From NCBI GenBank assembly GCA_947632545.1, contig CANRPP010000008.1, forward strand, positions 1 to 47,273: 47,273 nt of DNA, read 5' to 3'. The translations under genes were made by a program, and so were the position numbers. Position 1 is the first letter of the stretch, and the number at the start of each line of letters is the position of its first letter. The notes beneath the pieces are model-generated. The model searched no databases, was not told where the DNA came from, and saw only the letters and a program-made list of their open reading frames with translations. This document shows, one piece after another, positions 1 to 47,273 of this stretch. Origin of the DNA: an uncultured Bacilli bacterium. Lineage in GTDB: Bacteria > Bacillota_I > Bacilli_A > RF39 > UBA660.

Positions 1-119
1 ACTGATACTATTGCTACTCCTGATAATAACCCTAATATTATTACTGTTACTAACATTTCTACTAATGTAAATCCTTTTATATTTTTAGTTAATTTTTTTA
101 AATTATCACTTATCTTCAT
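1..119 (-). CDS. Type IV prepilin/pseudopilin-like protein, N-terminal fragment (runs off window start)
   Basis: Reverse-strand translation from the CAT at 117-119 gives MKISDNLKKLTKNIKGFTLVEMLVTVIILGLLSGVAIVS, the class III prepilin signal (G|FTLVE plus hydrophobic helix); not in the ORF track. Confidence 0.85.
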   Translation of the reverse strand, partial: MKISDNLKKLTKNIKGFTLVEMLVTVIILGLLSGVAIVS

Positions 120-193
120 ATTATCACCTATTATAATATTAACATATTTTCTCTTTTTTTGCTATTAATTTCACTTATTATACACATTTTTTG

Positions 194-215
194 TATAATA
201 TATGTATTAGGGAGG
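194..215 (+). promoter_or_regulatory. Putative -10 (TATAAT 194-199) and Shine-Dalgarno (GGAGG 211-215) for the response regulator
   Basis: TATAAT and GGAGG just upstream of ATG at 224; a -10 this close to the SD is atypical. Confidence 0.4.
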
Positions 216-223
216 AATTTCAA

Positions 224-892
224 ATGAAAATATTAATAGTAGATGATGAAAAAATGATACGTGAAGTAATAAAAGAATATTGTTTAGCAGAAAAATATGA
301 AATTGATGAATCATCTAATGGTAAAGAAGCTATAAATAAATTACTATATAATGATTATGATTTATTAATATTAGATATAATGATGCCCGAAATGGATGGC
401 TTTACAGTTCTTAAAAATATTCCCAAAGAAAGAAAAATTCCCACTATTATATTATCTGCTAGAGGAGATGAATATGATAAATTAAATGGATTTGATTTAG
501 GAATAGATGACTATATAACTAAACCATTCTCACCTAAAGAGTTAATAGCCAGAATTAAAGCTGTTACAAGTCGTACTATGAAAAACTTACCCACTGTTTA
601 TAAATATAAAACTTTAGAAATAAATTTTTCTGCTCATACAATTAAAATAAATAATAATCTTATAAATATAACTCCAAAAGAATTTGAAATTCTAACCTAC
701 TTAATTGAAAATAAAAATATAGCGATCTCTAGAGAACAATTATTAGAAAAACTCTGGGGATATGATTATTTTGGTGATGATAGAACAATAGATACTCATA
801 TAAAAATGCTTAGAAATAATTTAGGAATATATAGAACATTAATTAAAACAATTAGAGGAATAGGATATAAGTTTAATGATGAAGAAGAATAA
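224..892 (+). CDS. OmpR/PhoB-family response regulator (REC plus winged helix)
   Basis: MKILIVDDEKMIREV, LLILDIMMPEMDG, TKPFSPKEL and C-terminal wHTH (LLEKLWGYDYFGDDRTIDTHIKMLRNNL). Start moved from 191 to 224 because of GGAGG. Confidence 0.93.
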   Translation: MKILIVDDEKMIREVIKEYCLAEKYEIDESSNGKEAINKLLYNDYDLLILDIMMPEMDGFTVLKNIPKERKIPTIILSARGDEYDKLNGFDLGIDDYITKPFSPKELIARIKAVTSRTMKNLPTVYKYKTLEINFSAHTIKINNNLINITPKEFEILTYLIENKNIAISREQLLEKLWGYDYFGDDRTIDTHIKMLRNNLGIYRTLIKTIRGIGYKFNDEEE

Positions 893-2267
893 TTTAAATA
901 TAGAAATATGGAAATATTTAATTATATTTTCTATTTTAATTTTAGTATTCCTATGGACATTTCAAGTATTATTTTTAAATAAATATTATAGATGGGAAAA
1001 GAGAAAAGATTTATATGAAGTAGCTGATAAAATATCTAAAAGTAAAAGTATTGATAAATTAAAATATATTATAAACAATGCTGCTTATAATAAAAACATA
1101 TGTGTTGAAATAACTGATACTACATCTTCTATATATTCTAGTAAATATAAATCTACTGGTTGCCTAACTGGAGAAGAATTACAAGTAGATTATAAATCAG
1201 ATTTTATTTTAAGTAATAATAATTCTACAACATATGAAATAATTAACCCTAGATATAAAAATAAAACTTTAGTATATGCATTAAAATTAAATAATACAAA
1301 TAAAAATTTATATGCATTTGTTAATACTTCTCTAGAACCAATAGATTCTACAGTATTAATTTTAAAAAATCAATTAATATATGTTACTATTATTGTTTTA
1401 ATTTTATCTTTTGTAGTAGCTTATTTTATATCTAGACATATATCTAGACCTATTGTAAAAATTAATAAAGCTGCACGAAGTTTAGCTAATAAGGAATATA
1501 ATATTAATTTTTCACATAGTAAAATTGAAGAAATTGATGAACTTGCTACTACTTTAAATTATGCTAAAGAAGAACTTGAAAAAACTGATGAGTTAAGAAG
1601 AGATTTAATGGCAAATGTATCTCATGATTTAAAAACTCCTCTAACTATGATTAAAGCATATGCAGAGATGTCACGTGATTTATGTGGTAATGATAAACAA
1701 AAAAGAGATAAAAATATGAATATTATTATAGAAGAAGTTGATAGATTAACTATACTTGTAAATGATATTTTAACTTTATCTAAAGTTCAATCAAATATTG
1801 AGGCATTAGAATATCAAGAATTTGATTTAGTAGAATTAATTAATAATATATTAAAAAGATATAATATTTTAATAGAAAAAGAAAATTATAAATTTATATT
1901 TAAAAATAAAAAACCAATTATGATTAATGCAGATAAAATAAAGTTAGAGCAAGTTATTTATAATTTAATTAATAATGCTATTAACTATACTGGTGATGAT
2001 AAAAAAGTAACTATAAAAATAAAAAATATAGATGGAAATATCAAAGTTGAAATTATTGATACAGGTAAAGGTATTGATGATAAAGATATTCCATATATTT
2101 GGGATAAGTATTATAAGAATAAGAAAAAACATAAAAGAAATTTAATAGGAACAGGTCTTGGTCTTTCTATTGTAAAATCTATTTTAGAATTACATAACTA
2201 TGAATATGGTGTTAATTCTATAAAAGATAAAGGTACTACATTCTACTTTATAATAAAAAAGAATTAG
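876..2267 (+). CDS. Membrane sensor histidine kinase (HAMP, HisKA, HATPase_c)
   Basis: VSHDLKTPLTMIKAYAEM H-box, NLINNAINYTGDD N-box, DTGKGIDDKDIPYIWDKYYK and GTGLGLSIVKSI; overlaps the response regulator by 17 nt. Confidence 0.93.
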   Translation: MMKKNNLNIEIWKYLIIFSILILVFLWTFQVLFLNKYYRWEKRKDLYEVADKISKSKSIDKLKYIINNAAYNKNICVEITDTTSSIYSSKYKSTGCLTGEELQVDYKSDFILSNNNSTTYEIINPRYKNKTLVYALKLNNTNKNLYAFVNTSLEPIDSTVLILKNQLIYVTIIVLILSFVVAYFISRHISRPIVKINKAARSLANKEYNINFSHSKIEEIDELATTLNYAKEELEKTDELRRDLMANVSHDLKTPLTMIKAYAEMSRDLCGNDKQKRDKNMNIIIEEVDRLTILVNDILTLSKVQSNIEALEYQEFDLVELINNILKRYNILIEKENYKFIFKNKKPIMINADKIKLEQVIYNLINNAINYTGDDKKVTIKIKNIDGNIKVEIIDTGKGIDDKDIPYIWDKYYKNKKKHKRNLIGTGLGLSIVKSILELHNYEYGVNSIKDKGTTFYFIIKKN

Positions 2268-2287
2268 TACCTTTTTTATACTAATTC
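2261..2287. terminator. Shared convergent hairpin GAATTAGTA...TACTAATTC
   Basis: 9-bp perfect inverted repeat; on the minus strand followed by TTTTTT; contains the stop codons of both flanking convergent genes. Confidence 0.75.
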
Positions 2288-2550
2288 TCATCCATACTTT
2301 CTACTAGACTATCAATATATGCTTTATTTTGTGAATCTATAAATTTTGGTAATAATTTTTGGATTAGTTTTTTATCATCTACAACTATTACTGAATGATT
2401 AAGACTATTTTCATAGCAACATTTTATATTAGCATAATTATTAAAATCTACTAAGAAAAAATATGTTTTATTATCATATATAGTTTTTCCTACTACTAAA
2501 TATGAAATATCATCACTTAAAGTTATTTTATCATTAACATCAATATCCAT
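2281..2550 (-). CDS. Small acidic hypothetical protein (DUF1292/YrzB-like pattern)
   Basis: 89-aa ORF; DKITLSDDISYLVVGKTIYDNKTYFFLVDF resembles the DUF1292 core; family assignment tentative. Confidence 0.5.
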   Translation of the reverse strand: MDIDVNDKITLSDDISYLVVGKTIYDNKTYFFLVDFNNYANIKCCYENSLNHSVIVVDDKKLIQKLLPKFIDSQNKAYIDSLVESMDEN

Positions 2551-2552
2551 AA

Positions 2553-2969
2553 TTAATAATTTCTAGTATTACTAGTTTGACTGCTACTAGCAAAACCCCT
2601 CCTATTTCTATATCTAACTGAATTATATAATTTTTTAGCTTTCTTTATAACTTTTGGTTGTTTATGATACATTTTATATTCATTATAAGTTATTTTAGAT
2701 TTTTCTTTATAAATTTGTTCTTTTAGTTCATCTACTTTATCTCTTGAATAGTTATATGCAGTCTTTTTAAATATTGCTACATAAGCCCATATAGCAATTG
2801 TTCCTCCTAAACTAACTGGTGCCAAAACTGCACCTGCCCATATTGCAAATGCACATGTAGCAACAGAAAAACATTTAAATCCTTTCATTGCCTTTTTATC
2901 AAAAGATAATTTTTCAATTTTCTTTACAGTTAATTCTTTATCATTCATATTATTATTCATATATAACAT
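2553..2969 (-). CDS. Hypothetical protein with hydrophobic segments
   Basis: 138-aa ORF with a hydrophobic stretch (CFSVATCAFAIWAGAVLAPVSLGGTIAIWAYVAIF); consensus promoter upstream. Confidence 0.6.
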   Translation of the reverse strand: MLYMNNNMNDKELTVKKIEKLSFDKKAMKGFKCFSVATCAFAIWAGAVLAPVSLGGTIAIWAYVAIFKKTAYNYSRDKVDELKEQIYKEKSKITYNEYKMYHKQPKVIKKAKKLYNSVRYRNRRGFASSSQTSNTRNY

Positions 2970-2987
2970 CCCCCTAAAATCGTATAA

Positions 2988-3016
2988 ATTCTACCATAAA
3001 TTTAGAAATTTGTCAA
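2988..3016 (-). promoter_or_regulatory. Sigma70/A-type promoter: TTGACA-17-TAGAAT
   Basis: Minus strand TTGACA (TGTCAA 3011-3016), 17-nt spacer, TAGAAT (ATTCTA 2988-2993). Confidence 0.7.
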
Positions 3017-4678
3017 TCAAGTTATCAATACATAATAATTTTCTATCTTCTTACATTTATAAATATAATTACTATTTTTAATTCTATCTATTAACCATTG
3101 ACTTCTTAATATATATATTTGATTAGTATCTATATCTTTAACATTAAAATCATAAATTTTATCATCTATAAAATACCTATCATTATCACTAATATTATAA
3201 GGAATAACATCATTTTCATATGGATTTAATTTATAGTGAAGCGCTAAATATATATATTCTGCCTTATTTTTATCAATTAATTCAAGATGTATATATTTTC
3301 TATTAGAATAATTATTGTCTATATATTTTAATGCTAAAGAATAATCACAACTAGAAAACCAACTATTATTATCATAATTATAATTATAAAATAAATAATT
3401 TAAGAATGATATAAAACTAGTTATATATAAAATCATAATAATATAAAATATACTATAATTATTTTTAATAATTTTAATAATACCTAAAGAGCATAAATAA
3501 ACTAATGGTATAAATATAGCATTACTTTTATTTATATTAGGATTTTCTATTATTAACATACATATTATAACTGCAATTAACCATGAAAATATATAAAATT
3601 TAATATCAAACTTTTTTAATTTTATAATATAATATAGATCTTTAATTAAATATATAAATCCAATAATAACAAATGGTATAGAAAAATAATATAACGTACC
3701 ATATTTTATACATGAACTCATATATAATAAAACTTCTTCTTTATCATATGTTAATAATGATTTAAATATATATAAATTATTTACTATATTTTTTAATGAA
3801 ATTTCATTACTTCTAAAAGGATATAATTTTGGAATAGATACTATTCCATTTATTTCATTTATAACTCCTGTATTTACTAAATATAATAAAATATAAGGTA
3901 TTATAAATATAAAAATTGGTATAAGAAAAACTATTACATTTTTTATATTTATTTTTTTTATATATAAAGAATATATAATAAATAAAAATATTGTAATTGA
4001 ACATATAATTAATGATAATATATATGTATAAAATGTTAAACCAAAACATATTCCACTTAATAATAGCATTAAATTTTTATGTTTACTATCTAAACTATAT
4101 ATAAATAAACAAATAGATATAGCCATAAAATGTAATAATAAATTACAATCTAAACCAAATCTTGAATTAATAATAAAATAAGGAGATATAGCAAGTAATA
4201 ACAAAAATATAAATCTATGTATTTTGTTATCAAATTTTTTAGATAAAAAATAACATGCTATAAATGAAAAGATTCTAAATAAAACCATAGGTAATCTAAT
4301 AGTGATAATATTTAGATCAAATAACTTAATAAATAATGAAACTAAATATGCTAACATTATACTTTGTCCTGACGAAAAATTTCTTAAATATAATGGGAAT
4401 CTAGTAGTCCATCTATCAACACCATATTTTGATAAACAATATGCATCATATCCCATACCTGCTTCATCAATATTAATTAAACTTGGTATATCTCCTAATT
4501 TATATATGGAAGTAAAAATAACAATAATAAATAAAACTATATAAATATATTTACTTTCAAATAGATTAATTATTTTATTATGTTTATTAACTTTATTTGT
4601 ATTTATAAAACTATAAATACAAATAATAATAGCTATTATTATAAAAATAATTTGTAACTTCATACACTCCTCCATCAA
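3017..4678 (-). CDS. Multi-spanning membrane protein, glycosyltransferase family 39/ArnT-like
   Basis: Many TM segments; NIDEAGMGYDAYCLSKYGVDRWTTRFPLYLRNF early acidic loop typical of GT-C glycosyltransferases. Alternative SD-supported start at 4663 (GGAGGAGTGT ATG). Confidence 0.65.
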   Translation of the reverse strand: MMEECMKLQIIFIIIAIIICIYSFINTNKVNKHNKIINLFESKYIYIVLFIIVIFTSIYKLGDIPSLINIDEAGMGYDAYCLSKYGVDRWTTRFPLYLRNFSSGQSIMLAYLVSLFIKLFDLNIITIRLPMVLFRIFSFIACYFLSKKFDNKIHRFIFLLLLAISPYFIINSRFGLDCNLLLHFMAISICLFIYSLDSKHKNLMLLLSGICFGLTFYTYILSLIICSITIFLFIIYSLYIKKINIKNVIVFLIPIFIFIIPYILLYLVNTGVINEINGIVSIPKLYPFRSNEISLKNIVNNLYIFKSLLTYDKEEVLLYMSSCIKYGTLYYFSIPFVIIGFIYLIKDLYYIIKLKKFDIKFYIFSWLIAVIICMLIIENPNINKSNAIFIPLVYLCSLGIIKIIKNNYSIFYIIMILYITSFISFLNYLFYNYNYDNNSWFSSCDYSLALKYIDNNYSNRKYIHLELIDKNKAEYIYLALHYKLNPYENDVIPYNISDNDRYFIDDKIYDFNVKDIDTNQIYILRSQWLIDRIKNSNYIYKCKKIENYYVLIT

Positions 4679-6705
4679 TTGTATACATATAGTTCATGTT
4701 GTGCTCTAGTACAGGCAACATATAATAGATTCTTTTCATTTTTTCTATAACTATTTTCTCGATTATTATAAGCTATTACAGCATCAAATTCTAATCCTTT
4801 AGAAAGATATGCTGGTATAATTATTAATTCTTTAAAAAACTCTTTTGTTTTTTCTTCTACTAATGATATTTTTATATTATCTTTTAATAAATCATATATT
4901 TTATATGCTTCTTTATAATCTTTAGTTATAATAGCAATACTTTTATATTTAGTTTGAAGTGTATTTATATCATTTAATAAACTTTCACGTAAATTAATAT
5001 TACCTTTTATAAAGATAACTGGTTTATTAGCAGTTTTTCTTATAGCATTAACATGATTTAAATTAAGAATTTTATTAGTATAATCAATAATTTCAGGTGA
5101 AGATCGATATGTTTTTAATAATTCTAAATATTTAGTATCACCATTAAATATATTTTCTAATTCTTTAAGTGATTTATATCTATAATATGGATTTATATTT
5201 TGATTTATATCACCAAGTATTGTAAAATCTGCTTTTCTAAATATTTTTGATATTATAATATATTGAAGTTTATTATAATCTTGTGCTTCATCAATAACAA
5301 CTTGTCTTATATTACCTTCGTATCTAAAACCTTCTAAATTACCCTTTATATATGCAAAAAGTAGCGAATCTTCATAATTAATTATATCTTTATTTATAAA
5401 ACTATTTATTTCAGTATCAGTTAGTGTAACTCTAGCATATTTACTTTTAAAAAATTCTTTATAGATAGTTTTATAATCTTTATAGAAATTAGAAACATCT
5501 TTTATCATTTTTAAGAAAGTAGGTTTTTTCTTTAAGCTTCCTTTATAAAATGTCTCACTTAATTTAGAAGCCATTTCATCTACTCTTTCAAATAATGGTA
5601 ATCTATTATATTTATATGTTAACATTTCATTTAATTCTTCCATAGTCATTAAATGATTTTTAGATTCTAATATATCATCTTCTATTTTAGCATTTGCAAT
5701 ATAATCTTCTAAAAAATTATCTAAATCATTAATAACAGCATCACTTTGTTTATATGTAATTAAACTTTTATCTACATCACTATAAGAATAATATCTTGCG
5801 ATAAAATCTGTATATGTTTCTACTTTTTTATATTCATTTATAAAATATGATATATAATCATCAAATGTAGTCTGTAAAGTATTATCTTCACCTAATTCTG
5901 GTAAAACATTTGAAATATATTCTGTAAATATATTATTAGGAGAAAATATTAATATATTATTACTTGTTAAGTTTTTTATTTGATATAGTAAAAAGGCAAT
6001 TCGATGAAGTGCAACACTTGTTTTACCACTTCCAGCTATTCCTTGTACAATTAAATTTTTATCTTCTAAATTTCTAATTACTAAATTTTGCTCTTGCTGA
6101 ATTGTATTAACTATATTTTTCATTTTTTCATCAGATTCTTGGGCTAAAACGTCTTGTAAAACTGTATCATCTATATTTAGAGAATTATCAAATACACTTA
6201 TTAATTTATTATTTTCTATTTTATATTGTCTTTTTCTAAGTAGATTACCATTAATTATACCTATTGGAGCTTTATAACTACATGGACCAGTTTCATAATC
6301 ATAAAAAAGACTACATATAGGACTTCTCCAATCATATAAAATATTATTTGACTGTTTATCTTTTAAATAAGTTAATGAAATATAAATATTAAAAATTTCA
6401 CCATCAGTATCTTCAAAAACTATTGATGCAAAATAAGGATTATTTTTAATACGTAAAAGTCTTTTTAAATATATTTCTTCTTTATATATCCTATTTGCTT
6501 CCTCCTCAGTAAATGATTTAGCCTGTATTATATCACCACTATCAAAAGAAGCAGAATCACTCCATACTAATTTTTTAAATTCAACTAATTCTTCAGTAGA
6601 AATATGCACTTTTTCTTTTAAATTATCAATATGTTCATTAAGTAATTTAGATACTTTTTTTAATATTTTCTTTTCCTTTTCTATTTCTTTATCACTAATA
6701 GCCAT
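4675..6705 (-). CDS. helD: UvrD/Rep-family ATPase of the HelD (RNA-polymerase-recycling helicase) type
   Basis: Walker A GIAGSGKTSVALHRIAFLLY, VIDEAQDYNKLQYIII, LLYVACTRAQHELYVY and the HelD-like N-terminus (EKEKKILKKVSKLLNEHIDNLKEK). Confidence 0.82.
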   Translation of the reverse strand: MAISDKEIEKEKKILKKVSKLLNEHIDNLKEKVHISTEELVEFKKLVWSDSASFDSGDIIQAKSFTEEEANRIYKEEIYLKRLLRIKNNPYFASIVFEDTDGEIFNIYISLTYLKDKQSNNILYDWRSPICSLFYDYETGPCSYKAPIGIINGNLLRKRQYKIENNKLISVFDNSLNIDDTVLQDVLAQESDEKMKNIVNTIQQEQNLVIRNLEDKNLIVQGIAGSGKTSVALHRIAFLLYQIKNLTSNNILIFSPNNIFTEYISNVLPELGEDNTLQTTFDDYISYFINEYKKVETYTDFIARYYSYSDVDKSLITYKQSDAVINDLDNFLEDYIANAKIEDDILESKNHLMTMEELNEMLTYKYNRLPLFERVDEMASKLSETFYKGSLKKKPTFLKMIKDVSNFYKDYKTIYKEFFKSKYARVTLTDTEINSFINKDIINYEDSLLFAYIKGNLEGFRYEGNIRQVVIDEAQDYNKLQYIIISKIFRKADFTILGDINQNINPYYRYKSLKELENIFNGDTKYLELLKTYRSSPEIIDYTNKILNLNHVNAIRKTANKPVIFIKGNINLRESLLNDINTLQTKYKSIAIITKDYKEAYKIYDLLKDNIKISLVEEKTKEFFKELIIIPAYLSKGLEFDAVIAYNNRENSYRKNEKNLLYVACTRAQHELYVYN

Positions 6706-6861
6706 ATTATTCTCCTTGTATCATACTCTACTATAAGATACCATATTTTTTTAAAGCTTTCAATTTACTTTACATTATTTTGATATAAAAGTATAATTTT
6801 ACTTTATTTATAATAAATTTTATAAATTTAATATATAAATATCTTAATAAATTTTTTTATT

Positions 6862-7278
6862 ATGATTTATATTCCAAATTTATATGAAGTAATGTATAAT
6901 AATGGTATAGAGAGCTTAAGTGATTTAGAAAAATGTATACTTGCGATGGTTGATGAGGATATTGAGTTTTCTAAAAAATTAGTTAGGGGTGACGATATTA
7001 TGGGAGAATTTGTTAAAGATGTAAAAGACGCTAGTAACAACAGTAGATTTATGGAAGCATATACACTTGAATTCCGTGCTGAAGAACGTGGTAAACTTAA
7101 GGGAATAGAAGAAGGTTTTGAAGAAGGCATGGAAAAAGGACTTCAAGAAGGATTTAAGAATGGTATTTCTCAAAGTAAAAGAGAAATGGCCAAGAAAATG
7201 TTAAAAGATAATTTATCTATAGAAATGATAGAAAAATATACCGAATTATCAAAAGAAGAAATAAAAGAGATTATTTAA
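6862..7278 (+). pseudogene. C-terminal part of an Rpn-family (PD-(D/E)XK recombination-promoting nuclease/YhgA-like) protein, or stand-alone RpnS-like small protein
   Basis: Charged C-terminus EERGKLKGIEEGFEEGMEKGLQEGFKNGI...KREMAKKMLKDNLSIEMIEKYTELSKEEIKEII is typical of Rpn C-termini; nuclease domain absent; no SD at 6862 but AGGGGTG before in-frame ATG 7000. Confidence 0.7.
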
Positions 7279-7288
7279 TCTCTTTTAT
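7261..7288. terminator. Bidirectional terminator-like hairpin
   Basis: ATAAAAGAGATTA-TT-TAATCTCTTTTAT, 13-bp perfect inverted repeat between convergent genes. Confidence 0.75.
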
Positions 7289-7318
7289 TATGAAAAATAT
7301 AAGTTCATACATTATAAA

Positions 7319-8704
7319 TTACTTATTATATTCATTTATTAATGATATAAATTCATTTTGTAACTGTTCTAATCTTTCTTTAGTATCAGCTTCAAATCTA
7401 GCAGTTATATTAGGTCCAGTATTTGATGCTCTAACTAAAGCAAAACCATCTTGAAAAATTACTTTTACTCCATCAATATCTAAATATTTATATTTTTTAG
7501 ATGTAGCATATTCTCCAATTTTTTCTATAATAGAAAATTTTTTATCATCACTCGATGCAAATTTTAATTCCTCTGTTGAATAATATTCATTAATACCTGT
7601 TAGTAATTCATCAACTGTTTTATCAGTATTTGAAAGTATTTCTAGCATTCTAAGACCAGCATATAAACCACTATCAAAACCAGGCCATCTATCTCTAAAA
7701 TAAACATGACCAGAAAGTTCTCCACCAAATGGTAAATCTAAATCTCGTACTGCTTTTTTTGTATATGAATTACCTGTACGATAAGTAATACATTTACCTC
7801 CTAGTTTTTCTATTTCATCAGAAAGTGATTTACTACATTTTACATCTGCTAAAAACTCTTTTTTTGATACTTTATTAATTATATCTCTAACTACAATAAT
7901 CATAAATTTATCAGTTGGAATAAATTTTCCTGTATTAGAAATCATTCCCATTCTATCACCATCACCATCAAATGATAAACCAATATCGGCATTAACTTCT
8001 AATACTTTCTTCTTTAATTGATCTAAATTAGCCTCAACACAAGGATCAGGATGATGATTTGGAAAAGTACCATCTGAAGTATCATTTATTGTAATAATAT
8101 CAAGAGGAAACATACTATATAATTTATTCATTATTATACTAGTTGTACCATTACCAGGATCTAATACTACTTTTATTTTTCTATTTCCAAACTTTAAATT
8201 ATTTTTAAATAATTCAATATAGTCAGGTTCTATATTATATGAAGTAATAGAACCTTCTCCTTTTAAGAATTCACCCTTTAAAATATATGCCAAAAAGTCT
8301 TGAATTTCTTGTCCTTTACAATTTCCTGATTCATCAAAAGCGAATTTAAAGCCATTATCATCTTTAGGATTATGTGATGCAGTAACCATAACACCACTAT
8401 ATATTTTTAACTTAATACAAGCATAATAATACATTGGTGTTGTACAAAGTCCTAAACTTATAATATCAATACCTGTAGATTTAATACCTTCTATTAAAGC
8501 ATTATACAATTCATCACTAGATATTCTATTATCATGACCAACAACACAATTTTGTTTACCTATACTTCTAATATAACTACCAAAACCTAAACCTATTGTA
8601 TAGGCAGTATCACTATCTATTTGACTAGGATAAATTCCTCTAATATCATATCCTCTAAAAATATTTCTATCTATATCTTTTTTATATTGCATGCTATCCT
8701 CCAT
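7319..8704 (-). CDS. Phosphomannomutase/phosphoglucomutase (alpha-D-phosphohexomutase family)
   Basis: NIFRGYDIRGIYP, catalytic TASHNPKDDNGFK, metal-binding DGDGDRMG, GELSGH sugar-binding loop; start may be the internal M at 8692. Confidence 0.92.
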   Translation of the reverse strand: MEDSMQYKKDIDRNIFRGYDIRGIYPSQIDSDTAYTIGLGFGSYIRSIGKQNCVVGHDNRISSDELYNALIEGIKSTGIDIISLGLCTTPMYYYACIKLKIYSGVMVTASHNPKDDNGFKFAFDESGNCKGQEIQDFLAYILKGEFLKGEGSITSYNIEPDYIELFKNNLKFGNRKIKVVLDPGNGTTSIIMNKLYSMFPLDIITINDTSDGTFPNHHPDPCVEANLDQLKKKVLEVNADIGLSFDGDGDRMGMISNTGKFIPTDKFMIIVVRDIINKVSKKEFLADVKCSKSLSDEIEKLGGKCITYRTGNSYTKKAVRDLDLPFGGELSGHVYFRDRWPGFDSGLYAGLRMLEILSNTDKTVDELLTGINEYYSTEELKFASSDDKKFSIIEKIGEYATSKKYKYLDIDGVKVIFQDGFALVRASNTGPNITARFEADTKERLEQLQNEFISLINEYNK

Positions 8705-8711
8705 ATATTAT

Positions 8712-9455
8712 TTATTTGTTACCTCTATTTTTTAATAACTTATGATTTTCTTTTAATTTTCTTCTAATATCATTATTAAACTTTTTGAAGCTTACTATTT
8801 TTTTCATATTTCTACCACCTATACTTGGAAAAGCATTTAATAAACGACTAGTAAGTAGTGAACTTTTTCTAATTTTTTCTTTAACAAGTGATTTTATTTC
8901 TTCAGTAGCATCATGATCTGAATATCTATCAGATGATATTTTTATATCATGTAAAGTTTTAATTGATAGATATAAATCTGTAATAAATATAAATATTAAA
9001 ATAATTCCTATAATAATTATCATACTATATGATAATTTATCAATTAATGGATATATTATAGGATTTATAATATGAATTAAAAATACTCCACCTACTCCAA
9101 ATAAACACGAATTAAGTAAACAAATTCTTCCTTCAAAATTAAATTTCATATTAGAATAATCCCACCAACGAACTTTATATATTTTTTCTAATATATAACT
9201 AGTAACAAATTCTATAATTGAGCAAAGTACAACAGACATTATAAATAACGCTACTACATCATTATTGTATTTTTCTAAAAAGAAATTCATTAAAATACAA
9301 CATACTCCATAAATTGGTAGATATGGGCCTATAAAAAAACCTCTATTTAATATTATTTTTCTAGATTCAATACTACAATATATAAGTTCAGTTAAATATC
9401 CAATCATAGAATAAATTATAAATAAAATAAATAATCTACAAAAACTATACAACAT
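8712..9455 (-). CDS. Putative ABC-transporter type IV/CmpB-like membrane protein (PF06541-like)
   Basis: FIIYSMIGYLTELIYCSIESRKIILNRGFFIGPYLPIYGVCCIL ... EFVTSYILEKIYKVRWWDYSNMKFNFEGRICLLNS. Confidence 0.8.
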   Translation of the reverse strand: MLYSFCRLFILFIIYSMIGYLTELIYCSIESRKIILNRGFFIGPYLPIYGVCCILMNFFLEKYNNDVVALFIMSVVLCSIIEFVTSYILEKIYKVRWWDYSNMKFNFEGRICLLNSCLFGVGGVFLIHIINPIIYPLIDKLSYSMIIIIGIILIFIFITDLYLSIKTLHDIKISSDRYSDHDATEEIKSLVKEKIRKSSLLTSRLLNAFPSIGGRNMKKIVSFKKFNNDIRRKLKENHKLLKNRGNK

Positions 9456-9526
9456 ACTATTCTTACCTCACAATTAAAGTATATCACAAATAAAATATTA
9501 ATTCTATATATATTTAAATCAAAAAA

Positions 9527-9548
9527 GTTCTCAAAATACATTGAGAAC
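9527..9548 (-). terminator. Rho-independent terminator of the TMEM43-like gene
   Basis: GTTCTCAA...TTGAGAAC inverted repeat followed on the minus strand by TTTTTT. Confidence 0.85.
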
Positions 9549-9557
9549 TCCCTTTAA

Positions 9558-10859
9558 TTACAATACATTATTATTTGAATTATCCATATTAGAATTATTA
9601 TTTAAATTATCTATATTTGAATTATTCATATTAGAATTATTATTTAAACTATCTATATTTGAATTATCCATATTAGAATTATTATTTAAAATTAAATCTT
9701 GATTTATCATATTATTTTCATTTGTATTTGTATTATTTATAGCTTGATTTTGATTAACAATTAAATTATTATTATCAAGTTCTTTTTTAGAAGAATTTTT
9801 CTTAATTAATACTCTTATTGCAAATATTAGACCAACACATACTGCAAGTAAACAAATACCTAATAATGGTCTAAATCTAATCCATGCAACAGCTATAACT
9901 AATAACGAATGAATGAATCCGACTAATAATAAGATAAAGGTTAAAGCACCACCTATAATTCCACCTAAAATAGGTATATATGAAGTTAAAGTAGTAATTG
10001 GACTAATAACAAGTATATAACCAATTGAAATAGCAATTACACCTATTAATCTAAAAATCCATTTTAATGTATTGTCTTCATCTTGCATATTTTTTACTAT
10101 TTGATCTTTAGTTAATAATCCTTCATCAACTCTATTTACAGTCTTTCCACTTGATGATACATAGTCTGTAAAACTATTACCTTGTTGAACCGCTAAAACA
10201 CTTACTTCTTTATAATCGTTGTATTTCCATGATATTCTAACATCTCCAATTTCAGGAGAAGATAAATTACTAGAATTTGTAGCATATTGTCCACTAGCAG
10301 TAAACCCAGTAGGTAGCATAACTGAACTATCAAGTGATAGTGTTTTATCAGTACTTAATAAATCAAGTTGATCATTTGTCAAACTATATGCTCCTACTTT
10401 TACAGAAGAAGCAGTAAAATCTTGATTTTCATATTCCATATAACTAGGATTATCATGACCTGGATCATGGAAATTAGAAGAATTAATTATATTACTTGAC
10501 CATACTTTTTTATAATTATATGATTTATTATTATTGTCACCATTAACTTCATCTTCATCCCATTGATACACTTCAACAACTCTTCTTAATATAGGAGTTT
10601 TAACACCTACATAAAACATTGAATCTTCTACTTTTTCATCATCAACTACTAAATCACCATTAGTAGTAATTAATTTACCTTCATATTTAGAATCAACTTT
10701 ATCACTACTAATACTAATAGCATTATCAGATACATCTTTTACTTTTTTCAAATTAGCAACAGTGTTTCCTTCATTCCACCAAAGAAATATTGTACCCCCT
10801 ATTATTAATATAATTCCAAATATAATCCCCGCAAAAGGATTAGTTTTATTTTTTTTCAT
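9558..10859 (-). CDS. TMEM43-family membrane protein with Asn-rich repetitive C-terminus
   Basis: FAGIIFGIILIIGGTIFLWWNEGNTV N-terminus and C-terminal TM block match the TMEM43 (PF07787) pattern; tail NNSNMDNSNIDSLN repeats. Confidence 0.8.
   Translation of the reverse strand: MKKNKTNPFAGIIFGIILIIGGTIFLWWNEGNTVANLKKVKDVSDNAISISSDKVDSKYEGKLITTNGDLVVDDEKVEDSMFYVGVKTPILRRVVEVYQWDEDEVNGDNNNKSYNYKKVWSSNIINSSNFHDPGHDNPSYMEYENQDFTASSVKVGAYSLTNDQLDLLSTDKTLSLDSSVMLPTGFTASGQYATNSSNLSSPEIGDVRISWKYNDYKEVSVLAVQQGNSFTDYVSSSGKTVNRVDEGLLTKDQIVKNMQDEDNTLKWIFRLIGVIAISIGYILVISPITTLTSYIPILGGIIGGALTFILLLVGFIHSLLVIAVAWIRFRPLLGICLLAVCVGLIFAIRVLIKKNSSKKELDNNNLIVNQNQAINNTNTNENNMINQDLILNNNSNMDNSNIDSLNNNSNMNNSNIDNLNNNSNMDNSNNNVL
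9580..9690. repeat. 42-bp tandem repeat (about 2.6 copies) inside the TMEM43-like gene
   Basis: Units start at 9580, 9622 and 9664: ttatccatattagaattattatttaaattatctatatttgaa; encodes NNSNM(D/N)NSNID(S/N)LN. Confidence 0.9.
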
Positions 10860-10878
10860 ACTTTCTCCTTACCCTTTT

Positions 10879-11853
10879 TTATTTAACATTTTGTTTTTTA
10901 TCTTTTGTAACTTTATAAATAATAATTGAACCAACACCAACTAATATTATAGCAGCAACTATAATAATTATAGCTTTATTTAAAGCAGTATTAGGAACAT
11001 TATGTATTGTTTGACTACCATTACTATTAGCATTAACAAAAGGATCAGTTTTAAAATAAAAATAAAAGTCTGCTGTATCTAATCCAACATCATTTAAAAT
11101 AGCATAGTCATTTTCTATTGCAGTCGGATTATTAATATTAAGTGAATCATTTAAATTTAAATCCGAAGAACTAAGAAAATATAAGTCTTCGTTATGACTA
11201 GCAGTTGTATTTAATTTACCTCTTATTTCACTAGGAATTTCAAGTTTTACTTTTGTTCCTGCTGGTGTCATAAACCCACTAATTGCCCCCTCAAGATTCA
11301 AATCATAAATATTTTTACTGCCTGATAATAGTTGAAAATGATAAACATAATTTGTGCCTAATTTATTAAGTATATTTTTATCAGTAACTTTTTTTATAGA
11401 AACTTTGGCATCAATTGGTGTAAAGTTAAGAGACATATAAATTTTTAAATCATTATCAGGTAAATTTTCAACTTCTTTAGATTCATGAACTGCTATTAAA
11501 TTAATGTTAATACGATTAGTTTCTGCATTTGTAGATGTGTTTTTTTCATATACTGTTATTGTATTTTCTGTTTGTGTAAGATATTCTTTTGGTACATGAC
11601 CTTGACCTGGAACAGTAGTTTCTTTATCACTAGTATAATCAACACCATTTATTATATAATGCACTTCAATATTTGAAATTTCTTCTGCATTAGTATTATA
11701 GGAAAAACTACACTTTTCTTCTTCTACAATACATAACTCATTTTCCTTAAAACTAATTTGATATGACTCTGCTTTAACCTCCTTTAAATCAACCCCAATA
11801 AAAATTATTGCTATAACTGCAAATATAGATAAAATTTTAAATTTATTTTTCAT
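10879..11853 (-). CDS. Secreted, C-terminally membrane- or wall-anchored surface protein
   Basis: Signal peptide MKNKFKILSIFAVIAIIFIGVDLKEVKA; C-terminus VPNTALNKAIIIIVAAIILVGVGSIIIYKVTKDKKQNVK (sorting-signal-like layout); SD GGAGG at 11860-11864. Confidence 0.75.
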   Translation of the reverse strand: MKNKFKILSIFAVIAIIFIGVDLKEVKAESYQISFKENELCIVEEEKCSFSYNTNAEEISNIEVHYIINGVDYTSDKETTVPGQGHVPKEYLTQTENTITVYEKNTSTNAETNRININLIAVHESKEVENLPDNDLKIYMSLNFTPIDAKVSIKKVTDKNILNKLGTNYVYHFQLLSGSKNIYDLNLEGAISGFMTPAGTKVKLEIPSEIRGKLNTTASHNEDLYFLSSSDLNLNDSLNINNPTAIENDYAILNDVGLDTADFYFYFKTDPFVNANSNGSQTIHNVPNTALNKAIIIIVAAIILVGVGSIIIYKVTKDKKQNVK

Positions 11854-11884
11854 ATATTTCCTCCTTATTATTTTATCTAATTAA

Positions 11885-11915
11885 ATCATACCCCCCCCCC
11901 AGAGCATTTTGTCAA
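11885..11915 (-). promoter_or_regulatory. Promoter with G10 tract in spacer: TTGACA-19(G10)-TATGAT
   Basis: Minus strand TTGACA (11910-11915), spacer AAATGCTCTGGGGGGGGGG (11891-11909), TATGAT (11885-11890), 31 nt upstream of the start codon. Confidence 0.75.
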
Positions 11916-11961
11916 TATATGGCAATAATCGACTTGTAAAGTTTACATGTGGTTGATTTTC

Positions 11962-11985
11962 AAAAAAAAAGAGCTATTAACTCTT
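11962..11985 (-). terminator. Probable terminator downstream of uppP
   Basis: Minus strand AAGAGTTAATAGCTCTT followed by a T run. Confidence 0.65.
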
Positions 11986-11999
11986 AATTATATAGAATA

Positions 12000-12830
12000 T
12001 TATAATAAAATAATTACAAATAATCCTAAAATAACACAATATATTGAAAAGTATAATAATTTTCCTTCTTTTACTATTTTAGCAAACCATTTTGTAAAAA
12101 TATATGTAAACATACCTGCTACTATAGTTGCTATAATATATAAAACCCACATAGAACTAGAAATAGATAAGGAAACTAAATCTTTAATACCTAAAATAGA
12201 TGTAGCAAGTGAAATTGGTATATATAAGATAAATGAGAAATTAAAAGCAACATCTCTTTTTAAGTTTCTATACATTCCGCCTACTATAGTTGCCCCACTA
12301 CGACTAATACCAGGTGTTATGGCAATCATTTGAGAAAGACCTATTATAATAGAATCAAAAAATGTTATATCATCTTTAGTTTTATGTCCTTTAAAATCTT
12401 TTATTAAGAATAGAAATAATGCAGTTAATAAAAGCATTACACCTACGAATTTAACATTATCTTCTAAAAAATCAAGTAAACCTAATTTTGTTGCGATAAG
12501 TCCTGCTACTCCTGCCGGTATAGTTGCAATAATTATTTTTATACAATAAGAAAAATCTTTTTGAGTTTCTTTTTTCTTATCTTTCTTAAATAAATATGTA
12601 AAAAATGATTTTATAAGTTTAACTATATCATTAAAATAAATTATAATTATTGCAATTAAACTACCAAGATTAGTAATAGTTGCAAGTGTTTCAAAATCAA
12701 TATTAATACTTCCATTAAATTTTTCTAAAATACTTTGAAGTATTAATAAATGACCACTACTAGATACTGGAATTGGTTCAGTTATACCCTGAAGCATTCC
12801 TAAAAATATATATTCTATTATTTTTATCAT
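12000..12830 (-). CDS. uppP: Undecaprenyl-diphosphatase
   Basis: GMLQGITEPIPVSSSGHLLI and ITPGISRSGATIVGGM signature motifs. Confidence 0.95.
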   Translation of the reverse strand: MIKIIEYIFLGMLQGITEPIPVSSSGHLLILQSILEKFNGSINIDFETLATITNLGSLIAIIIIYFNDIVKLIKSFFTYLFKKDKKKETQKDFSYCIKIIIATIPAGVAGLIATKLGLLDFLEDNVKFVGVMLLLTALFLFLIKDFKGHKTKDDITFFDSIIIGLSQMIAITPGISRSGATIVGGMYRNLKRDVAFNFSFILYIPISLATSILGIKDLVSLSISSSMWVLYIIATIVAGMFTYIFTKWFAKIVKEGKLLYFSIYCVILGLFVIILL

Positions 12831-12836
12831 TTTATA

Positions 12837-13700
12837 TTACTCTCCACCTAATTTATAGCTTATACCTACACCAAGTGTTGCAAGTATTAAACCTATTAAT
12901 ATTTGTGATATACTAAATGAAATATTTCCATCAAGTATTGTAGATAATGGTATAGCAATAACAGATGCTACTATAAAACCTAATACTCCAAAATAAGTTT
13001 TAGTCTCATATTTTTTAAATAAAAATTCTATTAATTTAGAAATAAGTACAATTCCTATTAAAACACCTATTCCAAATACTCCAACAATTATTATATTTTG
13101 TCCTAAATTTTTAAATTTTGTAAGTTCTTTAATAACTGAAATTACTGGATAATAATACCCAAGTAACATTAATACAAGTGAACCACTAACCCCTGGAATT
13201 ACCATAGTAGCAGCAGCAACAACTCCTACTAAAAATAGTAATAAATAACCTGTTAAATTGATATTAACAAAACTTACTTTTAAACCTTCTTTAAAAATTA
13301 AATCTGAACAAGCCATGAAAATAACAAGTAAAAATGTAAGTAAAAATATAATATAACTTGAGGTTTGTTTTACTTCTTTTTTTCCTTTGACTTTATTAAC
13401 AAGCAAAGGTATTCCTCCAAGTACTAATCCTACAAAGAATAAACATGTAGGTATTGGAAAATGCTTATATGAATAATCAATAACATTACTAAGTGATAAT
13501 ATAGCAAGAACCATACCTATTGCAATAGGTATTAAAAATGCAATATTCTTTTTTAGATTACTAAAGAAATGACTTATTGCACCAATAAATTCTTCATATA
13601 TTCCAAGAATTAAAGCAAGTGTTCCTCCACTAACTCCTGGAATTATATTAGCAATACCCATTATGAACCCCTTGACTACTAAAATAATATTTTTTTTCAT
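12837..13700 (-). CDS. DUF368 family protein (PopT-type undecaprenyl phosphate transporter)
   Basis: VKGFIMGIANIIPGVSGGTLALILGIYEEFIGAI and TMVIPGVSGSLVLMLLGYYYPVI repeated DUF368 motifs. Confidence 0.9.
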   Translation of the reverse strand: MKKNIILVVKGFIMGIANIIPGVSGGTLALILGIYEEFIGAISHFFSNLKKNIAFLIPIAIGMVLAILSLSNVIDYSYKHFPIPTCLFFVGLVLGGIPLLVNKVKGKKEVKQTSSYIIFLLTFLLVIFMACSDLIFKEGLKVSFVNINLTGYLLLFLVGVVAAATMVIPGVSGSLVLMLLGYYYPVISVIKELTKFKNLGQNIIIVGVFGIGVLIGIVLISKLIEFLFKKYETKTYFGVLGFIVASVIAIPLSTILDGNISFSISQILIGLILATLGVGISYKLGGE

Positions 13701-13709
13701 AATTTCTCC

Positions 13710-15323
13710 TTAATTTTCAAATACATCCATTACAAGTGGAATAACGTTTTTCTTACGTGATACACAATTTTCTATAAAGCTACCTTCTTCTAAAGTTTTT
13801 CCATACATTAATTCTACTTTATCTTTAGCTTTTGTATTAAATAAGATATAAGATCCATTTTTAATAATATCAGTAACATATAATGCTAAAAATTCATAGT
13901 TATTTGCCTCACTTACTTTATCAAGTGTTTTTATATAACCATCCATATCTTTTTTAATATCATCAAAATTCATTGTAAAAAATTGTCCTACACCAAAAGT
14001 TGATTCTCCTACTGTATAAAGTTTAAAGTCATTATATAATACATCTTCATGACTCATACCATCTAATGAAGTTCCAGCTTTTAATAAGTCAAGACCATAT
14101 TTTTCATAGTCAACTCCTGCTATTTTAGCTAAATCTTCTATAGCCTCTCTATCTTTTATAGTTGCAGTAGGACTTTTTAATATTAATGTATCTGATAAAA
14201 TTCCAGATAATATCGCTCCTGCTATTTCTTTAGGTATTTCTACATTTTTTTCTTTATATAAATTATAAATTATAGTACAAGTAGAACCTACAGACATATT
14301 TCTAAAATTAACTGGTTGATTTGTAGTAATACTACCTATATTATGATGATCAATAATTTCAAGAATAGTAGCTTCATCTATTCCTTCAGCAGTTTGTTTT
14401 TTCTCATTATGATCAACTAATATAACTTCTTTAGGAGTCTTATCAGATAAATCTGTAATTTTAAGTAATCCTAAACACTTATTATTTTTATCAACTATAG
14501 GATAATTAGTATGTTTTAATTTATTATTTATTTCAACAACATCATCTACGTAATCAGTATCAACAAATTTAGTAGGATTATAACTACCAATCATAGTTTT
14601 TATATAATTTGCTAGTGATATAACTCTTGATACATGATATGTATCATAATTAGTTCTAATTATATTTACTTTATTTTTCTTTGCACTTTCTAAATGTTCA
14701 TCTTTAATAGTACCATTACCAGTTATAATTAATAATTTAACTTTAGAATTAATTGCATATTCTATAATACTATGTCTATCACCAAGTATTAAAATCTCAT
14801 TATTTGATAGATTAATATTTTCCATAAAAGTAGTACTTTTATATGCAGCTGCTAAAATATTACCCTTAATTTCTTCATCAAATTTTAATACTTCTTCTCC
14901 TTCTAATACATCAAGAATATTATCATAAGATGTATTTAGATTTATCCCATTTTCATGTATCATTGTTCTAGATAAATCTTTTATAGTAACTAATCCTATA
15001 AAACTATTATTATCTTTAACTATAGGTAAACCAGTTAATTCATTATCTAACATATGTTGATAACCTTTATAAATAGAATCAGTTTCTTTTAAATAGAAAT
15101 CTTTATGATAGTTAACATCTTTTATTTGCAACTTAACATCATTAAGATAATCAGGTTCATCTAATTTAAAATATTTAAGAGCATAGCTTGTTTCTTTATT
15201 AATTGTACTAAGTATTCTAGGTTCTGTATCATTACCACATTTATTTTCTAAATAAGATAATGATATAGCAGCCATAACAGAATCAGTATCTGGTTTTTTA
15301 TGTCCAAAAATCATTGTTTTCAT
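13710..15323 (-). CDS. ppaC: Manganese-dependent inorganic pyrophosphatase with CBS/DRTGG regulatory insert
   Basis: MKTMIFGHKKPDTDSVMAAI, EIIDHHNIG DHH motif, SVGSTCTIIY, CBS segments; start at 15323 preferred over 15350. Confidence 0.92.
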   Translation of the reverse strand: MKTMIFGHKKPDTDSVMAAISLSYLENKCGNDTEPRILSTINKETSYALKYFKLDEPDYLNDVKLQIKDVNYHKDFYLKETDSIYKGYQHMLDNELTGLPIVKDNNSFIGLVTIKDLSRTMIHENGINLNTSYDNILDVLEGEEVLKFDEEIKGNILAAAYKSTTFMENINLSNNEILILGDRHSIIEYAINSKVKLLIITGNGTIKDEHLESAKKNKVNIIRTNYDTYHVSRVISLANYIKTMIGSYNPTKFVDTDYVDDVVEINNKLKHTNYPIVDKNNKCLGLLKITDLSDKTPKEVILVDHNEKKQTAEGIDEATILEIIDHHNIGSITTNQPVNFRNMSVGSTCTIIYNLYKEKNVEIPKEIAGAILSGILSDTLILKSPTATIKDREAIEDLAKIAGVDYEKYGLDLLKAGTSLDGMSHEDVLYNDFKLYTVGESTFGVGQFFTMNFDDIKKDMDGYIKTLDKVSEANNYEFLALYVTDIIKNGSYILFNTKAKDKVELMYGKTLEEGSFIENCVSRKKNVIPLVMDVFEN

Positions 15324-15487
15324 ATATATCTCCTCTTTTCTACTAACCAATTATATCATATAAAGTCTATAAAAAAAAGAAATTATATTTATAAATTTCT
15401 ATTATTTATAAAAATTATTAATTTCTTTACAAATTAGCTTTTATATTATAAAATATAAACTGCAATCTTTTTAAGGAGATTATACTT

Positions 15488-16051
15488 ATGACAAAAATTA
15501 CTAAAAGAAATAAGCTTAAAAAATTATTTTTACCTACTATAATATTTATACTAACTATAGGTTTATATATATCACATAATTTAAATAATGATTTAAATCT
15601 AAATTTAAAAGAAGTGGATACTTTATATGAAAATAGTGATAGTTATGATTTAAATAATTATAAGTTAATAAGTTATGTAGATACGTCATGGAAGTGGCCT
15701 ACTGAAGATAATTATTATTTAACTACACAATATTCTAATTATCATCCTGGAATTGATATTGTAACTATAAATGGCACTAATATATATTCAGCTTATAGTG
15801 GAGTTGTTGTAACGAATAGTTATAAATTTGATAATGGTAATTATTTAGTTATAAAACAAGATAATGGTTATCATACTTTATATGCTCATTTAAGTAAGAA
15901 ATTAGTAAATGAGGGCGATAAAGTAAGTAAAGGTCAATTAATTGGGATTATGGGACAAACTGGATATGCAACAGGAGTTCACTTACATTTTGCAGTATGG
16001 GAGGGCTATCCATATCAAAGTAATTCAGTTAATCCATTAAATTTTTACTAG
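15488..16051 (+). CDS. M23-family (LytM-like) metallopeptidase with N-terminal TM anchor
   Basis: YHPGIDIVTINGTNIYSAYSGVVV, GYHTLYAHLSKKL, GDKVSKGQLIGIMGQTGYATGVHLHFAVW; SD AGGAG. Confidence 0.92.
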   Translation: MTKITKRNKLKKLFLPTIIFILTIGLYISHNLNNDLNLNLKEVDTLYENSDSYDLNNYKLISYVDTSWKWPTEDNYYLTTQYSNYHPGIDIVTINGTNIYSAYSGVVVTNSYKFDNGNYLVIKQDNGYHTLYAHLSKKLVNEGDKVSKGQLIGIMGQTGYATGVHLHFAVWEGYPYQSNSVNPLNFY

Positions 16052-19000
16052 TTACTAAATTAACTTCCATAAAACTTTCATCTATTATTGAATATAAATA
16101 AGTACTTACCTTTTTATTAGTTCTATTTTCAATTACTTTTTTATATCCTAATAATTGTTTATTATATAAATCATCTATAGTATTTTTTAATTTATAATCA
16201 ATAATAATTATCTCATTATCATTTTCTATCATTAAATCAATAATACCATGCATTAAATTATTATCTTCTAAATAAGTAAATTCATATTCTTTATAAAATT
16301 TAGAATCTAAATTACTTTGTATTAAACTACTATTTATAAAAGATTTTACTTTATTTTTAGAAAAATTATCTAATACAGAATAATTAGGATTTTTAAAATC
16401 AATCATCTCTAATATTTCATGGATTTTAGTACCAAAATCCATTTTTTCTTGTTCTTCTTTAGTAATTAATTTATTAGTTTGTTTAGAAAATCTTTCTTCA
16501 TTTTCAACTTCTTCACTATAATTAACTTCATAAATATTTATCTCTTTATTTTCTACTAATTTATTATAATCATTATATTTTTTATTAATTAAATAATCTC
16601 TACTACATATAGGATCAACACAAGAAATATAACTATCTAAATTAGAATAGACTATTTTTATCATATCAAGAAAAGATTTAATCTTATCTTTTTCTATATC
16701 AGAATTTTCTATTTTAGGTATTACTATAATCATCTTTTCTTTAGCTCTTGTTAAAGCTACATATAAAAGTCTAATCTTTTCACTTATTTCTTCACGTCTT
16801 GTATCTATTTTTAATAATTGTTTATAAATAGTTGGTTTAGTATAACTATTAAAATAAGGAATAACTATACCATATTTATTACTATATAAAATAGAATCAT
16901 TTAAGTCTTTATAACTAAATTCTTTACTAAAGCCTGAAAAATAACATATAGGAAATTCTAATCCTTTAGATTTATGAATAGTCATAATCTTTACAGAATT
17001 ACTATCACTAGTATTTAGAGAAAATTTTACTTTTTCATCTATATCAAAAATATTATCTAAATAACATATAAAATCATTTATAGTCATACCAGTTTTTTCT
17101 ATATCAGATAATAAATTATAAAAATACTCAATTCTAACTCTTCCTATTTCAATATTATAGGTAGTAAGTAACATTTCTTCATAATTAAATATGTCTAGTA
17201 ATTTTAATAAAAACATTTTAGGAGATAATTCATAAAAATAATTATATGCATCTATTAATTTTTTATAAATATCACTTTCCATAAATTTATTATCTACAAA
17301 TATATCAAATAATTCTTGATCACTTTTTCTAAATAGAAAACTTCTTCCTATAGACATAAATGAATATTTAAATTCTCTACCATAATCTTCCCTATCTATA
17401 CATAAAATAAGTTTTAATAAATTTTTAATTACTAATATATCTTTATCACTATTTAATTCTTCATCTTTATATAAAGTAAGTGGTATATGTAGGTATTCAA
17501 ATACTTTTTTATAATTATCAAACTCTGTTGCCCTATCTATTAAAATAACAAAATCACTATAAGTAATATTTCTTAATATTTTACTATCTTTATCAAATAC
17601 TTTATAGTTATTATTTATTTTATCTAATATATCATTACCTATTATAAACATTTCTTTTTCTGCATTAGTAAATTTATTATCACTATTATAGGTAAGTATA
17701 GAAAAATCATATGACTGATTAGTCCTACCTTCATTATTATAAGTATCATTACCAAATATCATACGATGTGATTTTTTATAATCTGCTCCTCCATAAACAT
17801 CATCCATTAAAGTATCAAATACTAAATTAATATTATTTAAAACTTCACTTCTTGATCTAAAATTTTTTAATAAATCTATTTTTATACCATTTGAATTATT
17901 TGAATATAAATCATACTTATTTTTAAATATATATGGATTAGCATTTCTAAATCTATAAATAGATTGTTTAATATCCCCTACCATATATACATTATTATTA
18001 CTAATTAAAGAAATAAAATACTCTTCTATATCATCAGTATCTTGATATTCATCAACCATAATTTCTTGATAACTATTTCTTAATTCATCTCTTACATCTA
18101 AATTATCTTCTACTATCTTTATAGCCATTCTACTTATATCTTTAAAAGAAAACATATTATAATTTATTTTATATTCATTAAATCTTTTATCGAATTCATA
18201 TAATATATCAATAATTATAGAAATATTATCATATGTAGAATTAATTATGTCTTTAATTTCATCTATATTCTCATAAATTACTAATTCATTAATCTTTTTT
18301 AAAATAATAGGTATCTTACTTTTTATATTTTTAGCATCCATTGATGCATTTTTAGGTATTCTAGGTAATTTTATATCAAGACTTTTAACTACATCATCAT
18401 AATTAGTAGAAGAAAATAACTTACTTAAACTATTATTTAATTCATTAATATAATCAGAATCTAAATGCAAACTTAATTCATTTATAATATCTTTTATTTT
18501 ATCGATTAGTTTTTTTATTTCTAAAAAATATGTATTAATATCATTATCTATTTTTAAAGAATCAAAATATGTTTTTAAATAATTTTTTAAATATACTTCT
18601 TTATCTATTCTCATATCTAATTTATCATTAAGTTTTAATATTAATTTTTTTAACTCTTTATCATCTTTAAAACAAAAATCATTTATAAGATTTGAAAATA
18701 ATTTATTATTACCCATATAATATTCATTAAATATATCATCTAGTAATTCTCTAGCTTTTATATTTAATATAGACTGCTCTGTTATTTTAATATCTTTATT
18801 TATATTAAGATAAGTATGATATTTTTTTACAATACTTAAAGAATAACTATCGAAGGTTGTAATATATGAATTATCTATTAGATTTGCTTCATCATATAAT
18901 TTTTCTTTAATAAGTTTTTTTCTAATTCTATCTTTCATCTCTTTCGCTGCTGCATTAGTAAATGTAAGTATTAATAAATTATTGATATGAATACCACTTT

Positions 19001-19127
19001 TTACTTTTCTTAATACTCTTTCTGTTAATACTGCTGTTTTACCACTACCTGCTCCTGCTGATACTATGATATTGCTACCTTCAGTATTAATTGCTTCATC
19101 TTGCTCCAAAGTCCACTTATTTGCCAC
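16029..19127 (-). CDS. addA: ATP-dependent helicase/nuclease subunit A
   Basis: WTLEQDEAINTEGSNIIVSAGAGSGKTAVLTERVL, VDEYQDTDDIEEYF, LLYVALTRAKEKMIIV, C-terminal GIIDLMIENDNEIIIIDYKLK nuclease motif. Confidence 0.95.
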   Translation of the reverse strand: MANKWTLEQDEAINTEGSNIIVSAGAGSGKTAVLTERVLRKVKSGIHINNLLILTFTNAAAKEMKDRIRKKLIKEKLYDEANLIDNSYITTFDSYSLSIVKKYHTYLNINKDIKITEQSILNIKARELLDDIFNEYYMGNNKLFSNLINDFCFKDDKELKKLILKLNDKLDMRIDKEVYLKNYLKTYFDSLKIDNDINTYFLEIKKLIDKIKDIINELSLHLDSDYINELNNSLSKLFSSTNYDDVVKSLDIKLPRIPKNASMDAKNIKSKIPIILKKINELVIYENIDEIKDIINSTYDNISIIIDILYEFDKRFNEYKINYNMFSFKDISRMAIKIVEDNLDVRDELRNSYQEIMVDEYQDTDDIEEYFISLISNNNVYMVGDIKQSIYRFRNANPYIFKNKYDLYSNNSNGIKIDLLKNFRSRSEVLNNINLVFDTLMDDVYGGADYKKSHRMIFGNDTYNNEGRTNQSYDFSILTYNSDNKFTNAEKEMFIIGNDILDKINNNYKVFDKDSKILRNITYSDFVILIDRATEFDNYKKVFEYLHIPLTLYKDEELNSDKDILVIKNLLKLILCIDREDYGREFKYSFMSIGRSFLFRKSDQELFDIFVDNKFMESDIYKKLIDAYNYFYELSPKMFLLKLLDIFNYEEMLLTTYNIEIGRVRIEYFYNLLSDIEKTGMTINDFICYLDNIFDIDEKVKFSLNTSDSNSVKIMTIHKSKGLEFPICYFSGFSKEFSYKDLNDSILYSNKYGIVIPYFNSYTKPTIYKQLLKIDTRREEISEKIRLLYVALTRAKEKMIIVIPKIENSDIEKDKIKSFLDMIKIVYSNLDSYISCVDPICSRDYLINKKYNDYNKLVENKEINIYEVNYSEEVENEERFSKQTNKLITKEEQEKMDFGTKIHEILEMIDFKNPNYSVLDNFSKNKVKSFINSSLIQSNLDSKFYKEYEFTYLEDNNLMHGIIDLMIENDNEIIIIDYKLKNTIDDLYNKQLLGYKKVIENRTNKKVSTYLYSIIDESFMEVNLVTSKNLMD

Positions 19128-21441
19128 TTATATCACCTTCTAAAAAGTCTAGATTACTAACACTATCTAAATATACTAAATTACTATTATTTACAAAACA
19201 AATATCACTAAATTCACAATACTTGCAAGAAGATGTTTTATCAATAACTTTAGGATTAATAGAAAAATCTCCTTCTAATATTTTATCTATAGTTTTAGAA
19301 ATTACTTCTTCTGTATATTTTAAAATATTATAAATATCTACATCACTAAGTATTTTACTATCTTTTGAAAAACTAGAATCTTTATTTATTTTCATACTTT
19401 TTATAAGTTCACTATTTTCATATGATTTATCAAATTCTACTAATCTATTAACCTCATCTGTTGAATATCCCTGTAATTTTAAATTATTATACTTAATATC
19501 ATCTAAACTCTTATTCTTTAAAAAATTATATTTAGAAAATAATACTCTTTGAAAATATATACCTGTAAATATTGGATTATCAAAAAGATTAGACTTATTA
19601 ATTAAATATAAATATATCGCAAGTTGCATATCAAGACCATATTTCATATTATTAAGAGATGTACTTACATTACCAGTTTTATAATCAATTATAGAATAAT
19701 AAGTATCATTAATATTTTTCTTATATAATATCTTATCTATTTTACCCGTAAATATAACATCAATCATTTTATCTATTTTTATATTTATTTCTTTTTCACA
19801 TAATTTATCATTATAAGTAGTAAGTAATTCCTGTTTTTTAATAATTTCTATCGCATCAAATAATTTATTTTTTATATCCTTTAAAAAGAATACCTCACTA
19901 ATAGATAATTCTTTATCTTCTAAATATAAATCCCATTCTTTATCAAAAGAAAAATTATCATTATACATAACTTCAAACATATGATGAAATAAATTACCTA
20001 TAAATATAGAAAATGTTGAATCACTAGAATTAAGTTTTAAAATATAATTTACATAGTATTTAAAACCACAATTATTATAAGTATTTAAAGATGTATAACT
20101 AAGTTTTAATAATGAATTAATAAACTCTATAAACTTATTATTAGATATACCTGTAAATTTATTATCATAAGTATTATATTTAATATCATAATTATTAAGT
20201 AGACTTCCTAAATTAGAATTAATTTCTCCATATTTATAATAATTATCTAAATATTTACCTAATAATATTTTATTATAAGTATTAGAGTTATATATTTTAT
20301 TAGAATCAAACTCTTCTACTATAAGTTTTTCATCTTCAATTATAGTAGAAGGTAAATAAGTGTTAAAATTACTATTTATTCTATATGATAGATATAAATT
20401 TTTTATATTACTTAAATTATTAATAACAGAGTTTTTCTCTATTATATTTTTTTCTACTGTTTTATATAAAGATACTTCATCTTTCATATTATCTTTTATA
20501 TAATCTTCATCTTTATATACTCTAGGTATTAAATCACTATTAAAACCAATTACAAATAAGTAATCATTATCACTTAATACCATATCTTTATAATCAATTA
20601 TATTTACTGCATTAACTAATTTATCTGGTTTTATATAAGTATGTTTTAACTTATCAATTAAAATATCCCTATAATTAGGATCATCTTCTATTAATACTAA
20701 AGAATTAATTACATCTATAAGTTTTTTACTAATACGATTAGTAAATGATGGAAGTTTTTTATACTCTAAATAATCTTTAACTAAATTAGTACCATATAAT
20801 GATTCTTTCATATCAATATTAATAGGAATATTAAAATATTTAAATACCTTTTTTATCGTATATAAATCATCATCATATACATTTGATAAATATATATTAT
20901 TTATACAAATACCATTATTAAGTAATTCTATAATTTTACTACAAACATATGCGATTTCATCTTCTAAAGTATTACATTTAATTACTTTAGAAGTTAATTT
21001 ATTTTTTTCTTTATTAATAAATTCACTATTACTTAACATTTCTTTTTCATATTTTTCTATTGTTTCATAGTTATATACAATTACTTTTTTATTCTTTAAA
21101 TAGTCATTAAATAATTTATCAAAATATAATAAATTATTATTAATTAAATCTATTTTTATATCTTTTAATAAATTTAATTTATCAGTAGAATAATTTTTAT
21201 TAATATCAATTACATATAAATTATTAAGTATTATTTTACATATATCTAAATTATAATTATATTTATTAATTAAATAACTTATAGCTTTATAATCATAAGA
21301 AAAATAATAATGACTTTTATATTCTTCTATCGTCATATATTTAATATTCATTATATTTTTATTATTATTTAATAAATATAATTTTGAAGAGTTTGGTGTT
21401 ACTATTAATAAATTGTCATTTTTATATTTGTCAAAGTCCAT
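19117..21441 (-). CDS. addB: AddB-like helicase/nuclease subunit B (short form)
   Basis: PD-(D/E)XK motif GKIDKIL...YSIIDYKTGN, Fe-S-type cysteines NCGFKYY and CKYCEFSDIC; overlaps addA start by 11 nt. Confidence 0.88.
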   Translation of the reverse strand: MDFDKYKNDNLLIVTPNSSKLYLLNNNKNIMNIKYMTIEEYKSHYYFSYDYKAISYLINKYNYNLDICKIILNNLYVIDINKNYSTDKLNLLKDIKIDLINNNLLYFDKLFNDYLKNKKVIVYNYETIEKYEKEMLSNSEFINKEKNKLTSKVIKCNTLEDEIAYVCSKIIELLNNGICINNIYLSNVYDDDLYTIKKVFKYFNIPINIDMKESLYGTNLVKDYLEYKKLPSFTNRISKKLIDVINSLVLIEDDPNYRDILIDKLKHTYIKPDKLVNAVNIIDYKDMVLSDNDYLFVIGFNSDLIPRVYKDEDYIKDNMKDEVSLYKTVEKNIIEKNSVINNLSNIKNLYLSYRINSNFNTYLPSTIIEDEKLIVEEFDSNKIYNSNTYNKILLGKYLDNYYKYGEINSNLGSLLNNYDIKYNTYDNKFTGISNNKFIEFINSLLKLSYTSLNTYNNCGFKYYVNYILKLNSSDSTFSIFIGNLFHHMFEVMYNDNFSFDKEWDLYLEDKELSISEVFFLKDIKNKLFDAIEIIKKQELLTTYNDKLCEKEINIKIDKMIDVIFTGKIDKILYKKNINDTYYSIIDYKTGNVSTSLNNMKYGLDMQLAIYLYLINKSNLFDNPIFTGIYFQRVLFSKYNFLKNKSLDDIKYNNLKLQGYSTDEVNRLVEFDKSYENSELIKSMKINKDSSFSKDSKILSDVDIYNILKYTEEVISKTIDKILEGDFSINPKVIDKTSSCKYCEFSDICFVNNSNLVYLDSVSNLDFLEGDISGK

Positions 21442-21486
21442 ATTATCACCTATTAATATTGTATCATTTATAATTACAAAATAAAA

Positions 21487-21503
21487 GAAGCATATTATGC
21501 TTC
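21487..21503 (-). terminator. Terminator of rpmF
   Basis: GAAGCATAATATGCTTC followed by TTTTATTTT on the minus strand; contains the rpmF stop codon. Confidence 0.85.
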
Positions 21504-21701
21504 TTCAACATTAACAATAGTTTCTTTTTTGTAGCTACCACATTTTTTACAAACTCTATGAGGTTTTATCATCGCACCACAAGTTGGACATTTAGTCATT
21601 GTAGGTACATCTAGTGCCTTATGTGCTTGTCTAGTTCTCTTTCTTGTTTTAGAAACCTTATGAAATGGTACTGCAAACATTTGAATATTTAACTTAATCA
21701 T
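21495..21701 (-). CDS. rpmF: 50S ribosomal protein L32 with N-terminal Prp-type leader
   Basis: [21 protein letters not shown] and CPTCG...CKKCG zinc ribbon; start ATG 21699-21701 preceded by AAGGAG; leader MIKLNIQMF. Confidence 0.93.
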
Positions 21702-21705
21702 AATA

Positions 21706-22161
21706 TCACTCCTTTTTATCAAAGTTTTTTAATAAATCACTAAATGGATTATTATTAGAAATCTCTTCATCTTCACTAATTAATTTCCATCCATCCCCCT
21801 TAATTTCACTAAAATTTGTAACTTCAGTAAACTTAAGTGGAACCTCTAGTACAATATTTTCCCACAAAAACTCAAATAAATCAAGTTTATTTTCATCATT
21901 TTTTAAAGTTTCTTCTAAAATATCATCATATTTTATAGAAAATGGATACTCTATTTCTTCTAATGAGATAGCGTCTTCTATAATCATTTTACCATCTATA
22001 TCAAAAATACCATGAATTGTATCATTACTATCATAATATAATTTTCCAAAAATATGCAAATTATTGATATCTACTACTTCGCTATCTTTATAATAATCTT
22101 TAGGTATAACTATATTTTGATTTATAATAAATTCTTTATCAAAATCTAAATCTATAAACAT
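21706..22161 (-). CDS. YceD/DUF177 family protein (23S rRNA accumulation)
   Basis: Directly upstream of rpm[17 protein letters not shown]...[21 protein letters not shown] typical of DUF177. Confidence 0.85.
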
Positions 22162-22165
22162 ATAA

Positions 22166-22678
22166 TCACCATTTTTTACTTTTTACTTTTTGTTGTGCCT
22201 TTAATTTTTCTTTAAATAATATTTTAGTAGCATCATCACTAATATTAGGATTTTCTTTAATAATCTCTTTATATATTTCCATTGCCAAAGAAGAAGGACA
22301 GAAAATATAATCATCACCATCTTTTATAGGTTCACAATTAATATTATCTTTATTCTCTAAAATTTGTTGCATAACACGTTGTTTTGTATTAAGCATATCA
22401 GTATATAAATTTTCCACACTAAAATCAAGTCCACATTTTATACATAATGGATAATTTCTTGTTGAGAATACAAATATGTGATTACATTCATTCATATTGA
22501 TGTAATTTATTGACCTTGCCAAACCATCTAAATCTGCTCTTTTTGTTCTAAGTTTACTAATTAATAATTTATATTCTTTAATCTCTTCTTTTTCTTCTAA
22601 TTCTTTAATTTTTCTCTCTGTATTCATAATTTCAGTTAATGTATTATTATAATTTTCTTTTAATTCTTTTTTATACAT
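22166..22678 (-). CDS. Hypothetical protein, coiled-coil N-terminus plus possible Cys/His cluster
   Basis: 170-aa ORF; ECNHIFVFSTRNYPLCIKCG putative metal-binding. Confidence 0.6.
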   Translation of the reverse strand: MYKKELKENYNNTLTEIMNTERKIKELEEKEEIKEYKLLISKLRTKRADLDGLARSINYINMNECNHIFVFSTRNYPLCIKCGLDFSVENLYTDMLNTKQRVMQQILENKDNINCEPIKDGDDYIFCPSSLAMEIYKEIIKENPNISDDATKILFKEKLKAQQKVKSKKW

Positions 22679-22705
22679 AATTTAATTCTCCTAACTATAT
22701 AATAA

Positions 22706-23653
22706 CTATTTTCTTAAAGATTTTACCATTTGTTTAGCATCTTGTAAATCTTGTCTTGTAACATTTTTATTTAATCTTAAAGGTATTTTTGGTTCTTTAC
22801 TACTATTAATTGGAAATTGTATTAAATCTTCTTTACTATATTTATTTATTAAGCCATCATATATAGTAATTTTATAATTATCAAGACCTATATGATTTAT
22901 TATAATATGTTGTAGTGATATATTAGAGTCTTTAACTCTAGCAATTATCATTGTATTACTACTATGTTTAGTTGTTTTATTTACTTTAGATTGTCCTGTA
23001 CTTGGACCTGCAATATTTAAAAAGTCTGAATTTGGATATACATATTGACCTACCATAGTTTCCCCATATTTAAATTGATATCTTTCTATATAATCAATAT
23101 TTTCTTTTAAACTTTGCATAATGACTTTAGATACTTTTTCTTCAGATGATATATCTTTATTAAACATTTTACCTGATAAATATATTAAATATGCCTTTTC
23201 ATCTTCAGTGTTTTTTTCAAATAATCTTTCTATTTCTTCTCTTTTCATATATTCAGTTCTTTTAGAAAAGTTTAAGACTTTATTTATTATTAATGCCTCA
23301 TTATTATCTTTTATAACAAAACTTTCAATAATACCATCACCAATTCTAATATATGGTTTTTCAAATTCAAATAATTGATTTGTATAACTTATAATTGAAT
23401 TACTATTACTTCTTTTAAAATTTTTTGATACATTTAAGTAATGAATAGGAATGTTTGAATATGGAAAGTTTTTTCTTCTTTCATCTTCTAAATATTTATT
23501 TATATATAAATCAGAATCAGTATCACTATGAAATAAGATTCCATCTTCATTTAACATAGTTATAGAATTACCATATGGAACTATATATTCAATACAATCT
23601 TCTCCTACATACTGACTTTCTATTTTTTGAACTATTTCTTTTACATTTTTCAT
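22706..23653 (-). CDS. Hypothetical protein
   Basis: 315-aa ORF with SD upstream; no recognised motif. Confidence 0.6.
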   Translation of the reverse strand: MKNVKEIVQKIESQYVGEDCIEYIVPYGNSITMLNEDGILFHSDTDSDLYINKYLEDERRKNFPYSNIPIHYLNVSKNFKRSNSNSIISYTNQLFEFEKPYIRIGDGIIESFVIKDNNEALIINKVLNFSKRTEYMKREEIERLFEKNTEDEKAYLIYLSGKMFNKDISSEEKVSKVIMQSLKENIDYIERYQFKYGETMVGQYVYPNSDFLNIAGPSTGQSKVNKTTKHSSNTMIIARVKDSNISLQHIIINHIGLDNYKITIYDGLINKYSKEDLIQFPINSSKEPKIPLRLNKNVTRQDLQDAKQMVKSLRK

Positions 23654-23779
23654 ATATAAACCCCTCCAATAAATTTATATGCCATAATATTATAACATAA
23701 AATATTTAATTTGCAAAAATATTTCTTTATTTTAGTATTTTTTTATGTTAAAATTATAACTACTAAAAGAGGTGATTTT

Positions 23780-24934
23780 ATGGCAGTTGGTATTATTGCA
23801 GAATATAATCCTTTTCATAATGGTCATTTATATCATCTAAATAAAATAAAAAAAATGTATCCTAATGAAGAAATAATATTAGTACTAGGTGGTAATTTTA
23901 CTGAACGTGGCACTCCATCAATTATTGATAAATGGAAAAAAACTGATATTGCTTTAAAAGCAGGCATAAATTTAGTTATAGAATTACCATATACTATCGC
24001 AACAGAAAGTGCAGACTACTTTAGTTATGGAGCAGTAACTATATTAGAAAAATTAAAAGTAGATAAATTAGTATTCGGCAGTGAAACAAATGATATAAAA
24101 CTACTTATAGAACTAGTAGATACAGAACTTAATAATGAAGAGTTTGACCCACTTACTAAAATATATATGAAAATGGGAGAAAACTATCCTACTGCCCTAT
24201 CTAAAGCTTTACTTGATTTAACAGGTAAAAGTATTAATTTACCAAATGATTTATTAGGAATTAGTTATATAAAAACTATTAAGAAAAATAATTATAAAAT
24301 AAAACCAATATGTATAAAAAGAAAAGATAATTATAATAATAAAGAATTAGAAGATAAAATAAGTAGCGCTACTAGTATTAGAGAAGCATTAAAAAATAAT
24401 ATTAATATAGATAATCAAATACCTAATTTTGTAAAACCTTATCTAAATAATTTACACTTTCAAGAAGATTATTTTAAATTTTTAAAATATAAAATTATGT
24501 TAGAAGATGATTTAAGTATATATCAAACTGTAGATGAAGGGCTTGGTGATAAAATAAAAAAAGAAATAGTTAATTCTACAAGTTATGATGATTTAATAAA
24601 TAAAGTTAAAACTAAAAGATATACTTATAATAAAATTAATAGAATGTTAAATCATATATTATGTGGTTTTACTAAAGAATTAGCAGAAAAGACTAAAAAT
24701 ATAGAATATATAAGAGTATTAGGATTTGATAATATAGGACAAAGTTATTTAAATAAAATAAAAAAAGATGTTGATATTCCAGTAATTAGTAACTTTTCTA
24801 AAAATAAAAGTTCTATGATACAAATGGAATTTATCTCAACTGCTGTATATGCATCAATATTAGATGAAGAAAATAAAAAGAAAATGATACAGCAAGAATA
24901 TATTAATCATCCAAAATATAAGGAGAAGATGTAA
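23780..24934 (+). CDS. tmcAL: tRNA(Met) cytidine acetate ligase (YlbM)
   Basis: MAVGIIAEYNPFHNGHLYHL, LVLGGNFTERGTPSIIDKWKKTDIAL; start moved to 23780. Confidence 0.95.
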   Translation: MAVGIIAEYNPFHNGHLYHLNKIKKMYPNEEIILVLGGNFTERGTPSIIDKWKKTDIALKAGINLVIELPYTIATESADYFSYGAVTILEKLKVDKLVFGSETNDIKLLIELVDTELNNEEFDPLTKIYMKMGENYPTALSKALLDLTGKSINLPNDLLGISYIKTIKKNNYKIKPICIKRKDNYNNKELEDKISSATSIREALKNNINIDNQIPNFVKPYLNNLHFQEDYFKFLKYKIMLEDDLSIYQTVDEGLGDKIKKEIVNSTSYDDLINKVKTKRYTYNKINRMLNHILCGFTKELAEKTKNIEYIRVLGFDNIGQSYLNKIKKDVDIPVISNFSKNKSSMIQMEFISTAVYASILDEENKKKMIQQEYINHPKYKEKM

Positions 24935-25609
24935 ATGAAAAAAACTAAAGAAGAAGGACAATTAATTGTAATATCTGGACCAAGTGGATGTGGTAAAGGA
25001 ACTATTGTTAAAGAAGTATTAAAAACAAATGATAAAACATGGGGATCAATATCATGTACAAGTAGAAAGCCTAGGAAAGGTGATGTTGAAGGACGTGATT
25101 ATTACTTTCTATCAAAAGAAGAATTTGAAAAAGGTATAAAAGAAGGTAAATTTTTAGAATATGCAGAATATGCAGATAATTATTATGGTACACCAAGAGG
25201 CGCTATTCAAGAAAAATTAGATCAAGGTATTGATGTCATTCTAGAAATAGAAATACAAGGTGCTTTAAAAATAAAGGAATTATTAGAAGATACAATATTT
25301 ATCTTTATACTTCCTCCTTCTATGAAAGAATTAAAGAAAAGATTAGAAGGAAGAAATACTGAAACAAAAGACAAAATAACTAAAAGATTTTTAACTGCAT
25401 ATAAAGAAATTAATGAAGTTAATAAATATAATTATGTTGTTGTAAATGATGAAGTAGACCTTGCAGTTAAAAAAGTAAATTCTATACTTTTATCTGAAAA
25501 ATGCAGAGTTGATAGAATTGAAGAAAGTTATTTAAATTCACTTGAAGAAGAAATACATGAAATCTTAAGAGAAGATAAAATATTTATTAATGAAAAGTTA
25601 AATATATAA
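24935..25609 (+). CDS. gmk: Guanylate kinase
   Basis: GQLIVISGPSGCGKGTIVKEV, SCTSRKPRKGDVEGRDYYFL, YYGTPRGAI. Confidence 0.96.
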   Translation: MKKTKEEGQLIVISGPSGCGKGTIVKEVLKTNDKTWGSISCTSRKPRKGDVEGRDYYFLSKEEFEKGIKEGKFLEYAEYADNYYGTPRGAIQEKLDQGIDVILEIEIQGALKIKELLEDTIFIFILPPSMKELKKRLEGRNTETKDKITKRFLTAYKEINEVNKYNYVVVNDEVDLAVKKVNSILLSEKCRVDRIEESYLNSLEEEIHEILREDKIFINEKLNI

Positions 25610-25637
25610 AAATTAAAATTTAAGTTTATGTATTTTA

Positions 25638-25666
25638 TTGTTAAAGTAAATATTTTGTGTTATTAT
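25638..25666 (+). promoter_or_regulatory. Putative promoter TTGTTA-17-TATTAT upstream of structured RNA
   Basis: -35 25638-25643, spacer 25644-25660 (17 nt), -10 25661-25666. Confidence 0.5.
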
Positions 25667-25672
25667 GTATTT

Positions 25673-25790
25673 AGCAAGAGAACTTGCATAAAATAAAAAG
25701 GATACATTTGATTGCGTGAATCAGATGTTATCCCTTGTATGGATTGCATCTGAAATCAACAAATGTTGAAATCAGATGTTTTTGTTATTT
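25673..25790 (+). ncRNA. Candidate structured small RNA ending in an intrinsic terminator
   Basis: Hairpins GCAAG-AGAA-CTTGC (25674-25687), GGATACATTTGATT/AATCAGATGTTATCC (25700-25733), CATCTGA-AA-TCAAC/GTTGA-AA-TCAGATG (25747-25778) then TTTTTGTTATTTT. Confidence 0.5.
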
Positions 25791-25922
25791 TAGAAGTAAA
25801 ATATTAACATAGCAACTAAATCTTAATCATAATTATAGTATTTACATTATTATATATTGTGTAAAATTATAAAAATAATCATAAATTAAGCTAATTCAAA
25901 TATGAAAGAAAACATTAATATT

Positions 25923-26333
25923 CTATATTCTTTTGCCATCGGATTTTACATGAGACAATTGTTTGTTTGTACTTGGTAGAGTAACTTTTGAAAAGCTTTT
26001 CAAAAGTTCTAATCTTCTTGTTTCGATTTTTACAAAAAACTTCGAAATTAAAGATTCATCAGTTAAAATATCCAGTATTTCATTAGGAAGCCAATCTAAA
26101 TTTAAACAACATTTATCAGTAATAGTAACAATACCATTTGTTACATTAAAATCTATTCTATCTAATTCATATGTAATTGCAACACCTAATTCACGTTCAT
26201 TAAATTCTTTTTGCATAAATGATGTAAATTGATTAAGTTCTGATGTAGTAGCAAAATCTTCATTAAAAATTTGAGATTTTGCTTTAATTAATGCTAAAGC
26301 TACATATTCTTTTGATAAAAATGGATTTGACAT
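25923..26333 (-). CDS. Hypothetical protein
   Basis: 136-aa ORF with SD-like AGGTG upstream; no recognised family. Confidence 0.6.
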   Translation of the reverse strand: MSNPFLSKEYVALALIKAKSQIFNEDFATTSELNQFTSFMQKEFNERELGVAITYELDRIDFNVTNGIVTITDKCCLNLDWLPNEILDILTDESLISKFFVKIETRRLELLKSFSKVTLPSTNKQLSHVKSDGKRI

Positions 26334-26437
26334 ATTATTTCACCTCTACATCATTATATATTTTTTTTAATCTTTTGCATATCTTTTATATAAAGTTATA
26401 TAAAAACTTAATTTGCACATCAATATAATTTTCATTA

Positions 26438-28722
<2,285 letters not shown>

Positions 28723-28736
28723 ATTATTCCTCCAAA

Positions 28737-29762
28737 TTATTTTATAAACATTGCATCTCCAAATGAAAAGAAACGATATTTCTCTTTTACAGCGATATTA
28801 TAAGCATTAAGTATTTTTTCACGTCCTATAAAAGCTGAAACTAACATTATTAATGTCGATTTAGGTAAATGAAAATTTGTAATTAAACAGTCTATTGCTT
28901 TAAATTTATAGCCTGGATAAATAAATATATCTGTAAAACCACTAGTTTCTATAAATTTATTATATTTTGACATAACTGATTCTAATGTTCTAGTAGTAGT
29001 AGTTCCTACTGCAATAATTTTATGTCCATTTTTTCTTGTTTCAGTTAATTTTTCGGCAACACTTTTACTTATACTATAATATTCACTATGCATTTTATGA
29101 TCTGAAATATTTGAAACATTTACTGGTCTAAAAGTACCTAATCCTACATGTAATGTTATATAGCAAATATTAATACCTTTATCTTCAATTTGTTTTAATA
29201 AATCTTTTGTAAAATGAAGTCCTGCAGTTGGTGCTGCTGCACTACCTATTTCTTTAGCATATACAGTTTGATATCTAGACTGGTCATCTAACTTTTCATG
29301 TATATATGGTGGTAGTGGCATTGTACCTAATTTATCTAATATTTCATATAAAATACCATTATAAATTAAATTAAAGTGTCTAATTCCCTCATCTAATTCT
29401 TTTACACATTCTGCTTTTAATAATCCATCACCAAAAGAAACAATATCCCCTACTTTTATTCTTCTTGCAGGTTTTACTAAACATTCCCAATAGTCATCAC
29501 TTATATTTTTTAAAAGTAATATTTCAATAACTGCATTTGTCTTTTCCTTATTACCTATAAGTCTAGCAGGTAATACTTTAGTATCATTTAAAACTAAAGT
29601 ATCTCCCTTTTCCAAATAATCAATTATATTATAAAAATGTTTATGCTCTAAAGTATCAGATTTTTTATCTACTACTAATAATCTAGATGAAGATCTATTT
29701 TTAATTGGAGTTTGAGCAATTAACTCTTCTGGTAAATCATAATCAAAATCTTCTGTTTTCAA
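28737..29762 (-). CDS. queA: S-adenosylmethionine:tRNA ribosyltransferase-isomerase
   Basis: [62 protein letters not shown]. Confidence 0.96.
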
Positions 29763-30334
29763 AATTTAACTCCTCCTTTACTAAAATCTTCTATAGAATT
29801 TTTAGTATCATTTACATATTTTTTATAATCAATATCAGTAATACTTTTAGAATACATAATTAATTTTAAGTTTATATCTTCTTCATTATTTTTTACTAAC
29901 TCATCGTATTTTTCTTCTATCATAAACATATATCCATAAAATTCATCATAATTAGTAGTTTTATTTCTTAATTCATCAAGTAATTCTTGATTAAATATAT
30001 TAATATATTTATCTAAAAATTTAGAGTCATATAAACTACTAATATCTGCAATAGAAATAATATTTATATCACTTAAATTATACATAGAATACTTATCTAA
30101 TATAATTGAAGAACAAAGTAATATAGGTATTTTTCTATTATAATAGTCATATTGTTTATCTATTTTTTTTGCAATAGAAATCAATCTTTTAGAATCATTT
30201 AATTTATTTAATGATTCCAATCCACTTCTTAATAGTCTATCATTACTACATCCCATAATTTTATCTAAATTATTTGTAATACCATCTTTAATTTTATTAT
30301 AATTAATATCATTATCAAACATTTTAATTTTCAT
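29759..30334 (-). CDS. Hypothetical protein
   Basis: 191-aa ORF, 4-nt overlap with queA start. Confidence 0.6.
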
Positions 30335-30374
30335 ATTATCACCAAAACATTGTTATTATATCATAAAATAGAAA

Positions 30375-30394
30375 AATACTCTATAAAGAGTATT
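30375..30394 (-). terminator. Intrinsic terminator after ruvB
   Basis: AATACTC-TTTATA-GAGTATT then TTTC on the minus strand. Confidence 0.7.
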
Positions 30395-31397
30395 ATTTTT
30401 CTTTATAAGGAATACCTAATACTTTATAGCCAAGTTCAGTAACTATTCTACCTCGACTAGTTCTTTTTAAATAGCCACTTTGTAATAGGTATGGTTCACA
30501 TACATCTTCTATAGTTGATACTTCTTCTCCTATTGAACTACTTAAAGCATCTACTCCAACAGGTCCACCATTAAATTTGTTTATAATAGTAGAAAGTAAT
30601 AATCTATCAACCTCATCTAAACCTTGTTTATCTACTTTTAATTTATCTAAAGCTAAAGCTGTAATTTTTTTATCTATAACTCCATTACCTTCTACTAAAG
30701 CAAAATCTCTAACTCTTTTTAATAATCTATTAGCAATTCTTGGAGTACCTCTACTTCTACTAGCAAGTTCAACTGCGGCATCACTTTCTATTGTAGTCTC
30801 AAGTACTCTAGCTGTTCTTTTAACTATTTCAGTAAGTTCTTCTATAGTATAAAATTGAAGTTTAGAGACAATTCCAAATCTATCTCTTAATGGAGATGTT
30901 AAATCACCTGCTCGTGTTGTTGCTCCAACTAATGTAAATGGAGGTAGGTCTATTTTTATATTTCTACTATTACCATCTGTTCCTATTATAATATCCAATG
31001 TAAAATCTTCCATAGCAGGATATAAGATTTCTTCAATAAATTTAGGCATTCTATGTATTTCATCGATAAATAATACATCACCAGGTTCTAATGAAGATAA
31101 TACTGCTGCTAAATCACCTGATTTTTCAATACTTGGACCACTTGCTGTTTTAATATTAGTACCCATTTCATTTGCAATAATATATGCTAATGTAGTTTTT
31201 CCAAGCCCAGGTGGACCATATAATAATACATGATCAAGTGCTTCACCCCTCATTTTTGCAGCCTTAATAAATACTTTTATATTTTCTTTTACTTCAGTTT
31301 GACCTATATATTCATCAATAACCTCTGGTCTTATAGAATTATCTAAAATTCCATCATCTTTAACATCAACATTTCTAATTATATTTTCATCAGTCAT
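30393..31397 (-). CDS. ruvB: Holliday junction branch migration helicase RuvB
   Basis: [70 protein letters not shown]. Confidence 0.97.
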
Positions 31398-31749
31398 ATT
31401 TAATCCTCCTGATATTTAATACTTTATCTAATGATTTATCAATAGTATCATTATCTTCACTAGTCTTAACTTCCCATATAGAATCTAATATATCTTCTAT
31501 CACTAATTTCTTATTATCACTTTTTTGTTTACTATTAATAGCATGTATTAAATATTTTTTTACATCATCTCTATATTTATATATTTCATTATGAAATTCA
31601 TATATATTATATAAATTATTTAAAAAATTTCTAAATTCATTAGCTGAAAATACTAGTTCAACATCATAAAAATATGGAATTATATTAAATAAGTTAATAC
31701 CATCATTATAAGTATTATTTTTAATTATTTTACTATATTCATATATCAT
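31390..31749 (-). CDS. Hypothetical protein between ruvA and ruvB
   Basis: 119-aa ORF overlapping ruvB start by 8 nt. Confidence 0.6.
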
Positions 31750-31755
31750 AAATTA

Positions 31756-32310
31756 CTATCTCAAAAGTAGCTTTAATGCTTCTTTTACTTGCTCCTCTAT
31801 AGATAACTTTGTATCAACTTTACTAACTATACCCTTTATCTCTTTGTCTTTATAACCTAAACCTTTAAGTACTTCTATAAGTTCATCAGTAGTATCTTCT
31901 ATTATATTATTAACATTAATATTAAGTTTTCCTTTTAAATCTAATATTATTTGTTTAGCAAGTTTATCTCCTATTTTAGGAAATTTTTTTAAATATAATA
32001 TATTTTCTCTTTCTATTGCATCAATAATACCATCACATGATCCAGTAGCAAACATAGGTAAAGCCATTTTACAACCTAAACCTTTAACACTAATTAATTT
32101 TAAAAATAAATCTTTTTCATTAGAATCAACAAATCCAAATAAACTATTATCATCTTCTTTTATCTGTTGATAAACATATATTTTATACTCATTATTTTCT
32201 TGATAATAGAAAGGATTAGCTACATATATCAAATATCCAATTCCATTATTTTCTAATACAATAGAATTAAAATTAACACTAGTAACATTACCTATAATAT
32301 AATCATACAT
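31756..32310 (-). CDS. ruvA: Holliday junction branch migration protein RuvA
   Basis: MYDYIIGNVTSVNFNSIVLENNGIGYLIYV, LFGFVDSNEKDLFLKLISVKGLGCKMAL, FPKIGDKLAKQIILDLKGKL. Confidence 0.93.
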   Translation of the reverse strand: MYDYIIGNVTSVNFNSIVLENNGIGYLIYVANPFYYQENNEYKIYVYQQIKEDDNSLFGFVDSNEKDLFLKLISVKGLGCKMALPMFATGSCDGIIDAIERENILYLKKFPKIGDKLAKQIILDLKGKLNINVNNIIEDTTDELIEVLKGLGYKDKEIKGIVSKVDTKLSIEEQVKEALKLLLR

Positions 32311-32373
32311 CCTACCACTCCTAAATATATTTTAACACTTATAAATATATTTTAAAAGAATTTTATAAAATAA

Positions 32374-32393
32374 AAAGTCATATATATGACTTT
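32374..32393 (-). terminator. Terminator of the SipW-type signal protein gene
   Basis: AAAGTCATATATATGACTTT followed by TTATTTT on the minus strand. Confidence 0.75.
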
Positions 32394-33600
32394 AATTTAA
32401 ATCTGTTTTACTTATAGTAACAACTGGTCTTATTCCATAATCAGTATTATTACTAGAAGATGTATTTTGATAACTACCATTTGCTAAAATAGTCATAAAA
32501 CTATTATCGCTTTCTTTATTTAACCAATAAGATGTATTATAAATAAATTTATTTGGACTATTTAGACAAGTTGAAGTATTGATATCACAACCCAATGAAG
32601 ATGCTTGTTCTTTTGTTAATAAACTAACTTCTAAATAATCTAATTTAGACTTACTTGTTAAATACGTTTTATAAAAATCTAAATAATGATCTATATTAGA
32701 ATTATCAGTATTATATGCTACTGTTGCATAAGTTTGAAAATTATCTTTTTTACCTAAAGCATCCTTTTCTTGGATACCATCTGCTCCTAATACTACTTTA
32801 TTATCTCCTACATTTAAATTGTATTTAGAAAGCATAGTAATATTATTTTCAGTACTTGATATTACATTAAAACTTTCAGTTCCACAAACAATTTCATCAC
32901 CAACTGATGAACCATTTCCACTTATTACATTACATAAAGTAGAAGTATTTTGAGCCTCTATTAAAATTTTACCATGATAGTGTTTACCTAATACTTCATT
33001 TCCACTAGTATCAGATAGCCAAACTCTAATAGAATATTCTTTACTTTTACCTGCAGATAAATAACCAGTTTCAACAATATAGCCATTATTTTCAACATCA
33101 GATAAAATAATAGGAGTTTTACCATCAATACTAACCTTTAGATCACTTTTACTTAATAAATTATCACTACATTTATCTGCTTCAATCATATCAGTATCAT
33201 CTACTACTTTTATTTTATATCCTGCATCAACATTTCCCGAATTTGTAATTTTAAATTCATATGGTTTTTCTTTTAGACCAGTTGAATCAGGTTCTGGATA
33301 AGCTCCATTAAGATTAATTATATTTCCTAATTCTTTATCTTTATTACTAAATTTTACATTTAAAGTTCCAACAGTTAATACATTTGCTTCTTCAGATTTT
33401 TCAATAGATGAAAAAATTGCATAGGCACTAGAAATCATTACTATAGTAACAACAAATATAGAAATTATTGTAAATTTTATTTCTCTAGAAAGTCCTTTAC
33501 TAATACGTTTATTTATATTTTCAGTATCAAAATTAATATTATTATAGTTAGATACTTTAATTTTTCTTTTATTTCTTATAGTTTGACTTCTTCTACCCAT
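32392..33600 (-). CDS. Exported protein with TasA/SipW-dependent-type N-terminus
   Basis: REIKFTIISIFVVTIVMISSAYAIFSSIEKSEEANVLTVGTLNVKF resembles the TasA/CalY class; C-terminal YGIRPVVTISKTDL. Confidence 0.65.
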   Translation of the reverse strand: MGRRSQTIRNKRKIKVSNYNNINFDTENINKRISKGLSREIKFTIISIFVVTIVMISSAYAIFSSIEKSEEANVLTVGTLNVKFSNKDKELGNIINLNGAYPEPDSTGLKEKPYEFKITNSGNVDAGYKIKVVDDTDMIEADKCSDNLLSKSDLKVSIDGKTPIILSDVENNGYIVETGYLSAGKSKEYSIRVWLSDTSGNEVLGKHYHGKILIEAQNTSTLCNVISGNGSSVGDEIVCGTESFNVISSTENNITMLSKYNLNVGDNKVVLGADGIQEKDALGKKDNFQTYATVAYNTDNSNIDHYLDFYKTYLTSKSKLDYLEVSLLTKEQASSLGCDINTSTCLNSPNKFIYNTSYWLNKESDNSFMTILANGSYQNTSSSNNTDYGIRPVVTISKTDLN

Positions 33601-33645
33601 AACTATTCTCCTTATAATTTACCTAATAACATTATATCATAAAAA

Positions 33646-33668
33646 AAAATATCTACAATAGATATTTT
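33646..33668 (-). terminator. Terminator of yebC
   Basis: AAAATATCTA-TTG-TAGATATTTT then T-run on the minus strand. Confidence 0.8.
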
Positions 33669-34389
33669 AATCTTTCATATTAAAATAAACGTTTTGAACA
33701 TCGTCTAAATCTTCAAGTTGCTCGATAAGACTTAAAACTTTTTCTTTTTGTTCTTTATCATTTACTTCTACTTCTATATTAGGTATATATGTAACTTCAC
33801 TTTCTAAAAAAGTAGTAACACCTATATTTTCTAATGCATCTTTTACTTTTAACATATCATCTGGATTAGTAGTTATTGAATAATTTTCTCCATCATTTTC
33901 AAAATCTAATGCTCCATTATCTAGACTTACTAGCATAACTTCATCTTCTGAATATGAATTAGGTATTACAATTGAACCTTTTCTTTCAAACATATAACTA
34001 ACAGAGCCATCTGTTCCTAAGTTACCTCCTCTTTTAGTAAATGTACTTCTTACAAATGATGCAGTTCTATTTTTATTATCAGTTAAACAATCTACCATAA
34101 CTGCAACACCACTAGGTCCATAGCCTTCATATCTTATATTATCATAATGCTCACCACTACCAGCACCTTTTGCTTTATCAATCGCTTTTTGAATATTATC
34201 TTTAGGCATATTAGCAGCTTTAGCTTTTTCAACTACCATACGAAGTGATGCATTTTGATCAGGATCAGGAGTTCCTTGTTTTGCAGCTACATATAACTCC
34301 TTTGCTATCTTTTGAAATACTTTACCACGTGCTGCATCAATTAAACCTTTCTTTCTGTGAATAGTTGCCCATTTAGAATGTCCACTCAT
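33667..34389 (-). CDS. yebC: YebC/PmpR-family translational/transcriptional regulator
   Basis: MSGHSKWATIHRKKGLIDAARGKVFQKIAKEL, NIRYEGYGPSGVAVMVDCLTDNKNRT. Confidence 0.96.
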   Translation of the reverse strand: MSGHSKWATIHRKKGLIDAARGKVFQKIAKELYVAAKQGTPDPDQNASLRMVVEKAKAANMPKDNIQKAIDKAKGAGSGEHYDNIRYEGYGPSGVAVMVDCLTDNKNRTASFVRSTFTKRGGNLGTDGSVSYMFERKGSIVIPNSYSEDEVMLVSLDNGALDFENDGENYSITTNPDDMLKVKDALENIGVTTFLESEVTYIPNIEVEVNDKEQKEKVLSLIEQLEDLDDVQNVYFNMKD

Positions 34390-34516
34390 TTAAATTCCTC
34401 CTTTTTATAACATATTTACTAAAATTATATTATCATAAAATAGATTTTATATAAAGTATAAGTTTGTAAATTAATAATAATTATGTTAATATTAAAAAAA
34501 AGAGGCATGGTATAAT

Positions 34517-34840
34517 ATGAAATTAATTGTTAATAAAAAAAAGATAAATATAGAAAAAATAGATGGTTTTTTTAATAGATTTAAACTCTTAAAATTTAAA
34601 TTAGAAAAACTAGAAAATGGTTATTTACTAACTAATAGAAAATGGTTAAGTACTTATCTATATTGTCAAAAAGTTGATGTTATTTTGACAGATAAAGATA
34701 ATACAATATTATATTTATATCCTAAATTAAAAAGTGAAGCTATTATTTATTATAAAAGAAAAGCCTATAATACATATATATTACCTCTAAATACAGTAAA
34801 TTATTTAGAAAAAGGTAAAATATTAAGAATTGAAAAATAA
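34517..34840 (+). CDS. Small hypothetical protein
   Basis: 107-aa ORF; lysine-rich; no recognised family. Confidence 0.5.
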   Translation: MKLIVNKKKINIEKIDGFFNRFKLLKFKLEKLENGYLLTNRKWLSTYLYCQKVDVILTDKDNTILYLYPKLKSEAIIYYKRKAYNTYILPLNTVNYLEKGKILRIEK

Positions 34841-34865
34841 TGTAATGTAATTTTACTTTTAATAT

Positions 34866-35258
34866 TTATTTAAATAATTTAATCCAACCTTTATCTAGCC
34901 AAAATTTAACCTCATCATATGAAGTTACTTCTTCAGATGGCATATTTAATATATAGATTTCTATATTTTTTTTATGAATTAAATTTAAAATAACAACATA
35001 AGTAAGTTCAGCAATAGCACTTGCTCCTATATATCCTTTAATACCATTCTTTTCTTCATTCATTAAAAAGAAAACATCAGTATTTTCTAAAGCTGTATAA
35101 AACTCCTTATAAACTTTTGGTAATTCCTTCATATAATTTTCTTGTTTTATTAATTTAGGATAATCTAATATTTCATAATTTTTATTTTTAAAATATTTTA
35201 TCCAATAATTTACTTTCACTTGTAATTTACTACTTCCAGAAATAACTATTTTTTTCAT
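34866..35258 (-). CDS. Nucleoside 2-deoxyribosyltransferase-like small protein
   Basis: MKKIVISGSSKLQ...LENTDVFFLMNEEKNGIKGYIGASAIAELTYVVIL layout; assignment tentative. Confidence 0.55.
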   Translation of the reverse strand: MKKIVISGSSKLQVKVNYWIKYFKNKNYEILDYPKLIKQENYMKELPKVYKEFYTALENTDVFFLMNEEKNGIKGYIGASAIAELTYVVILNLIHKKNIEIYILNMPSEEVTSYDEVKFWLDKGWIKLFK

Positions 35259-35274
35259 AATTACTACTCCTATT

Positions 35275-37776
35275 TTATGCTTTTTTTAATTTTTTTCTAT
35301 CATAAAATATAACTACTATAAATAAAATAAAACCTATTATACTTAAAATCTTGCCTATATTAAATAATGGAGAAGTATACTTAATTATAATTTTATGACT
35401 ACCTTTATTTAATTTAAATCCTAAAAAGGCTTTATTTACAATTTCTTTTTTTACTAATTTATTATCTACATATACTCTAAAACCATTATCATATGGAATA
35501 CTAGTTACAAAATAACCATTTGATTTCATATCAATATGTCCATAGATATTTTCATCATTAGTCTTATCTTTATCAACTTCAAATAAAGATAAATCATTTT
35601 TAACATTTCCTATATCTTCATACTTTAATTCATATACTCTAATATCATAAATATTATAATTATTTTTACTAAATGATATTTTTAATTTATCTAATTCATC
35701 ATTACTAGAAATAACATAATTAAAGGTTTTATTATTATTCTTATACATCCACTCTTTACAAGTTAATACATTATCTATACCATTAATAGATATTTTAGCA
35801 TCTCCATCTTTACAATTAGGAGTATCTTTTAATTTAAAACTAATTATTAAAATACTATCATTTAAAGATCTATTTATTTTTAATACTAATTTTGATTTAT
35901 CTTTACTTTTAATATTTATATATTTACCTTTTTTATTTATATTTAAATTTTTACTTTTTTCTACAGTATAATCTAATTTAATTTCTTTTATAGAATTTGT
36001 AACATCTTTAGTTGATTTTTTTGAAACAACTGCACTATTTAATAAAGTACCTATATTATAGGGATAACTAAGCCCATCAAAAATTTTTTCATTTGTAAGA
36101 TAAGATGTACCATAAAACATTGGCAATACATTTTCATTTTTATATATATTTTTACTTATTTTAGTATAACCAATAGGAACATCAGATTTTGAATATATAT
36201 ATTTTATTCCCATAAAAGTTTGAAATAATATATCATTATTTTGAGACATAACTAAATTATTTCTATATGATAAAGCATTATGAAATATTTTTTTATAAAA
36301 CTTTTTATATAATAAATTTGATACAGAAGAATATAAAGAGTCTTGATTATAATTAGATATATATACTTGATTTACATTTAGTAAAGTATCATCTAAATTA
36401 TTAAATCTTACAATATCTTTTTCTTTTTGTAATACTTTTTCTATTTCTTTATCAACTTTATTTGAAGAATTAATAAAATACTTTCCTTTTAAATATGTAT
36501 CACTAGCATTAGATACTAATAAGGTAGTGATTGGTACTACTAATAAAACTAAACATAATAATTTTTTATTAGTATAACCTTTATAATAAAAATAACTTAC
36601 TATAATTAATAATAATATATCTGGATAGAAAGCATAATTTTTATTAAGACAAAATAGTGATACAAAAATAACTATTATTGAAATTATATTAACATTAAAT
36701 AAAGAAATCTTTTTTTCAAAAAGAAGAGATATAAATTTACCTATTATAATACCAAATAATGGAATAAAAGGTATAAATATTTTATTTCTAAAATATAACA
36801 TTCCATTAAATAAATATATAAAAAATGGAATATTAATAATTATTAAAATTATATATACTAAATACTTATCTTCCTTTTTCTTTGAAAAAAATAAATAAAG
36901 AAGAGAAATAACTGCAATAGATGTAAAACCCATAGTATAATTACTATATAGTATAGCGTCTATATTAAATCTAGGTAATAATAAATTAAAATAATTAAGT
37001 GATAAGGATAAATCTTCTCTACCTGTTTTTAATACGTACATAGTTGGAAGTAATAAAATAGAACTCATTAAAACACCTATAAAAATTGGAAATAAATATT
37101 TTAATGCTTCATGTATCATATCTTTTATAACTACTTTCTTACATTTTTCTAAATATTTATATAATGCATATATACATAATACCCCTATACTTAAAACACT
37201 ATAATAATAACTAATCATTATTATTAGAAAAACACTTATTATAATTAAACCTCTATTTCCATTTTCAAAATATTTATCTGTACCAATTAATCCTAATACT
37301 AAAAAAGGAAGATAATCTACAAACATAAAATGTTTATGAAAATGATATAATATTGGACCTGTACAAAGTATTATTATTGTAGTTAATAAAGATACATCAT
37401 TTTTAAATTTATTTTTTAAAAAATAATACATAATAATACCAAAAACTATATATAATAGTGTATTAGTTATAATAATATAGTTAGTCATATTAATAAATGG
37501 AAATAAATATGACAATAAAATTATGGGATTAAGTAGACCATAATATGAAAAATTATATATATTTTGACCAGCACCTAAAGATAATGAAAAATTAGGAAAT
37601 AAATTTCCAGTTTTATAAAATAAATTTCTAAAATACTTTGGAAATACAATATGTTGAGTAGCCCAATCTATCTTTGAACCAAAAATACAATTTTCGGGAA
37701 TAGAAATAAAAAGCGCAATTAAACAAAATATAATTATTACATAATAATTTTTATCAATCTTAAATAACTTTTTCAT
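35275..37776 (-). CDS. YfhO-family multi-spanning membrane protein
   Basis: N-terminal TM array with QHIVFPKYFRNLFYKTGNLFPNFSLSLGAGQNIYNFSYYGLLNPI and C-terminal SIPYDNGFRVYVDNKLVKKEIVNKAFLGFKLNKGSHKIIIKYTSP, typical of PF09586. Confidence 0.88.
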   Translation of the reverse strand: MKKLFKIDKNYYVIIIFCLIALFISIPENCIFGSKIDWATQHIVFPKYFRNLFYKTGNLFPNFSLSLGAGQNIYNFSYYGLLNPIILLSYLFPFINMTNYIIITNTLLYIVFGIIMYYFLKNKFKNDVSLLTTIIILCTGPILYHFHKHFMFVDYLPFLVLGLIGTDKYFENGNRGLIIISVFLIIMISYYYSVLSIGVLCIYALYKYLEKCKKVVIKDMIHEALKYLFPIFIGVLMSSILLLPTMYVLKTGREDLSLSLNYFNLLLPRFNIDAILYSNYTMGFTSIAVISLLYLFFSKKKEDKYLVYIILIIINIPFFIYLFNGMLYFRNKIFIPFIPLFGIIIGKFISLLFEKKISLFNVNIISIIVIFVSLFCLNKNYAFYPDILLLIIVSYFYYKGYTNKKLLCLVLLVVPITTLLVSNASDTYLKGKYFINSSNKVDKEIEKVLQKEKDIVRFNNLDDTLLNVNQVYISNYNQDSLYSSVSNLLYKKFYKKIFHNALSYRNNLVMSQNNDILFQTFMGIKYIYSKSDVPIGYTKISKNIYKNENVLPMFYGTSYLTNEKIFDGLSYPYNIGTLLNSAVVSKKSTKDVTNSIKEIKLDYTVEKSKNLNINKKGKYINIKSKDKSKLVLKINRSLNDSILIISFKLKDTPNCKDGDAKISINGIDNVLTCKEWMYKNNNKTFNYVISSNDELDKLKISFSKNNYNIYDIRVYELKYEDIGNVKNDLSLFEVDKDKTNDENIYGHIDMKSNGYFVTSIPYDNGFRVYVDNKLVKKEIVNKAFLGFKLNKGSHKIIIKYTSPLFNIGKILSIIGFILFIVVIFYDRKKLKKA

Positions 37777-37788
37777 AAAATACCTCTT

Positions 37789-39072
37789 TTAATTTTTAAA
37801 ATCAAAATAAAAATCTAATATTCTAACTTGATCCCCTTCTTTAGCACCCATTTCTTCTAATTTTTCATCAATTCCTAATTTTCTTAACTTTCTAGCAAAT
37901 CTTAACATACCTTCTTCAGATGTAAATTTAGTCATTTTAAATAATTTTTCTATTTTTTCTCCTTTAATTACCCATAAGTCATCTTCTTCTTTTTCTATTG
38001 TATATGGTTCTTCCTTCTTAAATTTATATAAAACATGACTTTCAAAAGCATCTTCTTCATATAGTGGCGTATCAGGAAGCTCATCAAGAATTTCTGCTAG
38101 ATAATCAACTACTTTATCTAGTCCTTTATTAGTAGCAGCACTTACTTCAAATATTTTTATATCAGGATTATTTAATTTTTTCTTAAATTCAGATAAATTA
38201 TTATTAAATGTTGAGATATCAGACTTATTAGCAATTATTACTTGTGGCTTATTTAAAAGTTTTTTATTAAAGTTTTCTAATTCTTTATTGATTAAAATAT
38301 AATCAGCATATGGATCTCTACCTTCAGTTGCGGCCATATCAATTACATGTGCAATAACTTTAGTTCTTTCAATATGTCTTAAAAATTTATCTCCTAAACC
38401 ATCACCTTTTGATGCTCCTTCTATTAGACCAGGAAGGTCAGCAACTACAAAGCTTTTACCATTACTACTTTTAGTTACTCCTAAATTTGGAGTTAATGTG
38501 GTAAAGTGATAAGCTGCGATTTTAGGTTTTGATTTTGAAATACATGAAATAATAGTACTTTTACCAACACTTGGAAATCCAACTAGACCAACATCTGCTA
38601 GCATCTTAACTTCTACTTTTAAGTTTTTTTCTTCGCCTTCTTCACCATTTTCTGAAAAATCTGGTGCTGTATTAGTTTGAGTTTTAAAAGCAGTATTACC
38701 ACGTCCACCGCGTCCACCTTTAGCAACAATAACACGTGCATCTTTTTCTTTTAAATCACCTATAATTAGTCCAGTATCAATATCTGTTACAACTGTACCT
38801 TGAGGCACTTTAACTATTAGTGGTTCTGCTCCTTTTCCATGTTGATTTTTACCACGTCCATTTTCACCTTTTTTAGCTTTAAGTGTTTTTTGATAACGTA
38901 AATCAAGTAATGTATGTAAGCCAGTATCAACTTCAAATATTATATCACCACCATGACCTCCATTACCGCCATAAGGTCCACCCATAGCAATATATTTCTC
39001 ACGACGAAAAGCAGTACAACCATCTCCACCACGACCAGCTATGACTTTAATTTCCACCTCATCAACAAACAT
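37789..39072 (-). CDS. obgE: GTPase ObgE/CgtA
   Basis: Gly-rich Obg fold GGDGCTAFRREKYIAMGGPYGGNGGHGG, G1 GFPSVGKST, DLPGLIEGA, NKSD, OCT domain. Confidence 0.97.
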   Translation of the reverse strand: MFVDEVEIKVIAGRGGDGCTAFRREKYIAMGGPYGGNGGHGGDIIFEVDTGLHTLLDLRYQKTLKAKKGENGRGKNQHGKGAEPLIVKVPQGTVVTDIDTGLIIGDLKEKDARVIVAKGGRGGRGNTAFKTQTNTAPDFSENGEEGEEKNLKVEVKMLADVGLVGFPSVGKSTIISCISKSKPKIAAYHFTTLTPNLGVTKSSNGKSFVVADLPGLIEGASKGDGLGDKFLRHIERTKVIAHVIDMAATEGRDPYADYILINKELENFNKKLLNKPQVIIANKSDISTFNNNLSEFKKKLNNPDIKIFEVSAATNKGLDKVVDYLAEILDELPDTPLYEEDAFESHVLYKFKKEEPYTIEKEEDDLWVIKGEKIEKLFKMTKFTSEEGMLRFARKLRKLGIDEKLEEMGAKEGDQVRILDFYFDFKN

Positions 39073-39086
39073 ATAGACCCTCTTTT

Positions 39087-39602
39087 CTATTTTTTTACTT
39101 TAATATTATTATCCTTCATAATATAATTTTTATCAATATAATTAAATAATAATATAACATCATCCTTTACAGAAATTTCATTATTATATCCATGTATAAA
39201 AATTATCTCACTACCAAATGCTTTTATTTCTGGCTTACTTTTATATTCTGGAATAGTATAATTAATAAATTTCATTTCATCTTTATTATTTTTATTAAAA
39301 AGATCAATTATAGTATTAATATATTTATTATAAAAAATTACTTTTCCAATAAGTCCTAAATCACTATATTTATCTATTTTATCTAGCATAACAGCAAAAT
39401 CATCAATACTACATGTTTTTTCTTCTACTAATGAAATTAAATTAGAAGTTACATCAAATATGCTATTTTTTAAGGCAATAAGTCCATTCTCACCATGTAA
39501 TATTCTTTTTTCTGTCTCTTTTTTTAATATATCATCAATTCCCATTAAGTATTTTTTATCTATTTTTTTATCACTCATTTTATCACTCCTTAATTTAATC
39601 AA
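39087..39602 (-). CDS. Hypothetical protein between rpmA and obgE
   Basis: 171-aa ORF; likely start at the internal M (MSDKKIDKKYLMGIDD). Confidence 0.55.
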   Translation of the reverse strand: MIKLRSDKMSDKKIDKKYLMGIDDILKKETEKRILHGENGLIALKNSIFDVTSNLISLVEEKTCSIDDFAVMLDKIDKYSDLGLIGKVIFYNKYINTIIDLFNKNNKDEMKFINYTIPEYKSKPEIKAFGSEIIFIHGYNNEISVKDDVILLFNYIDKNYIMKDNNIKVKK

Positions 39603-39619
39603 AAAAGAGCCTTAGGCTC
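39602..39619 (-). terminator. Terminator after rpmA
   Basis: GAGCC-TAA-GGCTC then TTTTTT on the minus strand. Confidence 0.8.
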
Positions 39620-39624
39620 CTTTA

Positions 39625-39915
39625 TTACTCTGCTACTGAATAAACAGATGCTTGTTTCTTATCTCTTCCTAAACGTTCATATTTTACTATACCATCAATT
39701 GTTGAATATAGTGTATCATCATTTCCACGTCTTACATTAGTACCAGGAAAAATTTTAGTACCACGTTGACGATATATAATGCTTCCAGCAGTAATAAATT
39801 CACCATCTGCTCTTTTAGCACCAAGTCTACGTCCAATTGAATCACGACCATTTGATGTAGAACCTTGACCTTTATGATGAGCAAATAACTGAATATTTAA
39901 TTTTAATAATCTCAT
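39625..39915 (-). CDS. rpmA: 50S ribosomal protein L27 with Prp-cleavable leader
   Basis: [55 protein letters not shown]. Confidence 0.97.
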
Positions 39916-39927
39916 CGATATTCCTCC

Positions 39928-40230
39928 TTAATTTATTTGAATATATTCTTTATAATCATTTTCTAATTCCTTTAAAAGATTAATCATATTACGAATTAAA
40001 ACTTGAGTAGTTCTATCATTACTATTTATTTTAATAGACATACCTTCTTTACTAACCGTATAAACTAAACTATCTTTATCTAAAGATATAATACCATTTA
40101 CTGTAGTAGTAACAATACTACTAACTGCACTACAAACTATATCTTTTCCAAAATCATCATACATAGCATGACCAAGTATATTTACTTTAGTATAATATGT
40201 ATCTTTTTTTTCTACTTTAACTTTAATCAT
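39928..40230 (-). CDS. prp: Ribosomal-processing cysteine protease Prp (YsxB)
   Basis: ILGHAMYDDFGKDIVCSAVSSIVTTTVNGI with His/Cys catalytic pair; located between rplU and rpmA. Confidence 0.93.
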   Translation of the reverse strand: MIKVKVEKKDTYYTKVNILGHAMYDDFGKDIVCSAVSSIVTTTVNGIISLDKDSLVYTVSKEGMSIKINSNDRTTQVLIRNMINLLKELENDYKEYIQIN

Positions 40231-40232
40231 AA

Positions 40233-40535
40233 TTAACCATTAATTTTTGTGATTTTAATTTTAGTATATGGTTGTCTATGTCCTTGAGTTTTACGGTTAG
40301 ATCTATCTTTAGATTTATATGTAAAGATTTTAATTTTCTTTTGCTTACCGTTTTTAATAACTTCACCTTCAACAGTTGTACCATCAAGATACGGATTACC
40401 AACCTTACTATCAATCATTAACACTTGGTCAAAAACAACTTTATCGCCTTCTTTGGCATTTAACTTTTCAACAAAAATTTCATCATTTTCTTTAACAAAA
40501 TATTGTTTTCCACCAACTTTAATTACAGCGTTCAT
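40233..40535 (-). CDS. rplU: 50S ribosomal protein L21
   Basis: MNAVIKVGGKQYFVKENDEIFVEKLNAKEGDKVVFDQVLMI...HRQPYTKIKITKI. Confidence 0.96.
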   Translation of the reverse strand: MNAVIKVGGKQYFVKENDEIFVEKLNAKEGDKVVFDQVLMIDSKVGNPYLDGTTVEGEVIKNGKQKKIKIFTYKSKDRSNRKTQGHRQPYTKIKITKING

Positions 40536-40556
40536 TAATATACCTCCTTTATTTAT

Positions 40557-40633
40557 AACTTAAGACTCGCTCTTAAGGTACAAGTAAACTTGTTTTTACC
40601 TTTTCAATGCGGTTTGAGCATGAGGCGTCAAAC
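40557..40633 (-). ncRNA. Ribosomal protein L21 leader (autoregulatory 5'UTR)
   Basis: Three hairpins (GTTTGA...TCAAAC; AAGGTA-AAAA-CAAGT/ACTTG-TACCTT; CTTAAGA-GCGAG-TCTTAAG) between promoter and rplU. Confidence 0.75.
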
Positions 40634-40639
40634 GTAAAA

Positions 40640-40669
40640 ATTATATCATATTTATATTTAATTTGTCAA
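40640..40669 (-). promoter_or_regulatory. Consensus promoter of rplU-prp-rpmA: TTGACA-18-TATAAT
   Basis: Minus strand TTGACA (40664-40669), 18-nt spacer, TATAAT (40640-40645); predicted start at the L21 leader 5' end. Confidence 0.85.
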
Positions 40670-40677
40670 ATCTATAT

Positions 40678-41382
40678 TTATCTATTCTTATAACTATTAA
40701 AAGATATTATTTTATTTCCTGATAAATTCCTTTTTACTTTAGATTTTTGTTTATTTTTAATAGTATCATTAGTATTAGTATTATTATAATTATCTATCAT
40801 AGTTACAATATCATCAATACCAATATAACTAGAATCCATATATTTTAATCCTTCTAAATAACAGTCAATATTAACATCACTATCATTAAGTAAAGCAAGA
40901 CTAAAAGCATATCTATTTAAGGTTAACATATCATCTAAATAACAATCTTTTATTTCTTTATCTTGATAATAAGAATACGTAACGTCAAATAATTTATCCC
41001 AATCACTTGGTTTTATATCAATACCCTTAATATTACATATTTCTGAATATACATCAAATTCATATACTACTAATCCTTGAACCATATCCTTATAACAACC
41101 ATTATTAAGAAGCAATAGTTTCTTTATTTCCTGATTATCTAAATCATAATATTCAATTATATCATCGTCATTTAAATCATAATCTTCAGTTTTATCATCG
41201 TCATTTAAATCATTATATTCTTTTAATATATCTTCAGTTAAAAAATCTTCTATATATCTCATACCATTTTTTTCTATATATTCTCTTATTTTTGAATCAT
41301 TATAAAAATCATTATTTCCTAATGCTCTTTGTTGAATTACTTCTAATTCTTCAGTAATTAATACTTCTCCTTCATTATCCAT
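40678..41382 (-). CDS. Acidic hypothetical protein with internal YDLNDDD repeat
   Basis: 234-aa ORF; EYNDLNDDDKTEDYDLNDDDIIEYYDL from a 33-bp direct repeat. Confidence 0.6.
   Translation of the reverse strand: MDNEGEVLITEELEVIQQRALGNNDFYNDSKIREYIEKNGMRYIEDFLTEDILKEYNDLNDDDKTEDYDLNDDDIIEYYDLDNQEIKKLLLLNNGCYKDMVQGLVVYEFDVYSEICNIKGIDIKPSDWDKLFDVTYSYYQDKEIKDCYLDDMLTLNRYAFSLALLNDSDVNIDCYLEGLKYMDSSYIGIDDIVTMIDNYNNTNTNDTIKNKQKSKVKRNLSGNKIISFNSYKNR
41162..41227. repeat. 33-bp direct repeat (2 copies) in the acidic ORF
   Basis: tcatcgtcatttaaatcat at 41162 and again at 41195, in frame (11 aa). Confidence 0.75.
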
Positions 41383-41436
41383 ATATACCCTCCTGAAACT
41401 AGATGTTATTATACCATAAAATTATTAAAAAGAAAA

Positions 41437-41455
41437 GAAATAATAAATTATTTCC
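41437..41455 (-). terminator. Terminator of the Hpt-REC operon
   Basis: GAAATAA...TTATTTC followed by TTTTCTTTTT on the minus strand. Confidence 0.65.
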
Positions 41456-42240
41456 TATATTTGATCATTAAAATAAATTGTTTTATCAAGTACTTGTTTT
41501 ACATCTCTTTCATTAAAAGGCTTTACTAATATATCAACTACACCATAAGAAAATACTCTATCCCTAGTTTCTTTAGAATTATCACTTGTAATAATTGATA
41601 CAGGAATTGTTGAAAATAAATTATTTGTTTTAAAATAATCTAATACATCATAACCACCAATACCAGGCATATTTAAATCTAATAAAACTGCTACTATTTT
41701 GTGTTCATCATTATTCGATATATAATTAATTGCTTCATTACCATCAGTTGCTACTTTAACATTATATATAGAACTAAATATTTTTTGAACAAAATTTCTA
41801 GTAACATTAGAATCATCAACTATTAATATTGTTTTATCCTTTATTGTATCTACTTTTTCTTCTACAGGTTTAACAACTATTTCACGTCCTAAATATTCTT
41901 GTACTAAATTAACAATTCTATTAGCTTCAGTTATTAATTCATCATAGTGATCAACTACATAAAACATATTATTTTTCTTACTTTCCATTTCATGATTATA
42001 TGAAATATCAGCTAATTTATCAAATCCAAAATATTTAGAATCACTTTTTAGAGCATGAACTTCTATAGCATAATTAGCCATATCAGATATTTCTTTATAC
42101 TTTTTTATTCTTTCAAGTCTATTACCTACCTCATTTAAAAAATCTTCTAATGTAGAATCATACATTTGCATATCTCCAAATAATTCTAGACTTTTTTCTA
42201 TATTAACTCCATTTGATATTAATAAATTTACATCTTTCAT
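41455..42240 (-). CDS. Hpt-REC two-domain phosphorelay protein (paralogue 2)
   Basis: Hpt motif AIEVHALKSDSKYFG; REC TILIVDDSNVTRNFV, VLLDLNMPGIGGYDVL, VKPFNERDV. Confidence 0.85.
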   Translation of the reverse strand: MKDVNLLISNGVNIEKSLELFGDMQMYDSTLEDFLNEVGNRLERIKKYKEISDMANYAIEVHALKSDSKYFGFDKLADISYNHEMESKKNNMFYVVDHYDELITEANRIVNLVQEYLGREIVVKPVEEKVDTIKDKTILIVDDSNVTRNFVQKIFSSIYNVKVATDGNEAINYISNNDEHKIVAVLLDLNMPGIGGYDVLDYFKTNNLFSTIPVSIITSDNSKETRDRVFSYGVVDILVKPFNERDVKQVLDKTIYFNDQI

Positions 42241-42248
42241 ATTATCAC

Positions 42249-43076
42249 CTATATAATAGTAGCATAATCAATTGTTTTTTCTATAACACTTTTAACATTT
42301 TCTTTTGAAAATGGTTTATTAAGCATATCTACTATAGGATAAGTAAATGCTTTATCAATAGATTCTTTATCGCTAGCACCAGATATTATTGATACAGGAA
42401 TTTTTGAAAATAAATTATTTTCTTTAAAATAATTTAATACATCAAAGCCACTAACTACAGGCATATTAAGATCAAGTAAAAGAGCTGCTATCTTATCTTG
42501 ATTAGAATTAACTATATTAAGTACTTCTTGTCCATTAGATGCCATTAATACTTCATACTCATTACTAAATATTTCTTTAACAAAATCTCTAATAATATTA
42601 GAATCATCTGCTACTAAAATAGCTTTATTATGTTGAGTAACCATATTTACTTCTTCTGGAGAAACTACTTGTACTGTTTGTTGATTAGTAGGTACAGTTG
42701 TGTTATTAGAAGAAGGTATGCTACCTAAATAATTTCTAACTATAGTAATTATCCTATTAGCTTCAGTTATTAATTCATTATAATGATTATTAACACTAGT
42801 AATATCACCAGCTTTACTAGCCATTTCATGTTTATATGCTATATCAGCTAAAATAGTAAAACCTAAATATTTAGAATCACTTTTTAATGAATGAACTTCT
42901 ACTGCATAATTAGCCATATCAGACATTTCTTTATATGTTTTTATATTAGCCATTCTATCGTCATAAGATTTTGAAAACTCCTCAATTATTTGATTATACA
43001 TATCAATATCTCCAAGTAATTCTATACCAGCTGAAACATTAACACCATTAGCTACTAAATAATTTGTATCTTTCAT
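42249..43076 (-). CDS. Hpt-REC two-domain phosphorelay protein (paralogue 1)
   Basis: Hpt AVEVHSLKSDSKYLG; REC AILVADDSNIIRDFV, LLLDLNMPVVSGFDVL, NKPFSKENV. Confidence 0.85.
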   Translation of the reverse strand: MKDTNYLVANGVNVSAGIELLGDIDMYNQIIEEFSKSYDDRMANIKTYKEMSDMANYAVEVHSLKSDSKYLGFTILADIAYKHEMASKAGDITSVNNHYNELITEANRIITIVRNYLGSIPSSNNTTVPTNQQTVQVVSPEEVNMVTQHNKAILVADDSNIIRDFVKEIFSNEYEVLMASNGQEVLNIVNSNQDKIAALLLDLNMPVVSGFDVLNYFKENNLFSKIPVSIISGASDKESIDKAFTYPIVDMLNKPFSKENVKSVIEKTIDYATII

Positions 43077-43116
43077 ATTATCACACCCTAACTATAATAA
43101 ATTATACCATATTAAA

Positions 43117-44955
43117 TTACTTATTTAAATACTTTAAAATAATATTATTTAATTCCCCTTTATCAATCGGTTTAGCTAAATAATCAGTAAATCCTTCATT
43201 TAAATATTTCTCTCTCATACCAGCTATTGCATTAGCAGTTAAAGCAATTACAGGTATATTAAATGAATCTATTTCTTTTAATTTTTTTAATGTCTCTACT
43301 CCACTCATTTTAGGCATCATATCATCCATTAATATTAAATCATATTTATTACCAGAGTTAATTTTATCAATACATAAAAATCCACTATCAACTTCTTCTG
43401 TAATAACATTATATTTTTGTAATAGACGAGATGCAACTTTAAGATTAATTTGATTATCATCAACTATTAATATTTTCCTACCAGTTACATCTATAGGTTT
43501 TTCTTCTTGTACTTCTTTTTCTTCTTCTAGTACTTCTACTTGTGTTTCTATAATTTTTTGATCTATTGAAATAGTAAATTTAGAACCCTTGCCATATACG
43601 CTTTGTACTACAATTTTACCATTCATTAATTCTACTAATTTTTTAGTAATTGCAAGTCCAAGACCAGTACCTTCTATTGTTATATTTTTATCTAGATCAA
43701 GTCGTTCAAATTTAGAAAACAATTTATTTATATTTTCTTGTTTTATACCAATACCTGTATCTTCTACAGATATAATAAGTCTACATATATCATCTTTAAT
43801 AATAGAAGATACCCTAAAGTCTACATAACCTTCTCTTGTATATTTAATAGCATTAGTTAAAATATTTAATATTACTTGTTTAACTCTTGTATAATCTCCA
43901 TATAGTACATTAGGTATACTATTATCATAAGAATATTTGAATTCTAAAGGCTTATCTCCTAATCTACCTTTTGATAAAATAACTAACTCATCAAAAATAT
44001 CCCTAAATTTATACTCTGTATTAACTATTTCAATTTTACCAGATTCTATTTTAGAAATATCAAGTATTCCATTTACTATCTCAAGTAAACTATTAGATGC
44101 CATTACTATATCTTTAACCTCTTCTTTAGCATCTCCACCTATATCTTCTTCTAATAAAGCTTGAGAAAAACCTACAATAGCATTAAGAGGTGTTCTAATT
44201 TCATGTGACATACTAGATAAAAATTCACTTTTAGCTTGATTAGCTTTATCAGCTTGGTCTTTAGCAATATTTAATTCATTAATTAATTTCATATCTGGAT
44301 TTTCTATAGTAAAGTACATTATAAAAATTAAAAAGGTTTCCATTTCAGTAGACAATACAAGTGCAGGATTAGTTTTTTGAATTATACTAATTGAAAAAGC
44401 TCCTATTATAAAACACATTAAAGAAATAATTCTTTTCCTCTGATTTTTCAGTTTATTTATATTTATAATTAATAACAGCATAATTATAAATACAGCTAGA
44501 CCTGCTACAATATATACAATATTTGCTGCTGCACCATGTGAGTAGCAACCAATATCACTATTTTCCAATTTAATATTTAATATTATAACTAAAAATGATG
44601 ATAAAATAAATAATAAAAATATAATACCTTTAATTAATTTTTCTCTTTTTTCAATTAATTCATTTTTAAATATTACAAATATATTATATAAAAAGTAAAT
44701 AAAAGTAAAGAACAATTGATATAGTAAAAAGAGTTTATTTATAAAAATAGCTAAAATATTTTGTACACCAAGACCTTTTATTAAAAGAATACAACTTATT
44801 TCTAATATTATTCCAACTAAATTACTTATTAATAATATTGAAAATATTTTAGTTTCACGAGTATTTATATGCTTTTTAAAAAAAAATAATATATTAAGTA
44901 CAATACAATATAAAAATGATATACATAATAATCCAAATGCAACATTACTCCCCAT
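43117..44955 (-). CDS. Hybrid sensor histidine kinase (TM sensor, HisKA, HATPase_c, REC)
   Basis: [70 protein letters not shown]...[13 protein letters not shown]...AKPIDKGEL. Confidence 0.95.
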
Positions 44956-45047
44956 ATATCCAACTCCTTACTATATTTATACAATTATTATATCATAAAT
45001 TGTCTAAATAAAAAAAAGAAAATATTAAAATCTTCTTTTTTACTGAT

Positions 45048-47027
45048 TTATTTTTTTAAAATCTTGGTTTTTGTTTTGTCTAATGCATTATAAGATTTAT
45101 ATTCAGAAGCATTTAATATGCATATATCCCCATCAATACGAACAGGTTTTATACATTTATCACTTATACCTTCATTAATTAATGATAATTTGTCTCTTTT
45201 GCCACTATGAGTTAATTTAAATGAATTATCATTATCATGTATTCTATAAATTACTTTACTAGCTTTTTCTTCTCCTAAATTCATTATACATTGTTCTTCT
45301 AATTCAAATAATTTTTTATATTCATTCTCTACATTTGGTTGAAATTCAACATGAGCAACAGCATAATCATCTACATTTACAATTTCGCATGATAATACAT
45401 CTTTTTTATTTTTTAATATTATATCTGATATTTCATATGTAGGATTATTACCATCTTGTCTTCCTTTTATATGAATATAACCTTTTAAGTCTTTATAAGC
45501 ATCTACTTTACAATCACCATATAATTTACCTAAATTATCTGTAATATAAAAGTTTCTTGTTGCTTCTTCATTATTCTTATAACCTTTCGTATTCAAATCT
45601 GAATAACCTATCATATTTAATTCTGAAGTAGCAACTAATTTTCCAGTTTTATAAGGTATACAATGATTACCATCTTCATCTAAAATAGCAACATCAACCA
45701 TATCAAAGGTACCTAAACCGGCTGATTCTTGTTTTATTTTATGAATTGGATTTAAATTTGAATATTCTCTAAATAATCTATAAAATATACCACCATGTTC
45801 ACAATCACCACCTGCTGTTGACAATTTTACAATTGGTAGTGGAACTTTTAAAATCTTTTTACCTGCTTTTACTTTTTTTAATGCCTTATTAATAAGTATT
45901 TCTTCATTCATTTCAGTAGGCTCTCCAACTGCAAAACATATAGTTAATGATGGTAATTCAAGATCTTTATATTTTGGATTATATAACACATCTTTAGCAA
46001 ACCTAATCCAAAAACTTCTAGTAAGATCCAAATAACTTGGTTGATTAATAGTTATACTATCAACTACAAAATTTTCTTCGTAAATAGGCTCTAACGCAAC
46101 TTTACATCCTTGAGTTAAACCATCTGAAATACCTGATATTAAACCAGTACTAGAAAATGTTGGTATTGATGCTTGCATACTAAACATTCTATATGATGGA
46201 GTATGATTAATTTCTTTATCATGAAATCTTGTTACTATATTAAAACTTTTTACAGCATGTTTTATTGGCTTAGGTCTAGTACTTGTTGTACCACTTGAAT
46301 ATGTTATAGTAAATATATCATCGAGTGTAGTATTACTAATTAATTCACCAGAATATGATTTACCATATTTTTTAAATGTATTAATATCAATAATTTTATT
46401 ATTTTCTTTTATATAATCATAAACTTTATTTTTAAATTTATTCTTATAAGGTTTATCAAATTCTTCAAATATATCCTTATTATTAATAAATGAATCACTT
46501 AATGAAGTCATAACAATATTTTCTATTTTTGTATTTTTGATAACATCAGATATTTTTTCATATTCATTATCCTCTATAAATAATATTTTTGAATCACAAC
46601 TATTAATTATTTCTTTTACATAATCTTTATCAAAATCAGCACTATATATATGTGCTACTGCACCAATCATGCTTACAGCACCTAATAAATATACAAATTC
46701 TGGTGTATTAGATGGCATACATATTGGTATTGCATCATAAGTTTTTACACCCATACTTTTTAATGTTTTTGCATAACTTTTCATTTCATTAAACATTTGA
46801 GCATATGTTATTTCAACACCTCGATAAAATAATGCCGTACTTTCCAAATTATCCTGATTTCTAAAAACTAATTCATTATACCAAGACCAATTTCTATTTT
46901 CACGTATATCTTTTATTACTTTATTTGCTTTTTGTTTTGATTTTTCTTTTTTTAACTCTATTTTTTTATTTGCTAATTCATAAAATTTTTCACTTAATTG
47001 TAGATTTCTAATTTTTAAATTTTTCAT
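45048..47027 (-). CDS. AMP-binding (ANL superfamily) acyl-CoA synthetase-like protein
   Basis: ITYSSGTTSTRPKPIKHAV (A3), GKLVATSELNMIGYSD, GYIHIKGRQDG (A8), FKLTHSGKRDKLSL (A10-like Lys). Confidence 0.85.
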   Translation of the reverse strand: MKNLKIRNLQLSEKFYELANKKIELKKEKSKQKANKVIKDIRENRNWSWYNELVFRNQDNLESTALFYRGVEITYAQMFNEMKSYAKTLKSMGVKTYDAIPICMPSNTPEFVYLLGAVSMIGAVAHIYSADFDKDYVKEIINSCDSKILFIEDNEYEKISDVIKNTKIENIVMTSLSDSFINNKDIFEEFDKPYKNKFKNKVYDYIKENNKIIDINTFKKYGKSYSGELISNTTLDDIFTITYSSGTTSTRPKPIKHAVKSFNIVTRFHDKEINHTPSYRMFSMQASIPTFSSTGLISGISDGLTQGCKVALEPIYEENFVVDSITINQPSYLDLTRSFWIRFAKDVLYNPKYKDLELPSLTICFAVGEPTEMNEEILINKALKKVKAGKKILKVPLPIVKLSTAGGDCEHGGIFYRLFREYSNLNPIHKIKQESAGLGTFDMVDVAILDEDGNHCIPYKTGKLVATSELNMIGYSDLNTKGYKNNEEATRNFYITDNLGKLYGDCKVDAYKDLKGYIHIKGRQDGNNPTYEISDIILKNKKDVLSCEIVNVDDYAVAHVEFQPNVENEYKKLFELEEQCIMNLGEEKASKVIYRIHDNDNSFKLTHSGKRDKLSLINEGISDKCIKPVRIDGDICILNASEYKSYNALDKTKTKILKK

Positions 47028-47086
47028 ATTTTCCTCTTTTCATATTTTTATTTTCTAATTTCTAATACCGCTCGAAATTAAGTGGT

Positions 47087-47115
47087 ATTATAACAAAAAG
47101 TTTGCATTTTGTCAA
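47087..47115 (-). promoter_or_regulatory. Perfect-consensus promoter TTGACA-17-TATAAT upstream of the AMP-binding gene
   Basis: Minus strand TTGACA (47110-47115), 17-nt spacer, TATAAT (47087-47092). Confidence 0.88.
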
Positions 47116-47206
47116 TTAATATACTATACTGCATAATAATTTTAATATATTTTATTAATAAATACTATAGTAATTACATAATTTTACATATCTCTCAAAG
47201 AACAAA

Positions 47207-47226
47207 ATGATTTATAAATAAATCAT
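47207..47226. terminator. Possible weak hairpin terminator at the end of the partial gene
   Basis: ATGATTTAT-AA-ATAAATCAT inverted repeat overlapping the putative stop at 47223-47225. Confidence 0.4.
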
Positions 47227-47273
47227 GCCCAAACTTCACAGTTTGGTATTTCTCCTTCATTGGATAATTCTAT
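47223..47273 (-). CDS. C-terminal fragment of an unidentified protein (runs off window end)
   Basis: Minus-strand reading IELSNEGEIPNCEVWA*; too short to assign. Confidence 0.35.
   Translation of the reverse strand: MELSNEGEIPNCEVWA

Follow-up and report, generated by a model that had tools for sequence, protein, structure and literature searches.

The window analysed here is a single contig of 47,273 nucleotides, one of the 42 contigs of a 1,045,355 bp genome of 24% GC from an uncultured Bacilli bacterium of the lineage RF39, which probably inhabits animal guts, and it carries on its minus strand a promoter in which a homopolymer of ten guanines lies entirely within the spacer that separates a recognisable -35 box from a recognisable -10 box. 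Read from the sequence in the direction of transcription, the promoter runs TTGACA-AAATGCTCT-G10-TATGAT, with the -35 box at 11910..11915, a fixed spacer part (AAATGCTCT) at 11901..11909, the G10 tract, as the variable part of the spacer, at 11891..11900 and the -10 box, which abuts the tract, at 11885..11890. The spacer is 19 nt long, exactly as a first-pass annotation of this DNA had claimed, its TTGACA/TATGAT promoter lying at 11915-11885, and the distance of about 31 nt that it gave to a gene with a GGAGG Shine-Dalgarno sequence is likewise borne out, the -10 box being separated by 31 nt from an ATG at 11853 preceded by AAGGAGG. The same annotation had noticed no comparable G/C homopolymer elsewhere in the window, and the G10 tract is indeed the only place in it where seven or more Gs or Cs stand in a row, whereas a G7 is expected 0.10 times per dinucleotide shuffle. 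The promoters cited for comparison, said to have spacers of 17 or 18 nt, have 17 nt at 47115-47087 (TTGACAAAATGC...TATAAT), 17 nt at 3016-2988 (to TAGAAT) and 18 nt at 40669-40640, while the motif said to be shared by the promoter of the AMP-binding gene is present in the TTGACAAAATGC with which that promoter opens. A generic promoter scan covering spacers of 16-18 nt did not list the 19-nt window promoter.

The gene behind this promoter (10879..11853, minus strand) encodes a protein of 324 aa with a signal-peptide-like N-terminus and a sorting-like tail, VPNTA-hydrophobic-KDKKQNVK, and is followed after a short gap by a gene for a 433-aa membrane protein of the TMEM43 family (9558..10859, minus strand; Pfam PF07787, E 4.6e-61). 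The operon postulated earlier can be delimited as these two genes, 11853-9558, closed on the same strand by an intrinsic terminator (9526..9549) consisting of a strong hairpin with a T-run (z = -5.65). Behind the upstream BacA/UppP gene lies a weak hairpin (11952..11986, minus strand; z = -1.1) with a clear T9 run, and for this reason transcription probably begins afresh at the G-tract promoter. We also note that a small gut bacterium here encodes a TMEM43-family protein, and that its gene appears to share a transcript with a putatively phase-variable surface gene.

The product of the first gene had been described as secreted and C-terminally anchored, a description with which its signal-peptide-like start and its VPNTA-hydrophobic-lysine-rich tail agree. 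It is a candidate for sortase anchoring, for which an LPXTG-like motif, a hydrophobic stretch and a positively charged tail would be expected in a genome with sortases; it has VPNTA, a helix at 288-321 and a lysine-rich end, and the genome has seven sortase matches. No Pfam anchor domain was matched in the protein, and a Pfam search of it and of the class A and class B products described below returned no accepted family; a single-sequence structure model (pLDDT 36) is informative for the N- and C-terminal helices only. The signal-peptide-like start together with the C-terminal membrane tail suggests that what the promoter controls is a surface-exposed protein. Family-level matches to the surface gene are weak, or fall mainly over the tail region. 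The eight other genomes of the genus contain no relative of the surface gene and lack the gene for its TMEM43-family partner, and because both genes are absent from them the two-gene unit is accessory to the present species.

Long G-runs across the genome

Pattern searches with a G8 pattern found 23 separate G-runs in the genome, namely 11 G9, 10 G10, one G11 and one that a contig end shortens to 8, where the expectation for runs of at least 9 at 24% GC is between 0.01 (independent bases) and 0.08 (first-order Markov); runs of exactly 7 G do not occur in the genome. All 23 lie 0-9 nt 3' of a -35 box (TTGAC), a -10 box follows each of the 22 with enough downstream sequence, and the spacers of these 22 promoters measure 18 nt in 6 cases, 19 in 13, 20 in 2 and 21 in 1. 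Their recurrence is non-random, the pattern TTGACN{0,10}G8 having 27 matches in the genome and its reversed control 0.

The tract promoters fall into two layouts. Class B, which includes the window promoter, reads TTGACA-9 nt-G9/G10-TANNNT, tract and -10 box being contiguous; the fixed part of the spacer is AAACGCTCT in most sisters of the window promoter, and their -10 boxes here are TAGAAT or TATATT. Class A reads TTGAC[T/C]-0 or 1 nt-G9 to G11-TAGTTATNG-TATAAT, with the tract near the -35 box. The readable genes 3' of the tracts are all of secreted or membrane (surface) type. Class A products have signal-peptide-like starts, what we read as repetitive, beta-rich middles and a tail, NPNTSDI-hydrophobic-KRRFN, that is conserved in all but one, and on contig 10 two of the sortase matches lie close to class A genes. 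Class B products have a hydrophobic anchor at the N-terminus (KKIVKKNYKILIGIVIGIIISTT) and an ENILTGSDVSY region that is semi-conserved, whereas their middles vary; they often end in ARAVVEINK. Eight of them make up a multigene family with common ends and variable middles, a candidate antigenic-variation family as judged from these sequences. Loss of mismatch repair finds no support, MutL being present in the genome, and there is therefore no sign of a general mutator.

The tracts could be incidental, either as mutational G-runs or as one promoter repeat amplified together with a gene family, in which case no selection for variability would be involved. Class A and class B promoters do recur in the genome with near-identical flanks, and their count accordingly owes something to duplication, but long G-runs confined to promoter context at 24% GC, with exact 7-runs absent, sit badly with an incidental origin, and substitutions should interrupt neutral tracts of G9-11. 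As the family comparison below shows, flanks and tract positions also vary by genus while total spacing stays similar. We therefore regard incidental tracts as highly improbable.

Among the genome's non-tract TTGACA/TATAAT promoters, 17 nt is the spacing in 19 of 31 and 18 nt in 4 of 31, whereas none of the 22 tract promoters has 17 nt (p = 1.3e-6). If poly-G spacers obey a 17-nt optimum, most tract promoters would be weak or OFF in their assembled state, and the loss of one G, to 18 nt, or of two, to 17 nt, would make the window promoter strong. G8, at 17 nt, fits the genome's own optimum, and poly-G DNA could shift the ON length to G9, at 18 nt.

The spacings of 18-19 nt found in most tract promoters, above the 17-nt norm, would also be expected of a fixed structural or regulatory element, in which a stiff or A-form-like 19-nt spacer would give a weak promoter dependent on an activator, through MerR-like untwisting or a poly-G-binding protein, and lengths would not be switched physiologically; promoters under MerR-type control typically have a spacer of 19 nt. 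By inspection, the AAATGCTCT-G10 spacer contains no dyad-symmetric operator of the MerR type, and a tract that adjoins the -35 box in class A and the -10 box in class B is hard to square with a fixed operator. A fixed element is further opposed by two observations set out in the next section, namely that the non-G flanks vary between genera while total length is kept, and that near-identical promoters differ in tract length. On this balance we consider it unlikely, although less so than incidental tracts.

Spacer geometry and tract length among relatives

TTGACN{0,10}G8 occurs in 5 of the 9 genomes of the genus, in 40 of 118 genomes of the family, where the reversed control gave only a handful of matches, and in 22 of 249 genomes of an even sample of the phylum, two of which belong to the same family. 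From the family we assembled 114 distinct tract contexts, a set biased on the -35 side by a pattern demanding TTGAC nearby; the G-runs of the genome itself, gathered without the TTGAC requirement, give the same answer. With the -10 box picked solely from sequence 3' of the tract, blind to the distance from the -35 box, the count of nucleotides ahead of the tract falls as the count behind it rises (r = -0.84; 0 of 10,000 permutations), and total spacing, with a standard deviation of 2.4 against 5.7 in permuted pairings, is kept near the sigma-70 range. The relation persists after related copies are collapsed to 45 genome-by-geometry points, in which a few loci without a genome assignment were kept as their own group (r = -0.79; 0 of 20,000). 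A strong -10-like box follows 100 of the 114 tracts, compared with 36 in shuffles. Because the nucleotides on either side of the tract compensate for one another across the 114 family tracts, we read the tract as acting as a spacer element. The genes behind these tracts are again of surface type: of 88 readable products, 78 have a hydrophobic segment at the N-terminus, as against 10 of 43 genes of the window (p about 1e-13).

Differences in tract length were sought, as a proxy for instability, in 25 within-genome promoter pairs whose 40 flanking bases differ at no more than 2 positions, and 10 of these near-identical paralogous pairs differ by one G. One promoter trio has identical flanks (40/40) and tracts of G9, G10 and G9, and in further paralogue families tracts with the same adjoining flanks range over G9/G10/G11 or G10-G14. 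Assembled lengths at G-runs may of course be products of sequencing or assembly, in which case inferences from length would be unsafe; the assembly is a draft, MAG-like one, and nine contig ends of the genome lie within 150 nt of a tract. An artefact of this kind leaves unexplained, however, why tracts are confined to promoter spacers and why the geometry recurs in independently assembled genomes, and we give it next to no weight. The tract-linked contig ends are those of C5, C7, C14, C21, C24, C29, C37 and C42 (both ends) in G000 and of C7, C13, C49, C110 and C191 in G003, with ends at or inside G-tracts commoner than chance; in G003 and in the congener G007, several contigs break off within a tract or shortly after one. 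Such breaks fit repeated promoters, mixed tract lengths in the sampled population or both, and prove neither.

A genome of 0.8 Mb from the same class (G544) has 43 pattern matches in which TTGAC abuts G-tracts of great length, the longest reaching at least 17; it may be a mycoplasma-like relative that carries the design in an extreme form. Among the matches listed in a wider scan, TTGACAAAA-n-G8+-TANNNT is found in gut Clostridia, Treponema, Alphaproteobacteria, Streptobacillus and Streptococcus, some single matches in unrelated taxa being due to chance. One locus of Streptobacillus notomytis and two of Streptococcus, which are named, cultured species, have TTGACA-poly-G-TATAAT/TAAAAT before secreted-protein genes. 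In gut Clostridia MAGs, represented by seven loci, there are many TTGACAAAAATGC-G8/G9-TAAAAT-like units per genome; these have a spacing of about 15-16 nt, often lack a long ORF just 3', and might represent either a dispersed repeat or another type of promoter. The class B promoter pattern had no match in viral contigs.

Promoter-spacer phase variation as the proposed explanation

The reading that we favour, with a probability of roughly 0.85, is that the G10 tract is a contingency element in a sigma-70-type promoter and belongs to a promoter-spacer phase-variation regulon of surface proteins. The phase-variable promoter suggested by the first-pass annotation thus gains support from the placement of all 23 long G-runs 3' of a -35 box, with surface- or membrane-type genes wherever the downstream gene is readable, and equally from the compensating geometry across genera and from paralogous promoters that differ in tract length. 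Under this reading, slippage within the population would change the number of Gs and hence the -35/-10 spacing; the assembled G10 (19 nt) is predicted to be weak, and G9 (18 nt) or G8 (17 nt) strong, these being the presumed OFF and ON lengths. With at least 23 such promoters in two architectural classes, the cells of one clone would display combinatorially mixed sets of surface proteins, a property that may serve in the evasion of the host, phage or competitors. With less confidence, we think it rather probable that poly-G spacers are a main switch of the surface proteome in the family: all long G/C tracts here would be promoter spacers, more than 20 surface genes in two classes would switch independently of one another, and the population as assembled, whose promoters mostly miss the 17-nt optimum by 1-4 nt, would be largely OFF, with ON cells rare.

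Several known systems resemble the proposed one in part. In mycoplasmas, whose genomes are small and AT-rich, the promoters of a multi-gene family of surface lipoproteins contain homopolymers (e.g. the poly-A of vlp); these systems share with the present case the promoter homopolymers of a surface family, and differ in having poly-A and lipoproteins and in lacking a cell wall and sortase. In published accounts of Neisseria meningitidis porA (PMC7864442, PMC3899988), a poly-G tract between -35 and -10 sets by its length both the spacing and the level of transcript, an arrangement like that of the window promoter in placing poly-G in the -35/-10 spacer of a surface-protein promoter. There, however, it concerns one gene of a Gram-negative pathogen, whereas here at least 23 promoters of a sortase-bearing, uncultured gut Bacilli lineage are involved, and, of the two, it is porA for which those accounts give a proven link between length and expression. 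Treponema pallidum tp0126, which encodes an OmpW-like protein, likewise has poly-G inside the -35/-10 spacer, with best transcription at 17 nt (PMC7864442), the value at which that source also describes the porA optimum; phylum and protein are unrelated to the present case. Variation of poly-G length in vivo is established for T. pallidum tracts, whereas those of the present lineage are known from assemblies, and the T. pallidum tprL tract lies at the -10 region, outside the spacer. Haemophilus influenzae hifA/hifB has a (TA)n repeat in its core-promoter spacer, and variation of this repeat alters both the distance between -35 and -10 and the expression of fimbriae (PMC3899988), the likeness here being a repeat in a promoter spacer and the difference a dinucleotide unit and a divergent promoter. 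A biological resemblance is also offered by Bifidobacterium breve, a gut Gram-positive commensal in which G-tract slippage switches sortase-dependent pili (PMC9187656), although through an intragenic frameshift rather than a promoter.

The mechanism is therefore already known, and what appears unreported is how many promoters are involved, that long G/C tracts in this genome serve exclusively as promoter spacers, and the lineage in which this occurs. A search of the open literature, which is weak evidence given the limited library, brought up nothing that links RF39 with phase variation, nor any survey of spacer-tract promoters on a metagenome scale. For this uncultured gut lineage, the tracts provide a map, drawn from DNA alone, of surface genes that are probably switched stochastically, and their ON and OFF states would be predictable from G counts in metagenomic reads. 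Since the same layout is found, among the matches listed, in gut Clostridia, Treponema, Streptobacillus and gut Alphaproteobacteria, spacer slippage may be a widespread and under-counted route to surface variation in commensals and pathogens.
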